From NCBI RefSeq assembly GCF_900178525.1, contig NZ_FXDJ01000009.1:1539001-1603000 (forward strand): a stretch of 64,000 nt of DNA, given 5' to 3'. This stretch comes from Massilibacteroides vaginae (lineage in GTDB: Bacteria > Bacteroidota > Bacteroidia > Bacteroidales > Tannerellaceae). The notes under the pieces were generated by a model that was not told the DNA's origin, searched no databases, and saw only the letters and a program-made list of their open reading frames with translations. The number at the start of each line of letters is the position of its first letter. Position 1 is the first letter of the stretch. Of this stretch, positions 1 through 64,000 are shown in pieces. The translations under genes were made by a program, and so were the position numbers.

Positions 1-30
1 ATTCTGCCTCAGTTACAGGTAGCGGACAAT

Positions 31-1146
31 TTAACTCCATGCTTGTTCTTTAAAATTAGTATAACTATAATAAGCAGCGCAAACGCCTTCTGTCGACACC
101 ATTGGTGCTCCGATGGGATATTCCGGAGTGCACTTTACACCAAAGAACGGACAATCCGCCACTTGTTTATTCCCTCTCATGATATCACCCGCTATACAAC
201 GGGTTTGTGTTATTGTTTCTATATCTTGCGTATGGATAGAAGCACCAAACTTTTCCAACGCGTCAAAATCTTTAAAGGCATCAGCTAATTTCAGACCGCT
301 TTTATCAATCTTACCAATGCCTCTCCACGCTTGGTCAGCAGGTACGAGCATCTCTTTCATCAGCTCCTGCATTTTTAAATTGCCGGCTTCAGTGACAATA
401 CGTTGGTAAGCGTTCTCTACTTTTCCTGTTTTATTTTCCAATTGCACTATACATTGGTAAATACCATACAACAAATCTACCGGCTCAAAACCTGTAACCA
501 CAATAGGCTTTCTGAATTTTTCCGCCAGCGGATGGTATTCGTGGTATCCCATTACCGCGCAAACATGTCCGGCAGCCAGAAACCCATCTACTTTGCAATC
601 TTTTTCCGCCAGAATGGCATCTATTGCGGCAGGAACGGTGAAAAGAGATGTGATGACGGAAAAATTAGTCAGTTTCCTTCTTTTCGCTTCTTTTATGGCG
701 GTGAGATGAAGCGGTACGGTAGTTTCAAACCCTACAGCTAAAAAAACAACTTCCCGTTCCGGGTTTTTCTCCGCCAGATCAATCGCGTCTAAAGTAGAGT
801 AAAGCACCCTTACATCGGCTCCTTTGGCTTTTGCATGCAACAAATCGAATTGACTTCCCGGAACCCGCATCATATCCCCGAACGAGGTCATGATTACATA
901 GGGTTTAAGGGCTATCTCAATCGCCTTGTCAATTACGGTTATAGGCGTTACACAGACCGGACACCCCGGACCATGTAGCAATGTAATCTTGTCAGGAAGC
1001 ATTTCATCAATACCATACCGGACTATGGAATGGGTTTGTCCGCCACATATTTCCATAATATTCCAAGGGTTAAGCACAACTTTGTCAATAGCTTGTATTA
1101 ACCGCTTAACCTGTTCACTGTTCCGATATTCGTATAGATGCTTCAT
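31..1146 (-). CDS. hypD: hydrogenase maturation protein HypD
   Basis: HypD is the iron-sulfur scaffold that, with HypC, assembles the Fe(CN)2CO group of [NiFe] hydrogenases in the cytoplasm. The family Cys and Gly motifs are present: CGGQTH near the N-terminus, GPGCPVCVTP, FGDMMRVPGS, and a Cys-rich C-terminal part (TRCIAGDIMRG, CPFFGVKC). The frame opens 15 codons earlier, but the ATG at 1146 (MKHLYEYR) gives 371 residues, the usual family size, and lies 19 nt after the hypC stop, so it is preferred. It is cotranscribed with hypC. hypE would be expected next on this strand, but the window ends 30 bases downstream and no start is seen there. Confidence 0.96.
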   Translation of the reverse strand: MKHLYEYRNSEQVKRLIQAIDKVVLNPWNIMEICGGQTHSIVRYGIDEMLPDKITLLHGPGCPVCVTPITVIDKAIEIALKPYVIMTSFGDMMRVPGSQFDLLHAKAKGADVRVLYSTLDAIDLAEKNPEREVVFLAVGFETTVPLHLTAIKEAKRRKLTNFSVITSLFTVPAAIDAILAEKDCKVDGFLAAGHVCAVMGYHEYHPLAEKFRKPIVVTGFEPVDLLYGIYQCIVQLENKTGKVENAYQRIVTEAGNLKMQELMKEMLVPADQAWRGIGKIDKSGLKLADAFKDFDALEKFGASIHTQDIETITQTRCIAGDIMRGNKQVADCPFFGVKCTPEYPIGAPMVSTEGVCAAYYSYTNFKEQAWS

Positions 1147-1165
1147 CCTTGAAGAAATTAAACGA

Positions 1166-1396
1166 TTAGTTAAACTTGGCCAATTTCTCAAAATCAGCCA
1201 GTGTTTCTTTTGCGTATTCTTCGTTTACTATCGATATGGCCATACCGGCATGAGCCAGGATATAATCCCCTATATTGGCATCAATCCACTGTATGCACAC
1301 ATCTTTTATCATTCCTCCGAAATCTACCTTTGCCATCTTCAGGTCGGGAACAGAGTTGTCTATACGTAAGATTTTCCCTGGTATAGCTAAGCACAT
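1166..1396 (-). CDS. hypC: hydrogenase assembly chaperone HypC/HybG
   Basis: This 76-residue protein starts MCLAIPGKI, the HypC signature with the essential Cys2, and has the conserved His in ILAHAGMA. HypC binds HypD and the hydrogenase large-subunit precursor and carries the Fe(CN)2CO unit. The length is typical. It is the first gene of the hypC-hypD unit, 19 nt ahead of hypD. A -7-like box lies about 45 bases upstream. Confidence 0.96.
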   Translation of the reverse strand: MCLAIPGKILRIDNSVPDLKMAKVDFGGMIKDVCIQWIDANIGDYILAHAGMAISIVNEEYAKETLADFEKLAKFN

Positions 1397-1439
1397 AATT
1401 TTTTTGTTTTTGTAATTAGTAGATCAGCATGAACCGCCC

Positions 1440-1447
1440 CAAATGTA
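1440..1447 (-). promoter_or_regulatory. candidate -7 box for hypCD
   Basis: On the minus strand the sequence reads TACATTTG, an exact match to the Bacteroidetes -7 consensus TAnnTTTG, and leaves a leader of roughly 35-40 nt before hypC. No convincing -33 TTG is present at the right distance, so this is only a candidate. Confidence 0.4.
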
Positions 1448-1480
1448 TTGTTTTTTATAAAACCATAGCCCATTTTGCCC

Positions 1481-1532
1481 TAAAATAAAAAAAGAAAGTG
1501 CTTAAAATCACTATAAATGATTTTAAGCACTT
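1481..1532 (-). terminator. intrinsic terminator of the RND efflux operon
   Basis: A perfect 15-bp inverted repeat (AAGTGCTTAAAATCA, 7-nt loop, and its complement at 1518-1532) is followed on the minus strand by a T-rich tract (complement of the A run at 1481-1495). It lies 24 nt after the stop of the outer-membrane factor gene, exactly where the efflux operon should end, and isolates it from hypC. Confidence 0.9.
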
Positions 1533-1555
1533 CCAAATACAGACGTTATTCTGTC

Positions 1556-2962
1556 TTATTCTCCGCCGCCGCCTAATGCCCGGTAGAGATTTACACTATA
1601 TTGAAGTTGTTCCAGTTTATCGTTTACCTGACTTAGTTGAGCTGATAAAAGACTTTGTTCAGCATTTAATACCTCTATGTAGTTTGCTTCAGCTGCTTTA
1701 AGTAATTCTTTTGTATAGTCGACCGAGTTTTGAGAAGCTTCAACTTGTTTAGCCCTGATTTCATTCTTTTTTAGTGATGATTCAAGGGAAAACAAAATGT
1801 CTGACACTTCTTTACCGGCAGAAAGAACCGTCTTTTCAAATGTCAACAGCGCTTCTTTTTGTTGCGCTTTAGCAATCTGGTAATTGGCGATTAACTGCTT
1901 TCTGGCAAAAAGAGGTTGAGCTAAACCGCCCACTATACTGGCAAAGATATTTTCCGGTTTGAAAAAGTTAGACAGTGTAGCCGCGTTATATCCAATCATC
2001 GACGAGTTTAACGTAATAGACGGATAGAAGCTGGCCTGAGCGGCATTTGTCAATTCAAACGCAGATCGAAATGAAAGCTCAGCTTGCTGCACATCGGGGC
2101 GTTTGGCCAACATTTGCACAGGCAAACCATACTGCAAACCGGAAATTACTTCCTGCTGCTGAATAGGAGAACGTAGCACAACGCCGGACTTTCTTCCAAT
2201 CAGAAAACAGATGGTGTTTTCTAATTCTCTAATCTGGCTTTCCAGATTAGGAACAGTAACTTGCGTGCTGTATAAAAAAGCCTTGCTTTGTTCTATCGCA
2301 GCCCCATTCTGCATGCCGGCTTCTTTTAAAGCCTCGATTGTTTCTACACTTTCTTTCAGCAGTTCGATCGTTTCATTCGTTACCTTCAATTGCTCATCTA
2401 AAGCAAGTAGCGTATAATAAGATGTCGCAATATTAGCGATTAATGAAGTTTGAACCAGATTCTTGTACGCATGGCTGCTCAGGAACTGAGCGTATTTAGC
2501 CCTGTGTTGCCGGTTTATTTTACCCCAGATATCTGCTTCCCACGAAACAGCCACACCTAATCTGTAGTCAGTCGCATCATAACCTAACACATCCTTGCCG
2601 TTAACACCGTTGCTGAATCTGTTGTGAGAAACTTGACCGACAAGTGCCAGATCAGGGAAATAAGCCGCTCTGGCCATTCCTAAGCTAGCTTCGGCTTGTT
2701 TTATGCGCGAATGCGCTATCTGCAAATCGAAATTATGTTTAAGCCCCTCGTCGATTAACGCAATCAATAGTTGATCATTGAAAAACGCCCTCCACGGATA
2801 GTTGGCAATGGTGGTGGTATCAGTCGAATTATTATCCCGGTAAAGATGCTCAAGGTCTATCTCCGGACTTTTATATTTATTCAAAACCTGACAGGAGGAT
2901 AACCCGATTGAAAGGAAAACACTCAACAGTACTACACCTTTTATATATTTATACTTCATCAT
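1556..2962 (-). CDS. RND efflux outer-membrane factor (TolC/OprM/NodT type lipoprotein)
   Basis: This 468-residue protein forms the outer-membrane exit duct of a tripartite pump. The N-terminus is a lipoprotein signal with Cys in LSIGLSSCQVLNKY. The body shows the two long alpha-helical repeats of the OEP family, with RIKQAEASLGMARAAYFPDL in the first half and AELSFRSAFELTNAAQASFYPSI in the second. The start overlaps the pump stop by 4 nt (ATGA), indicating translational coupling. It is the last gene of a three-gene operon. Confidence 0.94.
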   Translation of the reverse strand: MMKYKYIKGVVLLSVFLSIGLSSCQVLNKYKSPEIDLEHLYRDNNSTDTTTIANYPWRAFFNDQLLIALIDEGLKHNFDLQIAHSRIKQAEASLGMARAAYFPDLALVGQVSHNRFSNGVNGKDVLGYDATDYRLGVAVSWEADIWGKINRQHRAKYAQFLSSHAYKNLVQTSLIANIATSYYTLLALDEQLKVTNETIELLKESVETIEALKEAGMQNGAAIEQSKAFLYSTQVTVPNLESQIRELENTICFLIGRKSGVVLRSPIQQQEVISGLQYGLPVQMLAKRPDVQQAELSFRSAFELTNAAQASFYPSITLNSSMIGYNAATLSNFFKPENIFASIVGGLAQPLFARKQLIANYQIAKAQQKEALLTFEKTVLSAGKEVSDILFSLESSLKKNEIRAKQVEASQNSVDYTKELLKAAEANYIEVLNAEQSLLSAQLSQVNDKLEQLQYSVNLYRALGGGGE

Positions 2963-5900
2963 TTATTTTTATCGTGTTGATGTTTAATAAATTCATCATT
3001 AGTGTTGATTAATCCCGAATCACTGAATTTATCTTGTATCGTTTGGAAGATGATATAAAGTGAAGGGATCACCAATATCCCGATCAGTGTTCCGATCAAC
3101 ATACCTCCGATGGCACTGATACCGATAGACCTATTGCCTACTGCTCCCGCTCCTGAAGCTAACGCCAAAGGAAGAAGTCCGAAAATGAAAGCAAACGAAG
3201 TCATCAGGATAGGACGCAAACGAGCCACTGCCCCGTTTACCGCAGCCTCAATAACACTCATGCCTTGCTGTCGTCGCTGAATTGCGTATTCCACAATCAA
3301 AATGGCATTCTTGGCGAGCAGCCCGATCAACATGATTAAGGATATCTGCACATAGATGTTGTTCGTTATACCTTGTGACGAACCAAATATATAGAGGAAG
3401 ATAAACACACCGGCCAACCCGATAGGAAGCGAAAATATAACGGATAGGGGGAGTATATAACTTTCGTACAGCGCGGCCAGCAAGAGGTACACAAAGATAA
3501 GACAAAGCGCAAAGATCAAAAGCGTCTGACTACCACTTGTTACTTCTTCTCTCGTCATACCGGAATATTCATAACCGTAGCCGGAGGGAAGGGTCTGGGT
3601 CAATTCTTCCTCAATAATCTTAATAACGTCTCCTGTGCTATATCCGGCTGTCGTGTTCGGAATAATAGTCAAACTCATTGACGAATACATATTGAAACGA
3701 GCCAAGCTCTGAGGTCCCATCACATCGCTAATCGTGATAAACTCGGTTACAGGAGCCATTTCGCCGGAAGAAGTACGGATATACAGACCCTCTAAATCGT
3801 CCATCATCTTTCTGTACTCCGGAGATGCCTGTACCATCACCCTGAATTGTTTTCCGTAAATATTGAAGTTGGAAATATACATACTTCCTATATACGCTTG
3901 CAATGTCGACATAACCTCTCCTAAAGTAAGTCCGGATTCCTTTATTTTTGCAATATCCGCTTCGATTAATTTCTGCGGAAATTTGGGGTCGAACGTCGTC
4001 ATAGCCATCAACACTTCTTCCCTGCTGTTTAATTCACGGATAAAGTTCTGCGCCACACCATAAAATTGATTAATGTCTCCTCCCATTTTATCCTGCAACT
4101 GTAGTTCCACACCACTACTAACACCAAAACCCTGAAGCGTGGGAGCACCCATGAACAGGAATGTGGCGTCGGTAATCGACCTTGTTCTTTGCGTCATCAT
4201 GCCGGCAATCTGGTCCGAAGTGATGCTGCGTTCGCTCCAAGGCTCCATTTTCATCATTACCGTTGCGTACGAACTACCCACACCGCTCATGAAGTTAACA
4301 CCGGTGATATTCAGTACGTGAGCCACATTTGGCATCTCGTTTGCTATATCGATCACCTCTTTCACAAGAGAGTCCGTACGTTCAAGAGAGGCGCCCGGAG
4401 CTAACGTGATCATTCCTATTACACCGCCGCTATCCTCTTGAGGAACAAATCCGGAAGGTGTGGTTTTCATCAATAACGCAAAGATGAAAACCGCCAGAGC
4501 TATCATGGCTGTCGTTATCCACCTGTGTTTTTTCTTACCTAAAAAGAGAAGCGATTTCCTGTATTTTTGCGTGCCCAGATCAAACCAGAGGTTGAATGTA
4601 AAGTAGAAACGCTGAAGGAAGTTCTTCTTTTTGTGTTCTTCATCGTGCGATTTCAGGAAGAGCGCGCAAAGAGCCGGACTAAGTGTTAACGCATTAACCG
4701 CCGAAAGCAGGATGGAGATAGCCAATGTCAAACCGAATTGTCTGTAAAACACGCCGCTGGTTCCTCCGATAAAACTTACCGGAATAAAAACGGCTGCCAT
4801 TACGAGTGTGATCGACACGATAGCCGGAGCAATCTCCTTCAAGGCGTTAATTGTTGCCTCCTTGGCATCTTTTACCCCATTGTCCATTTGGGCATGAACG
4901 GCCTCGACGACGACTATGGCATCATCCACCACAATCCCAATTGCTAATACCAAGGCGAAAAGAGTCAGCAGGTTAATGGAGAAACCCATTAGTTGAAGGA
5001 AGAAGAATGTACCCACAATAGCTACGGGCACGGCAATTCCGGGAATAATCGTTGACCGCCAATCCTGCAGGAAGACGAATACAACTAAAAACACCAGAAT
5101 AAATGCTTCAATCAATGTTGTTACCACCTTACTGATTGACGCATTTAAAAACTCACTGGAGTCTGAAACATATGTGTATTTTAGTCCGGGAGGAAAATCG
5201 GCAGAAGCATCAGTCATTACTTTCTTCACATTCTCGATTACTTCCTGTGCATTTGAACCGGCGGTCTGGCTAATAGCCATAGCAACCGATTCGTTTCCAT
5301 CCAGCCCTGAAACCACCGTGTAGTTTAGAGCACCTAATTCAACATCCGCTACATCTTTAACGCGCAGAATCTGTCCGTTTTCCGATCTGATGATAACGTT
5401 TTCAAACTCTTCCGCGCTTTTCAGGCGCCCCGTATATTTTAAGGTGTATTGAAAAGACTGCTCACTGTTTTGTCCCAATTCACCGGGAGCAGCTTCAATG
5501 TTCTGGTCTTTCAATGCCGCGATTACTTCAGTCGGATTGATTTTGTAAGAGGCCATTACAGCAGGCTTGAACCAAATACGCATAGAGTAGTCTCTTGCCC
5601 CGTAAACCATGGCTTCACCCACCCCGTAAACACGTTTTATCTGGGGAAGAATATTAATATTCGCATAGTTCTGTATAAAAGAGCCGTCATAATCCGGGTT
5701 TTCCGAAGAGAGCGAAACCATCAGGATCGTACTACTCTGTTGTTTTTTTACCGTTACGCCGGATTGTACCACCTCCGAAGGCAGCAAAGGTTGAGCGCGG
5801 GCAGCCATATTCTGTACATTCACCGCCGCGATATCCGGGTCTGTTCCCTGTTGAAAGAACACCCTGATCTGTGCCATACCGTTGTTGCTGGCAGATGAGG

Positions 5901-6135
5901 TCATGTAAGTCATACCCTCAACGCCGTTTATTTGTTCTTCCAGTGGAATAACAACGCTATTCAGTACCACATCCGCGTTTGCACCCGGGTACATGGCTGA
6001 TACCTGAACCGTAGGCGGAGCTATGTCCGGATATTGTTCTACCGGCAATGTTGCCAAACCAATTATCCCCAGTACTACAATGATAATCGATATGACTGTG
6101 GATAATACCGGTCTTTCTATAAATGTTTTTAACAT
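2959..6135 (-). CDS. RND (HAE1/AcrB-type) multidrug efflux permease
   Basis: At 1058 residues this is a full-length inner-membrane proton-driven RND pump. The N-terminus MLKTFIERPVLSTVISIIIV is the typical first transmembrane segment, followed by the porter domain (PDIAPPTVQVSAMYPGA) and the TM4 motif with paired acidic residues (GIVVDDAIVVVEAV). The second half repeats the fold and ends with the expected TM10-12 region (GLLAKNAILIVEYA, RPILMTSFAFIFGLLPLALA). It follows the adaptor by 27 nt and overlaps the outer-membrane factor by 4 nt. Likely substrates are amphiphilic drugs, but specificity cannot be read from the sequence. Confidence 0.96.
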   Translation of the reverse strand: MLKTFIERPVLSTVISIIIVVLGIIGLATLPVEQYPDIAPPTVQVSAMYPGANADVVLNSVVIPLEEQINGVEGMTYMTSSASNNGMAQIRVFFQQGTDPDIAAVNVQNMAARAQPLLPSEVVQSGVTVKKQQSSTILMVSLSSENPDYDGSFIQNYANINILPQIKRVYGVGEAMVYGARDYSMRIWFKPAVMASYKINPTEVIAALKDQNIEAAPGELGQNSEQSFQYTLKYTGRLKSAEEFENVIIRSENGQILRVKDVADVELGALNYTVVSGLDGNESVAMAISQTAGSNAQEVIENVKKVMTDASADFPPGLKYTYVSDSSEFLNASISKVVTTLIEAFILVFLVVFVFLQDWRSTIIPGIAVPVAIVGTFFFLQLMGFSINLLTLFALVLAIGIVVDDAIVVVEAVHAQMDNGVKDAKEATINALKEIAPAIVSITLVMAAVFIPVSFIGGTSGVFYRQFGLTLAISILLSAVNALTLSPALCALFLKSHDEEHKKKNFLQRFYFTFNLWFDLGTQKYRKSLLFLGKKKHRWITTAMIALAVFIFALLMKTTPSGFVPQEDSGGVIGMITLAPGASLERTDSLVKEVIDIANEMPNVAHVLNITGVNFMSGVGSSYATVMMKMEPWSERSITSDQIAGMMTQRTRSITDATFLFMGAPTLQGFGVSSGVELQLQDKMGGDINQFYGVAQNFIRELNSREEVLMAMTTFDPKFPQKLIEADIAKIKESGLTLGEVMSTLQAYIGSMYISNFNIYGKQFRVMVQASPEYRKMMDDLEGLYIRTSSGEMAPVTEFITISDVMGPQSLARFNMYSSMSLTIIPNTTAGYSTGDVIKIIEEELTQTLPSGYGYEYSGMTREEVTSGSQTLLIFALCLIFVYLLLAALYESYILPLSVIFSLPIGLAGVFIFLYIFGSSQGITNNIYVQISLIMLIGLLAKNAILIVEYAIQRRQQGMSVIEAAVNGAVARLRPILMTSFAFIFGLLPLALASGAGAVGNRSIGISAIGGMLIGTLIGILVIPSLYIIFQTIQDKFSDSGLINTNDEFIKHQHDKNK

Positions 6136-6162
6136 CGTTGTTTGCTTAAATAAATTAGACGC

Positions 6163-7260
6163 TTACTTTATTTTCTTACCATTAAATAAGGTGGCTACAC
6201 CACTTTCTATAATCACATCCCCTTCTGTCAGCCCATTGGTTACAGCATAACTCTTTCCGTCGTTAAGCGTCAAAACGGATACAACTTTCTGTACAACAGA
6301 ATCTCCTTGTACTATAAATGTCAAAATCTTATCTTGTTGTGCGAATGTAGCAGCCTGAGGAATCACGAACACATCTTCCAATATTCTCGGTATTTCTATT
6401 TTGCCGCTTGTTCCGCTCTTTAAAAACGCTTGTTGGTTAGGAAAAACAGCTCTGAAATTGGCCGAACCGGTTGTAACATTTACAACTCCGGAAATGGTTT
6501 CTAATTTTCCCTTTTCAGCATAAATGCTTCCATCGGCCAACTGAAGTGTCAGTTCCGGAGCATTTTTAATCTTCTCCGCTTGTGATTCACCTTCCAGAGA
6601 ACTTAGAAATTCAAGGAGAGCTTTCTCGTTCATGGAGAAATACGCGTATATACTGCTGGTGTTGGCCACGGTTGTAAGTGTGCTTGCGCTATTAACTAAA
6701 CTACCCAACCGATAAGGAATTGTACCCACGATACCATCAACCGGACTGGTTACGGTAGCCCAGCTTCTGGTTGCCTCCGCATTTGCCAATGTAGCCTTAG
6801 CCTGTTCCAATGTAGCTACAGCTGATTGGTAGGTATTTTCATACATTTGCAGTTGCACATTACTCAAAATCCCTTTTTCCGCCAAAGGGCGAATACGCTC
6901 AACATCTAATTTGCTGGTATTTAACTGAGCCTGGGCACTGTTTAACGCCGCCTTAGCCGATAAATACATCTGCTCGGAAGAAGGAGAGTTTATTTTGAAA
7001 AGAACCTGACCTTTTTTTACCGTAGTTCCCTCGTCAATGTAAACAGCATCAATAAAGCCATCCACACGAGGTTTAATATCAATATCCTCTTTCCCTCTTA
7101 GGGTAACAGGATAAGTCGTGTTTAACGTCGCGGTCTGTTTTGAAAGAGTCAATTCAGGATAACTTTGCATCGCGAATCCTTTATGTTCCGCACCTTTTTT
7201 ACCACATGCGGAAAGGAGGAGCAGCACAAATATTCCGTAATAAAAAAAACCAATCTTCAT
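6163..7260 (-). CDS. RND efflux periplasmic adaptor (membrane fusion protein)
   Basis: This 365-residue adaptor bridges the pump and the outer-membrane duct. The N-terminus has a lipoprotein signal (LLLLSACGKKG). It is followed by a lipoyl-like half motif (FIDAVYIDEGTTVKKGQVLFKI), a helical hairpin rich in Ala and Gln, the second lipoyl half (SWATVTSPVDGIVGTIPYRL) and beta-barrel and membrane-proximal domains. It is the first gene of the operon. No regulator gene is adjacent. Confidence 0.95.
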   Translation of the reverse strand: MKIGFFYYGIFVLLLLSACGKKGAEHKGFAMQSYPELTLSKQTATLNTTYPVTLRGKEDIDIKPRVDGFIDAVYIDEGTTVKKGQVLFKINSPSSEQMYLSAKAALNSAQAQLNTSKLDVERIRPLAEKGILSNVQLQMYENTYQSAVATLEQAKATLANAEATRSWATVTSPVDGIVGTIPYRLGSLVNSASTLTTVANTSSIYAYFSMNEKALLEFLSSLEGESQAEKIKNAPELTLQLADGSIYAEKGKLETISGVVNVTTGSANFRAVFPNQQAFLKSGTSGKIEIPRILEDVFVIPQAATFAQQDKILTFIVQGDSVVQKVVSVLTLNDGKSYAVTNGLTEGDVIIESGVATLFNGKKIK

Positions 7261-7614
7261 TGTCTATAATTTATATGTATGTACAAAAACTAATAAAACC
7301 ACTATTAAGCCTTAATTCTTCTAGATAATTAAAAAACAACAAAATCAGACATCTTGTTCTATCTTCATTTAATCTGTTTAGTTAAGAAAAAAATGCAACA
7401 AACATCTGTGTTCTGTTTTTCAGCGTTCTGGCATATTTTACGATTAATTATTTTCTTATTGTAATAATAAGACCGTTTAACCTATTGATAAGGATGAGTT
7501 TTGGATAAACAATGTAAAATTACGTATTTTTTGCGTGCTAATACATCTGTTTATTTGTGAAAAACACTTAAAAAGACAGGGGTGGGTTTTCTTTGCTAAG
7601 TTTTGCGCACTTTT
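7261..7614. other. 354-nt intergenic region upstream of the efflux operon
   Basis: This AT-rich gap lies between the efflux operon start and the end of the HU-like gene, both on the minus strand. It should hold the efflux promoter, but I find no exact TAnnTTTG box on the minus strand and no open frame worth calling. The hairpin CTTATT-gtaat-AATAAG near 7452-7472 has no T tail and is not convincing as a terminator. Confidence 0.4.
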
Positions 7615-8241
7615 TTATGGTTCTGTTTTTATTGCTTCCGCTGATAAAACCTCTGCTTTAATGTAAACCCGGTTGCAAGTACTGCCTACAGCTTTTAACG
7701 TACGGGTAGTTATTAAATGATGTAAATCCGTATTGGCAATATACCGGGTTACTTTGTTTAACTCCTGGCAGGCTGTTCGTGTTGTATAACCATACTTTTC
7801 CACATTTTTTAAAATACGTTTTAACCGTTCTTCCTGCGTATATTGATTTTCAGTTTTTCTGGATTTGTGTGTCAGCTGAAATCCCCTAATCTGTTCTTTC
7901 AGTTTAACAGAAGGCCTGAAATGGATGCCGTTAACCTTAACCGATAATAAATTTCCGGCTGTTTCACCTTGTTCCTTCCGGCTTTTCAGTCCTAAAGAAA
8001 ATATTCCAAGATCGTCTAACTCAATATTATATCCCTGAGCCAGATAATAATTAAAGCAAAAATTGAGCGAATCCAGTGTCGCTTTCACATCTGCGGCAGA
8101 AATAGAACTTCGAGCAGAGATCAGCGTACACAATTCTTCTGTTTTAATAGTTCCCGAAGAATTAATCCTTGCCTGATGCGTTTCTTCGTTATTTTCACTT
8201 TGCAGGTTAGGCACTTTATGAATACTGTAAGAAATTTTCAT
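7615..8241 (-). CDS. HU-like DNA-binding protein (Bacteroidetes HU family)
   Basis: The 208-residue protein resembles the Bacteroidetes HU-like family. The N-terminal half (about residues 1-125) has the HU fold pattern: ARINSSGTIKTEELCTLISARSSISAADVKATLDSL for the helical dimerisation part (read as two segments), then DDLGIFSLGLKSR and VKVNGIHFRPSVKLKEQI. The C-terminal 80 residues (ERLKRILKNVEKYGYTTRTA and onward) are basic and look like an extra helix-turn-helix-like domain. It is monocistronic. Its promoter overlaps an array of 22-bp repeats (8305-8392), raising the possibility of autoregulation. Function beyond DNA binding is unknown. Confidence 0.8.
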   Translation of the reverse strand: MKISYSIHKVPNLQSENNEETHQARINSSGTIKTEELCTLISARSSISAADVKATLDSLNFCFNYYLAQGYNIELDDLGIFSLGLKSRKEQGETAGNLLSVKVNGIHFRPSVKLKEQIRGFQLTHKSRKTENQYTQEERLKRILKNVEKYGYTTRTACQELNKVTRYIANTDLHHLITTRTLKAVGSTCNRVYIKAEVLSAEAIKTEP

Positions 8242-8292
8242 AGTTAATTTGGTTTATATATTATTCGTGATAAAAAGAATGCAATATCCGAT

Positions 8293-8321
8293 CAAAACTA
8301 ATTTTGAAGCGCTTCGGCAAA
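8293..8321 (-). promoter_or_regulatory. candidate promoter of the HU-like gene
   Basis: On the minus strand TTTG (8321-8318) is followed after 17 nt by TAGTTTTG (8300-8293), a good match to the Bacteroidetes promoter consensus. The predicted leader is about 45 nt. The -33 element lies inside the first unit of the 22-bp repeat array. Confidence 0.6.
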
Positions 8322-8392
8322 CATTTCAAAGCCCTTCAACAAATATTTCAAAGCGCTTCAGCAAACACTGTCAAGCTCTTCAAATTACTTTT
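8305..8392. repeat. 22-bp tandem direct repeats, four units
   Basis: Four consecutive 22-bp units start at 8305, 8327, 8349 and 8371. The first three share the core AAGC(G/C)CTTC followed by a CAAA-type A-rich stretch; the fourth is degenerate. The unit at 8305 contains the perfect 10-bp palindrome GAAGCGCTTC. The 22-bp period shifts reading frame, so the array is not coding; two helical turns per unit suggests a protein-binding array. Confidence 0.8.
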
Positions 8393-8523
8393 CATTCGCT
8401 TACAAATATACTATCACCAATATACCTTATGCAAGTTGTTAGCGTGTTTTTTTTTGAATAAAATTATTCATTGGTTGTTTGTTCCGAACAAAAGAACTCT
8501 TAAATATTAGTAAGTAATTTGTA

Positions 8524-8552
8524 TTGAATATAATGAAAAAAAACTATATTTG
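8524..8552 (+). promoter_or_regulatory. promoter of the lipoprotein/TonB/DUF4249 operon
   Basis: TTG (8524-8526), an 18-nt gap and TATATTTG (8545-8552) match the Bacteroidetes sigma-ABfr consensus. The predicted leader to the ATG at 8661 is about 100 nt. Confidence 0.6.
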
Positions 8553-8660
8553 TCCGTAATTTATTGAAATGCACATAATTTGTCATATTATCCCATATTG
8601 CGTGAGAGCAATTTTCATGATATGATTAACGCAACCAGAACACAACTAACTAAAAATTCT

Positions 8661-9146
8661 ATGAAAGAAGTCAAAAAAAACTTGAAAATCTTTTATTCTA
8701 TTATTTTAATCTCAACCTGTTTGTTTGGGTTTATGTCTTGTAGTGACGATGACGACAATGGTAATACTACTTCCTCTCCAAGTTATCGGGATCGTATTTA
8801 TTCGGGAGATAATCTTTCCGTTTATATCGGAAACGAAGTGATTAAGGGTGTTACGGCTAATGTGGAATCGGAACAGAAAGATGGTGGTGATTCGGGTATA
8901 AAAACGGATGAAAATGGAAATACCGTGTATCATTCCGATTCAATTTACGATATGACTATTACCCTGACCAACTTTCCAACAAATTCCGAGAAAACAACTC
9001 TAACAACAATTTTGTTGGAGCATCGTGATTTTTCCGGAACAGTAAAGCTTAATGAAAAAACGTATAAATATGTAGGTGAGTTCACCAATACTCCGTTGGA
9101 TCCACCGGAAGAGCAGGGGTGCATTATTCGTTTCACTGCTGAATAG
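8661..9146 (+). CDS. hypothetical lipoprotein
   Basis: This 161-residue protein has no family I recognise. A lipoprotein signal is clear: basic start MKEVKKNLK, hydrophobic stretch, then FMSC followed by SDDDDNGN, an acidic tail that in Bacteroidetes often goes with surface export. The rest is mainly beta-strand-like and polar (YRDRIYSGDNLSVYIGNEV). The frame opens at 8580, but the ATG at 8661 gives a proper signal peptide and is preferred. It precedes the TonB receptor by 11 nt and is probably a partner of it, for example a surface ligand-binding or calycin-like protein (inference). Confidence 0.75.
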   Translation: MKEVKKNLKIFYSIILISTCLFGFMSCSDDDDNGNTTSSPSYRDRIYSGDNLSVYIGNEVIKGVTANVESEQKDGGDSGIKTDENGNTVYHSDSIYDMTITLTNFPTNSEKTTLTTILLEHRDFSGTVKLNEKTYKYVGEFTNTPLDPPEEQGCIIRFTAE

Positions 9147-9157
9147 ATTCTAAATTA

Positions 9158-11443
9158 ATGACTTATTTGATAGCCAAGGTAGAGTGGTTAAGAAGAATCC
9201 ATTTGTCTTTTATGGTAATTGTATTCTTCTTTTCCGCTGTATTGATCAACGCGCAAACACAGAAAGATACCACAACTATTAAGTTGCAGGAAGTGGTTGT
9301 ATATGGAGACGAAGCGGGAAAGAATCTGACTGATCCGCTAATGGGACGCGTTTCAATAAAGGATAAGTTGATATTGAACCTTCCGGTTATGTTCGGCGAA
9401 CCGGATATTGTCAAAACGCTTCAGACTTTGCCGGGAGTATCTCCGGGAGTTGAAGGGTTTACCGGACTCTATGTACATGGAGGAGACAACGATCAGAATC
9501 TTTTTCTGTATCAGGGTTTGCCGCTTTATCATGTAAGTCATTTGGGTGGTATTTTCTCCTCTTTTAATGTGTTTACAGTGAGAAGTCTTGATTTTTTTAA
9601 ATCTTCTTTTCCTGCCCGTTACGGAGGGCGTATCTCAAGTATTACAGACATAGGGATGAACCAACCTGATTTTGAGAAATTTACCGGAAAATTCTCGTTG
9701 GGCTTATTAGGCGGAAATGCGTACATCTCTGCTCCTTTAGTGAAAGAAAAGACAGCGTTTTCTGTAGGATTACGCCGATCATGGATTGATGCCATTTCAA
9801 TCCCTACGTTGGCTATAATGAATCAGGTACAAAAGAAGAAGGGAGAAAAACATATTGCCCAATATGCATTTGTCGACTTTAATATGCGTATTGATCATCA
9901 CTTCAACCAGAAATCAAAAATGTATTTAGTAGGTTATTACGGATACGATAATCTAAAAATCGGAGAAAGATTATTCGAAAGCAGGGAAGACAAAAATGCA
10001 GTGATGAATTCGGGAGATAGTGACGAACCAAGCCGTTTTTTTGATGAGGATATAAACAGACTATCCTGGGGGAACTGGGGCGTTTTAGGAGCTTTTGATT
10101 ATCGCTTGAATAATGGATTATTACATGCTTCTATTTATCATTCAAACTATTCCTCCTCTTATAAACAAGAAAAAGAATACCAGGCGAACCTTAGTGATCC
10201 GTCAACTTACGGCTATAACCGCAGTCATACAAAAAACAAAATTAAGGATGTTGGATTTAAGGTGTCTTACATGGGTGAATTTGGTGAATTCTACCTCTTT
10301 GAAAGTGGAGCAGGTTTCATTCATCACGCGTATCTTCCTGAAGGCCTTTTGAATGAATCAAGAGAGGGAGAAGAGTTATTCTCCGATGATAACAATAGTC
10401 CGGATGTTTCTGCTAATGAAGGTTATTTCTACATGGACAATACATTTAATATAACTGACCGGGTGGCATTTCAGGCCGGACTTCGCGGGGTTACTTATCA
10501 TATTCAATCTCATAGCCATAACCGATTAGAACCACGTGCTTCTTTACGGATTAATTTGTCGCCTGATTACAGTATAAAAGCCGGTTATGCCCGCATGTAT
10601 CAATTTGTGCAGCAGATATCGAGTAATTATATTAATCTTCCGACTGATTTGTGGCAACCCATAACGGCTGAATTAAAACCACTGCAAAGTGATCAGTATT
10701 CTCTGGGCCTTTATGGAAATTTACCTCATTCCATGTATTTCTCTGTGGAAGGATGGTATAAAGATATGCAACATCTGTTAGAGTATAGAGAGGGTATTTC
10801 TTCTCTTAACCCCAATTTAAACTGGGAGGAAAAATTAACGGCTGGAAAAGGATGGTCGTATGGTATAGACCTAAGTGTTTCTAAAACTGCAGGGAAATTT
10901 TCGGGCTCTGTGGGCTATGGATTAATGTGGAACCGGCGGAAGTTTGATGAATTGAATCAAGGCGAGACCTTCCCTGCTAAATTTGATAACCGGCACAAGC
11001 TAAATATCAACGCAAATTATAGTTTGAATGAGAAGATTGAATTTAATGCCGGATGGACGTATATGACGGGAAATCGCTTAACCCTTTCGCTGTATAACTA
11101 CGACATACCGGGAGATCAGTTTCCCGATGCCCCCTCGGTAGGCGCTCCGAATCTTGATGAAATTACCGGAGTAGATTATTACTCGAAAAGAAATAATATC
11201 CGGATGCCTGCCTATCATCGCCTTGATCTTGGAATGAGTATTCATAGGCTGTTAAAGAATGGGAAAAAGGGTATTTGGAACGTTAGCCTATATAATGCTT
11301 ATTGCAGAATGAATCCTATCACAATCAAAAAAGATGATGTGAATAAAATTTGGGAGGCAAAAGGAAATCAATGGAACCGTGTGTTCAAAACGTTTAGTTT
11401 TATTCCGGTTATCCCATCCGTATCGTATACTTATATCTTTTAA
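9158..11443 (+). CDS. TonB-dependent outer-membrane receptor
   Basis: The 761-residue protein has a signal segment (LSFMVIVFFFSAVLINAQ), a TonB-box-like stretch LQEVVVYGDE and a plug domain (IVKTLQTLPGVSPGVEGFTGL). A 22-strand-type barrel follows and ends in an aromatic residue (SYTYIF). It lacks the N-terminal carboxypeptidase-like domain often found in DUF4249-linked receptors. It lies between a lipoprotein and a DUF4249 gene, a context common in Bacteroidetes, and probably imports an unidentified ligand across the outer membrane. Confidence 0.88.
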   Translation: MTYLIAKVEWLRRIHLSFMVIVFFFSAVLINAQTQKDTTTIKLQEVVVYGDEAGKNLTDPLMGRVSIKDKLILNLPVMFGEPDIVKTLQTLPGVSPGVEGFTGLYVHGGDNDQNLFLYQGLPLYHVSHLGGIFSSFNVFTVRSLDFFKSSFPARYGGRISSITDIGMNQPDFEKFTGKFSLGLLGGNAYISAPLVKEKTAFSVGLRRSWIDAISIPTLAIMNQVQKKKGEKHIAQYAFVDFNMRIDHHFNQKSKMYLVGYYGYDNLKIGERLFESREDKNAVMNSGDSDEPSRFFDEDINRLSWGNWGVLGAFDYRLNNGLLHASIYHSNYSSSYKQEKEYQANLSDPSTYGYNRSHTKNKIKDVGFKVSYMGEFGEFYLFESGAGFIHHAYLPEGLLNESREGEELFSDDNNSPDVSANEGYFYMDNTFNITDRVAFQAGLRGVTYHIQSHSHNRLEPRASLRINLSPDYSIKAGYARMYQFVQQISSNYINLPTDLWQPITAELKPLQSDQYSLGLYGNLPHSMYFSVEGWYKDMQHLLEYREGISSLNPNLNWEEKLTAGKGWSYGIDLSVSKTAGKFSGSVGYGLMWNRRKFDELNQGETFPAKFDNRHKLNINANYSLNEKIEFNAGWTYMTGNRLTLSLYNYDIPGDQFPDAPSVGAPNLDEITGVDYYSKRNNIRMPAYHRLDLGMSIHRLLKNGKKGIWNVSLYNAYCRMNPITIKKDDVNKIWEAKGNQWNRVFKTFSFIPVIPSVSYTYIF

Positions 11444-11455
11444 TCTGATAAATAT

Positions 11456-11536
11456 ATGAAACGAACAGGTAAAACAATTGTTTACTCCAAAGTGAATAAT
11501 CCGGTTAATTCCACACCACCTGAACGTATAAAATAA
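11456..11536 (+). CDS. possible 26-residue small ORF
   Basis: An ATG-to-TAA frame starting MKRTGKTIVYSKVN lies in the 104-nt gap between the TonB receptor and the DUF4249 gene. It is basic and hydrophilic, with no signal. There is no homology evidence; it may be chance or a translational linker. Confidence 0.15.
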   Translation: MKRTGKTIVYSKVNNPVNSTPPERIK

Positions 11537-11547
11537 ATTATAATCGC

Positions 11548-12516
11548 ATGAAATATGTATACTTCATAATCATAGCTTTACTGCTTAATTCGTGCTATCG
11601 CGACATAGACCTGAATAAACATCGTGAAATGGAAGGGGAAAACCTGTTAACGATAAATTCTATTATTAATCCGGATTCAACGGTAGCTGTTGCTGCAACA
11701 CGGATGTTCTTTTTTTCAGATGTTCACAATGAGCGCGTAGTTGTTTCGGATCTTGATATTGAACTTCATATCAACTCCGAATTTATAGAAAAGATGCGTT
11801 TCAATGCTCAGCGTAAACTATATGAATCTGTAAGCCGACCGGCAATAGGAGATGTGGTTTCTCTGCAAACTACATTTAACAATACAAAAGTGCAAACTGC
11901 CGATATCATTCCTGAAAGTGTTGCGATAGAATCGATTAACGCTGAACGACAAGGGCCAATGCATATTTATTCCGGCAATGATTACTTACTCACTTACCGA
12001 ATTACTTTTTCTGATAATCCGGATGAAGAAAACTTTTACTTTCTGCAATATGATGTCGTAGATAAGCGATATGACGTTGATATGGGGGAACGGGATTTTA
12101 CTTCTGAATTTGTGTTTCAACAACTTGCAAAGCAGGTAAATGGAACATTGCCGGGCTGGGAACCTTACTCGTTTTACGGACTCCCATTCTCTGACCGGGG
12201 GATTAACGGAAAGACACACACACTGGTAGTAAAAGAAAAAATTCAGGGAGAGTTTTCAAACTTGACAGCCCAAAAACAAATGAACCGTGAGTTCAAACTA
12301 TACGCGATCTCTAAATCTTACTATAATTATCTTGTCAGTTTACTTTGTAATCGTTCCGATGATGGAGGTATTCACGGAGGTATGATCGATATAGGAGTTG
12401 CAGACCCAATTAAAGTGTATAGCAATATTGATGGAGGTATTGGCATTTTGGGTAGTTATGCGGTTGAACCTAAAGTAATCGACATATTCTCCTTTACCGG
12501 TAAGTTTCCCCAATAA
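11548..12516 (+). CDS. DUF4249 domain lipoprotein
   Basis: The 322-residue protein begins with a lipoprotein signal (FIIIALLLNSC followed by YRDIDLNKH). It has the beta-rich pattern of DUF4249, including ENLLTINSIINPDSTVAVAA and a late FTLR-like RITFSDNPDEENFYFL segment. DUF4249 proteins are Bacteroidetes lipoproteins of unknown role encoded next to TonB receptors, as here; a surface lid or ligand-binding role is inferred. It is the last gene of the 8661-12516 operon. Confidence 0.82.
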   Translation: MKYVYFIIIALLLNSCYRDIDLNKHREMEGENLLTINSIINPDSTVAVAATRMFFFSDVHNERVVVSDLDIELHINSEFIEKMRFNAQRKLYESVSRPAIGDVVSLQTTFNNTKVQTADIIPESVAIESINAERQGPMHIYSGNDYLLTYRITFSDNPDEENFYFLQYDVVDKRYDVDMGERDFTSEFVFQQLAKQVNGTLPGWEPYSFYGLPFSDRGINGKTHTLVVKEKIQGEFSNLTAQKQMNREFKLYAISKSYYNYLVSLLCNRSDDGGIHGGMIDIGVADPIKVYSNIDGGIGILGSYAVEPKVIDIFSFTGKFPQ

Positions 12517-12517
12517 T

Positions 12518-12536
12518 TAACATGGAATTCATGTTA
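12518..12536. repeat. small inverted repeat after DUF4249
   Basis: TAACATG-gaatt-CATGTTA starts 2 nt after the DUF4249 stop. The stem is 7 bp and there is no T tract, so it is a weak terminator candidate or an RNA-end hairpin. Confidence 0.35.
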
Positions 12537-12630
12537 TAAAAGTCAGCATTAAGCTTTCGTGTTTTTCGTGAATCGTCCTTGTCTAATTCAGTTTTAATTA
12601 AATAAATAATTACATTTGTTTCTTATCTTA

Positions 12631-12655
12631 ACTGTTATACAATTTATATAACAGT
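12631..12655. promoter_or_regulatory. perfect inverted repeat upstream of hypF, candidate operator
   Basis: ACTGTTATA, a 7-nt spacer and TATAACAGT form a perfect 9-bp dyad. A TAGATTTG box (12669-12676) follows, so the dyad centre would sit roughly 40 bases before the start of transcription, the position of a class II activator. A second box, TACATTTG (12611-12618), lies just upstream; from that promoter the dyad would lie in the early leader. The regulator is not identified. Confidence 0.45.
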
Positions 12656-12774
12656 CATCTTGGCTTAATAGATTTGATTCAGCTGTTTCAAGTTGAAAGG
12701 CGTTAACTATATCGCATTTGTGATGATTTTTTTGAAGACGTTTTTTTTAATAAAAAGGTCAAGGTGAATAACAA

Positions 12775-15024
12775 ATGATCGTAGAAATTAGTATACAAGG
12801 ATTGGTGCAGGGTGTTGGCTTCAGACCATTTATTTTTACATTGGCTAAAAATATGGGTGTGAAGGGGGAGGTGCTGAATTGTGTCAATGGGGTTGTTATA
12901 CGGGCTGAACTTACGGAACCGCTGCTTGAGCTGTTTATACAAAGAATTCGCCTGGAATGTCCGCCTGTGGCTTTTATTCATCGTGTTGAGGTGAATAAGG
13001 GAATAAGCCGGACGGGAGTTTTTACTGATTTCGAAATTGCTAAAAGTATAGCCAACGAAACGCATATTACGCAGGTTGCTCCTGATATCGCCATCTGTGA
13101 TGCTTGTTTGAACGATCGTAAAACTCAGCCTTTTCGCATGGGGTATCCATTTATTAACTGCACAAATTGTGGTCCTCGCTTTTCTATCGTAAAAAGTCTG
13201 CCTTATGACAGAGAACAGACAACCATGTCGGTTTTTACTATGTGTACGACCTGTCGTGAGGAATATATGGACATTGCAAACCGCCGGTTTCATGCGCAGC
13301 CTGTAGCTTGCACTCATTGTGGTCCGGTGTATTACGCTACGTATAAAGGAAAATATATCGCTGATTACGAACAGTTACTTGCCGAAACGGTGCATCTGAT
13401 TGATGCTGGTGAAGTTGTGGCGGTAAAAGGGATAGGGGGGTATCATCTGGTATGTGATGCCTTAAATGAAGATGCAGTCAGGAAGCTTCGTGCCATTAAG
13501 CACCGGGACAGCAAACCGTTTGCCGTTATGTTCAACGGTATGCAAACGTTGCGCGAGTTTGTTTGTTGTAATGAAAAAGAAGAAGAGGAACTGACTTCAT
13601 ACAGAAAGCCTATCGTGCTACTTAAGCAGCGCAAGAAATTAGCGGAAGATATAAATCCGGGAATGCATACAATTGGTTCCTTTTTGCCTTATATGGCTGT
13701 TCATTACGATTGGTTTGAGCGTGTATCAACGCCTGCTTTGGTTATGACGAGTGGAAATCTGAGCGACTGTCCGATCGCCATATCTCCGGAAGAGGCCAAT
13801 GAACAATTCGGTGGAAAGGTTGCGCTTATACTTCATCATAACCGAGCGATTTATAATCGGGTGGATGATTCGATCGTACAGGTTATCGGTTCGGATGCCT
13901 GTATGATTCGACGATCGCGAGGGTATGTGCCTGAACCACTCTTCGTGGATGAGGATATGGAAGGGATTCTTGCCTTTGGTGCAGAGAAGACAAACGCATT
14001 TGCTTTAGGTAAAGACCATACCTGCATCCTGAGTCAATACATTGGCGATCTGAAAAATTGGGAGACTTACTCTTTTTATCAGGAATCCATGTCGCGTTTT
14101 CAGTTTTTATTCCGTTTTGAACCGAAAGTCCTGGTTTGCGACCTGCATCCGGATTATTTATCTTCGGGCTATGCCGAAACAATTCATCAGGAAAAGGGAA
14201 TACCGTTAATGCGGGTGCAACATCATCATGCGCATGCGGTGGCCTGTATGTTGGAGTATAATCTGCATGAGAAAGTGGTTGCTGTAGTTTGGGACGGAGT
14301 AGGGCTTGGGGAAGATGGAAATGTGTGGGGAGGTGAGTTTTTTCTGTGTGACAGATCGGGCTATTCACGTCTTTCTCATTTTGAATATATCCCGATGCCC
14401 GGAGGTGATTTGGCAGCAAAAGAACCCTGGCGTATGGTTGTGTCCTGTTTTCATCATTTTGGTTTGACTTTGCCTGATTCTTTTGTTGAACGAATAGGGG
14501 GAGAGAAAATAAATCAAATAAAAACGATTATTGATAAACGGTTGAACAGTCCGCTAACATCGAGTGCCGGACGATTATTTGATGCTTTTTCCTCGTTGTT
14601 GGGGCTTTGCGATGTGGCGACTCATCAGGCTCAGGCAGCTATCCTTTTGGAGCAATCGGCTGCGGAAGGAGTGACGGAATTGTATCCGGTACATTGTTCG
14701 GCCACTATTTCCATACGTGAGATGCTAGAACATATTGTTGTTGATATGGAAAAGAAAACCGGCGTAAATGAAATTGCTGTTAAAATTAATAATACATTTG
14801 CCGACCTGATTTTTCGGTTGGCAAAGAAACAACTGAAAGAAACAGGTGCAAACAAAGTCGTTTTATCCGGAGGATGTTTCCAAAATAAACGGCTGACAGA
14901 ACTATTATTGGATTTATTTTCGAGGGAGGGAATTTCTTTGTACATTCCCCACCGCATTCCATGTAATGATGGCGGTTTGGCAGCCGGGCAATTAGCTGTT
15001 GCCGCCGCGCGGATGAAAAGTTGA
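12775..15024 (+). CDS. hypF: carbamoyltransferase HypF
   Basis: HypF makes the thiocarboxamide used by HypE to form the cyanide ligands of [NiFe] hydrogenase. All domains are present in 749 residues: an N-terminal acylphosphatase domain (GLVQGVGFRPF), two zinc-finger clusters (CDAC, CTNCGPRF, CTTC, CTHCGP at about 108-185), a YrdC-like domain (VVAVKGIGGYHLVCDA) and a Kae1-like C-terminal domain with the metal-binding HHHAHA near residue 481 and VLSGGCFQNKRL. It starts the hypF-hypA-hypB unit on the plus strand, 11 kb from hypC-hypD on the minus strand. The stop is 5 nt before the hypA ATG. Confidence 0.97.
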   Translation: MIVEISIQGLVQGVGFRPFIFTLAKNMGVKGEVLNCVNGVVIRAELTEPLLELFIQRIRLECPPVAFIHRVEVNKGISRTGVFTDFEIAKSIANETHITQVAPDIAICDACLNDRKTQPFRMGYPFINCTNCGPRFSIVKSLPYDREQTTMSVFTMCTTCREEYMDIANRRFHAQPVACTHCGPVYYATYKGKYIADYEQLLAETVHLIDAGEVVAVKGIGGYHLVCDALNEDAVRKLRAIKHRDSKPFAVMFNGMQTLREFVCCNEKEEEELTSYRKPIVLLKQRKKLAEDINPGMHTIGSFLPYMAVHYDWFERVSTPALVMTSGNLSDCPIAISPEEANEQFGGKVALILHHNRAIYNRVDDSIVQVIGSDACMIRRSRGYVPEPLFVDEDMEGILAFGAEKTNAFALGKDHTCILSQYIGDLKNWETYSFYQESMSRFQFLFRFEPKVLVCDLHPDYLSSGYAETIHQEKGIPLMRVQHHHAHAVACMLEYNLHEKVVAVVWDGVGLGEDGNVWGGEFFLCDRSGYSRLSHFEYIPMPGGDLAAKEPWRMVVSCFHHFGLTLPDSFVERIGGEKINQIKTIIDKRLNSPLTSSAGRLFDAFSSLLGLCDVATHQAQAAILLEQSAAEGVTELYPVHCSATISIREMLEHIVVDMEKKTGVNEIAVKINNTFADLIFRLAKKQLKETGANKVVLSGGCFQNKRLTELLLDLFSREGISLYIPHRIPCNDGGLAAGQLAVAAARMKS

Positions 15025-15029
15025 ATTGT

Positions 15030-15371
15030 ATGCATGAATTAGCTATTGCGCAAAGTATTGTTCAACTCGCTGAGCAAAACGCGAGAGAGAATCAGGCACA
15101 AGAAATTGAGGAGCTTGAACTTGAAATAGGAAGTTTGGCAGGAGTGGAGATCGCATCACTGGAATTCGCCTTGCAGTGTGCCGTAAAAGATACAATGCTG
15201 AACAACGCGCGAATTATCCGGCATGATATCCGGGCGGAGGGGCGATGTGGCGATTGCGAAACACGCTTTTTTGTAGATACGTTGTTTTCACCTTGTCCGC
15301 GATGCGGATCGTATGCTGTGAATATCTTGCATGGAAAAGAATTAAGAATAAAATCGATTATTGTTAAATAA
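15030..15371 (+). CDS. hypA: hydrogenase nickel insertion protein HypA
   Basis: HypA delivers nickel to the hydrogenase large subunit with HypB. The ATG at 15030 gives MHELAIAQSIV, placing the nickel ligand His at position 2; a TTG three codons upstream would destroy this and is rejected. The zinc site is formed by CGDC and CPRCGS near the C-terminus. At 113 residues it is a standard HypA. It lies 5 nt after hypF and 11 nt before hypB. Confidence 0.96.
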   Translation: MHELAIAQSIVQLAEQNARENQAQEIEELELEIGSLAGVEIASLEFALQCAVKDTMLNNARIIRHDIRAEGRCGDCETRFFVDTLFSPCPRCGSYAVNILHGKELRIKSIIVK

Positions 15372-15382
15372 AGTAGAATAGT

Positions 15383-16129
15383 ATGTGCGGAACTTGCGGA
15401 TGTAGCAATCATGATCACGGGCATAGCCACGATCATAGTCATGACCACAGTCACAGTCATTCTCATGACCACGGAGATGGTACGAAAATAACCATAGAGC
15501 AAGATATTCTTCAGAAAAACAACCTGCTTGCCGAACGTAACAGAGGTTATTTTGAGGCGAAGAATATCTATTGCCTTAACTTAATGAGCTCTCCCGGAGC
15601 CGGCAAAACAGCGCTGCTGGAAGAAACGATCAGACGTATAAAAGGAAAGTCTTCTATCTGCGTAATTGAAGGAGATCAGCAAACGAATAACGACGCGGAT
15701 CGTATAGCTGCCCTCGAAGTGGAAGCGTTTCAGGTAAACACAGGAACGGGCTGTCATTTGGATGCTGCCATGGTGAACCACGCTATAAAGCATTTGAAGC
15801 CGGAAGAGGATTCTATTCTTTTTATTGAAAACGTGGGAAATTTAGTTTGTCCTGCTATGTTTGATCTGGGAGAGGCAAAGAAGGTCGTTATTATCAGCCC
15901 GACTGAAGGGGATGATAAACCCTTGAAATACCCTTATATGTTTCAGGAGGCTGATGTCTGTATTATTAACAAAATTGACCTTGTTCCGTATCTGAATACG
16001 GACGTTAATAAATTGCGTGAGAACGCGCTTAAGGTAAATCATCACCTGGAGCTATTTGACGTATCGGCAACAACAGGTGCCGGAATGGATGCCTGGTGCG
16101 AGTGGTTGCTAAAAAAGAACAATCAATAA
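15383..16129 (+). CDS. hypB: hydrogenase nickel incorporation GTPase HypB
   Basis: HypB is a GTPase that supplies nickel to HypA. The N-terminus MCGTCGC is the high-affinity nickel motif and is followed by a His/Asp-rich stretch (residues about 9-32) able to store nickel. The G domain has the P-loop SSPGAGKTALL, metal-binding TGTGCHLDAAM, ENVGNLVCPA and the NKID specificity motif. Length 248 is typical for the His-rich type. The His-rich leader suggests the cell buffers nickel. Confidence 0.97.
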   Translation: MCGTCGCSNHDHGHSHDHSHDHSHSHSHDHGDGTKITIEQDILQKNNLLAERNRGYFEAKNIYCLNLMSSPGAGKTALLEETIRRIKGKSSICVIEGDQQTNNDADRIAALEVEAFQVNTGTGCHLDAAMVNHAIKHLKPEEDSILFIENVGNLVCPAMFDLGEAKKVVIISPTEGDDKPLKYPYMFQEADVCIINKIDLVPYLNTDVNKLRENALKVNHHLELFDVSATTGAGMDAWCEWLLKKNNQ

Positions 16130-16139
16130 TAAAATAACT

Positions 16140-16646
16140 ATGGAAGCGACAGTTAAACTCTACTCTTTGTCTTATAATCAAGTAAAGACATACGCGTTTG
16201 CGGTTTTGTTTGTAATTGGTAATATTGTTTTTCCTCAGTTGTGTCATCTTGTTCCTAACGGAGGATTGACGTTACTCCCTATTTATTTCTTTACACTGAT
16301 AGCGGCTTACAAATATGGGCTGACTGTAGGTTTACTTACAGCCGTTCTTTCTCCGTTGGCAAATCACCTTTTGTTCGGTATGCCTCCTGCGCCGGTGTTA
16401 TTGTCCATATTGATCAAGTCGTCTATACTTGCTATTGCAGCGGCTCTGGTTGCTAACCGCTTGGGGAAGGTTTCTTTTTGGGGATTGTTAACGGCTGTGC
16501 TGATCTGTCAATTTGCCGGAACAATGTTCGAGTGGGCGATCGTAAAGGATTTCTTTGTAGCAATTCAGGATTTCCGCATTGGAATTCCGGGTATTCTTCT
16601 TCAGATATTTGGTGGATATGCTGTCTTGCGTGCAATTACCCATTGA
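16140..16646 (+). CDS. ECF-type transporter S component-like membrane protein
   Basis: The 168-residue protein is almost wholly hydrophobic, with about five to six transmembrane segments (YAFAVLFVIGNIVF, LLPIYFFTLIAAYKYG, LTAVLSPLANHLLFGMPPAP, ILIKSSILAIAAALVANRL, FWGLLTAVLICQFAGTMF). Size and pattern fit the substrate-binding S component of an energy-coupling factor transporter, which would need EcfA/EcfT from elsewhere. It starts 10 nt after hypB and its end overlaps the FmdE-like gene. The context suggests nickel, cobalt or a metal-cofactor precursor as substrate, but no His-rich N-terminus of the CbiM/NikM kind is seen, so the substrate is uncertain. Confidence 0.7.
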   Translation: MEATVKLYSLSYNQVKTYAFAVLFVIGNIVFPQLCHLVPNGGLTLLPIYFFTLIAAYKYGLTVGLLTAVLSPLANHLLFGMPPAPVLLSILIKSSILAIAAALVANRLGKVSFWGLLTAVLICQFAGTMFEWAIVKDFFVAIQDFRIGIPGILLQIFGGYAVLRAITH

Positions 16647-17172
16647 CCCGGCACTGTATCAGGACGACGTAAGACCGATTGTTTCAAAAACCATAGAACG
16701 TTTCGGACTGGAAGAATGGAAAGCCGGTGTGCTGACTAATTCGTTGCACGGTCATTTAGGTATATACGCCATTATGGGAGTAAAGATGGGATTGGCTGCC
16801 ATTGAGTATCTTGGGGTTGAACCCGGAGCAGTCAGTATTCGGTCGTACGCAGGCATGAAACCGCCTGTAAGTTGTATGAACGATGGTTTGCAAGTAAGTG
16901 CCGAAGCTACTTTCGGGCATGGTCTGATCAGTTCTCCACCAACGGATATGCCGATACCTATGGCCGATTTTACGGCAAATGGTCGTGTGATTCAGATGCG
17001 GTTTAAACAAAACGTAGAGTCCATGATCAAAAACGAGATCAGGCAAGCTTTTGATAAATATGCGCATACTCCTCCCTACTGGGAATATGTTCGTAAATTG
17101 GCTATTCAATATTGGGCTGAACTGGATAGGAAGGAACTGTTTGATATAGTAGAAATTACTTCCTCGCGTTGA
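16618..17172 (+). CDS. FmdE-like protein (formylmethanofuran dehydrogenase subunit E family)
   Basis: The 184-residue protein resembles the FmdE family: HGHLGIYAIMGVKMG matches the N-terminal GH-x-C/G motif, and PVSCMNDGLQVSAEATFGHG matches the second conserved block (usually Cys plus Asp). The Cys that normally follows GHL in many members is Gly here. The start at 16618 overlaps the ECF gene by 29 nt; a frame-open ATG at 16579 is an alternative. FmdE-family proteins occur next to molybdenum, tungsten or other metal enzymes, and their role is not well defined. Coupling to an ECF component and hypB points to metal or cofactor handling (inference). Confidence 0.7.
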   Translation: MLSCVQLPIDPALYQDDVRPIVSKTIERFGLEEWKAGVLTNSLHGHLGIYAIMGVKMGLAAIEYLGVEPGAVSIRSYAGMKPPVSCMNDGLQVSAEATFGHGLISSPPTDMPIPMADFTANGRVIQMRFKQNVESMIKNEIRQAFDKYAHTPPYWEYVRKLAIQYWAELDRKELFDIVEITSSR

Positions 17173-17180
17173 TTGAAAGA

Positions 17181-18371
17181 ATGAAACTGACAGAAACATT
17201 GATCGCTTTTATCGAAGACAACAGTCAGACGGATACATCCCGTTTACTGTTGAATGCTTCCCGTTATCCGGGGATCAATATCCCCTTTGTGGTTGAGCAG
17301 ATCAATGCCCGCCGACAGATTAAAGACAAACTTCCCGGATGGTATGCCAACAAAGCATTGGTCTTTCCGTCAAAGATAGCTGCAGAACAATGCTCGTCAG
17401 AACAGACAGCCTATTATAAACAACAATTGGTTAAAAACACGGATCATGTATGCGATTTAACCGGTGGATTGGGTATCGACTCCTACTATTATTCGCTTAA
17501 AGCAAAGAAAGTCACTTACATAGAACGCTTTGAAAACTATGTTGAGGCTGCCCGTTCGAACTACGAACTACTTCACGCCGGCAATATTACGGTTATGAAC
17601 GGTAACGGAGAAGAACTAGCGAAAGCAGTGGAAGACGTAAATGTATACTACCTTGATCCTGCCAGACGAGGTGGTGGAAACAAGCGGGTTTTTGCCCTGT
17701 CTGACTGCGAACCAAACTTAGTATCCTTGTATCCTGAGTTATTGGAATATGCTCCGAAAGTTATTGCGAAAATCTCCCCAATGGCGGATATTATGCATAC
17801 CCTTACTTTGTTGCCCGGAACGACTGAGATACATGTTGTTTCGGTGAGAAATGAATGCAAGGAATTGCTTTTTGTGATCGGGCGTGAAAAAGAAAGTCAA
17901 TCTCCGGTCCGGATTGTCTGTGCTAATTTCCTTACCAATGGAGAAATGGAGCGTTTTGTGTTTTCGCCGGAGGAAGAGCGAAGTGCCACGGCTACCTTTG
18001 CCCATACAATAGAACAATACCTTTATGAACCCAATGCCTCACTGCTGAAAGCCGGATCTTTTAAAGTGATAACGACCAGATACCCGATAAAAAAACTACA
18101 TGTCAATAGCCATCTGTACACTTCGGATGAGCTTATCCCCAATTTCCCGGGACGCGTATTTCATGTCGAAGAAACCATTCCCTTTTCATCCTCACGCTGT
18201 AAACATATCGTTAAAACTATTCCTCAAGCCAATATTACTGTTCGCAATTTCCCTTTACGTGTGGAAGACTTGCGTAAAAAGACAAAGATAGAAGAAGGAG
18301 GAGAGCTATATCTTTTTGCAACAACACTGTTTGATGATAGTAAAGTGTTAATTAAAACAAGAAAAGTATAG
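17181..18371 (+). CDS. class I SAM-dependent methyltransferase with THUMP-like domain
   Basis: The 396-residue protein has a Rossmann SAM site (VCDLTGGLGIDSYYYSLKA, then YIERFENYVEAARSNYELL) and the DPARRGGG motif in place of the usual DPPY. The C-terminal 100 residues fit the THUMP-like domain seen with such enzymes in Bacteroidetes. It probably modifies RNA, but the target is unknown. The ATG at 17181 lies 8 nt after the FmdE-like stop; the frame can also open from a TTG at 17169. Its place at the end of the hyp operon may be only read-through. Confidence 0.78.
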   Translation: MKLTETLIAFIEDNSQTDTSRLLLNASRYPGINIPFVVEQINARRQIKDKLPGWYANKALVFPSKIAAEQCSSEQTAYYKQQLVKNTDHVCDLTGGLGIDSYYYSLKAKKVTYIERFENYVEAARSNYELLHAGNITVMNGNGEELAKAVEDVNVYYLDPARRGGGNKRVFALSDCEPNLVSLYPELLEYAPKVIAKISPMADIMHTLTLLPGTTEIHVVSVRNECKELLFVIGREKESQSPVRIVCANFLTNGEMERFVFSPEEERSATATFAHTIEQYLYEPNASLLKAGSFKVITTRYPIKKLHVNSHLYTSDELIPNFPGRVFHVEETIPFSSSRCKHIVKTIPQANITVRNFPLRVEDLRKKTKIEEGGELYLFATTLFDDSKVLIKTRKV

Positions 18372-18438
18372 AAAACTGTATACTCTTTTGTATCTTGTGT
18401 GCTTATTTTCAACTATATAAACTGTTAATCTAAATATT

Positions 18439-19794
18439 ATGAAAGAAATGGAGCAATTATCCCGCAGGAATTTTTTTAAAAGTTCAATTGCCGCAAGTGC
18501 TATGGGAGTAGTTGGAGGAATTCCGCTATTTACATCTTGTTCATCACAAGCTAAAAACTCAAACAAGGAATTGCAACTTCCACAGCTGCTCAACCAGGCT
18601 CCTGATGGAAAGATACTTAAAGCCGGTCTAATTGGATGTGGTAGTCGTGGCACAGGTGCTGCCGTTGATTTCCTGAATGCCGGTCCTAATTTGCAAATTG
18701 TTGCATTAGGCGATGTTTTCCAGGATAAAATGGATGCATGCAGGGATATTTTAAAAAAACAAAAGAATGTAGAAGTTCCCGATGAGAATTGCTTTATTGG
18801 CTTTGATAGTTATGAGAAAGTGATCGACTCCGGAGTCGATGTTGTGCTGTTATGCACTCCTCCACATTTTCGTCCGGCTCATGTAGAAGCTGCCGTGAAT
18901 GCGAAGAAGCATATTTTTATGGAAAAACCAATTGCTGTAGATCCGACCGGGGTACGCAATGTGTTGGCTTCAGTGAAAAGAGCGAAGTCACTTAATCTTA
19001 ATGTTGTTAGCGGAACGATTCGCCGTTCTCAAAAAGATTATATGGAAACACGGCGCAGGGTGTTGTCCGGAGAGATTGGAGAGATCGTTGGAGCAAATAT
19101 TATCAGAAACGGAGGTGCGTTATGGTATCGCAGCAGAAAGCCGGAATGGACTGATATGGAATATATGCTAAGAAATTGGGTGAATTTTTGTTGGCTTTCA
19201 GGTGATCATATCGCAGAACAATTTATTCATGAAATAGATGTGATGAATTGGTATCTTGGAGATTATCCGGTGAAGGCAACCGGCTGGGGCGGACGCCAAA
19301 GAAGAGTAACAGGAGATCAATACGACTTTTTCAGTGTTGAATATCTCTATGAAAGCGGAATGAGAACGCATTGTGCGGCAAGGCAGATCAGTGGTTGTTC
19401 GGATGGTAAGGTTGAGCAGATTAATTGTACTCAAGGATATGCTGATGCCGGTGGAAAACTATATGACCTAAAAGGAAATGTAATCTGGGAATACCCAATG
19501 CCGGCAGAAGGCGATACGAATTCGGAATGGCATGTGACTAATCCTTTTGTACAAGAACACATTAATTTTGTTACAGCCATAAGGACAGGAAATACGATTA
19601 ATGACGGTGAAGATCAGGCCAATTCAACACTTGTAGCTATCATGGGTCGAATTGCTGCCTATACAGGTAAAGATGTGACACGTGATGAAGTGCTAAATGC
19701 CGATCTGTACTTGGGTCCTAAAACCTATATAATGGGTCCGGTTGAGGATATCCCCGAAATAATCCCTTTAGCCGGAGTTCAGCATAAAGAGTAA
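18439..19794 (+). CDS. exported Gfo/Idh/MocA-family oxidoreductase
   Basis: The 451-residue protein has a Tat signal with SRRNFFKSS and a Cys after the hydrophobic stretch (PLFTSC), so it may be a Tat-exported lipoprotein. The Rossmann domain begins with GLIGCGSRGTGAA and contains the family motif HIFMEKPIAVDPTG. This family oxidises or epimerises sugars with a tightly bound NAD(P). Exported members are common in Bacteroidetes and some act as glycosidases with internal cofactor recycling. It faces the lactonase gene (26 nt apart, convergent). Confidence 0.85.
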   Translation: MKEMEQLSRRNFFKSSIAASAMGVVGGIPLFTSCSSQAKNSNKELQLPQLLNQAPDGKILKAGLIGCGSRGTGAAVDFLNAGPNLQIVALGDVFQDKMDACRDILKKQKNVEVPDENCFIGFDSYEKVIDSGVDVVLLCTPPHFRPAHVEAAVNAKKHIFMEKPIAVDPTGVRNVLASVKRAKSLNLNVVSGTIRRSQKDYMETRRRVLSGEIGEIVGANIIRNGGALWYRSRKPEWTDMEYMLRNWVNFCWLSGDHIAEQFIHEIDVMNWYLGDYPVKATGWGGRQRRVTGDQYDFFSVEYLYESGMRTHCAARQISGCSDGKVEQINCTQGYADAGGKLYDLKGNVIWEYPMPAEGDTNSEWHVTNPFVQEHINFVTAIRTGNTINDGEDQANSTLVAIMGRIAAYTGKDVTRDEVLNADLYLGPKTYIMGPVEDIPEIIPLAGVQHKE

Positions 19795-19819
19795 GTCCGG
19801 GAATACCCTGAAATAATAT

Positions 19820-20854
19820 TTACTTGGATGTAATGAACTTCAGACAAACAGGTTTCTCAATTGTTGTAATATCCTGCTTTGTGTCTGTCAGCAAGCCTGT
19901 ATTTGAATCGATATGGAATACCTGTATCAAATTGCTTTGTTGATTCGCAACCAAAAGAAATTTGCCATTGGGTGTGATAATAAAACTACGAGGATGAATA
20001 CCGGTTTGCTGATACCCGACAGACGAAAGTTCGCCTGTTTGTTCATTGATCTTAAAAATCGCAAGACCATCATTTTTCAGACGATTGGAAGCGTATAGAA
20101 ACTTGCCGTCAGGAGTAATATGGATATCAGCACTACCTTTGGTTCCTTCATGTTCAACTGTGTCGGAAGCAATGTGTTGAAAATTTGTAAGTTGACCGGC
20201 TGTATAAACAAAGCCGGAAACCGTACCGTCCAGCTCGTTGATGCAATAGAAAAACTTTCCATTCGGATGGAACACCATGTGACGCGGTCCGGCTCCTTTC
20301 GGAACGGCAAAGAATTCCGGCTCTCCTTTGGTTAGAACTTTACCGGAAGGGTCAGCCATAACATCAAATTTGTATATCCTATCCTTACCTAAGTCGGTTG
20401 CAAAAATATAACGTTTATCAGGTGAGGTGATAGCCATGTGAAGGTGAGATTCCGGAAAGAAGTTCAGTAATTGTGATACCGGCTTTAAAGACCCGTCGTT
20501 GTCTATAGGAAACACACTGACGCTTCCTCCTGTATAATTCGCGGTCATAGCAAAATTGCGTTCCGTATCCGTCAGAATATAACAAGGTCCCGGACTTTGG
20601 GTCTGTTGCTTATTGATCTTCGTCAGCTCTCCTTTCTCTTTATTAAACTCAAAAGCCGCTGCCGAAGAAGTTTCACCACTTTCACTTACCGCGTAAACAA
20701 ACTTCTCATCTGAAGATATCGCCAGATAAGAAGGATTTGCCAATCCGGGTGTACTGCTTACAAATTCCGTGTTTCCTGTTTCCGTATTCAAATCATAAAC
20801 GAAAATACCCGCCTTATCCTCCGGGCTATATGTTCCTATCAATAAATAAATCAT
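19820..20854 (-). CDS. beta-propeller lactonase family protein (Pgl-like)
   Basis: The protein is a seven-bladed propeller of the 6-phosphogluconolactonase (YkgB/Pgl) type. It starts YLLIGTYSPEDKAGIFVYDL and carries repeated blade motifs such as PSYLAISSDEKFVYAVSE, GPRHMVFHPNGKFFYC and HPRSFIITPNGKFLLVAN with the conserved Arg/His of the active site. No signal peptide is seen, so it is cytoplasmic. The ATG at 20854 gives 344 residues; one five codons upstream at 20869 is possible. It may open a sugar lactone made in the neighbouring pathway, but it could equally serve central metabolism. Confidence 0.85.
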   Translation of the reverse strand: MIYLLIGTYSPEDKAGIFVYDLNTETGNTEFVSSTPGLANPSYLAISSDEKFVYAVSESGETSSAAAFEFNKEKGELTKINKQQTQSPGPCYILTDTERNFAMTANYTGGSVSVFPIDNDGSLKPVSQLLNFFPESHLHMAITSPDKRYIFATDLGKDRIYKFDVMADPSGKVLTKGEPEFFAVPKGAGPRHMVFHPNGKFFYCINELDGTVSGFVYTAGQLTNFQHIASDTVEHEGTKGSADIHITPDGKFLYASNRLKNDGLAIFKINEQTGELSSVGYQQTGIHPRSFIITPNGKFLLVANQQSNLIQVFHIDSNTGLLTDTKQDITTIEKPVCLKFITSK

Positions 20855-20990
20855 GATCGCTTCTTTCATATCGTGTTGTTTTATGTTTTATTTTCCTGTG
20901 AAAATAAGCATAAAGTCTTTACCGAATATTTTTGTATGATTAAAAATAGAGTTAAAAGTGTCTTTCCCTTAAATAATTTCAAGTTAGATA

Positions 20991-21069
20991 AACAGATGAT
21001 AAATCTGTTATTATTTTTCGACAGTTTCTTTTGTCTTTTGAGGTGTTTCAAATGGCAAAAGAAACTGTC
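20991..21069. repeat. nested inverted repeats downstream of the PUL
   Basis: GACAGTTTCTTTTG (21020-21033) pairs perfectly with CAAAAGAAACTGTC (21056-21069). The loop contains a further TTTGA/TCAAA pair. A second hairpin, AACAGAT-gataa-ATCTGTT, lies at 20991-21009. They follow the last PUL gene by 45 nt. The minus strand has A-rich, not T-rich, sequence after the stem, so it is not a textbook terminator. Confidence 0.6.
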
Positions 21070-21113
21070 AAATTTATTAATGATAAATGATGATCAGAGT
21101 TTAATTCCTTTAT

Positions 21114-21857
21114 TTAGAAATATCCTCCTTTTTCTTTTATTTCTTGTATGCTTTGTCCTTCATGAACCCAACTGAAGATTTTTTTTTCGTTTTCTCTTAT
21201 TTCTTCTGCCCGGATAAGGACATCATACGCCACATCACGTGGAACCACTAAAACACCGTCTATATCACCTATAATAATATCGCCCGGGCGTACAAGTGCT
21301 TCTCCGATAAGTATTGGTACTTGATAGTGTGTTATCAGACAGCGCCCAAGGCTGCCATTGGATATACGATATTTGTAAAATAAAGGAAAGTCTGCTGAAA
21401 TAATCTGATGTGTATCCCGTATACCTCCGTCTATACAGGCAGCTCTTACTTTCTTACCTTTAGCAGTAGCGGTCATTACACCACCCCATAATGTAGCTTT
21501 TTCGTCCTTGTTCGTATCCCAGATCACAAAGGAATCTTCCCCCATCTCATCAAGCATCTGTGATCTGAAATCCATTTCTCCGGTGATTAATACATTCGGG
21601 CTACTCTTAACTGTAAAAGCAAATCCAGCTACTGTATCGTATTCTCTCAAAGGAAGTATATGGCCGGGAAATGCTTGATTCAAGAAACAAAATTCTCTTA
21701 ATACATCGTTTACTGCTCCAGTATATAGTTGTTCGAAACGACTTAGTAACTCTTTGTCTGGAATTGGAAATTTTGCTTTTGAAATATACTCCCTGGTTTC
21801 AATTAGTTTCTCCAGATTCATCATCCCGATTTCTTTTTTGAATTGATCTACACTCAT
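21114..21857 (-). CDS. RraA-family protein (4-hydroxy-2-oxo acid aldolase-like)
   Basis: The 247-residue protein carries the RraA/HMG-aldolase motifs: CIDGGIRDTHQI with the catalytic Arg and metal-binding Asp, and GDIDGVLVVPRD. Family enzymes cleave 4-hydroxy-2-oxo acids to pyruvate with a divalent metal; others bind RNase E. Gram-negative RraA proper is about 160 residues and this is longer, closer to the aldolase group. It is the last gene of the PUL, 11 nt after the SDR gene, consistent with cleavage of a deoxy-keto sugar acid. Confidence 0.82.
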   Translation of the reverse strand: MSVDQFKKEIGMMNLEKLIETREYISKAKFPIPDKELLSRFEQLYTGAVNDVLREFCFLNQAFPGHILPLREYDTVAGFAFTVKSSPNVLITGEMDFRSQMLDEMGEDSFVIWDTNKDEKATLWGGVMTATAKGKKVRAACIDGGIRDTHQIISADFPLFYKYRISNGSLGRCLITHYQVPILIGEALVRPGDIIIGDIDGVLVVPRDVAYDVLIRAEEIRENEKKIFSWVHEGQSIQEIKEKGGYF

Positions 21858-21868
21858 GATTTTTATTA

Positions 21869-22642
21869 TTAGTTAAACAAACTCATTCCTCCGTCAACGT
21901 AAAAATCTCCACCTGTAATGTATCTTCCTGCGTCAGAACTTAGAAGCAATGACAATGCTGCACAATCTATAGGATGTCCGGCATGTCCTAGTGGTATTTT
22001 TTGTAATACAGTTTTTCTGTATTCAGGATTTGCTAACGCAGTTTCGTTGCGTGCAGTAGAAATAACTCCCGGAGCCAGATTGTTGACATTTATTCCAAAA
22101 GGAGCTAGTTGTACAGCTAAATTTTTTACAAGGTTGACAAGTCCGGATTTGGATGCGGCATAGATACACATATCTTTGTGAGGACTAGTCTGTTGTACTG
22201 ATCCAATATTTAATATCCTTCCCCATTTCTGTTCTTTCATGTAGGGGACTACTCCTTGAATGAGGTTGAGGGTGGAGCGCAAATTTACGTTTATCTGTGC
22301 TGCAAACTCATCACTTGTTACTTCATTCCAGGGTTTACGGAATTGTACAGATGCATTGGCGATAAGTATATCTACTTTGCAGTTATTCGCTGAAATAAAT
22401 TCATTGAACTTCTCTGTGATATTGTCTTCTATCAGGTCAAGCGGCCATAGCCAACATTGCACACCATATGCCCTGACTAAACGAGCTGTTTCTTCTGCAA
22501 GTACAGCGTTGCTTCTGTAGTTTATAATAATATTTGCTCCGTATTCGGCTAAAGCTAGGGCAATAGCTCTTCCGATGCCCTGCCCTCCTCCTGTGACTAA
22601 AGCCGTTTTTGAAGATAAGTCGAATAAATTCTTTATACTCAT
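21869..22642 (-). CDS. short-chain dehydrogenase/reductase (SDR)
   Basis: The 257-residue classical SDR has the cofactor motif TGGGQGIGRA, the NAN(A/S) block (LIANASVQ), Ser in ILNIGSVQQTS, the YAASKSGL catalytic Tyr-Lys, and a C-terminal YVDGGMS. It resembles gluconate or keto-deoxy-sugar-acid dehydrogenases, but substrate cannot be fixed from motifs. It sits between the IclR regulator and the RraA-like aldolase in the sugar-acid part of the PUL. Confidence 0.88.
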   Translation of the reverse strand: MSIKNLFDLSSKTALVTGGGQGIGRAIALALAEYGANIIINYRSNAVLAEETARLVRAYGVQCWLWPLDLIEDNITEKFNEFISANNCKVDILIANASVQFRKPWNEVTSDEFAAQINVNLRSTLNLIQGVVPYMKEQKWGRILNIGSVQQTSPHKDMCIYAASKSGLVNLVKNLAVQLAPFGINVNNLAPGVISTARNETALANPEYRKTVLQKIPLGHAGHPIDCAALSLLLSSDAGRYITGGDFYVDGGMSLFN

Positions 22643-22664
22643 ATTTTTTTCTGTTTATTTATTG

Positions 22665-23417
22665 TTATGATCCGGCGTTATTCAACTGTTCTGATAAAGA
22701 ATGTGCCGAATCGATCAGCTTTTGGACCACCATTCTTTTTAAATCTCCCACAAACCTGAAGTCAGGAAGATATATTCCTAAGCTGCCTATTACTTGGTTG
22801 TCATAAAATATAGGGACTGAAATACCGACAATGTGCGATAAGGCTGTCTGATAAGCAATCCCTTCGTTTTTAATTTTCTCTAGTTCTGAAAAAAAAGATT
22901 CTCGTGTCGAAGCTTCTTTCCATATGATAGGAGAAGGAATGCCGAATTTATTTACAATCATCTCCTGATCATTTCTGTTTAGATAGGCTAAGAGTAATCT
23001 TCCGGTAGAGGTATCGTAAGCATTCTTCTCTTTATTTGATCTGACTTGAAGCTCGTGATCCGTATATTCCGTATGTAAAATGATACGTTTATGACTATGC
23101 TTGTTGTATATCGCGATGATCACGGTCTCATTGAGTAATTCACAGAGCTCTTTCATTATCGGTTTAGCTAATTTAGTCAGACTTGTTCGCGAAGAGAAAT
23201 TGCCTGTCAAATAATAAGCCATACTACCCAGACGATACCCTTTCTTATAACCCATCTGCTCGATGTAGTTTCGTGCTACTAATGTTTTCAAGATATTGGC
23301 GCATGTAGCGTGGTTTAACTTTGTTGCATCAGCTATTTCTGTTAGTGAATGGACTTGTTCCGGATGTTTTGAGCAATATTCCAAAATATCAAAAGCTCTG
23401 TGTATTACTTGTATCAT
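22665..23417 (-). CDS. IclR-family transcriptional regulator
   Basis: The 250-residue protein has an N-terminal winged helix-turn-helix (SLTEIADATKLNHATCANIL, residues about 22-45) and the IclR ligand domain (residues about 75-245), with YDTSTGRLLLAYL and GIAYQTALSHIVGISVPIF typical of the effector pocket. IclR regulators sense small organic acids such as keto-deoxy sugar acids (KdgR type). Embedded in the PUL between the dehydratase and SDR genes, it likely controls this catabolic unit. Confidence 0.9.
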   Translation of the reverse strand: MIQVIHRAFDILEYCSKHPEQVHSLTEIADATKLNHATCANILKTLVARNYIEQMGYKKGYRLGSMAYYLTGNFSSRTSLTKLAKPIMKELCELLNETVIIAIYNKHSHKRIILHTEYTDHELQVRSNKEKNAYDTSTGRLLLAYLNRNDQEMIVNKFGIPSPIIWKEASTRESFFSELEKIKNEGIAYQTALSHIVGISVPIFYDNQVIGSLGIYLPDFRFVGDLKRMVVQKLIDSAHSLSEQLNNAGS

Positions 23418-23472
23418 AATTATGGATGTAAGAATTGTTCTTTAAAAGTAATAAGAATATTTATTTTGAAAA

Positions 23473-24663
23473 TCATATTCCTCCTACTATTGGATACCAG
23501 TCTTCATTATACGGGTCTTGATGGAACTTGGCATAATAATCACCTTTCTCTTCGTAATAACGCTCGTATTTAGCCATTTTATCTTCATCAAGTTCGACTC
23601 CTAATCCTGGACCTTCAGGAACTTTAATTCCGCCGTTTTCATATTTCAGTTTCCCACCTACAATTATATCGTCTTCCAGATAATGATAATGGGCATCTCC
23701 AGGCATAGTCATTGCCGGGATTGTAGATGCTGTATGCAACATGGCTGCCAGTTCAACTCCAAATTCAGCTCCTGAGTGCATCGCTACACCAAGATTGAAT
23801 GTGCGACATACTGCAGTTAGATCTTTCACTCCCTTCGGACCTTCCCAATAATGCAGGTCCGTGAGAATAATGTCAATCGCATCCTGACGGATAGATGGTC
23901 CTAGATCATCAAATTTATTCGGATACATATTAGTTGCTAAAGGAATTCTGATTTGTTGACGTACAGCTCTCATGCCTTCTATTCCCCATGAGGGATCTTC
24001 GAAATATTGAAGTTCGAGTTCTTCCATTCTCTGTCCGGCTTTTACAGCGGTAGCAACGCTCCATACGCCGTTGGGATCAATACGCAATCCAAAGTCATCC
24101 CCAAGGCGTTCTCTGCATAATTGTAATACACGTATCTCTTCCATCGGATCCATAACACCCGCTTTCAGTTTCATCGCCTGAACTCCTAAAGTATCGTTTA
24201 GTTCTACACAAAGATCAGCCATGTCTTCTGCGCATTTATCATGTCCCCCACCGGGGCGATCATATCTCCAAAACAGATAGGCTATCATAGGAATAGAGTC
24301 ACGCAATTTACCGCCCAACAATTGATGCATCGGTACGTTACAAGCCTTACCCTGTATATCCAGACACGCGATTTCAATTGCTCCATAAAGGCGTGAGTTT
24401 GATAGATAATAAATACTCCTTAATACTTTCAACTTAATAGCTTCCAGATCGAACGGATTCATGCCGATAAGTCGTGGTTTCAACTTCAATAACGCACCAC
24501 GTTGATCTCCTCCACCAACTTCACCAAGTCCTACAATCCCTTCATCAGTGATCAGCTCCAGAATCGTCCTCATCAAATAACCCGGATGTACTCCCGTGTT
24601 ATGCCGTAACATACAATTCATAGGAATTGCTACAGTACGGACTTTCATGTCAATAATTTTCAT
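23473..24663 (-). CDS. enolase-superfamily sugar-acid dehydratase (mandelate racemase/muconate lactonizing family)
   Basis: The 396-residue protein has the enolase-superfamily fold. The KxK base motif is in MKLKAG, the first metal ligands in LRIDPNGVW and YFEDPS, and a catalytic His in GVAMHSGAEFG, an arrangement like glucarate dehydratase. Such enzymes dehydrate aldonic or aldaric acids to 2-keto-3-deoxy acids. It lies 6 nt after a GH10 gene. The co-encoded hexuronate-type MFS carrier, IclR regulator, SDR and aldolase support a sugar-acid role; the exact acid is unknown. Confidence 0.85.
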   Translation of the reverse strand: MKIIDMKVRTVAIPMNCMLRHNTGVHPGYLMRTILELITDEGIVGLGEVGGGDQRGALLKLKPRLIGMNPFDLEAIKLKVLRSIYYLSNSRLYGAIEIACLDIQGKACNVPMHQLLGGKLRDSIPMIAYLFWRYDRPGGGHDKCAEDMADLCVELNDTLGVQAMKLKAGVMDPMEEIRVLQLCRERLGDDFGLRIDPNGVWSVATAVKAGQRMEELELQYFEDPSWGIEGMRAVRQQIRIPLATNMYPNKFDDLGPSIRQDAIDIILTDLHYWEGPKGVKDLTAVCRTFNLGVAMHSGAEFGVELAAMLHTASTIPAMTMPGDAHYHYLEDDIIVGGKLKYENGGIKVPEGPGLGVELDEDKMAKYERYYEEKGDYYAKFHQDPYNEDWYPIVGGI

Positions 24664-24669
24664 TTTTTC

Positions 24670-26220
24670 TTATTTTAAATAATACTCTTTAATCTGTGTG
24701 TTTCCTGTCTTATCCTTCCATGTTATACGATAGTTACCCTTAAATCCACGGAATTGAATCTCACCATCCTTATTTGGTTTAGTAGTGAGGGTTGTTTTCC
24801 ACTCGTTGTTGATCAGATTATTAAGGGCATAATAAGCTGGTTTTGCAACCATTTCCCGAGTGAATATACCAGAGATAGAAGGTTCGCCAGGGGCTCCACA
24901 ATCATCTACAACATTCCACCAGGTGATACCCATCATATATTCTAAACTGAACCATAGACGGTATAGATTCTGTGTTATAATAGCTTGAATTTGTCTTCCT
25001 TTTTCATCGTTTCCCGGTGCTGTGATTGTTATCTCACTTAAATGAATAGGAAGTTTCGCTTCACTCAAACGTTTATCCCATCCCCAGATATGGTCAGGAG
25101 TTTGTATCTCTTTCCCTGCGGCAATGTCAAGGCATTGCTGTGGATTGAATAGGTGCATTTGTGAACCCATAATATCGACCTTGCAATTTCTATCTAGTAA
25201 GTCTTTTGTTTGATCGGTATAACTTTGACTCAGATTGTAGTCATTAATGTTTAAAAGAACATTTTCAGGAAAAGCCTTGGTTGCTACCTTAAAGGCTTCA
25301 TAAGTATAGTCGCCTGGCATAATTCCATAGATGCTCTTTGCAATTGTACTTCCGGGTATCAATAAACCTCTCTGATGATCTGTCGCACTTTCGTTAACAA
25401 CATCCCAGCTATGAATGCGATCTCCGTAATAGTTTGCTATATCAACGATCCGTTTTTCAAACCGGGATTTCAGTGTCGTTGTGAAATAGGGGAACATCTC
25501 TTCTAATTGAACGGCAGTCATCTGATTATATTCTTCTGAATATTTCTCGCTATCTAAATAGTTTTCTACATTTCCGTATTCAAGAATCAACTTATTCATC
25601 TTAGCTTTTTCTTCATCAGTCATTAAGTTTTGTATCAACCAGTTTGGATTGTGCCATTTTCTGTTACCCCAGATCAACGGATGTCCATGCATACGAATAT
25701 TTTTACTTTCGCAAAATTCCACAACAGGATCCGTTGCCGGACGACGCCAATGCGGCTCTTTTTTAGGTTCCGCTACATTATTCCAATATGCTTCCGTATC
25801 CCAATATTCTTCTTTAAAGCGTGGACGATTGGTCTGCATTTCAAATACCCTCCAATAGAAAGCTATAGTTGCAGAATTAAATAGAGTGCCATATAGCTCT
25901 TTATACTTTTCGTTATATTCCGTTTTGCCTAACTGATTGAAGTTGAAAATATGTGCGCCGAAGATAAATTCATGTGAAATCTGTTCGATCTTAACTTCTG
26001 AGTCAGTAGCAAAATCGGTTAATGAAATTTTTCCATCTGCTTTCCTGTTTTTCTCAATATCCTTATCAATCTGTGCCTGTACCTGAGGATTCCAAATCTT
26101 CCAGTAGGCACTACTCATCGTTTTGTCTTTGTCTTCTTTCTCGCTTTTGGGGAATGAATGTTGTGCTTGCAATGCCCCAGAAAACAACAACGCGATTAGT
26201 ATACTTAGTGTGTTTCTCAT
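24670..26220 (-). CDS. GH10 endo-beta-xylanase-like glycoside hydrolase
   Basis: The 516-residue protein has a signal peptide (LSILIALLFSGALQAQ) and a GH10 TIM barrel. Visible landmarks are MHGHPLIWGN, acid/base Glu in SWDVVNES, GSQMHLF and the nucleophile Glu in IHLSEITITAPG, ending in GITWWNVVDDCG. Relative to its neighbour it carries an insertion of about 50 residues before FEKRIVDIANYYGDR. The C-terminal 60 residues (TTKPNKDGEIQFRGFKGNYR) form a small beta domain. It starts 4 nt after the second GH10 gene. Xylan is the usual GH10 substrate, but the divergent barrel leaves other substrates open. Confidence 0.88.
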   Translation of the reverse strand: MRNTLSILIALLFSGALQAQHSFPKSEKEDKDKTMSSAYWKIWNPQVQAQIDKDIEKNRKADGKISLTDFATDSEVKIEQISHEFIFGAHIFNFNQLGKTEYNEKYKELYGTLFNSATIAFYWRVFEMQTNRPRFKEEYWDTEAYWNNVAEPKKEPHWRRPATDPVVEFCESKNIRMHGHPLIWGNRKWHNPNWLIQNLMTDEEKAKMNKLILEYGNVENYLDSEKYSEEYNQMTAVQLEEMFPYFTTTLKSRFEKRIVDIANYYGDRIHSWDVVNESATDHQRGLLIPGSTIAKSIYGIMPGDYTYEAFKVATKAFPENVLLNINDYNLSQSYTDQTKDLLDRNCKVDIMGSQMHLFNPQQCLDIAAGKEIQTPDHIWGWDKRLSEAKLPIHLSEITITAPGNDEKGRQIQAIITQNLYRLWFSLEYMMGITWWNVVDDCGAPGEPSISGIFTREMVAKPAYYALNNLINNEWKTTLTTKPNKDGEIQFRGFKGNYRITWKDKTGNTQIKEYYLK

Positions 26221-26224
26221 GATG

Positions 26225-27628
26225 TTAATTGTTTAAATAGTATTCTTTTGTTTGTGTTTTTCCTTCTTTATCCTTCCATGTAATTCGATAATTACCCTTG
26301 AAACCACGGAACTTTATCTTACCTGTTTTATCACTTTTAACCGTAATGTTTGTTTTCCATTCATTATTAACGAGATTGTTTAATGCATAGAATGACGGTT
26401 TAGGTTGCATTTGTCTGTTAAATAAGCCAGATGTTGTAGGTTCACCTTCTGCTCCACAATCATCAACTACATTCCACCAAGTGATCCGGAATATACTTGG
26501 CCATGAAAACCAGAGACGATATATGTTTTGCGCCATTATTGCCTGAATCTTTTCAGCCTTTTCGTCTTTACCCGGAGCAGGTATGGTTATTTCACTTAAA
26601 TGGATAGGGCGTTTAAATTTATCAAGTTTTTCTAAATAACTAATCACACTTTTGGGTTGCCATGAGGTGCCATTTGCAATTACATTTTCTCCTTCAGCTA
26701 TACGTAGACATTCTTCATTTGAAAAAATATGCATCTGTAAACCGATTACATCTATCTTGGCTCCTCTGTCGATTAAATCTTTGATGAATGGCGGATAGAC
26801 TTCTCTCCATGAGTCATTTATGTTGAATGTAACTGTAGAAGGGAATTTTTTTTCAGCGGTTTTGAACGATTTGTAAGTGTAATCTTCCGGAATTACTCCA
26901 TAGCGAGGTTTACCAAGTGTTGGATCTACGCTTTCATTAACAATATCCCAACTAGGAATTCGATCTTTATAATAGGTTGTTATTTCGTTAATTCTTTTTT
27001 CGAATAAGCATTCCATCTCATCAACTTTGTCTGGATCTTTGGATACCCACTCAGGATGATTCCATTTTGTGTTTCCCCAAATTAGAGGGTGTCCATGCAT
27101 TTCTATTCCTTTTGCTTCACAGAATTCAATGATTTTCTCTGGTGCTGGTCGTCTCCAGTGGAATTCTTTCCATGGCTCAGTTAACTGATTCCAGTAAGAC
27201 GGCGCATCGATGTCTTTTGTTTTATAGCGTGGCTTGCCAGCCTCAGGTTCAAATGTTTTCCAATAAAAGGCGATTGTTGCTGAATTAAACAATGTCCCGT
27301 ATAGGTCTTTATATTTCTTATTTAAATCATCTGCGCCCAATTGATCGAAGTTGAAAATATGTGATCCAAATAAAAAGTCATGCGATGTTTGTTCAATTTT
27401 GACATTTGCACCGGGTGAAAGATCTTTCAACAGAATTTCTCCATCGGCTTTTCTATGTTTTTCAATATTCTCATCGATCTGTAATTGTAGTTGGGGATTC
27501 CATAATTCCCAATAAGTACTCCCCATAATTTGGTCTTTGTCTTCTTTTGCGCTTTTGGGAAAGGTTTGTTGTGCTTCTGCAGCTACACAGAAAAGAACGC
27601 TAAAGAAGATAATTGTAAAAGTCTTCAT
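26225..27628 (-). CDS. GH10 endo-beta-xylanase-like glycoside hydrolase (paralog)
   Basis: The 467-residue protein is a clear tandem paralog of the next gene. It shares FPKSAKEDKDQ near the mature N-terminus, MHGHPLIWGNTKW, acid/base Glu in SWDIVNES, nucleophile Glu in IHLSEITIPAPG and the C-terminal FRGFKGNYRITWKDK domain. A signal peptide is present (FSVLFCVAAEAQ). It lies 19 nt after the MFS gene. The pair may split work between polymer and oligomer or between decorated and plain chains (inference). Confidence 0.88.
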   Translation of the reverse strand: MKTFTIIFFSVLFCVAAEAQQTFPKSAKEDKDQIMGSTYWELWNPQLQLQIDENIEKHRKADGEILLKDLSPGANVKIEQTSHDFLFGSHIFNFDQLGADDLNKKYKDLYGTLFNSATIAFYWKTFEPEAGKPRYKTKDIDAPSYWNQLTEPWKEFHWRRPAPEKIIEFCEAKGIEMHGHPLIWGNTKWNHPEWVSKDPDKVDEMECLFEKRINEITTYYKDRIPSWDIVNESVDPTLGKPRYGVIPEDYTYKSFKTAEKKFPSTVTFNINDSWREVYPPFIKDLIDRGAKIDVIGLQMHIFSNEECLRIAEGENVIANGTSWQPKSVISYLEKLDKFKRPIHLSEITIPAPGKDEKAEKIQAIMAQNIYRLWFSWPSIFRITWWNVVDDCGAEGEPTTSGLFNRQMQPKPSFYALNNLVNNEWKTNITVKSDKTGKIKFRGFKGNYRITWKDKEGKTQTKEYYLNN

Positions 27629-27647
27629 GATAGTGATATTTGTGTAT

Positions 27648-28892
27648 TTAATTATTTACTTTTTCATCATAATAGTTCTCATTGAAGAAGAACTTTAGCC
27701 CAAGGAACACTAATATTGCCCCTAGAAGATAGGCTCCTGCTAATAAAATAAAACCTACCTCTAGCCCTGCAATAGTTTTGATCTGTCCTAGTATTACTGG
27801 TGCTAATGCTCCGATAATAAAGGCGAAAGCAAGCATAATGCCCATAGAAGATGCCCGGTATCGCGGCTCTATCACATCAAATAATGCGGCAAATAAGTTA
27901 GAGTCGTAAATCCCTCTGAATATGCCAAATAACCCCATTGCGATATAACACCATAGTTTGTCATCAGTAAAGCCCATCCAATAAATAAACGGAGCTCCTA
28001 GTAATAAACCGAGTATTTCTATCTCCATACGTATCTGTTTACGCTTAAGAGCTAATTTATCAGAGATTCGCGCGCCAACCATCACGCCGAAAAATGCAAA
28101 TAAGAAATGATATAATGTAGAATGTAATCCAGCTGAGGAAAGAGACATATTAAATTTTTCATGTAAAAAAGTAGGCATCCATGTTAAATAGCCGACATTG
28201 ACAAAACACATACATCCAAAAGCTAGACTTAGAAAGTAGACTGTTTTTCTGGAAAATATAGCTTTAATGATTTCTGTAAAACGAGGATTCTTATCATGTG
28301 TATTTGTTTCTTTTTTAGGCATAGGTGTATCTTTAATACCCCACAGGGCAACAAATGCCCAAATAACCCCGATAAGGCCGAACGACAAAAAAGCCATCCT
28401 CCAACCATAATTCTCCCCGATATATCCGGCAATAAAACCACTGGCAACAATACCGGTATAAAGAGAAGTTTGATGTATAGACATGGCCATAGCACGAGTT
28501 TTTTGATGAAACTGACCTATTAGTGATGTCGCAGCAGGATAATAAAAGGCCTCTCCACCACCTGTAGCTATACTTCGGAAAACGACTAATAAAATGATCC
28601 CGTTTGCAAATCCGGTAAACAATGTGCCTACACTAAAAATCAGTAAACTGAAAAAAATAATCCATTTTCGTCGGAACAGGTCTCCCGCAAAACCAGCGAT
28701 AGGAACCATAATACCATAGAATAAAGTAAAAAGAGTAGCAACCAGACCTATCTGAACATCAGATATCAGAAGATCCTCTTTAATTAATGGAATAACAACA
28801 TTAAATATCTGTCGATCTCCCTGATTCAGGAAATAGGCAACCCAAAGGATGATAACCAATCTCCATTTGTAGTCTAATTTAAATATCTTCAT
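27648..28892 (-). CDS. MFS transporter, anion:cation symporter type (hexuronate-like)
   Basis: The 414-residue protein has twelve hydrophobic segments and MFS motifs (NQGDRQIFNVVIPLI, GFAGDLFRRKWIIF). The N-terminal DRQ and the RSIATGGGEAFYYPAA region resemble the ACS family, which includes hexuronate, glucarate and galactonate carriers. Its start overlaps the GH2 stop by 14 nt, so translation is coupled. It likely imports the acidic mono- or disaccharide released by the PUL hydrolases. Confidence 0.87.
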   Translation of the reverse strand: MKIFKLDYKWRLVIILWVAYFLNQGDRQIFNVVIPLIKEDLLISDVQIGLVATLFTLFYGIMVPIAGFAGDLFRRKWIIFFSLLIFSVGTLFTGFANGIILLVVFRSIATGGGEAFYYPAATSLIGQFHQKTRAMAMSIHQTSLYTGIVASGFIAGYIGENYGWRMAFLSFGLIGVIWAFVALWGIKDTPMPKKETNTHDKNPRFTEIIKAIFSRKTVYFLSLAFGCMCFVNVGYLTWMPTFLHEKFNMSLSSAGLHSTLYHFLFAFFGVMVGARISDKLALKRKQIRMEIEILGLLLGAPFIYWMGFTDDKLWCYIAMGLFGIFRGIYDSNLFAALFDVIEPRYRASSMGIMLAFAFIIGALAPVILGQIKTIAGLEVGFILLAGAYLLGAILVFLGLKFFFNENYYDEKVNN

Positions 28893-31704
28893 TATGAATA
28901 TTGATTTTTATAATTGTTGTTTTTGTATTCCAAGATGTAACTGTCAGGTTAAAGGACTTGCTAGGCTTACTTTCTCTTAATTTTATATCCATTGTTATTT
29001 TTTGCGACTGCCCAGGTTCAAGCCAGAAAAAATTATCAGTTGCAAAGAATATTCTTTTCACTCCTTCCAGTTCAATCTGCGTCATGAAAGACGGGATTTT
29101 TCCCGTATTCTCTATTTTAAATGACAATATACCTTGTTGATTTGTAAACGATTCTAGTTTTACGTTTGAAACTTTGATTGATGTTTTTGATTGAGCTACT
29201 GAAGGCTTAATCCAAGGTCCAAATTCTAAGGTAGGCCAAGGCATAGGTTCATTGCTGAACTTCTGATAGAAAGCCGTATCTTCCATTTGTTTTATTGTCC
29301 TTGGCCAATAATCAGACTGAGATATCTTTTGGCCAGATTCATCATATAAAGTCGCAATAGCGAAGAAATACTTTTCTTTATAATTATCTGGAATATGGAA
29401 AGAGCCTAGCTCTGTGCCGGAAACAGATGTTCCTGCACTAACATGAATGGGGCTCTCATGTTTCCAGAGTTCTTTAAACTTATCGTCCAAAATTTTCACT
29501 TTGATTTTCCCCGTAAACCCTCGTTGATTTACTCCATTTAAGACTTTAGCTTCTACTGGAAAAACTTCACCCGGAGCCCATAATAAACGTTTTATATCAA
29601 TCATAACACGGATGGGATTGTAGGTTCGTTTTAGAAAATAATATGTTGCAGAAGGATGACCAAACCCATCAACTAGATTAATTGCCGCTACTACCGGCCA
29701 GGGACGTTTGTAGACCCAAGGCATTAGACCGGATGTTACCGGATAATTACTTTGGAATCCTTCAGACATTACTTGATAAAATTCTCCTGCGCCAATTTGA
29801 GTAGCTTCGGCAATTGCTTCGATTGTCGGTTTTGACATATCATCAATATGAGATGCACGACTTAACATACGAGGGACACGTTCCGGATTGTATTCCGCAA
29901 AATGAAGAACAAATTCCGGATGATTTGTAACGAACTCTTTCTCATACATGCCACTTAGATTATTTAGTTCGTCAGGATTGACCACTTCACGGATGTTTTT
30001 TGCATCAGTAATACAATGGACTCCAGTTTCTGCAACGTAAGGAATTAAATCAAATCCTTTATACCAAGCAGGGTCAAAGTCCGGATAAGAATGGAATGAT
30101 CCTGCGTCAGGAGAGGTACGGAGGAAACAGCGAGTGGGGTCAAAGATGTTTATGTTACGTTCTAAAATCCCAAGAGTTGCAGCATTGCCATATGAATAAG
30201 GATTGAACTCATTTCCTCCACACCAAACTGCTAAAGAGGTTCGATTGCGAAGCCGGAAAATATTCTGGCAAACCTGTGCTTCCCAGACATCTTGCGGCCA
30301 ATCTGGAGTGTCGAAATTGGCGATGTTGAAGTCCTGCCAAACAAGAATACCATATTTGTCGCAGGCATCGTAAAATTCTTTACTCTCTAATAACGCACTA
30401 CCCCAGATGCGAAACATTTGAATACCAGCATTTTTAGCCATACGAATAGCCCAATCGTATTTATCGGCAGTTAAATCATATAGTGCGTCAACTGGCATCC
30501 AGTTGATACCCTTAACGAAGAATTTTTTGCCATTCGCAACAAACTGCCAACTTTGCCATCTGTCTCCGGTGCGTACACCTGCTGTTCGTTCTTGCTCAAT
30601 TATCCGGATTCCAAAGTTCAACTCTATTTTATCGACAGGTTGATTGTTAACCTTAAGCGTAATTCGTGTCTGATAAAGTTTTTGTTCTCCCAGTCCATTG
30701 GGATACCAAAGTTTAGGATTATCTAAAATGAACTCTTCTTCCATAAAGCAACGTCCTTCTATGACATAGGGAGAGAATTCTTTTACATAAGCTACTTTAT
30801 TGTTATCGATAAATTCAACAGAAACAGAAAGATTATCTTTTACTTTTATATTTTGAGGAGCTTGTTTAGGAAAGCTAAAGTTTGATATCTGTGTGCTATG
30901 CCATGGATGTAGTTGATAATCTCGTGAGTTTGTTCCGGAGAATATCTCCATGGTAAATCCTATTGTTGCTTTTCCATTATCAATTGTTTTTGTAAACAAG
31001 AAAGGTCGTTCGATATGATAAACAGGAAGAATTTCAATTCGCACATTACGCCATAGCCCCAAGTTAAAGTATGGCTCCATAGCACTACCTCCGGTAAGGA
31101 ACCAACCTTTTACAACAGTGCCAGGTTTATGAGGATTAAAATCCTGTTTTTGAAAATTTGCGGAGATTACTTCAACTATCAGTGAATTGCTTACTCCATA
31201 TTGGACGTCATTACTGATATCAAGGACAGGCCCACCGAAAATACCGGAGTGATTTCCTAAAAGCTTACCATTTAACCAGACTTTTGCATAATAATCAATA
31301 CCGTCAAAATTCAACATAATATTATTTCCTTTTGCTTGAGAAGGAAGTGTGAAATCTTTTTTATAGTACCAGATTTTTTGCTCTAACATTTCATGTTCCA
31401 ATGCATTCAGATTTTTATATGGATCGCCTAATTTCCCAGCTTTGAAATGAGCCATTTGTACAGACGTAGGATATTCGACGTTGATCCATTCAATATTACT
31501 TAGCTCTGAAAGCGAGATTATTGGATTTTCTTTAGAGCCAAGTTGCCAGTCGGCAGAGATATCAATATGTTGATTCCCTGATCTGGGAAAAACATAATAG
31601 GGGAATTCTAATCCTGCAGTTTTCTCCTGAGCTGTAATGTTTGAGGGAGAAAAAAGGGAATATCCGATAAAATATAGTAATAATATGATTGATGTTTGTT
31701 TCAT
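28879..31704 (-). CDS. GH2-family exo-glycosidase (beta-mannosidase/exo-glucosaminidase-like)
   Basis: The 941-residue protein has a signal peptide (IILLLYFIGYSLFSP), a GH2 sugar-binding domain (MLNFDGIDYYAKVWLNGKLL), an immunoglobulin-like domain and a TIM barrel. The acid/base Glu is in SLAVWCGGNEFNPYS, and FRIWGSALLESKEFYDACD is a typical GH2 barrel segment. The GGNE form and overall length fit the mannosidase/exo-beta-glucosaminidase subgroup rather than LacZ. A beta-rich C-terminal domain follows. It is periplasmic or surface-located. Its presence beside GH10 suggests trimming of a branched or mixed glycan. Confidence 0.83.
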   Translation of the reverse strand: MKQTSIILLLYFIGYSLFSPSNITAQEKTAGLEFPYYVFPRSGNQHIDISADWQLGSKENPIISLSELSNIEWINVEYPTSVQMAHFKAGKLGDPYKNLNALEHEMLEQKIWYYKKDFTLPSQAKGNNIMLNFDGIDYYAKVWLNGKLLGNHSGIFGGPVLDISNDVQYGVSNSLIVEVISANFQKQDFNPHKPGTVVKGWFLTGGSAMEPYFNLGLWRNVRIEILPVYHIERPFLFTKTIDNGKATIGFTMEIFSGTNSRDYQLHPWHSTQISNFSFPKQAPQNIKVKDNLSVSVEFIDNNKVAYVKEFSPYVIEGRCFMEEEFILDNPKLWYPNGLGEQKLYQTRITLKVNNQPVDKIELNFGIRIIEQERTAGVRTGDRWQSWQFVANGKKFFVKGINWMPVDALYDLTADKYDWAIRMAKNAGIQMFRIWGSALLESKEFYDACDKYGILVWQDFNIANFDTPDWPQDVWEAQVCQNIFRLRNRTSLAVWCGGNEFNPYSYGNAATLGILERNINIFDPTRCFLRTSPDAGSFHSYPDFDPAWYKGFDLIPYVAETGVHCITDAKNIREVVNPDELNNLSGMYEKEFVTNHPEFVLHFAEYNPERVPRMLSRASHIDDMSKPTIEAIAEATQIGAGEFYQVMSEGFQSNYPVTSGLMPWVYKRPWPVVAAINLVDGFGHPSATYYFLKRTYNPIRVMIDIKRLLWAPGEVFPVEAKVLNGVNQRGFTGKIKVKILDDKFKELWKHESPIHVSAGTSVSGTELGSFHIPDNYKEKYFFAIATLYDESGQKISQSDYWPRTIKQMEDTAFYQKFSNEPMPWPTLEFGPWIKPSVAQSKTSIKVSNVKLESFTNQQGILSFKIENTGKIPSFMTQIELEGVKRIFFATDNFFWLEPGQSQKITMDIKLRESKPSKSFNLTVTSWNTKTTIIKINIHNEDI

Positions 31705-31739
31705 GATCTTTTGAATATTGAGAATCTGGTTTAATACCC

Positions 31740-33170
31740 TTATTTATCAATTCGAACAACTACAGAACGTTTAAAATCAAAGTTGATTAATCCGTTCTCT
31801 GGAATTTGATCTGACCAGTTGTTTGCCCATGGATTATATAGTCGTATAGAAGAATAAGAATCCAGTCCGATTCGACTTAAAGACAATATTAACTTTCTGT
31901 TTTCGGGAGCTTTTTGTTCTACTAATTCTGTACTCCAATCAGAAAGGGCATCTCTGCACCAGAGTAGAGTATTGGATTGCCCATTCAAACCATAAATTCG
32001 TATATTATCTATTTGTAAGTAAAAAGGGTGATAATTTTCTCTCACTGGGTCAGTGTTCTTTATTGCTTCTGTAAATCGCCCAAAATGCCACCAGAGATTA
32101 TTTTTTTCAATATAATAATCCCAATGCCAGCTTTGTCCTGGCCCGGCAGCTCCTGAGAAGTAAGGGGCAAAAAGGAGATCATGAAGTAAAATTCCATCCG
32201 TGTCTCTCTCATAAAGTTTGGACGGTCCTGCGTGATTTGCTTCTACTGCTCCAACTTCTGATAATAGCACAGGTTTGTCTGCAACAATGCTTCGGATTTC
32301 TGTAACTGCGTTTGATGCTAATGTATCCATGGCGACACGACAAATATCCCATGAAGCTCCAGGATCTAAATAGCGATGTACTTGCGCTATTTCGTTAGTT
32401 GGGATTGTCATAAAAGAGCGATAGGTGTCGATTCCCTTTAGATTATCGAAGCTACCTAAACTCTGCATAACTAAATGATTTGGAAAGACGGACTTGACAC
32501 ATGGAAGCATATCTGTCGTCCAATCTAATATACACTGTGTGTTGCCTGAAATATTTACTGTATTAATCTCATTCCATAATTCCCATCCGAAAACTATAGG
32601 ATTATTGGTATAACGTTTGGCAAAGAAGTTAACTTTATTAATAAATAACTGTCTTCCTTTGTCACTATTGAAATATTCCTCCATGCATCGGAGCGATCCT
32701 TTATTTTCTGTTGAATAGATCGGTTTGTCAAAAGGTACAGACGTAGAGAAAGGGGCTGGTTGATTAGTTAGTTGCCTGAAGTTCTCAAAGCAAAACTTAA
32801 CTCTAATACCATATTTCTCTGCATGTGTTAATAACTTATCTATTCTTTGTGCTATTCTTTCATCATACTCTTGTTCGGCGGTATGTTCAACTTCAAAGAA
32901 AGGAGCACTTAACCATATTCTTGTATAGTTGCCTCCGTTCTCCGAAAGAATTCGGAAACGTTGTTCGTATAGTGCTAAAATTTTTTCTTCATCTGTTTCA
33001 AAACGCTCCCAACAGATATTTAGTCCTATCGGGATGTATGCCCTGCCATCCTGATATTCGAAGTATCTTGAGTTAGAGGAACTTACTCTTATAAAGCCTC
33101 CTTTTTTTGTTTCTGAACAGGAAAACAAAAAGAAGAGAGAAAATAAGGGTAATACAAAGAATTCTTTCAT
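31740..33170 (-). CDS. cellulase-like clan GH-A hydrolase (GH5-like) lipoprotein
   Basis: The 476-residue protein starts with a lipoprotein signal (LFSLFFLFSCSETKKGG). The (beta/alpha)8 barrel shows acid/base Glu in FGWELWNEINTVN and nucleophile Glu in KPVLLSEVGAVEAN. A Trp-rich segment (WHWDYYIEKNNLWWHFGRF) probably lines the cleft. The C-terminal 100 residues are a beta-sandwich. The fold is GH5 or a close clan GH-A family; the exact family is uncertain. Cell-surface location is likely, as the first enzyme after SusD. Confidence 0.75.
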   Translation of the reverse strand: MKEFFVLPLFSLFFLFSCSETKKGGFIRVSSSNSRYFEYQDGRAYIPIGLNICWERFETDEEKILALYEQRFRILSENGGNYTRIWLSAPFFEVEHTAEQEYDERIAQRIDKLLTHAEKYGIRVKFCFENFRQLTNQPAPFSTSVPFDKPIYSTENKGSLRCMEEYFNSDKGRQLFINKVNFFAKRYTNNPIVFGWELWNEINTVNISGNTQCILDWTTDMLPCVKSVFPNHLVMQSLGSFDNLKGIDTYRSFMTIPTNEIAQVHRYLDPGASWDICRVAMDTLASNAVTEIRSIVADKPVLLSEVGAVEANHAGPSKLYERDTDGILLHDLLFAPYFSGAAGPGQSWHWDYYIEKNNLWWHFGRFTEAIKNTDPVRENYHPFYLQIDNIRIYGLNGQSNTLLWCRDALSDWSTELVEQKAPENRKLILSLSRIGLDSYSSIRLYNPWANNWSDQIPENGLINFDFKRSVVVRIDK

Positions 33171-33236
33171 GGTATAGTTAATCTTTATTAGAATTGGCAG
33201 TTGTTAAATAATCAACTGCCAATTCTTAATTATTTA

Positions 33237-34706
33237 TTAATATCCCGGATTCTGATCTTTTATCGGATCTAATCCTTTATTATAATCAAACTCAGTAGTT
33301 GGTATTGGAAATAGAAAATGTTTATCGGCAATATCTATTCCTTTTGTTTTTTTAATAACCTCTTTCGCAATACCTAACCGTACAAGAAACTGCCAACGTT
33401 TCCCCTCATTGTAATTTTCATAAGCCTGTTCTTGAACCAATAAGTTCAAAAATTTTTCTTTGGTATTGTAATGTTCTAACTTGAAATCGACAGGGGAAAC
33501 TGTCGTTGGTGAATATCCATAAGCTCTTCTATGAACCATATTTAGCTTTTCCATCGCTTCTTCAGTGGGTGAACCTGCTGTTTGTGTCGCGGCTTCTGCA
33601 TATAAAAGCAATATATCAGCGTAACGAATTAAGGGATTAGAGACATTTGCTGCACCAGCTCCTGTAGCCTCTGAATCATAAAATTTAGTCGATAGATATG
33701 TATTGTCCCCCAAACCAAAATCATAATGTAGTAGATTGTATTCTTTTCTGAGATCTTTAACATCCCATTCCGAAATGAGTTTGTTGGATGTTGTTGTATA
33801 TAAACCATACCAACCTCCCCCACCATGCATTTTCTTTCCGTCTATTGTAGCTCCTGGATGAGCGCACATCATAGGAAACTCCCAGCCCATATTATTTGTC
33901 CGTGAAGATTTAAAGTAAAATATCTCCTCTGTAGTATTTATTACATCAGGACCAAATATTTTTGCGAAATCTCTGGATGTCGTTACGGTTACTAAAGAAT
34001 AAGTTCCACTATTAATAACTTCTTCTGTTAGTCGTTCTGTTTCAGAATAATTCCCTATGTAAGCATGGAATTCGGCTAATAAACATTTCGCCGCGTTTTT
34101 TCCAGGTGTTCCAATCAATCTAGGAACATCCGGGGCATTAGCTATGGCATATTCCAGATCAGTTTTAATAAGATTATGCACCTCCTCCGCAGAACTTTTA
34201 CCCAAGTCCCATTCGGACATGTTTTCCTCTGTTCGTAAAGGAATATCATTCCAGAATTGAACCAAATTATAATAGCTTAAGGCACGCAAAAACTTTAATT
34301 CCCCAATATAGCTTGACTTTTGTGTGTCACTCAGTCCGGTTGCTCCCGATAAGCGCGAAATAGGAATATTGCAATCGCGGATAGCCCTGTAAAAGGTAGT
34401 CCAGATACCATCAGTTCTTCCCCTGTTTGTTGGATTTAATCCGGCATATTTGCTACCATCTTCCCAACTTCCTCTCCCATATTGATAGTCGGAAAAACAT
34501 TCCATTAATGAATGAATATCTCTTCCGAATCCTCCTGTTTCTCTTAACCTGCTAATAGGAGCCATTACAGCTGCATCTGCTTCTGCAACAGTGTTATAAA
34601 AGGTTTCAGCAGCAATCGCTTTAGGTTTTTCTTCTAGCCAATCTTGACATGCTGTAAACAGCAGTATCCCGGTTGTTAATGTGATTATAGATGTTATTTT
34701 GTTCAT
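33237..34706 (-). CDS. SusD/RagB-family glycan-binding lipoprotein
   Basis: The 489-residue protein has a lipoprotein signal (TTGILLFTACQDWLEEKPK) and the SusD TPR-like pattern: AEADAAVMAPISRLRETGG, GELKFLRALSYYNLVQFW, and the C-terminal RYADILLLYAEAA, GKRWQFLVRLG and LFPIPTTEFDYNKGL blocks. SusD proteins sit on the SusC barrel and bind glycan at the cell surface. It follows the SusC gene directly on the same strand. Confidence 0.95.
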   Translation of the reverse strand: MNKITSIITLTTGILLFTACQDWLEEKPKAIAAETFYNTVAEADAAVMAPISRLRETGGFGRDIHSLMECFSDYQYGRGSWEDGSKYAGLNPTNRGRTDGIWTTFYRAIRDCNIPISRLSGATGLSDTQKSSYIGELKFLRALSYYNLVQFWNDIPLRTEENMSEWDLGKSSAEEVHNLIKTDLEYAIANAPDVPRLIGTPGKNAAKCLLAEFHAYIGNYSETERLTEEVINSGTYSLVTVTTSRDFAKIFGPDVINTTEEIFYFKSSRTNNMGWEFPMMCAHPGATIDGKKMHGGGGWYGLYTTTSNKLISEWDVKDLRKEYNLLHYDFGLGDNTYLSTKFYDSEATGAGAANVSNPLIRYADILLLYAEAATQTAGSPTEEAMEKLNMVHRRAYGYSPTTVSPVDFKLEHYNTKEKFLNLLVQEQAYENYNEGKRWQFLVRLGIAKEVIKKTKGIDIADKHFLFPIPTTEFDYNKGLDPIKDQNPGY

Positions 34707-34720
34707 AATTTATCTAATTG

Positions 34721-34846
34721 TTAAAATGATACTTTAGCACCAAAAGAAATTGTTTTGTTGTTCGGATATGTTAAATAATCTAGCCCGAGATTAACCGAAT
34801 TACCTCCTCCCCATGAATTAACTTCAGGATCCATGCCGGAATAGTC
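34721..34846 (-). pseudogene. out-of-frame C-terminal end of the SusC receptor
   Basis: A different minus-strand frame encodes DYSGMDPEVNSWGGG, then NLGLDYLTYPNNKTISFG and a terminal Phe. This is the standard end of SusC proteins (the Y-x-G-x-DPE-x-N motif and an aromatic last residue). It continues directly from the point where the main frame diverges and ends 14 nt before the SusD start, so the two pieces were one gene. Confidence 0.88.
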
Positions 34847-37737
34847 AATATGTTTTGTGCACTTACGTAGATTTGAACCTGTTTCAGGTAGCGATTTAAC
34901 CCCCATTTTTGGACAGGCAAATTATAGGCAAATGCTATGTTTTTTAATCGTAGATAAGAACCATCTTCAATAAATCGATCAGAATGTACCAGATTTTGAT
35001 TTGCTGTAAGTTTAGGATATTTGGCTACTGTGTTTTGCTCTGCGGAATTGGAAGAGGACCAATGGCTATATAGAACATCTCTTTTAAGATTTAATCCCAT
35101 TCCGTAGTCATAATTCGAAATTTCTCCAACATTGTAAATATCATTTCCTTGACTTCCCTGTAGAAAGAAAGAGAATTCAAAATTTTTGTATTGGATCAAT
35201 GAATTTATGCCATAAGTGAAATCAGGATGGGGATTACCTAAAATTGATCGGTCTTCGTTTGTTAAATTCCCATCCTGATCAAAGTCTATATATTTTAGTT
35301 GTCCATTTTCATCATATCCATCATTGGTGTAAACATAAAAAACACCTAAAGGTTCCCCTTCTCTGATAAGGTTGATGGTTCCAGATACATATTGCAGATT
35401 TATATTACTTCCGAAAATATCACTTCCTTCATACAGTTTTTCCACTCTATTTTTGTTTACGGCAAAATTAACGGATGCATTCCATAGGAACTCTTTAGAG
35501 CGAATCAGATCTGCATCTACCTGTAATTCAAATCCCCGATTACTCATTTCCCCAATATTTTGGATTGTATTACTATAACCGGTTGAAGGAGGTAAAGAAA
35601 CGGAGTTTAATAAATTTGTTGTATTTTTATAATAATAATCAGCAGTAACACGTAAACGTTGATTCAGTAGACTTAAATCAAGCCCTAAATTCCATTGAGT
35701 TGTTGTTTCCCATTTTAAGTTGGCCGGGAATGTTGTACTTGCTGCATAGTACGTATAAAGATCTCCACTAGCAGGAGCTTTTCCCTGACTAAGCATATTC
35801 ATCGTAGTGTATGGTGAAATAGCTGTTGAACCGGTACTTCCCCAGCCAAGCCGAAGTTTTAAATCTGAGAGAAATGAAACCTCCTTTAGAAATTCTTCAT
35901 CTGATATACGCCAAGCTAGAGCAGCTGACGGGAAATAACCCCATTTATCGCCTTTGCTATAGCGGGAAGATCCGTCAGCTCGGATGCTTGCTGTCGCTAA
36001 GTATTTGCCTTTATATGAATAATTAGCACGCCCTAAATAAGACATTAAGGTCCAATTAGTGAATGATGTGGAAGGAGTACCAAAACTTGATGCCCCCCCT
36101 AATTGATGAGATTCTGGAGCATCACTTAAAAAACCGGTACCGCTTGCGCCTAATGAAGTTCCGGTATACTCCTGATAAGAAAAACCACCCATAAAGTTTA
36201 AACGGTGACTTTTTGCTACTGTAAGATCATAGTTAACAATGTTTTCATTTATAATTGTTGTTTGCTGATTGCTTGATACTGATGTGTTAGAAGCATTATA
36301 TAGATATTTTGAAGTTATATAATTATCTGTGCGATAGTTAAGTGATTCAATTCCTAAGGACGATTTTAATGATAATCCTTTCACTGGTTTCCATGTGATA
36401 GCTGTATTCACATTCGAAAGATCGGCTTTCGTTTTATCGCTGACCTCATTAATTCTGTTAATTGGGTTACGAATATTGTTTGACATGAAAGGGTAGGCTA
36501 AGCGAAGATCTTGATAAGAACCATCATCGTTATATGGTGTTAATGTTGGAGGGCTTGCTATAGCTGCTCCTACGATGGAACCACCTCTATTGTCTCCACC
36601 TGAATCTTTTATATGTTTATCTGTTCTTGTATAAGATGCGATTAAGGATAAATCAAGAAAGTTGCTGATTGCATGGTCAATGCTAGAGCGAATATTATAT
36701 TTATTATATAAGCTTGTAGGAATGAGTCCGTCTTTCAACATTAAGGAACCACTTGCAAATATTTTTGTTTTTTCATTTCCACCTGTAATAGAAATGTTAT
36801 GATTCTGAATTGGTGCATTTTTAAACACTAGCGATTGCCAATCTGTTCCTTTGCCGAACGAAGCGACTTGATCATTTGTGAAATATTCTTTTCCCGTGGC
36901 TATTAATCGTTGCTCATTATATAATTTTGCATATTCTGTAGCGTCCATCATATCCACTTTTTTAATTTGCGACTGTATGCCGTATTCAAAATTGTAATCA
37001 ACAGATGTTGCTCCTGTTCTTCCTTTTTTTGTAGTAATAAGAATCACACCGTTTGCACCTCTGGAACCGTAAATAGCTGTTGCAGAGGCATCTTTTAATA
37101 CTTCAATAGATTCTATATCATGGTTGTTTATAGAAGATGCGTTAGCTGGTATACCGTCGATTACATATAATGGAGTGTTATCTCCTCGGATAGAATTGGT
37201 GCCTCTAATACGGATGCTGAAATTTCCTTCTGGAGATCCAGTGTTAGATGTTATGCTAACCCCAGGTACACGTCCTTGTAAAGCTTGTATTGGGTTTGCT
37301 ACAGTAAATGCTGTTACGTCTTTAGATTTTACAGAACTAAGCGACCCAGTCAAGTCACTTTTTCGCATCGTTCCATATCCAACTACTACAACTTCATCCA
37401 GAACCTCAATGTCGGGAGACAAAGAGATGGTGACATTGGTTGCTCCGTTAAGCGGAAAATCCAGCGAGTTATAACCAATGAAACGACATACCAAAATAGC
37501 GTTTGGATCACTTACTTCTAATGAAAATTTTCCATCAAAGTCAGCAGCTGTACCTATTGAGGTTCCTTTGATAACGACTGATGCTCCGATAAGAGGTTCG
37601 TTTGTTTGCTTATCAAGTAAAGTTCCTGTGATTGTCTTGTTTTGGGCAATGGAAGGAAGTGCACCAAAGACTAACGGAAAGAGCAAACACAAAATGAAAT
37701 GATTTTTCCTGATTAACCATTCTCTCATAATAGTCAT
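34780..37737 (-). CDS. SusC/RagA-family TonB-dependent receptor, frameshifted near the C-terminus
   Basis: The 985-residue frame contains a signal peptide, a carboxypeptidase-like N-terminal domain (TITGTLLDKQTNEPLIGASV), the SusC signature DEVVVVGYGTMRKSDLTGS, plug and barrel. It transports oligosaccharides released at the surface together with SusD. A second ATG three codons in (MREWLIRKNHF) is an equally good start. After VQIYVSAQNILTI near 34850 the frame leaves the family sequence and ends in an unrelated tail; the expected last strands continue in another frame to 34721. As read, the receptor lacks its closing strands, so it is either a pseudogene, a recent mutation or a sequencing error. 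Confidence 0.9.
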   Translation of the reverse strand: MTIMREWLIRKNHFILCLLFPLVFGALPSIAQNKTITGTLLDKQTNEPLIGASVVIKGTSIGTAADFDGKFSLEVSDPNAILVCRFIGYNSLDFPLNGATNVTISLSPDIEVLDEVVVVGYGTMRKSDLTGSLSSVKSKDVTAFTVANPIQALQGRVPGVSITSNTGSPEGNFSIRIRGTNSIRGDNTPLYVIDGIPANASSINNHDIESIEVLKDASATAIYGSRGANGVILITTKKGRTGATSVDYNFEYGIQSQIKKVDMMDATEYAKLYNEQRLIATGKEYFTNDQVASFGKGTDWQSLVFKNAPIQNHNISITGGNEKTKIFASGSLMLKDGLIPTSLYNKYNIRSSIDHAISNFLDLSLIASYTRTDKHIKDSGGDNRGGSIVGAAIASPPTLTPYNDDGSYQDLRLAYPFMSNNIRNPINRINEVSDKTKADLSNVNTAITWKPVKGLSLKSSLGIESLNYRTDNYITSKYLYNASNTSVSSNQQTTIINENIVNYDLTVAKSHRLNFMGGFSYQEYTGTSLGASGTGFLSDAPESHQLGGASSFGTPSTSFTNWTLMSYLGRANYSYKGKYLATASIRADGSSRYSKGDKWGYFPSAALAWRISDEEFLKEVSFLSDLKLRLGWGSTGSTAISPYTTMNMLSQGKAPASGDLYTYYAASTTFPANLKWETTTQWNLGLDLSLLNQRLRVTADYYYKNTTNLLNSVSLPPSTGYSNTIQNIGEMSNRGFELQVDADLIRSKEFLWNASVNFAVNKNRVEKLYEGSDIFGSNINLQYVSGTINLIREGEPLGVFYVYTNDGYDENGQLKYIDFDQDGNLTNEDRSILGNPHPDFTYGINSLIQYKNFEFSFFLQGSQGNDIYNVGEISNYDYGMGLNLKRDVLYSHWSSSNSAEQNTVAKYPKLTANQNLVHSDRFIEDGSYLRLKNIAFAYNLPVQKWGLNRYLKQVQIYVSAQNILTIPAWILKLIHGEEVIRLISG

Positions 37738-38117
37738 GTTTTAATTTTACAATGTGAAATTAGATTTACTATTGCAAAATAAGAAATGGTTTTTATAAAA
37801 CCAAACAATTCAGAACAAATATTTTTTTTCCTCTTTAAGAAAAGGACGATATGGCTATTATATGAACGTTATTTTGACAACTAATTTTATTAGAAAACAT
37901 AAAGGATATTATCTAATTACTGTTGATTATAGTACTTAAATCTGTAAAATAGCAACCTATTGTATTTTTGAGATATCAAAATGGGCTGATATTCAGCATG
38001 TCAATTTGTGTCAGGCTTGTTTTGTGGGAAAAGACTTTGTTATTTACAAAAAAGAAGGAAACGGCATGTTAAAAATGCGACTCTTGAATTTTATAATAAT
38101 AGAATGACTTTTATGTT
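37738..38117. other. 380-nt intergenic region upstream of the PUL
   Basis: This AT-rich gap should hold the susC promoter. It contains the perfect hairpin TGGTTTT-tat-AAAACCA (37787-37803), a possible operator, but no exact TAnnTTTG box on the minus strand. No plausible gene is seen. Confidence 0.4.
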
Positions 38118-41108
38118 TTATTTTCCAATAATTTCAATTGCGCTTTTTCCGCTTCCTTGGCGGTTGACTTTAATTTGAACGGGGATGCGTTCGGTCATTT
38201 CCTGGACGTGGGATATTACGCCTATTTTTCGGCCTTGTGTGCGAAGGTTTTCGAGGGCGTCCATAGCTATGCGCAGCGTTTCGGAGTCTAATGAGCCGAA
38301 GCCTTCGTCGATGAAGAGACTTTCTACTTTCATGCGATTTGACGATAGGGAAGAGAGTCCGAGTGCTAAGGCTAAGGATACGAGGAACGATTCCCCTCCG
38401 GAAAGACTGTGTACGGTACGGATCTGGTCGCACATTTCCCGGTCGATGACTTGTAATGCAAGTGTTTCGGGAACGCGTTCGAGGCGGTAGCGGTTTGTTA
38501 GTGATTGCAACTGCACGTTGGCATAGTTCAGAAGTAAGTCTAAGGTGTATGATTGCGCGATTCTGCGGAACTTACCTCCGTCTGCCGATCCGGCCAGTTC
38601 GTTTAGTTTAGCCCATTGTTCGCTGGTCTGTTGTTTTTGCTCCGCTTCTTCTTTTAGTCCGGCTACTTGCTTTTTGTTGGCCTCTTGTGTTTGCAGGCGG
38701 AAATCGATGCCGGACTTAAGTTCTAACGCTTTCGACCAGCGTTCTTCCGGAAGTATACCCTCCGAAGTTTCGTGATACTTCTCTAACCATTCCGCTAAGG
38801 CTGTTCGCGCTGTTGTAAGCGTGGTGCTTAATGAAGTCAGGTCTTTGGCGATCTGCTCTTTCTGTCCGCGCGCCTGTTCGGCTATTCCGGCCTGTTCTGT
38901 CAGCGTACGTTGGAGTTGTTCTACTTCTTTCTTCTTTTGTTCGATTAGTTTATGCTGATCGGCTTCTACCGTGTCTGCCTCTTTTCCACCGAGAAGCAGG
39001 CTTCTTTTTTGTTTTAAATCCTGAAAAACAGTATGCTGCTTATGGTATTCTTCTTTTACGATCGTTAGTTCGTGCTGTAATGTAATGGCAAAGTCGTTGT
39101 ATGACTTTTGTTCGGATTTCAATCCGCTCAACAGTTGCTCCAATTCTTGCGTTCTCTTTTCTTTTGATTGCCATTCAGCGGCAAAGGTGGTCAATCTCTG
39201 ACGAAAACTGATTGGGTTTTCTTGCCATTTTTCTTGCCAGAAATCATTTCCAAAGAGGTCATTAGTGGCAGATAACACTCGCTCTAATTCGATCAGTTGA
39301 TCCTTTTTTCCTTCCTGAATCTGTTGGATACGGCTATGGAGCAGCTTGATCGTGTTGTTCTGTTCATCACGGGATTTTTCGGCATCTGTTAGTGCTTTAT
39401 TTGCCGTAACTATCTGTTCCCGTAGCTTGTCTACTTGTTTACGCTTATCAACCGTCTCTTTCAACAGCTTGTCTAAAGCGTTTGTTTGCTGCGTTAACTT
39501 GATGATTTCGGTCTGGATCTGCTGCATTCTCTCATGTACCTCTTTCGAAGCATAAGGGTGCTCGGTGCTTCCGCAAACGGGGCAAGGGGTGTTTTCGGTA
39601 AGTTTTGTCCGCAATTCTTTGGCGGAACTACCGGCCGAACTGAACATAAGCTGTTCCTGAAGGAATTGCTCACGTTGTGTCAGGATCGTGTTTTTTTGTT
39701 GCTCAATGCCGGTGGTATCCACCTTGCTTAACGCCTCTTCAGTTTGACCGCATTGCGCAGATAACGTTTTCAGTTCTTCTTCTTTTTGAACGAATAGCTG
39801 ATTGGCTATTGCTGTTTGTTTGGTTCGTTTTTCTACCTCTTCCAACAAGTTTGTTTCTTCCTGTCTGACTTTTTCCAACGTAGAACGTGTTCGTTCTGCG
39901 GCATCCAAGTGGAGGAGGAGAGAAGGCAATTGCCGGGCTGTTTTTTCTTTGTCTTTATAGTTGACGAACCACTTTTCTATAGCGGCTTTTTCCGCTTCAC
40001 TTGTTTGCAGTGAAGCGGCAATGTTTGCAGTTCGCTTAAGCGTTTCCTTGTTTTTTGTTTCTGCTTCGGTCAGGCGCTTTCTGTTGTCAGCCAATAATCG
40101 TTCAGCGTTAATCAGTTCCGTGTCTAATTTTCGGGCATCACGAAGCTGCGGTTGCAAATCCTTTAACGCTTGCTCTAAGGCAACCGATTCTTTTGCTTTG
40201 GTTTCCAAAGCCATTTCTGCCTGACCTCTGAGCTGCAACGATCGGATTAATTTTTCTTCGGCTTCCTTTTGTTCGCTTTCTTTCTTACGAAGTAATGAGG
40301 TTGTTGTGTTTACAGCTTCATTCAGCGTGTTCCAATCTTTCTTTGCCTGTTCCAGCTCTTTAAGTAGCATTTCTGTTTCCTTACGTTGCTGCTTCAGGAA
40401 TTTTTCTTCTTCTTTCGGGAGAAGTTCTATTCTTGAAATTTGCGTTTGTATTAGTTCAAAAGCCGCACGCGCTTCGGCGTTCTTTTCATAGATCCGTTTG
40501 GATATTTGCGAATATAATTCCGTTCCCGTCAGTTTTTCGAGCAGGGCGGCCTTTTCGCCTTGTTCTGCTTTAAGAAAGGTGGAGAAGTCGTTTTGCGCCA
40601 ATAAAACCGAACGGGTAAATTGTTCGAATGTAAGGCCAATCAGCTCTACGATTCGTTGTTGAAGGTCGGAGCGCGTACCTTGTTCCTCGCGCTCTTTATC
40701 TATGTTGAAGAGGGTAAGGCGCGGATTTTGCAAACGCCCGCTTTCTTTTTCACGGGCACGACTTACCGACCAACGCGCACGGTAACGATGTCCGTTCAGG
40801 GCGATAAAGTCTGTTTCCGCATAGCCCGTTGCCGTTCCTCTTCTGAGCAGGAACCTCGGGTCACTTTGTACCAACGCATCTTCGCTGATATCTTTTAAAC
40901 GTACATTCAGTTCCTTGGCCTGATCGGTTCGGGGGGTACGGGCAAATAAAGCCAGACACATGGTGTCGAGTAAAGACGACTTTCCTGCTCCGGTAGGTCC
41001 CGAAATTGCGAAAATATTGGCGGAGGCCAAAGGATCGGACGTAAAATCGACTTCAAATTCCCCTTCTAACGACGCGATATTTTTTCCTCTGATAGCGACT
41101 ATTTTCAT
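38118..41108 (-). CDS. sbcC: exonuclease subunit SbcC (Rad50-like ATPase)
   Basis: The 996-residue SMC-like protein has the Walker A motif GPTGAGKSSLLDTM near residue 38 and long Glu/Lys/Gln-rich coiled coils. A zinc-hook CPVCGSTEHPY lies near the middle, with the signature LSGGESFLVSLALALG and Walker B LFIDEGFGSLDSETL at the end. SbcCD cleaves hairpins and protein-blocked DNA ends. The start overlaps the sbcD stop by 4 nt. Confidence 0.95.
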   Translation of the reverse strand: MKIVAIRGKNIASLEGEFEVDFTSDPLASANIFAISGPTGAGKSSLLDTMCLALFARTPRTDQAKELNVRLKDISEDALVQSDPRFLLRRGTATGYAETDFIALNGHRYRARWSVSRAREKESGRLQNPRLTLFNIDKEREEQGTRSDLQQRIVELIGLTFEQFTRSVLLAQNDFSTFLKAEQGEKAALLEKLTGTELYSQISKRIYEKNAEARAAFELIQTQISRIELLPKEEEKFLKQQRKETEMLLKELEQAKKDWNTLNEAVNTTTSLLRKKESEQKEAEEKLIRSLQLRGQAEMALETKAKESVALEQALKDLQPQLRDARKLDTELINAERLLADNRKRLTEAETKNKETLKRTANIAASLQTSEAEKAAIEKWFVNYKDKEKTARQLPSLLLHLDAAERTRSTLEKVRQEETNLLEEVEKRTKQTAIANQLFVQKEEELKTLSAQCGQTEEALSKVDTTGIEQQKNTILTQREQFLQEQLMFSSAGSSAKELRTKLTENTPCPVCGSTEHPYASKEVHERMQQIQTEIIKLTQQTNALDKLLKETVDKRKQVDKLREQIVTANKALTDAEKSRDEQNNTIKLLHSRIQQIQEGKKDQLIELERVLSATNDLFGNDFWQEKWQENPISFRQRLTTFAAEWQSKEKRTQELEQLLSGLKSEQKSYNDFAITLQHELTIVKEEYHKQHTVFQDLKQKRSLLLGGKEADTVEADQHKLIEQKKKEVEQLQRTLTEQAGIAEQARGQKEQIAKDLTSLSTTLTTARTALAEWLEKYHETSEGILPEERWSKALELKSGIDFRLQTQEANKKQVAGLKEEAEQKQQTSEQWAKLNELAGSADGGKFRRIAQSYTLDLLLNYANVQLQSLTNRYRLERVPETLALQVIDREMCDQIRTVHSLSGGESFLVSLALALGLSSLSSNRMKVESLFIDEGFGSLDSETLRIAMDALENLRTQGRKIGVISHVQEMTERIPVQIKVNRQGSGKSAIEIIGK

Positions 41109-42349
41109 TGCTGCACCTCCCGTACTACATTATTAAATAAATCTTTTATTTCTTCCGGTAATTCATTTCCAAACTTTGCGGTGAACGCATGCTCCAGCAT
41201 GGTTACCGGCGAAATATTTTGTAGGTCACTGAATGTAAGTGGCGAGAAAGTATCATTCACCTCGTTTTTGGGATAAGAAGTAACAATGGAGGTAAGTCGT
41301 ACGGCTTTGTTCTTAATTGCTTCCTCTACCCGGTGGCGAAATCCCGGATCGGGGGCTGTAAGTAGTACCCTTACTTCCAGATACGGACAGGATTGTACGT
41401 TATCGTCTGTTTTATCCGGAAGAGTCGATAAGGAGGAAAGAACCTCCTCCGGAGTTTGCGGTGTTGTGGGTATTCGCAATAACTCCACACACGTGGGGAT
41501 TGAAACAGGACAAATGCTAACCGCTTTCCCCTTTTCTATTTGAATGGAAACAACCTGGTGGTTGTATTTTGTTTCGGAAAAAGACATGGGCAAAGGACTA
41601 CCGGAATAGCGAACGCTATCTCGTGCTCCGACACGTTGTGCTTTGTGAATATGCCCCAACGCTGTATAAGCTAAGCTTTCGTCGAAAGTTTCCGGCGGGA
41701 TAGATTCCAAACCTCCTATAATAATCCGTTCGCTCCGGTCGTTTTCAGACAATTCCGCGCTGCCTGCGTATAAATGCCCCATGGCTATGAGTGCATGTTC
41801 CGGCATCAGTTGCTGTTTCGCATAATTGGTAAGTTTTTGATACAAACGTTGCACACCTGCCATAAAGCTGTTCTCCTCTGCTTCTTCGGCCGGAGGATAA
41901 TCTCCCTGTCTAAGATACGGCACACAAAGGCAGAGCGCTTCTTGTTTCCCTTCCCTATTATATAGCGGACACAGCAAAGAATCATAATCGATCTCGCCCG
42001 TTTTTGTCCGTTTTACCATACCCACAATCGTTGTGTTCAACTCTTCCAGCAAAGGCAACGGTGCCTCTAACCGGGCTGCCGAATCGTGATTGCCGCCGAT
42101 GATTACAATCTGCAGGTGCGGGCATCCGGCTTTTGCCTCCCTCAGAAACCGATAGAAACGATGTTGGGCGAAAGCGGAAGGATTAGCTACGTCAAAAATA
42201 TCTCCCGCAATCAGCAGGATATCAGTTTGTTGCTCTTTAAGCGTGTTGGCCAGCCAGATGAGAAAGGCGTCGTGTTCTGCTTCCCGGTCGTAACCGAAAA
42301 AAGTTTGTCCTAAATGCCAATCAGCTGTATGTATTATTTTGAGGGACAT
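41105..42349 (-). CDS. sbcD: exonuclease subunit SbcD (Mre11-like nuclease)
   Basis: The nuclease subunit of SbcCD, 414 residues from the ATG at 42349 (MSLKIIHTADWHLGQ). The frame is open 29 codons further up, but that extension lacks family similarity and covers the -7 box at 42372-42379. Metal-binding motifs are HTADWHLG, GDIFDVANPS, GGNHDSAARLEAP, and later ALGHIHKAQRV. It is the first gene of the pair. Confidence 0.95.
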   Translation of the reverse strand: MSLKIIHTADWHLGQTFFGYDREAEHDAFLIWLANTLKEQQTDILLIAGDIFDVANPSAFAQHRFYRFLREAKAGCPHLQIVIIGGNHDSAARLEAPLPLLEELNTTIVGMVKRTKTGEIDYDSLLCPLYNREGKQEALCLCVPYLRQGDYPPAEEAEENSFMAGVQRLYQKLTNYAKQQLMPEHALIAMGHLYAGSAELSENDRSERIIIGGLESIPPETFDESLAYTALGHIHKAQRVGARDSVRYSGSPLPMSFSETKYNHQVVSIQIEKGKAVSICPVSIPTCVELLRIPTTPQTPEEVLSSLSTLPDKTDDNVQSCPYLEVRVLLTAPDPGFRHRVEEAIKNKAVRLTSIVTSYPKNEVNDTFSPLTFSDLQNISPVTMLEHAFTAKFGNELPEEIKDLFNNVVREVQQ

Positions 42350-42371
42350 ATTGTCTTGATCAGGTGAAATA

Positions 42372-42379
42372 CAAAAATA
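42372..42379 (-). promoter_or_regulatory. candidate -7 box for sbcDC
   Basis: On the minus strand the sequence is TATTTTTG, matching TAnnTTTG, about 22 nt before the preferred sbcD start. It supports the shorter start. The -33 element is not clear. Confidence 0.4.
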
Positions 42380-42482
42380 GGAAGATTCATTGGAACTATA
42401 GGAATTTCCGGTTGACGAATATGTAGCTTCAAGCAAATTAACAATTCAAATTTTACGCTGAAATGGAGGTTGTTTTTTACCA

Positions 42483-42563
42483 TACTATATGTTTGAAAAT
42501 ATATCCTTTATTTTTCTGAAGATATCCTTTATTTTTTCAAAAATAACCTTTATGTTTTTCGGC
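42483..42563. repeat. 21-bp tandem repeat locus A (three units)
   Basis: Three 21-bp units begin at 42501, 42522 and 42543. The first two start ATATCCTTTATTTTT and the last ATAACCTTTATGTTTTT; a leader TACTATATGTTT precedes them. The same leader, order and final variant recur at 53784-53865, so this is one dispersed repeat family. Confidence 0.85.
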
Positions 42564-42596
42564 ACACACAATGTGTTGATTATCAGTGATGTATAG
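42489..42596 (+). CDS. possible heptad-repeat micropeptide A
   Basis: An ATG at the start of repeat locus A opens a 35-residue frame whose first part reads MFENISFIFLKISFIFSKIT, made of seven-residue units (K/N)ISFIF(L/S), then KITFMF. The 21-bp period keeps the frame. There is a matching ORF at 53791. Hydrophobic and beta-prone; it may be a real small protein or a by-product of a repeat. It sits between the sbcD promoter and the metallophosphoesterase gene. Confidence 0.3.
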   Translation: MFENISFIFLKISFIFSKITFMFFGTHNVLIISDV

Positions 42597-42661
42597 GGCC
42601 GTCAAAAAACGAGAAGAAAAGTGCCGATTTTAACTTAAAAAAGGTGTAAAATTATTGTTGC

Positions 42662-42714
42662 CAACCGAATTTCCCGGTTGATCCCTGTTATTCATGATAA
42701 AGATTATATCTTTG
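42662..42714 (+). promoter_or_regulatory. candidate promoter region of the metallophosphoesterase gene
   Basis: TATCTTTG (42707-42714) matches the -7 consensus about 42 nt before the ATG. A dyad CAACCG-aatttcc-CGGTTG (42662-42680) lies where the -33 region and upstream site would be and could bind a regulator. No good TTG is at the usual spacing. Confidence 0.4.
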
Positions 42715-42755
42715 TGCCATATTAAAACTATATTGTTCCGTTTCGAAACTATCAG

Positions 42756-44189
42756 ATGAAAGCAGCAGGAAACCAAAAACTACAATTAAAAGCCGCCAAG
42801 AGCAAGGTAGGCTGTTTATCTTTATCTATAATTACATTTGTTGTTTTATTGTTGGCGTTTTGTGTACTTCTTTTTTTTCGATATAACACCTGGTTTGGGA
42901 ATATTGAAGAAGCACCATATACTACACCTCCGTTTATTGACCGGATAACGCTTACTCCGGGTGAAAACTTTATGAGTGAACGAACCGTCAGCTGGCGTTT
43001 TGATACCATACCACATGAATCACGTGTAGAGTATTTTCGTGTTGACACGTTAAACACGGATACTCTTTTGCTCAATAGTGCTGTTATCCATGAAAAAATA
43101 AAGAGTCGTGCCGGTGATGCTTATTATTATCATGCCCGTTTGCCTAAACTGGAAGAAGGAGCAGCGTACAAATACCGGATCGTATCGGATAAAGAAACGA
43201 CGAAGTGGATAGATTTTAAAATGCCCTCGTCTCCGGATACATTGCGCTTTATCTATATGGGAGATGTTCAGGATAAACAAGGGTTTGTAAGCGACTCGCT
43301 GTTTGATCTGTTGCGGAAGAAAGAAGTAAATTATGATTTTATTGCATTTGGAGGAGATCAGATTGAACGACCGATGGATAGCTACTGGACTATATGGTAC
43401 GAATCTCTCCGGGAATGGGCAGGGCAGGTGCCTTTTGTTACGGTTCCCGGCAATCATGAGTATTTAAAAGGTATTACCTACCGTTTGGATTCCCGTTGGA
43501 TTGCGCAGCACAACTATCCGGAAAACGGTCCCGAAGGTTTCAAGGGAAAATCTTATTACATAGACTTCCCACTTATGCGTATGATTATTTTGGACAGCAA
43601 TACAATTCATTGGCCGCATGCCATATTGAAACACTATAATTGGTTGGAGAAAACACTGAAAGATGCCCGTCAACCTTGGGTAGTCGTGATGTTTCATCAT
43701 GGTGTTTATACGGTGCGCGACGGAAGGATGCACCCTTTTATGCGTTATCTTTTTCTCCCATTATTGGAGAAATATAAAACAGATCTGGTATTGCAGGGGC
43801 ATGATCATGCCTATTCGCGAATTACTACTAAAATAAGCGGAGATACAATTACGCCGGTTTACGTGATCAGTAATGCGTCTCCCAAATTTTATCGGAATGG
43901 ATTTAACCCCATACATGATCGACTGGGTTCGGGCATCTCGCTGTATCAAAAAATTCAGCTGACACAAGATGAGTTAACCTATAAATCGCTCTTCTTTGAC
44001 GGAGAAGTTTACGACGATTTAATGATTAAACGAACGCGCGAAGGCGAGAAAAAAATAATAGATAACGCGCGTAACCAGGCTGAGGTGTTTAATTTTGACG
44101 GCTTTGGAGATAACCCAAAAGGGATAAAGAAAAAAGACGCGTATCTGCAGGCAGTGAAGGAGCGAAAGGCTAATCGTCCGGAAAATTAA
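42756..44189 (+). CDS. membrane-anchored metallophosphoesterase (purple acid phosphatase-like)
   Basis: The 477-residue protein has one N-terminal transmembrane segment (ITFVVLLLAFCVLLFF) and a fibronectin-like N-terminal domain (TPGENFMSERTVSWRFDT). The calcineurin-type core shows YMGDVQDKQG, FGGDQIERP, VPGNHEYLKG, MFHHGVYT and LQGHDHAYSR. It likely hydrolyses phosphoesters in the periplasm. It is followed by the sulfatase-like gene after 31 nt, so the two may work on the same envelope phosphates. Confidence 0.88.
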   Translation: MKAAGNQKLQLKAAKSKVGCLSLSIITFVVLLLAFCVLLFFRYNTWFGNIEEAPYTTPPFIDRITLTPGENFMSERTVSWRFDTIPHESRVEYFRVDTLNTDTLLLNSAVIHEKIKSRAGDAYYYHARLPKLEEGAAYKYRIVSDKETTKWIDFKMPSSPDTLRFIYMGDVQDKQGFVSDSLFDLLRKKEVNYDFIAFGGDQIERPMDSYWTIWYESLREWAGQVPFVTVPGNHEYLKGITYRLDSRWIAQHNYPENGPEGFKGKSYYIDFPLMRMIILDSNTIHWPHAILKHYNWLEKTLKDARQPWVVVMFHHGVYTVRDGRMHPFMRYLFLPLLEKYKTDLVLQGHDHAYSRITTKISGDTITPVYVISNASPKFYRNGFNPIHDRLGSGISLYQKIQLTQDELTYKSLFFDGEVYDDLMIKRTREGEKKIIDNARNQAEVFNFDGFGDNPKGIKKKDAYLQAVKERKANRPEN

Positions 44190-44220
44190 ACTACTTTTGC
44201 AGTCAGTTAAATAATTATTT

Positions 44221-46161
44221 ATGAGGAATAAGTATAGATGGACCTATAATACGGGTTTAGCCGCCCTTTTCAATTTGTTTTTATCGGTGATGAGTTTTAT
44301 GCTCTGCCGTTTGATTTTTGTTTTGGTTAACTATCGTTATTTTACCGATCTTACTATTGACCGGTTGTTGACGATGTTTAAAGGAGGATTGACCTTTGAT
44401 ATTTCGGCCGTTCTATACACCAATATTCTTTATATCGTTTTCATGCTGTTTCCTGTTCATTATAAAGAGAACAAACTATATCAGCTGTTTACAAAAGGAC
44501 TGTTCTTGTTTGTAAACACGGTCGCTATAGTGGTTAATCTGATGGATACAGTCTTCTTCCAGTATACCAACCGGCGTACCACTGCTTCTATATTTTCGGA
44601 ATTTCAGTCGGAAGGAAATATTTTAAGTATCATAGGGATAGAAGCCGCGCGGCATTGGTATTTAGTGATAGGGGCTATCGTGTTGATCTATCTGCTATAC
44701 CGGTGTTACAAAACTCCGGTTACAGCGATCCAAATCCCTAATAAATGGGCCTATTACCTTGTTCAGGTTTGTGTTTTATGTGTGTCGGGCTATCTGATTG
44801 TTTGCGGAATGCGCGGAGGAATCGGACAAAGTGTTCGCCCGATTACAATAAGCAATGCCAATAAATATGTAGAAGCACCTATAGAAACGGCGATTGTGTT
44901 AAACACGCCGTTTTCCCTATACCGAACTTTTGGAAAGAAACCGTTTAATGTTCCTGCCTATTGGGCGGACAGAGAGGCAATGGAAAACACGTATTCTCCA
45001 CTGCATCAACCCGGAAAGAATAAGGATTTTACGCCGTTAAATGTGGTTGTAATTATTCTGGAAGGGTTTGGAAAGGAGAATTCCGGCTTCTTAAATCCTC
45101 ATTTGGAGAACGGTCTCTATAAAGGATACACCCCGTTTCTTGATTCTTTGTTAAAGGAAGGACTTACCTATAAATACTCTTTTGCAAATGGGCGTAAAAG
45201 CATAGACGCGATGCCTTCTGTGTTGTCGAGTATCCCCATGTTTGTAGAGCCTTTTATCCTTACTCCGGCCTCGTTGAACGAACTGTCCGGAATTGCGGGC
45301 GAGCTAAAGAAAAAGGATTATTACACTGCTTTTTTTCATGGTGCGCCAAATGGATCCATGGGATTTGATTCTTATGCGAAGACTTCCGGTTTTGTCGATT
45401 ATTTCGGCATGGATGAATATGGAAACAGAAATGATGATGATGGCAATTGGGGTATTTGGGATGAGCCGTTTCTGCAATTCTTTGCTAAAAAACTGAATAC
45501 ATTCCGGCAACCGTTTATGAGTTCGGTCTTTACTTTATCTTCTCATCATCCATATATTCTTCCTCCGGGTTATGAGGGGAAATTTCCTAAAGGAAAAATT
45601 CCTATACATCAATGTATAGGTTATACCGATTATGCTTTGCAACGGTTTTTTGAAGCGATTTCAGGCGAAGAATGGTTTAAAAATACCCTTTTTGTTATTA
45701 CGGCGGATCATACCAATGCTAACGACCATGCGGAATATCAAACATCGCAAGGCCTTTTCTCAATACCGGTCTTGTTTTACAGGCCAAACGGCGAACTGAA
45801 AGGTTATGATCAGGAACGTATCGCTTCACAAAACGATATAATGCCAACCGTGTTGGAATACTTAGGTTATGACAACCCTTACATCGCTTTCGGAACGGAT
45901 TTGCTGCAAGTTGAACCGGAGGAGACATTTGCCGTAAATTACTTTAATGGAATTTATCAATTCTTTAAAGGAGATTATCTATTGCAGTTTGACGGAGAAT
46001 CAGCAGTGGCGCTCTATCGCTTCAAAACAGACATTATGCTGACCGATAATCTGTTGGCCGTTACGGATGAGGATACATTAGCACCTCTTTTGTCGCAGCT
46101 AAAATCAATTATCCAGCAATATATGGAGCGGATGACTGAAAACCGGATGATTGTAAAATAA
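44221..46161 (+). CDS. LtaS-type sulfatase family protein (phosphoglycerol transferase-like)
   Basis: The 646-residue protein has about five N-terminal transmembrane segments, then a periplasmic alkaline-phosphatase-superfamily domain. Metal and nucleophile regions are ILEGFGKENSG, FANGRKSIDAMPSVLSSIP, FFHGAPNGSMGFDSYA and FVITADHTNANDHAEY. Family members transfer phosphoglycerol or phosphoethanolamine to envelope glycans or lipids. It follows the phosphatase gene and ends one nucleotide from the convergent dinB stop. Confidence 0.88.
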   Translation: MRNKYRWTYNTGLAALFNLFLSVMSFMLCRLIFVLVNYRYFTDLTIDRLLTMFKGGLTFDISAVLYTNILYIVFMLFPVHYKENKLYQLFTKGLFLFVNTVAIVVNLMDTVFFQYTNRRTTASIFSEFQSEGNILSIIGIEAARHWYLVIGAIVLIYLLYRCYKTPVTAIQIPNKWAYYLVQVCVLCVSGYLIVCGMRGGIGQSVRPITISNANKYVEAPIETAIVLNTPFSLYRTFGKKPFNVPAYWADREAMENTYSPLHQPGKNKDFTPLNVVVIILEGFGKENSGFLNPHLENGLYKGYTPFLDSLLKEGLTYKYSFANGRKSIDAMPSVLSSIPMFVEPFILTPASLNELSGIAGELKKKDYYTAFFHGAPNGSMGFDSYAKTSGFVDYFGMDEYGNRNDDDGNWGIWDEPFLQFFAKKLNTFRQPFMSSVFTLSSHHPYILPPGYEGKFPKGKIPIHQCIGYTDYALQRFFEAISGEEWFKNTLFVITADHTNANDHAEYQTSQGLFSIPVLFYRPNGELKGYDQERIASQNDIMPTVLEYLGYDNPYIAFGTDLLQVEPEETFAVNYFNGIYQFFKGDYLLQFDGESAVALYRFKTDIMLTDNLLAVTDEDTLAPLLSQLKSIIQQYMERMTENRMIVK

Positions 46162-46162
46162 G

Positions 46163-47233
46163 TTAGTATTTAAACGGTATTTTCAGCTGGATATATTTAC
46201 TATCCTCCGTAGTTGCGTTGCTGATTGTGAGTCCCAGTAATCTGACTTTCTTTTCATTCAGATCAATAAGTTGTAATAAGTCCTCCGAGATACCGATCAA
46301 CGTGTCTATCGTTTTGATTTGATAAGGAACCGTAGTGCTACGGGTGATTTGTTGAAAATCCGCGTACTTTATTTTAAGCGTGACGGTTTTGCCGTAAAAT
46401 TCACTTTCTAAAATACGTTCCCAGAGAGTCTCCCGTATTTCGTTAAGTTCTCTCCTAAGGCTGTGTATATCTCCAATATCCTCCAAGAAAGTATTTTCAG
46501 CCCCTAATGATTTGCGTATCCTCTCCGGTTCCACTTCGCGGTTATCTATACCTCTCGCGTATAGGTAATAACTCAGACCTGCTTTACCGAAGGCTGCTAC
46601 TAAATCTTCTTCTGAATGTTGTTTTAAATCAGCACCCGTATAGATACCCATTTCGTGCATTTTAGTTGCGGTAACTTTTCCTATTCCGAAAAAACGTTCA
46701 ATTCGAAGTTCTTCAACAAATTTTTCGGCATCCTCCGGTTTTATCGTGAACATGCCATTGGGCTTATTATAGTCTGACGCTATTTTAGCCAGAAACTTAT
46801 TAAATGAAATACCGGCAGAAGCGGTCAGGTTTGTTTCTTCCTTTATGCGTTGTCTGATTTCACGGGCAATCAGCGTGGCAGAAGGGATGTTTTTCTTGTT
46901 GATCGTTACATCTAAAAATGCCTCATCAAGAGATAGTGGTTCGACAAGGTCTGTGTAATCGGTAAACAGTTGATGGATTACGTCGGAGACTTCGTGGTAA
47001 ACATCAAATCGAGCGGGAACAAAAATCAGGTTGGGGCATTTTCGAAGAGCTACAACAGACGGCATGGCCGAACGCACCCCGAACTTTCGGGCTTCATAGC
47101 TTGCGGCAGCTACCACACCTCGCTGACCGGAATATCCAACCGCAACAGGTTTCCCTCTTAACGCCGGATTGTCTCTTTGCTCTATGGATGCATAAAAAGC
47201 ATCCATATCGATGTGTATTATCTTTCGTGTCAA
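46163..47233 (-). CDS. dinB: DNA polymerase IV
   Basis: This Y-family translesion polymerase of 356 residues has IDMDAFYASIEQRDNP, the steric gate and RGVVAAASYEARKFGVRSAM region, the catalytic SLDEAFLDVT, HhH-like FFGIGKVTATKMHEMGI and the little-finger domain. Length matches DinB. It is followed upstream (minus strand) by the AMP-binding gene with a 15-nt gap and may be cotranscribed with it. Confidence 0.96.
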   Translation of the reverse strand: MTRKIIHIDMDAFYASIEQRDNPALRGKPVAVGYSGQRGVVAAASYEARKFGVRSAMPSVVALRKCPNLIFVPARFDVYHEVSDVIHQLFTDYTDLVEPLSLDEAFLDVTINKKNIPSATLIAREIRQRIKEETNLTASAGISFNKFLAKIASDYNKPNGMFTIKPEDAEKFVEELRIERFFGIGKVTATKMHEMGIYTGADLKQHSEEDLVAAFGKAGLSYYLYARGIDNREVEPERIRKSLGAENTFLEDIGDIHSLRRELNEIRETLWERILESEFYGKTVTLKIKYADFQQITRSTTVPYQIKTIDTLIGISEDLLQLIDLNEKKVRLLGLTISNATTEDSKYIQLKIPFKY

Positions 47234-47248
47234 GGTTGTTTTGCCGTA

Positions 47249-48907
47249 TCAGGCTTCGGGCGCCTGATACAGATAGCGTTTAATACTTCTTTTCGGTGTC
47301 TTTTCGAATTCATGTTGCTGGATATCGAATCCGGAAATCTTTGAATAAGCCGGAATCTGTTTGTTCAGTTTATTGATATTTTCCTGTATCAGTGAATTAA
47401 TTGAGGCACGATCAATATGATTTTTATCTATAGCTTCCCAATCCGGGTAGATCAGTGCGAGAAGTTTTCCCTGGCTTGAAACGATCAATGACTCGGCTAC
47501 GAAGTCCATGTTGTTCAGTTTGTCTTCGATCTCCTCCGGATAGATGTTTTGTCCGTTACTACTTAGTATCATCGTTTTGCTGCGTCCACGGATATACAAG
47601 AAACCATCATTGTCAATGATTCCCAGATCGCCTGTACGCATCCAACCGTCTGCTTGCATAACAGCTGCTGTAGCGTCTTCATTCTTATAATAGCCAAGCA
47701 TGAGATTTGTGCCTTTCACTAAAATTTCACCTACGCCTTTTTCATTGGGCGAATCGATTTTCATTTCCATCCGGTCAACTATCCGTCCAACAGATCCTTG
47801 CTTGAATGTGTCCCATTGTTCGTAAGCAATCAAAGGACCGCATTCGGTCATGCCGTAACCAACCGTGTATTTGAAATTTATTTGACGGAGGAATGTTTCC
47901 ACCTCCTTGTTTATCGCCGCGCCACCAATCACAAGCTCTCCTAAATTACCGCCAAATGCCTGATACAGTTTGTCGGCTATTTTTTTCTTTATGATTTTGT
48001 TAAACAGCGGTGCTTTCCATAAGAAGTTAATAACAGGCTTCTGAAGCTCAGGAAATACCCGGCTTCTGATAATCTTTTCAATAACAAGAGGAACTGCCAG
48101 TATCAAGGTGGGACGTATTGTCGCGAATGCCTCTCCGATTATCTTCGGACTCGGAGTACGGGCAAGAAAATGAACATGACAGCCCTTATTGACCGAATTT
48201 AATATATCAAATGCCAATCCGTACATGTGTGCTATCGGCAGCATACAAACAATATTATCACCCGGAGAAATAAAAGGAAGTTTGTCGTAAGCGAATTGTG
48301 TGTTACTCCACAAACTGCGATAGGGGATCATCACCCCTTTTGAATTGCTTGTTGTTCCCGACGTATAGTTTAAAACGGCAAGTTCTTCAGGTTCTTCGAT
48401 GTGGTATTTGATATTTTCAACCGAAAACGAATCTGGGAATTTATTTTGAAAATAACTGTCGATGTTTTCCTTTACTTCCTTCACTTCGGGGGTTGCAGAG
48501 GCGATAATGGAAAAATCATCCAGTAGCATAAACAGTTTTACACCCGGCATTTGTGCTTGGTCTAAATGCTCCCAGTTGCTTCCGGCTACCAATAACGCCT
48601 TTGCTTCCGAATGGTTAACGATATTGTGTATGTTTTCCGGAGTGAAATCATGCAATATAGGAACAGCTACGGCACCATAAGCCAGCACGCCAAAGAAACT
48701 GATAGCCCAATGAGAGGAATTACGCCCTACTAAGCCTACCTTATCCCCTTTTTTTATTCCGGCATGCTCTAAGAGAATGTGTAACTTTTCAATTTGAATA
48801 GCCACCTCCGCAAAGGAGTATGTGCTGCCATTAAGATCTGAAAAGGCAGGTAAATCCTTGTGATTTTTAAAACTATTCTCTATAAGTGCTAAAAAACGAT
48901 TGTCCAT
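47249..48907 (-). CDS. AMP-binding acyl-CoA synthetase-like protein
   Basis: The 552-residue adenylate-forming enzyme has the P-loop motif LNYTSGTTSNSKGVMI, VGYGMTECGPLIAYE, GDLGIIDNDGFLYIRGR and a C-terminal lysine motif in FEKTPKRSIKRYL. It resembles long-chain fatty acyl-CoA or acyl-ACP synthetases; the acyl substrate is not clear. No signal peptide. It precedes dinB on the same strand. Confidence 0.88.
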   Translation of the reverse strand: MDNRFLALIENSFKNHKDLPAFSDLNGSTYSFAEVAIQIEKLHILLEHAGIKKGDKVGLVGRNSSHWAISFFGVLAYGAVAVPILHDFTPENIHNIVNHSEAKALLVAGSNWEHLDQAQMPGVKLFMLLDDFSIIASATPEVKEVKENIDSYFQNKFPDSFSVENIKYHIEEPEELAVLNYTSGTTSNSKGVMIPYRSLWSNTQFAYDKLPFISPGDNIVCMLPIAHMYGLAFDILNSVNKGCHVHFLARTPSPKIIGEAFATIRPTLILAVPLVIEKIIRSRVFPELQKPVINFLWKAPLFNKIIKKKIADKLYQAFGGNLGELVIGGAAINKEVETFLRQINFKYTVGYGMTECGPLIAYEQWDTFKQGSVGRIVDRMEMKIDSPNEKGVGEILVKGTNLMLGYYKNEDATAAVMQADGWMRTGDLGIIDNDGFLYIRGRSKTMILSSNGQNIYPEEIEDKLNNMDFVAESLIVSSQGKLLALIYPDWEAIDKNHIDRASINSLIQENINKLNKQIPAYSKISGFDIQQHEFEKTPKRSIKRYLYQAPEA

Positions 48908-48951
48908 GATTGTCTGTATTTATACAGCTGTTAAACTGTTAGTTATAAGAG

Positions 48952-48959
48952 CAAAGATA
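48952..48959 (-). promoter_or_regulatory. candidate -7 box for the acyl-CoA synthetase-like gene
   Basis: Minus-strand TATCTTTG matches TAnnTTTG and would leave a leader of about 40 nt. The -33 element is not obvious. Confidence 0.35.
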
Positions 48960-48979
48960 ATAAAAAAGTGTATCGCCTT

Positions 48980-50035
48980 CTATTTATTCTCTATCTCTAT
49001 TTCTCCTGAAGGACGTTTTAGTTCTCCTCTGCCTTTAGGCGCTCCGAATATTGGATTACCATGCTTGTCGAATGTGAATTTTTGTAGGTAAACTTCTCTG
49101 TTGTCCCAGCCTCCATCTAACGCTTTTTTTGAATGGTAGTATATCCAATGTTCTTTATCGTCTGGAGAGGTTGTTACGCTGGCATGTCCTACTCCATGAA
49201 CTGTTGCTGTTCCTTGAAATACAGGTTCTGGTGATTTTATCCATGAATCAGCAACTAACGGATCGCTGTCAGAAGATTTCAACCGGAGTTGCCCCATTTT
49301 ATAATGTTTTGTCCAGGAACCTCGCGTAGAATAAAAAATAAAAATATCGTTATCATGTTGAAGTATCTGAGGACCTTCATGCAATACAATATGATCTCCC
49401 TTTTCCCAATCCAGTTCAGGTTTGGATAATAATACTCTTTTTCCTACAGTCCAGGGATTGATCAGTTCGGCTATATAAAGGTATTGATCCACATCATGAT
49501 GGTCGTGAAGCCTTTCCCAGCCTGACCATACCGCATAATTTTTCCCTTTATGTTGTAAAACGGTCATGTCTATAGCCCAACAATTATCTTTCTTTTGTTC
49601 GGGATCATCTCCGGTATATACTTTTCCTTTGTCTATATAAGGACCGAATGGGCTGTCACTTTCCAATACACCGGTACGTTGTGCGTAAAATGGTGCTCCA
49701 TTATGGACGGACGCGGCATAATAGATATACCATTTTCCGTTTATCGGATGGATCTCTGGTGCCCATAAGTTGAAACTGTTCCATGCGTTTTGTGGGGGAG
49801 TCCAAACTTTCTCCTCCCGTTCAAACTTCGTGAGAAAACGGGACTCAGTGACCGTGAATCCATTGTCCTTGCTGAAAATCGTATAGTATTTTCCTTCCTG
49901 CTTAATCATGAAAGGATCTGCCCCATAGCGTAACGGATTCGTGAAGTTTTCCGGAGTATTCTTTTTTAGTCCTTGTGCCGATAAACAGGCAGACAATATA
50001 AAAATAGAGATGAAAAGAATGATTTTATTACCCAT
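48980..50035 (-). CDS. GH43-family glycoside hydrolase
   Basis: The protein has a signal peptide (MGNKIILFISIFILSACLSAQ; possible lipobox LSAC) and the five-bladed propeller of GH43. The catalytic base Asp is in YGADPFMIKQEGKYY, the modulating Asp in WAIDMTVLQHKGKNYAVWS and the acid Glu in IVLHEGPQIL. The start at 50035 gives 351 residues and lies 10 nt after the rluF stop; an upstream in-frame ATG would overlap rluF. Typical activities are arabinofuranosidase or xylosidase. It is outside the PUL but could assist it. Confidence 0.88.
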   Translation of the reverse strand: MGNKIILFISIFILSACLSAQGLKKNTPENFTNPLRYGADPFMIKQEGKYYTIFSKDNGFTVTESRFLTKFEREEKVWTPPQNAWNSFNLWAPEIHPINGKWYIYYAASVHNGAPFYAQRTGVLESDSPFGPYIDKGKVYTGDDPEQKKDNCWAIDMTVLQHKGKNYAVWSGWERLHDHHDVDQYLYIAELINPWTVGKRVLLSKPELDWEKGDHIVLHEGPQILQHDNDIFIFYSTRGSWTKHYKMGQLRLKSSDSDPLVADSWIKSPEPVFQGTATVHGVGHASVTTSPDDKEHWIYYHSKKALDGGWDNREVYLQKFTFDKHGNPIFGAPKGRGELKRPSGEIEIENK

Positions 50036-50045
50036 AATTGCACTT

Positions 50046-51044
50046 TTATTCTTCGCCTTTTTTCTTGTTACGTTTGTATTTGTATTTTTCGAAGTCACTC
50101 ATTTGTCTTTGTTTTACCTTGTCGGGGCGTTGTTTGCCAATACGCGGACCGGACGATTTGCTTTTCTTCGATGTGGCTTTAACTCTGCTATCCTTCTTTT
50201 TATCCGTGTTTTCCTCCCCTCTTGCTTCTTTTGGTGCGGCATGATGTTTAGGCGGTTTCGTGTAGTCCGGTATTGTTTTTCCTTTTGGCGGTCTACTGCT
50301 CTTTTTAACCTGAGCCTTAGGCTTGCTTACTTCCGCTTTATTGTCCGACTTTTCCAGCAGATCGAAAAGCTCTTCCAGTTCAGTTAGCGTAAGCTCCCGG
50401 GTGTTTCCTTGGCCCAATTTACCCAGTTTGATATTCATAATTTGAGTTCGCTCAAGTTTGGTTACTTCATAATTAAAGTACTCGCACATTCTTCTTATCT
50501 GCCGATTTAAACCTTGGATAAGCGAAATTTTGAACGTATAAGGATTGACTTCTTCCAACTCACATCTGCGGGTTACCCTGTCCAGAATAGGTACACCTGC
50601 AGCCATTTGAGTCAGAAACTCTTTAGTGATAGGTCGGTTTACCGTTACAACATACTCTTTCTTATGGTTGTTGCCGGCTCTTAAAATCTTGTTTACGATA
50701 TCGCCGTCATTCGTTAGTAAAATTAACCCCTGCGAATCTTTATCCAAACGCCCGATCGGGAATATGCGCTGCTCATGGCTGATAAAATCGATAATGTTAT
50801 TTTTGTCCGTCCGATCAGTCGTAGAAACCACGCCAACAGGTTTATTAAACGCGATATATATAGGTTCAATCTCGTGGCTGATCAGGTTGCCATTCACACG
50901 AACCTTTTGACCGGGGAGCACACGGGCTCCGATAGCAGCACGAATACCGTTGACCGTTACATTGCCACTCTCAATAAATCTGTCTGCCTCGCGTCTTGAA
51001 CAATAGCCCGACGCGCTAATATATTTGTTTAATCTATATTCCAT
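50046..51044 (-). CDS. rluF: 23S rRNA pseudouridine synthase RluF-like, with long basic tail
   Basis: The first 235 residues match RluF: S4 domain [20 protein letters not shown], catalytic Asp in [20 protein letters not shown], and [25 protein letters not shown]. RluF modifies U2604 of 23S rRNA. The last 95 residues are low-complexity and rich in Lys, Arg, Ser and Pro ([29 protein letters not shown]), a disordered RNA-binding extension. It precedes the GH43 gene by 10 nt. Confidence 0.9.
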
Positions 51045-51281
51045 AAAATACTATGCCTGTAAATGGGTTTGGGCGGTAAAGATACGAAGATACAAACAGA
51101 AAAGATCAGTATAGCTTCGAGTTAATGCTATAAAACTGATTATTCATCCTTTATGATTAAATATTTTACTGATAACTATCAGAAATAATTTATCTTTACG
51201 AAAAATGTATGCTTACAAAATGCAATCATTTTTGTTTAGCACGAAAATTAATGTTGGCTGATTATTTTTTTTATAAACTGT

Positions 51282-52631
51282 ATGAAAATGAGGGTTTTGT
51301 TATTTGTCCTTTTTATAACGGTTGTCTTTTCAGTTTCTTCTTCCGGACAACGTAAATACTCGGTAGTGCAAAAAGACACAACCGGAGTGAGTCTTAAATA
51401 TAAAGATCCATTTTGGAAAAAAACGATAGCACCCGTAACTCTTTTCGGCTTATCGGCCATTAGTTGGCAAAAAGATACCGACGTAAGATCTCTTCGTAAC
51501 CGTTACGTGCCTAACTTTAAATATAGATTGGACGATTATATGCAATATGCTCCCGGGGCAACGGCCTTTGCCCTTAAACTATCGGGAGTAAAAGGGCGAA
51601 ATAAACTCGGACGATCAGCGATAACATGGGGTGGGGGCATGCTGATTATGGGCGGATTGGTTAATTCAATAAAATACTCCGCAAGGGTGATGCGTCCGGA
51701 TGGTACCACCCGAAATTCATTCCCGTCGGGACATACCGCCACCGCATTTATGAATGCTACGTTTCTACATAAAGAATATGGTCTTGTAAACCCGCTATAT
51801 AGTATTTTGGGCTATTCGATGAGTACGTATACAGGTGTGAGTCGCAGTTTAAATAATCGTCATTGGCTTTCCGATATACTGGCCGGTGCCGGTATCGGGA
51901 TTCTCTCAACCGAATTAAGCTATTTAATCGTTGATAGCTATTATAAGAATAAAGGCGATTTCTTTACCGAATTTGATGCCGTTGAGGAAATTGAAAATCC
52001 GTCATTTGTATCTGTGAAAATAGGTCAGTCGTTTTATATTGAAGCAACAACAATTGAACGATTCGGTTTAGAAAGTGCGATTGAAGGAGCTTACTTCTTT
52101 AATAAAAGATGGGGGATAGGAGGAGAAATCGGCTTTCTACACATGCCTTTCGAAAATGAGAATATTGAAGATTGGGATGAATTAAACGAAGTGGTAGATC
52201 ATCCTTATCTTGATGTAGAATCTCAGGGAATGGCTACACTTCTGGCCGGAGGATATTATTCAAAGTTTTTAAGTAGAAAAGTCATATTTCAGAGTAAGGT
52301 GCAAACAGGCATTGGCATTGGAATAGGAGGACGTATGGATATTAAAGGCGATGCGAAAAATACAGTTCCACCGGTTGAAACAGGAGTTCCCTTCCTGAAG
52401 TATGATGTGAAAAATACTTGGGTTGTAGGTTGCGGGGCTTCTGTTACAATGATGATGGCACCTACATTAGGTTTGTCATTGTATGCAGACTACAAGTATG
52501 CCGACCCCCGGATTAAAATAACAGTATCAGACTATTATCAGGATTTACCCGAAGAAGAGAAGTTTGTAGACGATGGGCATCTTCGGGTAAGCGCAATGTC
52601 GCTTGGTCTGCGGCTGACATCATTTTTCTGA
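51282..52631 (+). CDS. PAP2-family phosphatase with C-terminal beta-barrel-like domain
   Basis: The 449-residue protein begins with a signal segment (LLFVLFITVVFSVSSSGQ). The three acid phosphatase motifs are present: KYSARVMRP, SFPSGHTATA and SRSLNNRHWLSD. These enzymes remove phosphates from lipids such as undecaprenyl diphosphate or lipid A. The C-terminal 200 residues are beta-strand-rich with glycine and end in a Phe (LRLTSFF), as for an outer-membrane barrel, so the protein may be a fusion. Confidence 0.85.
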   Translation: MKMRVLLFVLFITVVFSVSSSGQRKYSVVQKDTTGVSLKYKDPFWKKTIAPVTLFGLSAISWQKDTDVRSLRNRYVPNFKYRLDDYMQYAPGATAFALKLSGVKGRNKLGRSAITWGGGMLIMGGLVNSIKYSARVMRPDGTTRNSFPSGHTATAFMNATFLHKEYGLVNPLYSILGYSMSTYTGVSRSLNNRHWLSDILAGAGIGILSTELSYLIVDSYYKNKGDFFTEFDAVEEIENPSFVSVKIGQSFYIEATTIERFGLESAIEGAYFFNKRWGIGGEIGFLHMPFENENIEDWDELNEVVDHPYLDVESQGMATLLAGGYYSKFLSRKVIFQSKVQTGIGIGIGGRMDIKGDAKNTVPPVETGVPFLKYDVKNTWVVGCGASVTMMMAPTLGLSLYADYKYADPRIKITVSDYYQDLPEEEKFVDDGHLRVSAMSLGLRLTSFF

Positions 52632-52643
52632 TAAACACCTCCT

Positions 52644-52673
52644 AATTATCAGACCTGATTATTTCTTTTTTTT
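52644..52673 (+). terminator. weak terminator after the PAP2 gene
   Basis: An imperfect hairpin around ATCAGACCTGAT is followed by a run of eight T (52666-52673), 13 nt after the stop. The loop is tight, so the stem is probably short. Confidence 0.45.
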
Positions 52674-52678
52674 AGCTG

Positions 52679-52706
52679 TTGATTTGTATTTATTTGACTA
52701 CTTTTG
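52679..52706 (+). promoter_or_regulatory. promoter of the sugar isomerase/epimerase gene
   Basis: TTG (52679-52681), a 17-nt gap and TACTTTTG (52699-52706) fit the Bacteroidetes consensus. The leader to the ATG at 52755 is about 42 nt, supporting that start. Confidence 0.6.
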
Positions 52707-52754
52707 GAATATGAATTACCTATTTTAGTAATACCATTAATGAGTTTAATAATT

Positions 52755-53717
52755 ATGAGTAACAGACGTACGTTTTTAAGAAATGCTTCGCTTTTCGCGG
52801 CAACAGGATTGTTGGCCGGAAAAGGAAATTTGATTCAGGCAGCACCCGTACAATCTCCGGTTGCAACGAGTGCGAAAAAAGAATTGGGATTACAGATCTA
52901 TTCCCTGCAGAAAGAACTTTACGATGACTTACCAAAACGGATGAAGCAACTGAAAGAATCCGGGTATACGAAATTTGAACTTGCCGGATATGACAAGGGT
53001 AAAATTTCAGGTGTTGAAATGGCTGAATTCAAGAAAATTGCCGGAGATAATGGCATAAGCATCGATAGTTCTCACGTAATGGCTCCACTTGGCGAAGGCT
53101 TTATCTTCAAGGAATACACAAAGGCGTTGATACCACAATTTAAAGAATTCTGGAAGGTGGCTGCTGATGATCATGCAAAGATTGGTTGTAAGTATTTAAT
53201 TCAGCCGATGATGCCGCAGTGTAAAACAATTGAAGACGCTTCGCTGATATGTGAAGTTCTCAATGTGGCAGGTGAGATAGCAAAGAATGCCGGTTTACAG
53301 TTTGGTTACCACAATCACAATATGGAATTCGAACGGTTGCTTACCGAAGAAGACAAGAAAAAAGAATTTAATTTCTTCCAGAAACCGGGTACACAGATAT
53401 TGGATCTCTTCATGCGAGATACAGACCCCTCCCTTGTTGTCTTTGAATTAGACGTATATTGGACGGTGATGGGACAAAATGACCCGGTGGAATACATGAA
53501 GCAGAATGCCGACCGGATAAAAGCCCTACATATAAAAGACCGCGCGGTGTTGGGACAAAGCGGCATGATGAATTTCGAAATGATCTTTAAGCAAATGTAT
53601 GCGAACGGAATAAAAGACTTCTTTGTGGAATTAGAACAAATGCCCGATGGCCGGACTCAATTCGAAGGAATAACAGACTGTGCCACCTACCTTCAGCAAG
53701 CTTCATTTGTCAAATAA
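52755..53717 (+). CDS. exported sugar phosphate isomerase/epimerase family TIM-barrel protein
   Basis: The protein begins MSNRRTFLRNASLFAATGLL, a Tat signal, so I prefer the ATG at 52755 (320 residues) over two upstream in-frame starts. The remainder is an AP-endonuclease-2/xylose isomerase-like barrel with KELGLQIYSLQKEL, GYTKFELAGYDKG, YHNHNMEFERL, VFELDVYWTVMG and IKALHIKDR; His, Asp and Glu residues could hold a metal. Substrate is unknown. It is a single gene with its own promoter and terminator. Confidence 0.85.
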   Translation: MSNRRTFLRNASLFAATGLLAGKGNLIQAAPVQSPVATSAKKELGLQIYSLQKELYDDLPKRMKQLKESGYTKFELAGYDKGKISGVEMAEFKKIAGDNGISIDSSHVMAPLGEGFIFKEYTKALIPQFKEFWKVAADDHAKIGCKYLIQPMMPQCKTIEDASLICEVLNVAGEIAKNAGLQFGYHNHNMEFERLLTEEDKKKEFNFFQKPGTQILDLFMRDTDPSLVVFELDVYWTVMGQNDPVEYMKQNADRIKALHIKDRAVLGQSGMMNFEMIFKQMYANGIKDFFVELEQMPDGRTQFEGITDCATYLQQASFVK

Positions 53718-53744
53718 CGAACAGAAAATAATCAAAGTAACAAG

Positions 53745-53780
53745 GCGCTCAGAAAAGTTGTTTCTGAGCGCTATTTTTTT
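53745..53780 (+). terminator. intrinsic terminator
   Basis: GCGCTCAGAAA, a 5-nt loop and TTTCTGAGCGC form a perfect 11-bp stem followed by TATTTTTTT, 27 nt after the isomerase stop. Confidence 0.92.
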
Positions 53781-53783
53781 GCA

Positions 53784-53865
53784 TTACTATATGTTTAAAA
53801 AGATATCCTTTATTTTTTCAAAAATATCCTTTATTTTTCAAAAAATAACCTTTATGTTTTTAGGG
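53784..53865. repeat. 21-bp tandem repeat locus B (three units)
   Basis: Units begin at 53803, 53824 and 53845, with the same TACTATATGTTT leader and the same terminal ATAACCTTTATGTTTTT variant as locus A at 42483-42563. The remaining 230 nt to 54097 shows no further gene. Confidence 0.85.
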
Positions 53866-53952
53866 CTTTTTAAAGCGTTGAATAGCAGCAACATACAGGT
53901 TCGGTTTTTTGTCGTCCCTTCCCACCTCTTTTTTCACCCCGACCGAAGCTAA
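53791..53952 (+). CDS. possible heptad-repeat micropeptide B
   Basis: An ATG in the repeat opens a 53-residue frame beginning MFKKISFIFSKISFIFQKIT, the counterpart of the ORF at 42489. The heptads are conserved while the tails differ completely. The frame is also open upstream through the terminator hairpin, but that part is unlikely to be translated. Coding status is unproven. Confidence 0.3.
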   Translation: MFKKISFIFSKISFIFQKITFMFLGLFKALNSSNIQVRFFVVPSHLFFHPDRS

Positions 53953-54097
53953 ACTCTGCGCAAACAAGCCGGACCACAATCCATCGAATCGTATTGAAAA
54001 AGAAATTGGATTTTTTAGAAATCTTATCAAAAGAATACGTATAATTTTTCGGTGCTGACGGGGATGAGTGGATTATTTATTAAAACAACAATTATTA

Positions 54098-56476
54098 TTA
54101 TCTCATACGCGCTTTTTCTTCTGCCGCGCCTGATTCTACGTTCTTCACCTGTATTTTCTTTCCGGCCTGGAAGTTGTAGGTCAGCGAGACGCCGAATGTG
54201 CGGAACATGAAGTCGCTGCGTAAGTTCCGGCGGAAATCCTTTTCGTCGGAGGTTACCTTGGCGGTGCTCATATTCAGCGGGTTGTTTACATAGAGTTTGG
54301 CAGAAAGTTTCTTGTCCAGGAACTGCTTGCGCAAGGAGAGGTATAGCTGCGGATCGATTTCCGTTTTTACGCTTCCGTCGATGAACGGGCTTGAATAATA
54401 GAACGTGCAGTCCAGCATGATCTCTTTCGGCAGCGTGAACATATTGGACATACTTCCCTGAAAGGTATTCATGGAACGTTTTCCGTCATATATTTCGACG
54501 ATGTTCCTGCGGCCGGACAGGTTCAGGTTGACCTGCCACCATTCGAACGGCTTCAGGGAAGCATTTGCTGAAAGGTAATAGGTCTTGTTGCTTTTCATAT
54601 TGGCCATGCGTTGAACCAATATTTCCGGGTTTTGTGAATCAGGCTCAATGACCTTACCGACTGCATTTTCCGTATCCGTTATTCCCACTGTCAGGTTATA
54701 GCGGTTGAACAAACCCAGTGCGAGCGAGTAGTTATTAAACAGAATCGGTTGTAATTCCGGGTTGCCTTCGATATATAAGAATTCGGAAGCAGGCAGGCGG
54801 AACGGGTTCAGTAAACTGAACGGTACTCGGAAAATATTTCTATTATAATTCAGTACAAGCGAATGCTTGTTGTCATTTCCAAAAGGCAGCATAATATTGG
54901 CTGAAGGGAATAACTTGAAATAACGTTGATCTTTTGTTTCGTCCGATTTGTTTGTCTTTGGTGAGACATAGGTGTACTCACCGCGCAATCCGACGGAATA
55001 GCTGATCTTTTTCAGGCGGGAAGAGAACGAGGCGTAGGCCGCGGCAATATCTTCGGTAAAGAGGTTCTCGCTTGTGTAAGGTTCGTTCCTGAGCCAGTTG
55101 CCTTCATGCTGGTACTCATACAGGATGTCGTTGTCCATTTTGCTGTGCGAATATTTCAATCCCGTGGCAAAGGTTGTATAATCGTTTTTTCGAATCGTCA
55201 GGTCTGTGCTTGCAGAATAGAGATCGTTCGTCGTATACATACTGCTCCGGTAGACGGAGTCGTAATCCAGATATCCCCTGAAGCTGGAATGATAGTTCTG
55301 CTTGTCGTCCGCCATGTTGTGGAAATAATCCAGCAGGATTTTGAAGTTCGAACCCGATTCGTCGAGTTGAAGCAGGTAATTGGCAGCGGCGGAATAGCTT
55401 TCTATTTTGTTCTTTCCGTTATAAAAACTGTTGATGTCTGTCCGTTTCTCGTTCTCGATCTCCACCAGGTCTGAATAACTTTTGTTCTTACGCTGGCTGG
55501 GAGACAGGTATCCTTCCAGTCCGATGCTCTGCTTTTCATTCAGTTCATAGATGCCGCCGATCCGTCCGCTGAACGTGCGCTCAGAGATTGGAAAATCAAT
55601 GACGCTGTTGACACTCCTGTCCGGAGACCACATAATGACTTCTTCCGTGACATGCTCGATACGGCGACGGCCGTTGAAGTTCAGTTGGGTGTACAGGCTG
55701 AATCCGTTATTCTTATAATTCAGGCTGAATGACGGGTCGAATGACGAGACTTTTTCGCCGGGAGCAAACTCGTATGATGCGCCTGCATGTCCGTAAATCC
55801 CGTCGTCGCGGTGACGTTTCAGGGTTATTTTGATAATCCCTCCCTGGATGTTCGCGTCATACCCCGCGCCGGCTGTCGGCAATACTTCGATCCGCATGAT
55901 ATCCTCGGCTTTCAGGTTTTGCAGGTAACGGATCAGCTCCGCTCCGGATTCCCGCATCGGTCGTTCGTTGACGTAGACCTGCGTCCCTGTCTTTCCGTTT
56001 ATGGAAATTGAACCATCTCTTTCTTGTACAAATACACCGGGAGAAAGATTTAATACATCACTACCTGATTTACCAAATACCGTGGGGTCGTTTGCTAAAT
56101 TTACAATAAAGCGGTCTGCAGACCGGACAATACGATCAGCCTTTACCACTACCTCATTCATCTCAACAGTAGACTCTGCCAATTTTATTGCTCCCAGATT
56201 AATATTACGCTGAAGGACTATAGTCTGTTCATGGTTGTTATATCCAATTACAGATATTTTTAGCACATAATTACCCGGCGATGCCTGAATAGTAAAGTTT
56301 CCCTGTTCATCAGAAATTGCGCCATAAAATTCCTCTTCGGATTGAAGTACAATATTAGCAAACTCAACAGACTCTTGTCTCTCATTTATTAAATTGCCAT
56401 TTATTTCAACTTGTGCAAAACCATTTAATACAAATAGGACAAGAAATAGGGCTATTAGTAGGAGGGATGCTTTCAT
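54098..56476 (-). CDS. outer-membrane TonB-dependent-receptor-like protein of mosaic composition
   Basis: The 792-residue protein has a signal peptide (LLIALFLVLFVLNGFAQ), a carboxypeptidase-like regulatory domain (VEINGNLINERQESVEFANI), a plug (VLNLSPGVFVQERDGSISI) and a beta barrel. It fits the outer-membrane beta-barrel family related to TonB receptors but distinct from SusC. About 160 N-terminal residues are coded by AT-rich DNA (about 39% G+C at 56041-56340) while most of the rest is GC-richer (about 53% at 55681-55980), a sharp change inside one gene. It follows the small beta-barrel gene by 48 nt. Confidence 0.86.
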   Translation of the reverse strand: MKASLLLIALFLVLFVLNGFAQVEINGNLINERQESVEFANIVLQSEEEFYGAISDEQGNFTIQASPGNYVLKISVIGYNNHEQTIVLQRNINLGAIKLAESTVEMNEVVVKADRIVRSADRFIVNLANDPTVFGKSGSDVLNLSPGVFVQERDGSISINGKTGTQVYVNERPMRESGAELIRYLQNLKAEDIMRIEVLPTAGAGYDANIQGGIIKITLKRHRDDGIYGHAGASYEFAPGEKVSSFDPSFSLNYKNNGFSLYTQLNFNGRRRIEHVTEEVIMWSPDRSVNSVIDFPISERTFSGRIGGIYELNEKQSIGLEGYLSPSQRKNKSYSDLVEIENEKRTDINSFYNGKNKIESYSAAANYLLQLDESGSNFKILLDYFHNMADDKQNYHSSFRGYLDYDSVYRSSMYTTNDLYSASTDLTIRKNDYTTFATGLKYSHSKMDNDILYEYQHEGNWLRNEPYTSENLFTEDIAAAYASFSSRLKKISYSVGLRGEYTYVSPKTNKSDETKDQRYFKLFPSANIMLPFGNDNKHSLVLNYNRNIFRVPFSLLNPFRLPASEFLYIEGNPELQPILFNNYSLALGLFNRYNLTVGITDTENAVGKVIEPDSQNPEILVQRMANMKSNKTYYLSANASLKPFEWWQVNLNLSGRRNIVEIYDGKRSMNTFQGSMSNMFTLPKEIMLDCTFYYSSPFIDGSVKTEIDPQLYLSLRKQFLDKKLSAKLYVNNPLNMSTAKVTSDEKDFRRNLRSDFMFRTFGVSLTYNFQAGKKIQVKNVESGAAEEKARMR

Positions 56477-56524
56477 AATAAATATATTTAATTATTGTTG
56501 ACTACTTATGTCAAGTTTTGATAT

Positions 56525-57100
56525 TTAAAAATAATAACCAATAGAAATACGTAGTTTCTGACGTTTAAAATTAGTAATGCCCTTTTCTATATTGGTAAAT
56601 CCACGTTGATATGTGCCAGAGATAAAATAGCGATGATAAGATAAACCAATCCCGAAATTAAGTCCCATGCCAAACCTGTTATATACATCAAATGGGGATT
56701 TGTCTTCTAACCGACCATCAGCATATTCATAATCTTTTGAACCGAATAAATTATACCTTGTGTATAATCCCGCATCTGCAAGAAGCACTGTTTTTCCAAT
56801 ATGTGGTCTATAAGAAAACACCAATGGAATTTCTACAGCATACATTGAAATATCAGCTCGTTTTATCGCAGCATTAGATTGGTATGAGAATCCATTACTC
56901 GAAAAAAGCACACTGGGCTGGAATACGATTTTTTTTGACAGAGCAACATCATACGCCCCACCCAAATGAAAGCCTGTTTCTGATTTAACATTTCCAGTTG
57001 TAGCCGAAGAAAAATCCACTCCTCCTTTTACACTAAATTGCGCAAAAGAAGACAACGTAATAAAGCTGCAAATTACTAACAGTAAGAATTTTTGTTTCAT
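56525..57100 (-). CDS. small outer-membrane beta-barrel protein
   Basis: The 191-residue protein has a signal peptide (FLLLVICSFITLSSFAQ) and alternating beta strands (FSVKGGVDFSSATTG, FGIGLSYHRYFISGTYQRG) ending in aromatic RISIGYYF, typical of eight-stranded OmpX/porin-like barrels of Bacteroidetes (PorT-like domain). It lies 84 nt after the 138-residue gene and before the TonB-like receptor on the same strand and may be cotranscribed. Confidence 0.82.
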   Translation of the reverse strand: MKQKFLLLVICSFITLSSFAQFSVKGGVDFSSATTGNVKSETGFHLGGAYDVALSKKIVFQPSVLFSSNGFSYQSNAAIKRADISMYAVEIPLVFSYRPHIGKTVLLADAGLYTRYNLFGSKDYEYADGRLEDKSPFDVYNRFGMGLNFGIGLSYHRYFISGTYQRGFTNIEKGITNFKRQKLRISIGYYF

Positions 57101-57184
57101 ATTTAAGTTTGTTTTTATTATTAATAATTCGAATAATGATCTAAGAAAAATAGTGCGAAAAGTATCATTTTTTTATGTAAAATA

Positions 57185-57601
57185 TTATGTTTCAATTATA
57201 TCTTCCCATTCTATGTTTAGGCTTTGAGAATTATTATGAGTTAGGAACTCAATTAATCCGTCTCTTGTTGTACAGATCGGTATTGTAGTAGAGCCCAAAT
57301 ATGTTTTTCCTTCGCTAAGTGCAATAGGTAGCTTATCTTCTCTATTCCATTTTATTATACGATTATCACCAACGAGATCTCCTCTATCATTTTTTGCGTT
57401 GAAAACTTTTGAAAGTTTAAAAAAATGTTTTTCTTCGCCGTAAATTTGTATGATTCCATTATTACAAATAATCGGAACAAGTAATGTTTGTTGGTGATGT
57501 TTATAGTTTTCATATACAATAAACCTTGCAGAATTAAATAGACCTGTTTCTGAAAACTGCCAGATTGAATAATTACTATGGGATGAAATAAGTTTATCCA
57601 T
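57185..57601 (-). CDS. uncharacterized 138-residue protein in the LuxR/ThiF locus
   Basis: I do not recognise this family. It has no signal peptide or transmembrane segment, so it should be cytoplasmic. It is mixed alpha/beta, with IWQFSETGLFNSARFIVYEN near the N-terminus, the turn-rich NRIIKWNREDKLPIALSEGK and an acidic C-terminus. Its single promoter carries the TACCC-AAAA-GGGTA palindrome immediately upstream of the -33, the same arrangement as at the ThiF-like gene, so the two probably belong to one regulon. Confidence 0.7.
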   Translation of the reverse strand: MDKLISSHSNYSIWQFSETGLFNSARFIVYENYKHHQQTLLVPIICNNGIIQIYGEEKHFFKLSKVFNAKNDRGDLVGDNRIIKWNREDKLPIALSEGKTYLGSTTIPICTTRDGLIEFLTHNNSQSLNIEWEDIIET

Positions 57602-57631
57602 AATATATAATTTGCTAATTAATTGTTAATG

Positions 57632-57662
57632 CAAAAGTATCCGGGACCATATCATAGAACAA
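57632..57662 (-). promoter_or_regulatory. promoter of the 138-residue gene
   Basis: On the minus strand TTG (57662-57660), a 20-nt gap and TACTTTTG (57639-57632) form a consensus-like promoter with a leader of about 25 nt. The TACCC palindrome at 57663-57676 directly abuts the -33, the site of an activator. Confidence 0.7.
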
Positions 57663-57676
57663 TACCCAAAAGGGTA
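57663..57676. promoter_or_regulatory. palindromic operator site 1 (TACCC-AAAA-GGGTA)
   Basis: The 14-bp palindrome lies directly upstream of the -33 of the 138-residue gene. The 17-mer CAATACCCAAAAGGGTA is identical to that at site 3 (59369-59385). Likely bound by the neighbouring LuxR-type regulator (inference). Confidence 0.65.
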
Positions 57677-57698
57677 ATAGCTTGTTATTCAGAAAAAA

Positions 57699-57714
57699 AT
57701 ACCCAAATGGGTAT
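57699..57714. promoter_or_regulatory. palindromic operator site 2 (ATACCCA-AA-TGGGTAT)
   Basis: A near-perfect dyad with 7-bp arms, 37 bp from site 1 and about 45 bases before the LuxR-type gene, in the position for autoregulation. Confidence 0.65.
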
Positions 57715-57757
57715 GAACGATCAGTGCATCTTATACTATTAATAACCATAAAAGGAT

Positions 57758-58519
57758 ATGGCGGAAATAAATGATTTTTTTATTGAGGAAAACTCAATTA
57801 ATTATATCCCGGAAGAGAAATATGTAACGATACAAGATATCGTTGAAGACATTGACGCTATTGCTCGTACTACCTATATGAGTTTATACGTGATTGATTA
57901 CTATAAGCAGAATTTTTTATACGTATCTGATAATCCTTTGTTTTTATGTGGCATGGCAGCAGAAACAGTAAAAGAGCTGGGTTACAACTTCTATATGAAT
58001 CATGTGGTTCCTGAAGATTTACAACTGTTGCTTGAAATAAATACCGCTGGATTTAAGTTCTTGCGGAACGTTCCGATCAATGAGGTACGTGATTACACAA
58101 TCTCATACGACTTCTTTTTGAAGAATAAAGATTCTCGTAAAAAACAACTAATAAATCATCAGATTACGCCCCTTCGCCAAATTGAAAACGGGAAAGTGTG
58201 GTTAGGACTTTGCGTAGCATCAATTTCCTCAAGCAATAAATCCGGGAACATAAAGATGCTTAAAAACAAATCAGGTGTATATTGGAACTACAACAGAGAG
58301 AGTAAAAAATGGAAAGAAGCTATACGTCCGGAATTAAAACCCGTGGAAGAAGAAGTTCTTAAATTATCGGCAATGGGATATACTATGTCTGAAATCGCAA
58401 ACGAAATAAATCGTTCTTTTGATACTGTAAAAGCCTACAGGAAAAACATTTTTGAAAAATTAGGTGTAAATAATATTTCAGAAGCTATAAGCTACGTTAT
58501 GAATCACCGGTTATTTTAA
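57758..58519 (+). CDS. LuxR-family transcriptional regulator with PAS-like N-terminus
   Basis: The 253-residue protein has a PAS-like sensor half (residues about 30-165: YVIDYYKQNFLYVSDNPLFL, then the HQITPLRQIENGKVWLGLC strands) and a LuxR helix-turn-helix at the C-terminus (VEEEVLKLSAMGYTMSEIAN, then the recognition helix region SFDTVKAYRKNIFEKLGV). No receiver domain is seen, so it is not a classical two-component regulator. It is divergent from the 138-residue gene and convergent with the ThiF-like gene. Three copies of one palindrome lie at these promoters, so it is the best candidate to bind them. Confidence 0.85.
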   Translation: MAEINDFFIEENSINYIPEEKYVTIQDIVEDIDAIARTTYMSLYVIDYYKQNFLYVSDNPLFLCGMAAETVKELGYNFYMNHVVPEDLQLLLEINTAGFKFLRNVPINEVRDYTISYDFFLKNKDSRKKQLINHQITPLRQIENGKVWLGLCVASISSSNKSGNIKMLKNKSGVYWNYNRESKKWKEAIRPELKPVEEEVLKLSAMGYTMSEIANEINRSFDTVKAYRKNIFEKLGVNNISEAISYVMNHRLF

Positions 58520-58524
58520 TACAG

Positions 58525-58550
58525 CTACCTTGTTAAGGTAGATATTTTCT
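58525..58550. terminator. bidirectional terminator between the LuxR and ThiF-like genes
   Basis: CTACCTT-gtt-AAGGTAG forms a perfect 7-bp stem with a three-base loop, followed by ATATTTTCT. It lies 6 nt after the LuxR stop in the 44-nt convergent gap. Confidence 0.7.
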
Positions 58551-58563
58551 AATAGTAAGCAGT

Positions 58564-59322
58564 TTAGTTCCTATCATCTATAATCGATGACAGATAAAAC
58601 TTAGGATACCTTTTTACTTTTTGTCCTGTTACAATATTAAACAATATATTGGTGCATAATCCTCCTACAATCCAGGACGCAATTGCGAGTTGTGGAGGAG
58701 GGAGTACTGTCTTTTCATTTTTATAAGCTGTAATAATATTTTCTATCCATGGTTTAGGTTGTGACCAAAATTTAAAATAGTTAACGATGTGTTCAATAAG
58801 TCTTACCTCGAAGTTTTGCCAGTTATCAGAAAAGTCTTTTAATTGAGGCCCGGTTGGTTCTACAACTATTACCAAACCACCCCAGCCAATATTATAAGGA
58901 TGTAAAACCGGAATATTATACCTTTGGCAAGCTTCGTCAAACACAAACGGAATTTCTGATTTAAAATCCAGCGCATTTATTGCTATGTCATGTTCTTTGA
59001 TAAGTTCTTCTACATTGTTTTTATCAATAAAATCCTTTATAGCTGATATTTTTGCGTTCGGATTAATACTCAACAAACGCTCTTTTAAAGCATGAACTTT
59101 GGGTTTCCCAATATCTTCCATACAATAATTCTGTCTGTTGAGGTTGGACTCTTCAACTATATCATTATCAATAATCGTTATCGTTTCAAAACCCAATCGC
59201 AAGGCACATTCGGCAATAATACTTCCAATACCGACTCCTCCTAACAAGATACGATAATTCTTAACAAGCTGCTGCTCTTCAGGTCGAATGTAAATTCTGT
59301 TTCTAATATATCTTTCTTCCAT
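58564..59322 (-). CDS. ThiF/E1-like adenylyltransferase family protein
   Basis: The protein has the Rossmann ATP site ILLGGVGIGSIIAECALRL, the IDNDIVEESNLNRQNY motif with the Arg finger, DIGKPKVHAL and the NALDFKSEIPFVFDEACQ segment. This is the adenylating fold used by ThiF, MoeB and ubiquitin E1. No CxxC zinc pair is seen, unlike MoeB or ThiF proper. The frame opens at 59343, but that ATG lies in the predicted -7 element; the next, at 59322 (MEERYIRNRI), gives 252 residues and a usable leader. No ThiS/MoaD-like partner with a C-terminal GG is in the window. Function is unknown; it may activate a peptide or protein C-terminus. Confidence 0.85.
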   Translation of the reverse strand: MEERYIRNRIYIRPEEQQLVKNYRILLGGVGIGSIIAECALRLGFETITIIDNDIVEESNLNRQNYCMEDIGKPKVHALKERLLSINPNAKISAIKDFIDKNNVEELIKEHDIAINALDFKSEIPFVFDEACQRYNIPVLHPYNIGWGGLVIVVEPTGPQLKDFSDNWQNFEVRLIEHIVNYFKFWSQPKPWIENIITAYKNEKTVLPPPQLAIASWIVGGLCTNILFNIVTGQKVKRYPKFYLSSIIDDRN

Positions 59323-59340
59323 ATAGCGTAATTTCTTATA

Positions 59341-59371
59341 CAAAAATCAGGATGAATTATAGAATAAGCAA
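59341..59371 (-). promoter_or_regulatory. probable activator-dependent promoter of the ThiF-like gene
   Basis: On the minus strand TTG (59371-59369) is followed after 20 nt by GATTTTTG (59348-59341), a weak -7 box. Spacing is identical to the promoter at 57632-57662, and the palindrome again abuts the -33. The poor -7 fits a need for an activator. Confidence 0.5.
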
Positions 59372-59385
59372 TACCCAAAAGGGTA
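59372..59385. promoter_or_regulatory. palindromic operator site 3 (TACCC-AAAA-GGGTA)
   Basis: Identical in sequence to site 1, 1.7 kb away, and at the same position relative to the downstream -33 of the ThiF-like gene. On the other side lies the leader of the WYL gene. Confidence 0.65.
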
Positions 59386-59454
59386 GATATCTGTTTTTAC
59401 GGATCTGTGGTTTTTTCCGTTGGAAAATAAACAATATACATTAGGAATATCGTT

Positions 59455-59462
59455 TATCTTTG
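59455..59462 (+). promoter_or_regulatory. candidate -7 box for the WYL regulator gene
   Basis: TATCTTTG matches TAnnTTTG, giving a leader of about 145 nt that contains two short hairpins (GAGG-tttttaat-CCTC and ACAGG-ttttct-CCTGT). No -33 at normal spacing. Confidence 0.35.
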
Positions 59463-59613
59463 TTGGTATGGAATTAGGAGGTTTTTAATCCTCAGAAAGT
59501 TGCACTCTAAAATAATAATGAACAGGTTTTCTCCTGTAGGGATAGCAGCTTGAAATCAGAAATAATATACGGAGAATAATTCAGTGAACCCAAAACAGCA
59601 ATAAATATTCATT

Positions 59614-60621
59614 ATGGCAACCAATAAACAAGCGCAAATCAGATATCAAACTTTAGATCGATGCTTCAGTAACCACGGTAGAAGATACTATATCAAAGAC
59701 TTGATAGAAGAGTGCAATCAGGCCCTTTTTGATCAAACAGGTATTGTTGATGGTGTGAAGGAACGTCAGATACGTCAAGATATCAGTGATATGGAAAGTA
59801 TTTGGAATATACCTATATGTAAACCACGTGATGGCAGAAAAACATATTACCACTATGATGATTCGCGTTATTCCATCAACAATCAACCATTAAATGAAAC
59901 TGAACTCAACCAGCTGAAAGAAACAATATATATGCTCAATCGCTTCAAAGGAATGCCTCAATTCGGTTGGATGGAAGAGATTCTTGCACGATTTGAAACG
60001 ACATTCAAATTAAGAGGGGGCGCAGCAAATATTGTTGGCTTTGAGCAAAACCCCTATTTGAAAGGTTTAAATTTATTCTCCGACATTTTTAATGCTATTT
60101 TAAATCAGCAAACACTTCGGATTATTTACCAGAAATTTGGAAAGGAATCAAAAGAATATCTATTTCATCCTTATTTTCTGAAGCAACACAACAATCGTTG
60201 GTTTCTGTTTGGTTTCTGTGATCACTTAAAAGAAAAACGATCTGTTACCAGCTTAGCCTTGGATAGAATTGAACAAATAACTTATGCAAACACGCCCTAT
60301 ATTGCAAATAATGAAATTGAGTTCAATGAATACTTTGAAGATGTAATAGGGGTTACTGTTCATGAAAAAGACGCCGAACGCATCATTTTGGAGGTAGACA
60401 ACACGCTCTATCCTTATGTGGAAACGAAACCATTACACGGCTCTCAAAAAAAGAAAGCACGAAATGAACATACAACAACTATTGAGCTAAGCCTGATTAT
60501 TAATTATGAGTTGGAAAATCTCCTCTTAGGTTATATTGATAAGATAAGAATTGTCACTCCTGACCATTTAAGAGAAAAAATGCTGACAAGAGTAAAAGAG
60601 GCGATACTAAGGAATTCATAA
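59614..60621 (+). CDS. WYL-domain transcriptional regulator
   Basis: The 335-residue protein has an N-terminal helix-turn-helix (residues about 1-70: YQTLDRCFSNHGRRYYIKDL, then KERQIRQDISDMESIW) and a WYL ligand-binding domain with IIYQKFGKESKEYLFHPYFL and RWFLFGFCDHLKEKR, plus the C-terminal WCX extension (IILEVDNTLYPYVETKPLHG). WYL regulators sense nucleotides or nucleic acids and often control defence or repair genes. Here it is followed by a HIRAN protein, which suits a stress or DNA-related role. Confidence 0.9.
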   Translation: MATNKQAQIRYQTLDRCFSNHGRRYYIKDLIEECNQALFDQTGIVDGVKERQIRQDISDMESIWNIPICKPRDGRKTYYHYDDSRYSINNQPLNETELNQLKETIYMLNRFKGMPQFGWMEEILARFETTFKLRGGAANIVGFEQNPYLKGLNLFSDIFNAILNQQTLRIIYQKFGKESKEYLFHPYFLKQHNNRWFLFGFCDHLKEKRSVTSLALDRIEQITYANTPYIANNEIEFNEYFEDVIGVTVHEKDAERIILEVDNTLYPYVETKPLHGSQKKKARNEHTTTIELSLIINYELENLLLGYIDKIRIVTPDHLREKMLTRVKEAILRNS

Positions 60622-60650
60622 CTATGCAGATAGGCTGCATAGTTGTATTT
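60620..60650 (+). terminator. terminator after the WYL gene
   Basis: AACTATGCAG, a 5-nt loop and CTGCATAGTT form a perfect 10-bp stem that begins at the stop codon, followed by GTATTTTA. The T tract is short. Confidence 0.65.
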
Positions 60651-60658
60651 TACATTTG
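60651..60658 (+). promoter_or_regulatory. candidate -7 box for the HIRAN gene
   Basis: TACATTTG lies 25 nt before the ATG. It directly follows the WYL terminator and no clear -33 is present. Confidence 0.35.
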
Positions 60659-60683
60659 TATCATAACATAAAAACTAACAGTT

Positions 60684-61010
60684 ATGATTAGCCAACATTA
60701 TGCTACATTCCACATTGCCGGATTTACTTATTGGGATGGTCTGGACGTTTTTGATGAATTGAAAATCGGAACAAAACTCACACTTGAGGCCGAACCAACA
60801 AACGGACACGACCCGAACGCGGTGAAAATTCTTTTTGAAGAAACGCTGCTCGGTTATATTCCGCGAGGTGAAAACGAAAAAATATCGAAATTCCTTCAAT
60901 TGGGATATACTGATTTGTTTTCTGCGATAATTAATCGGGTTGATCCCGAGACTCACCCCGAAAAACAAATCAGTGTAACGATTAAAATTAATAAAAAAAC
61001 GGAGTTTTAA
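60684..61010 (+). CDS. stand-alone HIRAN-domain protein
   Basis: This 108-residue protein is a HIRAN domain: FHIAGFTYWDGLDVFDELKI, then LTLEAEPTNGHDPNAVKILF and LLGYIPRGENEKIS. HIRAN domains bind 3'-OH DNA ends and occur in helicases such as HLTF and in small prokaryotic proteins. Being alone it may recruit partners to damaged DNA. It follows the WYL regulator by 62 nt. Confidence 0.88.
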   Translation: MISQHYATFHIAGFTYWDGLDVFDELKIGTKLTLEAEPTNGHDPNAVKILFEETLLGYIPRGENEKISKFLQLGYTDLFSAIINRVDPETHPEKQISVTIKINKKTEF

Positions 61011-61046
61011 TCGGTTATTATTGTTCGTTTTGTCATTGTAAAATGC

Positions 61047-61088
61047 AAAAAGTCCCAACTATTTCTCAATGACTTAGTTGGGACTTTT
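61047..61088. terminator. bidirectional terminator between HIRAN and ahpF genes
   Basis: AAAAGTCCCAACTA (61048-61061) pairs perfectly with TAGTTGGGACTTTT (61075-61088), giving a 14-bp stem with A and T flanks on either side. It serves both convergent genes. Confidence 0.9.
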
Positions 61089-61114
61089 GGGGTTCTTATT
61101 CAGTCTGTTCCTGA

Positions 61115-62668
61115 TTAGCCAATAACTCCTCTCACGCGATCGTCGAAAGCGGAAAGGGCAGCTTTGGCGCCTTCTCCCATGGCGATGATGATTTGCTTGA
61201 ATGGAACGGTCGAAACATCTCCGGCGGCGTAAATGCCGGGCACATTGGTGCGACAATGTTCGTCGATGATGATTTCTCCCGGACGATTGGTCGCTACAAT
61301 ATTTTGGAATGGACCGCTATTGGGTGCTAAACCTATCTGAACGAAGATGCCGTCTAAATCTATTTGCCGGATTTCTTCCGTGATCCGGTTCTTAATCTGT
61401 ATTCCGCTTACTTTCTCTCCGTTTCCGATTACTTGTAGTGTCTGTGTGGAAGTGAATACTTCTGTATTTGGAAGAGCTTTAACTTTTTCCTGTAATACCT
61501 GATCCGCTTTCAGTTCATCCAAAAATTCAAGCACGGTTACTTTTGAACAGATGCCGGCTAAATCAATCGCGGCTTCTATCCCTGAATTTCCACCACCAAC
61601 AACGGCAACATGTTTTCCCTTATAAAATGGTCCGTCGCAATGAGGACAGAAGGCTACTCCGTGACCAATATGTTCACTTTCTCCCGGCACATTTAGTTTT
61701 CTCCAGCTTGCACCGCTGGCTACGATTACTGCCGGAGCCGAGAAACGTTCGCCATTTACAGTCGTGAGGATTTTTTGTGTTTCGTCGAGTTCTACTTTTT
61801 TCACCTGACGATGTTCCAGTATATCTATAGGGTATTGAGCCATGTGCGTTCTCAGGTTGTCTGCTAAAACACTTCCGGTTGTTTCCGGAATAGAAATGAG
61901 ATTTTCAATGCTTACCGTGTCTTTTACCTGTCCGCCGATACGTTCCGCGAGGACAGCCACTTTAAGTCCTTTTCTGGCAGAATAGATAGCAGCGGCAGCC
62001 CCGGCCGGACCACCTCCCACAACGAGTACGTCGTATGTTTTGATGGAACTATCTATCGCGCTTTCATCGATGCCGTATTCAGCTTCTAATTTAGCTAAGA
62101 GTTCGCCGAAATCGGAACGACCGGAATGGAGTAATTTACCATCCGCGTATACAGCCGGAACACCATGAAGTTTAAGCGCGTCTACTTCTGCCTGATTGAT
62201 AGCGCCGTCAACCATTTCGTGGCTGATGCTTTTATTTAGTGTAGTCATCGCGTTAAGCGCCTGCACTACATCCGGACAGTTTGTACAAGTTAAAGACACA
62301 TAAGTAGTGAGATGAATAGGCCCTTTCAGTGCCTGAACACGTTTGGTGATTGTTTCGTCCGGCAAGTTTTTTCCTTTGCCGTCCGCATTTAGAATAGCCA
62401 ATAATAAAGAGGTAAACTCATGTCCGTTTGGTACACCCCGGAATTTAATATCCGTGTCAATGTCATTTTTCAGAATAGAAAACGCTAACCCGTCACCGTC
62501 ATTAACCAGTAGATTTATTTTATTGCTACTATCGGCCACATCGCCCAACAAGCCGACTAACTCCTCTTTGCTCTCATGAGCAGGAGCAATCTTTACATCG
62601 AATGTGTAATGCGATTCTAAGGTGGCGAAGATAGATTTTAATTGTTCTTTAAGTGCTTGATCTAACAT
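61115..62668 (-). CDS. ahpF: alkyl hydroperoxide reductase subunit F
   Basis: AhpF reduces AhpC with NADH. It has the N-terminal tandem thioredoxin domain with CxxC in SLTCTNCPDVVQ, an FAD site VVGGGPAGAAAAIYSARKG, the second disulfide in FCPHCDGPF, an NAD site VVGGGNSGIEAAIDLAG and the C-terminal GIYAAGDVSTVPFKQI. The ATG at 62668 (MLDQALKEQL) gives 517 residues like the E. coli enzyme; the open frame extends 15 codons above. It follows ahpC across a hairpin. Confidence 0.97.
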   Translation of the reverse strand: MLDQALKEQLKSIFATLESHYTFDVKIAPAHESKEELVGLLGDVADSSNKINLLVNDGDGLAFSILKNDIDTDIKFRGVPNGHEFTSLLLAILNADGKGKNLPDETITKRVQALKGPIHLTTYVSLTCTNCPDVVQALNAMTTLNKSISHEMVDGAINQAEVDALKLHGVPAVYADGKLLHSGRSDFGELLAKLEAEYGIDESAIDSSIKTYDVLVVGGGPAGAAAAIYSARKGLKVAVLAERIGGQVKDTVSIENLISIPETTGSVLADNLRTHMAQYPIDILEHRQVKKVELDETQKILTTVNGERFSAPAVIVASGASWRKLNVPGESEHIGHGVAFCPHCDGPFYKGKHVAVVGGGNSGIEAAIDLAGICSKVTVLEFLDELKADQVLQEKVKALPNTEVFTSTQTLQVIGNGEKVSGIQIKNRITEEIRQIDLDGIFVQIGLAPNSGPFQNIVATNRPGEIIIDEHCRTNVPGIYAAGDVSTVPFKQIIIAMGEGAKAALSAFDDRVRGVIG

Positions 62669-62692
62669 GTGGTATCTGTTTTTATAGTTTTT

Positions 62693-62733
62693 AGTAATAA
62701 AAAAGACCGGCAAAGATAATCTGCGCCGGTCTT
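62693..62733 (-). terminator. hairpin between ahpC and ahpF
   Basis: AAGACCGGC (62703-62711) pairs with GCCGGTCTT (62725-62733); on the minus strand it is followed by a T run. It lies 18 nt after the ahpC stop and probably ends or attenuates transcription, lowering ahpF relative to ahpC. Confidence 0.8.
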
Positions 62734-62751
62734 CCTTCCTTTTGTTTAAAT

Positions 62752-63318
62752 TTAGATTTTACCGACTAAATCGATACTTGGCTTTAATGTTGCGTCGCCT
62801 TTTTTCCACTTTGCTGGACAAACTTCTCCATCATGACTTGCTACGAACAATGCAGCTTCTGCTTTACGAAGCAACTCGTCTGCGTTACGTCCGATGTTGT
62901 TATCATGAATCTCAGCGATTTTAATTTTACCTTCCGGGTTTACAAGGAATGTTCCGCGGTAAGCTAAACCTTCTTCTTCAATCATTACACCGAAACCACG
63001 GCTTAATATACCGGTTGGGTCGGCAAGCATAGGGTATTTTATCTTACGAATGCTTTCAGAGGCATCATGCCATGCTTTGTGAACAAAATGAGTATCTGTA
63101 CTTACAGAATAAATTTCTACACCCAACTCCTGGAATTTCGCATATTTATCTGCCATGTCTTCCAGTTCGGTAGGACAAACGAAGGTAAAGTCTGCCGGGT
63201 AGAAAAAGAAAATTGACCATTTCCCTTTGATGTCGTCACTGCTTATCGTTTTAAAACTGCCATTGTGATAAGCCTGTACTTTAAAGTCTGTTACTTGTGA
63301 ATTGATAATAGGTTCCAT
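62752..63318 (-). CDS. ahpC: alkyl hydroperoxide reductase subunit C (peroxiredoxin)
   Basis: The 188-residue 2-Cys peroxiredoxin has the peroxidatic Cys in DFTFVCPTELEDMA and the resolving Cys in HDGEVCPAKWKKGD. It detoxifies H2O2 and organic peroxides with AhpF, encoded just downstream. Length and motifs are typical. Confidence 0.98.
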   Translation of the reverse strand: MEPIINSQVTDFKVQAYHNGSFKTISSDDIKGKWSIFFFYPADFTFVCPTELEDMADKYAKFQELGVEIYSVSTDTHFVHKAWHDASESIRKIKYPMLADPTGILSRGFGVMIEEEGLAYRGTFLVNPEGKIKIAEIHDNNIGRNADELLRKAEAALFVASHDGEVCPAKWKKGDATLKPSIDLVGKI

Positions 63319-63355
63319 AAATTTTATTTTTTTTGTTCGTTTAATTTATTTGTTG

Positions 63356-63363
63356 CAAAAGTA
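63356..63363 (-). promoter_or_regulatory. candidate -7 box for ahpC
   Basis: Minus-strand TACTTTTG matches the -7 consensus and would give a leader of about 30 nt. The -33 TTG is not evident, which fits activator control such as OxyR, though no site is identified. Confidence 0.45.
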
Positions 63364-63459
63364 TGGACAAAAAGAAAGAATGACGAAAATTCTCAATCGG
63401 TAAATTCTATATAGTGATAGATGAGGGATGTTTCCTTTTCATAAGTGAATAATAATGTG

Positions 63460-63467
63460 TACTTTTG
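63460..63467 (+). promoter_or_regulatory. candidate -7 box for the DUF4290 gene
   Basis: TACTTTTG lies 23 nt before the ATG at 63491. The -33 position holds TTTTC rather than TTTG. Confidence 0.4.
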
Positions 63468-63490
63468 CGCTATAAATCTTATAATTAAAT

Positions 63491-64000
63491 ATGGAATATA
63501 ATACAGCAGAAAAAAAGCTGGCTTTGCCCGAATACGGTCGTAATATTCAGAATATGGTAGATTATTGTGTTACGATTAAAGAAAGGCAAGAACGTAAGCG
63601 TTGCGCAGATACAATAATAAATATAATGGGTAATATGTTTCCTCATTTACGTGATGTGAATGACTTTAAACATATTCTTTGGGATCATCTTGCCATTATG
63701 GCCGATTTTAAACTGGATATTGATTATCCGTATGAAATCGTGAAAAAAGAAGATCTGCATTCAAAACCTCCTAAGGTTGCTTATAGTAATTCGCGCATTC
63801 GTTACCGCCATTATGGGAAAACGCTTGAACAAATGGTGACAAAGGCGATTGAGTTGGAAGATGGCGAAGAGCGCAACCAACTGGTTAGACTGTTGGCTAA
63901 TCAAATGAAGAAATCATTCCTTACCTGGAATAAAGAATCGGTTGATGATGAAAAGATATTCAAAGACCTTCATGAGCTTTCTAAAGGAAAAATAGCGTTG
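63491..64000 (+). CDS. DUF4290 family protein (partial, runs off the window)
   Basis: The first 170 residues are present. MEYNTAEKKLALPEYGRNIQ, then IMGNMFPHLRDVNDFKHILW and DHLAIMADFKLDIDYPYE match DUF4290, a conserved Bacteroidetes cytoplasmic family of unknown function. The frame remains open at the window end. Confidence 0.9.
   Translation, partial: MEYNTAEKKLALPEYGRNIQNMVDYCVTIKERQERKRCADTIINIMGNMFPHLRDVNDFKHILWDHLAIMADFKLDIDYPYEIVKKEDLHSKPPKVAYSNSRIRYRHYGKTLEQMVTKAIELEDGEERNQLVRLLANQMKKSFLTWNKESVDDEKIFKDLHELSKGKIAL

Follow-up and report, generated by a model that had tools for sequence, protein, structure and literature searches.

A predicted LuxR-type regulon with a ThiF-type enzyme, a FeeM-like acyltransferase relic and outer-membrane barrels in Bacteroidota

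Conserved operators, promoter geometry and gene linkage make a well-supported sequence-based case for a small regulon under a LuxR-type protein. In gut and marine Bacteroidota, this protein probably turns on a ThiF-type cyclase, a FeeM-like transferase and outer-membrane barrels. Our preferred explanation, held with moderate confidence and drawn from analogy with known systems, is that it acts as an activator that controls both how a cyclised N-acyl amino acid is made and how it is handled at the outer membrane, in a circuit that would resemble LuxI/LuxR. The locus lies in a 64-kb stretch of DNA (the window), and its features are listed in Table 1.

Table 1 Features of the LuxR/ThiF locus and their positions in the window.
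Feature	Position	Strand	Remarks
792-aa outer-membrane barrel (OMP_b-brl_3, carboxypeptidase-regulatory-like N-terminus)	54098..56476	-	PF14905 E=4.6e-84
191-aa outer-membrane beta-barrel (OMP_b-brl_2)	56525..57100	-	PF13568 E=1.4e-14
138-aa FeeM-like N-acyltransferase remnant	57185..57601	-	alignment with full-length relatives
Predicted -7 box TACTTTTG	57632..57639	-	probable 138-aa gene/barrel operon
Operator 1, TACCCAAAAGGGTA	57663..57676		proximal site of the probable 138-aa gene/barrel operon; centre 30 bp from the -7 box
Operator 2, TACCCAAATGGGTA	57700..57713		37 bp from operator 1
LuxR-type (GerE HTH) regulator, 253 aa	57758..58519	+	PF00196 E=5.8e-12
ThiF/E1-like adenylating enzyme, AclA branch, 252 aa	58564..59322	-	PF00899 E=1.5e-35
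Predicted -7 box GATTTTTG	59341..59348	-	ThiF-type gene
Operator 3, TACCCAAAAGGGTA	59372..59385		upstream of the ThiF-type gene

Operators and promoter geometry

The palindrome TACCCAAA(A/T)GGGTA, on whose three copies the original prediction of a regulon was built, occurs exactly three times in the 3.71-Mb genome. A genome-wide search placed all three copies at the LuxR/ThiF locus, where they had been reported, and a reversed control pattern gave 0-1 matches. The three genes of the original prediction likewise agree with their description there. The earlier remark that the window holds no fourth copy stood even with one mismatch allowed, since no further TACCC-AAAW-GGGTA match with 0 or 1 mismatch was found in the 64 kb. 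The looser form TACCC-N4-GGGTA has five copies genome-wide; one of the two extra copies lies within a coding sequence and the other just beyond the 3' end of a gene, so that promoter copies of the palindrome are found at this locus only. With three exact copies, all at one locus, the 14-mer is not common in the genome, which rules out a general genomic repeat. A search of this genome for further regulon members, allowing up to 2 mismatches and requiring a fixed spacing to the promoter, gave no convincing promoter.

TACCC-WWWW-GGGTA is present in 38 of 149 related genomes. The copies inspected there lie mostly within coding sequences or beside unrelated two-component genes (three copies elsewhere are at two-component genes), so the motif by itself is not diagnostic, and the idea that it is specific to this LuxR family everywhere was rejected. 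Intergenic TACCC-AAAA-GGGTA, or its complement, stands upstream of TPR-HisKA_3 kinase genes in genomes G036 (L106:5110-5123 and 8081-8094) and G059 (L107:6807-6820), the G059 copy adjoining a NarL-type response regulator gene; in these genomes, the operator seems to be shared by another regulator of the GerE type.

At homologous loci in Bacteroidales and Flavobacteriia, either TACCC-N4-GGGTA or a symmetric variant, TACAC-N4-GTGTA, was found upstream of LuxR-type and ThiF-type genes, giving two operator flavours with the fourth base altered on both arms. A perfect palindrome precedes the ThiF gene in 10 of 12 loci and the LuxR gene in 11 of 27, where first-order shuffles led us to expect about 0.003-0.004. 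Upstream stretches totalling 9.5 kb hold 26 perfect sites versus 6 in 362 kb of background, i.e. 2.7 per kb in the upstream stretches versus 0.017 per kb in the rest of the same loci. The spacing of double sites is also conserved across loci, at 37-39 bp.

At 25 of 52 sites, the distance between the palindrome centre and the start of a (T/G)AnnTTTG box is exactly 30 bp. Because this box had been recognised by inspecting the sequences first, the histogram across all offsets serves as the control: other offsets hold 0-3 sites each, except 67-69, which correspond to the distal members of double sites. The -7 consensus of Bacteroidota is TAnnTTTG, and together with the 30-bp spacing it would place the operator centre near -41, as expected for a class II activator and close to where the lux box lies. 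Genes downstream of the spaced boxes encode ThiF-type proteins, FeeM-like proteins and outer-membrane barrels. From these sequence patterns, we infer that the LuxR-type protein binds the predicted operators directly.

The recognition-helix residue aligned to K192 of NarL is lysine in 8 of 8 TACCC loci and arginine in 8 of 8 TACAC loci (L076, with both operator flavours, was counted among the latter). On the tree, this covariation comprises only three changes, one of them on supported branches, so it is suggestive and was not taken as a series of independent events.

The regulator and its candidate targets

The fold of the regulator's DNA-binding domain matches the HTH domains of NarL, TraR, LasR and RhlR. 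A profile of the LuxR alignment matched, across its positions 96-252, the solved structure 3CLO (E=2.5e-18); this entry is titled only 'Transcriptional regulator', and the likeness is that of a profile match. The N-terminal half has no Pfam match and is PAS-like by appearance only, and the autoinducer-binding domain PF03472 was absent in a Pfam scan up to E=1. With a mean pLDDT of 51, the structure model was of low confidence and did not establish a PAS fold or any other for the N-terminus. LuxR homologues were found in 20 of 149 related genomes, and homologues with the same operator occur in many Bacteroidota.

The closest solved relative of the ThiF-type protein is AclA of Tenacibaculum discolor, rather than ThiF or MoeB, with 56% full-length identity (E=2.9e-95 against 9EGB/9EGC); PDB 9EGB shows AclA 'in complex with substrate'. 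The ATP-site residues tested are all intact (G29/G31/G33, D52, N62, R63, K75 and D119; the L170 row was left out of this comparison) and are the same in AclA (PDB 9EGB, 9EGC and 9EGD). A search of the available literature found no publication on AclA; such a publication may already describe part of the system. The gene starts at a conserved ATG (59322), and an upstream TTG (59343) is disfavoured because the predicted -7 box covers it. Compared with its L071 orthologue, the gene shows a dN of 0.15 with saturated dS, indicating that it is under constraint.

Two observations concern this enzyme branch in other genomes. ThiF copies at L004:8489-9244 and L005:4295-5050 keep the operator, but W replaces R63 and E replaces D119, so that both of these adenylation residues are gone; a non-catalytic role or decay is possible. 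In G541 (L173:4261-9677), an AclA-like ThiF gene adjoins one for a 102-aa protein that resembles a leader-type precursor, with a GG motif, and the locus also carries a row of 110-142-aa ORFs; RiPP use of the branch is possible there.

The 138-aa protein is, judging from its alignment, a relic of a GNAT acyltransferase of the FeeM/LuxI type. Its N-terminal ~93 residues are fused to its C-terminal ~45, with ~90 core residues deleted in frame, and the missing segments include the conserved HIGRFA and AECD. Owing to this deletion, the protein should be inactive as an acyltransferase, and the empty Pfam, NCBIfam and PADLOC scans of the protein itself are expected. The alignment also ruled out a new family. 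Intact counterparts occupy the same place in relatives: the gene encodes 253 residues in G028 and 233 in G022, and these proteins match FeeM PF21926 (E=1.2e-7 and 4.7e-6, respectively). Full-length relatives also match TIGR03694, an exosortase-associated acyltransferase family, and have no match to the LuxI family PF00765. Since neither one FeeM relative nor a five-sequence profile found a match among solved structures, the FeeM assignment rests on the Pfam and NCBIfam matches. This genome encodes no other homologue of the 138-aa protein at E<=1e-4; one protein of the broader acyltransferase family PF13444 is encoded elsewhere and could supply N-acyl amino acids.

Among the related loci, the FeeM-like gene is intact in L078, L080, L170, L171 and L174, and absent from L071, L075, L076, L115 and L004. 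G013 has a truncated copy, G056 one divided between two contigs and G442 one with a frameshift; draft and metagenome assemblies are common among the relatives, and some of the frameshifts may therefore be errors. In G056, the N-terminal part (C260; L072:10419-11348) runs into the C-terminal fragment of a YcaO gene, beyond which lie nitroreductase, ABC transporter and M50 genes, and the C-terminal part (C205; L101:8070-8453) lies at the end of the other contig. This split may reflect a rearrangement or an assembly chimera.

The suggestion that the barrel genes downstream of the 138-aa gene belong to the same system is supported. They lie on the same strand, the 191-aa barrel gene following after 84 bp, and each barrel gene is a probable operon member with the 138-aa gene. 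A small barrel is likewise found downstream of a double operator in L080 and in L077, and the OMP_b-brl_3 family is under the operator in L004, L075 and L170. The GC content of the 792-aa barrel gene is ~0.35 near the 5' end and 0.44-0.50 in the remainder, with a sharp internal change, as if the barrel part had been exchanged by recombination.

Conservation and spread of the gene block

In the set of 149 related genomes, homologues of the 138-aa protein were found in only 5, including that of the window, and every one bears a LuxR homologue; a full-length FeeM-like relative used as query recovered the same 5. Besides the window's, four FeeM-like genes lie beside the LuxR gene and divergent from it. 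Two flavobacterial genomes keep the whole block intact, its gene order unchanged (ThiF, convergent LuxR, divergent FeeM-like) and with operators between LuxR and FeeM; one of these blocks continues with an OMP_b-brl_3 barrel. ThiF homologues occur in 9 of 149 relatives and are adjoined by a LuxR homologue in all but one (G059). The three genes named in the original prediction do co-occur, and the conserved block with its operators supports the proposal that the regulator sits between its targets within one regulon.

The acyltransferase and ThiF genes are also found as a pair. L116 carries a tandem of a frameshifted FeeM gene and ThiF, and G741, which has a full LuxR block, holds in addition a second, diverged FeeM-like and ThiF tandem without LuxR (L174:6950-8426). 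The latter arrangement supports a shared pathway for the two proteins.

The ThiF gene is present in 6 of 393 order-level genomes, and the GC content is 30-35% over 57-61 kb of the window versus 35-50% in the flanks. This patchy distribution and the low GC suggest horizontal spread. In L171 and L116, tRNAs border the ThiF gene; in the window, no tRNA-linked insertion was found.

A candidate acyl-signalling circuit and its alternatives

Pairs of an acyltransferase and a ThiF-type enzyme cyclise N-acyl amino acids, as demonstrated biochemically for TyzACB and TrzAS, where acyl-oxazolones are formed by an N-acyl amino acid synthase together with an ATP-dependent cyclase of the ThiF type and a flavin-dependent oxidase (PMC10404671, PMC12856293). 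In OxzAB (Pseudoalteromonas), TyzACB and TrzAS (Mycobacterium), synthase and cyclase, the core that this locus shares with them, are adjacent or fused (PMC10404671, PMC12856293). Those systems include a flavin-dependent oxidase, with no LuxR regulator mentioned in the available parts of the two reports, whereas the present locus has a LuxR regulator and barrels and no oxidase. The window encodes a ThiF-type cyclase with conserved adenylation residues, only a core-deleted remnant of the synthase and, among the scanned ORFs, no nitroreductase-family flavin oxidase; in relatives, a nitroreductase was found in L072 only, inside the YcaO gene set.

LuxI/LuxR quorum sensing offers a second comparison, with a GerE-domain regulator beside a LuxI/FeeM-type acyltransferase, as here. 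In contrast to that system, the locus has no autoinducer-binding domain and no LuxI-family match, and it includes a separate ThiF cyclase. Since PF03472 and PF00765 were not found, the circuit would work like LuxI/LuxR but is not a member of it. A search of the available literature on LuxR together with ThiF/FeeM found no paper.

In the model that we favour, a LuxR dimer would bind TAC(C/A)C-N4-G(G/T)GTA, with the centre of the site ~41 bp ahead of the transcription start, and would activate the genes for the ThiF-type AclA-branch cyclase, the FeeM-like N-acyl amino acid synthase and the outer-membrane barrels; it would probably also autoregulate. An intact FeeM-like synthase would link an amino acid to a fatty acyl group. 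The ThiF enzyme would then adenylate the carboxylate and close a ring, and the product or a derivative would be handled by the barrels and act as a cue for the LuxR protein. Activation by the LuxR protein, the cyclised N-acyl amino acid as product and its role as ligand are steps that we infer. Because the catalytic core of the synthase is lost here, the regulator, cyclase and barrels of this genome would use another source of N-acyl amino acids or answer a neighbour's product.

Several results count against an acyl signal, namely the lack of a Pfam ligand-binding match in the N-terminal domain of the LuxR protein, the missing flavin oxidase, the FeeM gene that is broken or absent in most loci, the damage to ThiF elsewhere (a pseudogene in G022, a stop in G144, R63 and D119 lost in L004) and the many LuxR homologues that have neither ThiF nor FeeM. 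The chief rival explanation, possible though in our view less likely, keeps the regulon and assigns it to a nutrient or envelope response, in which the LuxR protein would sense an imported compound or the state of the envelope and ThiF/FeeM would make a lipid for the cell's own envelope instead of a signal. It draws its weight from the frequency of outer-membrane barrels and TonB-type receptors among the targets and from the frequent loss of FeeM where LuxR, operator and barrels are retained; many LuxR homologues also lie near barrel genes without ThiF or FeeM. It does not readily account for the FeeM-LuxR-ThiF block, with LuxR central, across two class-level lineages, intact in Flavobacteriia and as relics in Bacteroidales.

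In the original prediction, the ThiF-like protein might act on the C-terminus of a small protein or peptide, and the 138-aa protein could be substrate, partner or effector; neither peptide modification nor a role of the 138-aa protein as substrate or partner was supported. A ubiquitin-like or MccB-type modification would suit the ThiF/MoeB/MccB fold, but it is very improbable, given that the 138-aa protein was rejected as a substrate by its end-to-end alignment with FeeM-like acyltransferases, of which only the core is missing, that the ThiF protein falls within the AclA branch, and that the scanned neighbours at the locus gave no match to a beta-grasp carrier, an E2 or a JAB partner. A defence (E1-E2) function was rejected, as the PADLOC matches cover just the shared ThiF core. 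Equally hard to credit is the view that the palindrome is a general GerE-type site common to several NarL/LuxR regulators, its three copies not forming one LuxR regulon: NarL heptamers do begin TACYY and the kinase genes of G036 and G059 carry the motif, but in this genome every promoter copy is at this locus, and the operator flavour follows the local LuxR recognition helix.

Gut Bacteroidales are, to our knowledge, not known for acyl-homoserine-lactone circuits. We put forward tentatively that Bacteroidota may have a LuxI/LuxR-like family of their own, in which the product of FeeM and an AclA-type ThiF enzyme would be sensed by the LuxR protein and would induce its own production together with that of outer-membrane receptors. 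Gut lineages that, like this one, have lost the synthase may listen to others. The likeness of acyl-oxazolones to acyl homoserine lactones has been remarked by the authors who describe them, and what these compounds and their ThiF-cyclised N-acyl amino acid relatives do physiologically has been called a major unresolved question (PMC12856293). To this question the locus adds, in Bacteroidota, a LuxR regulator between both biosynthetic genes, an operator, a promoter rule and targets, so that whether such lipids are signals becomes a problem for reporter assays. If the favoured model is true, gut Bacteroidales would gain a candidate acyl-signalling system.
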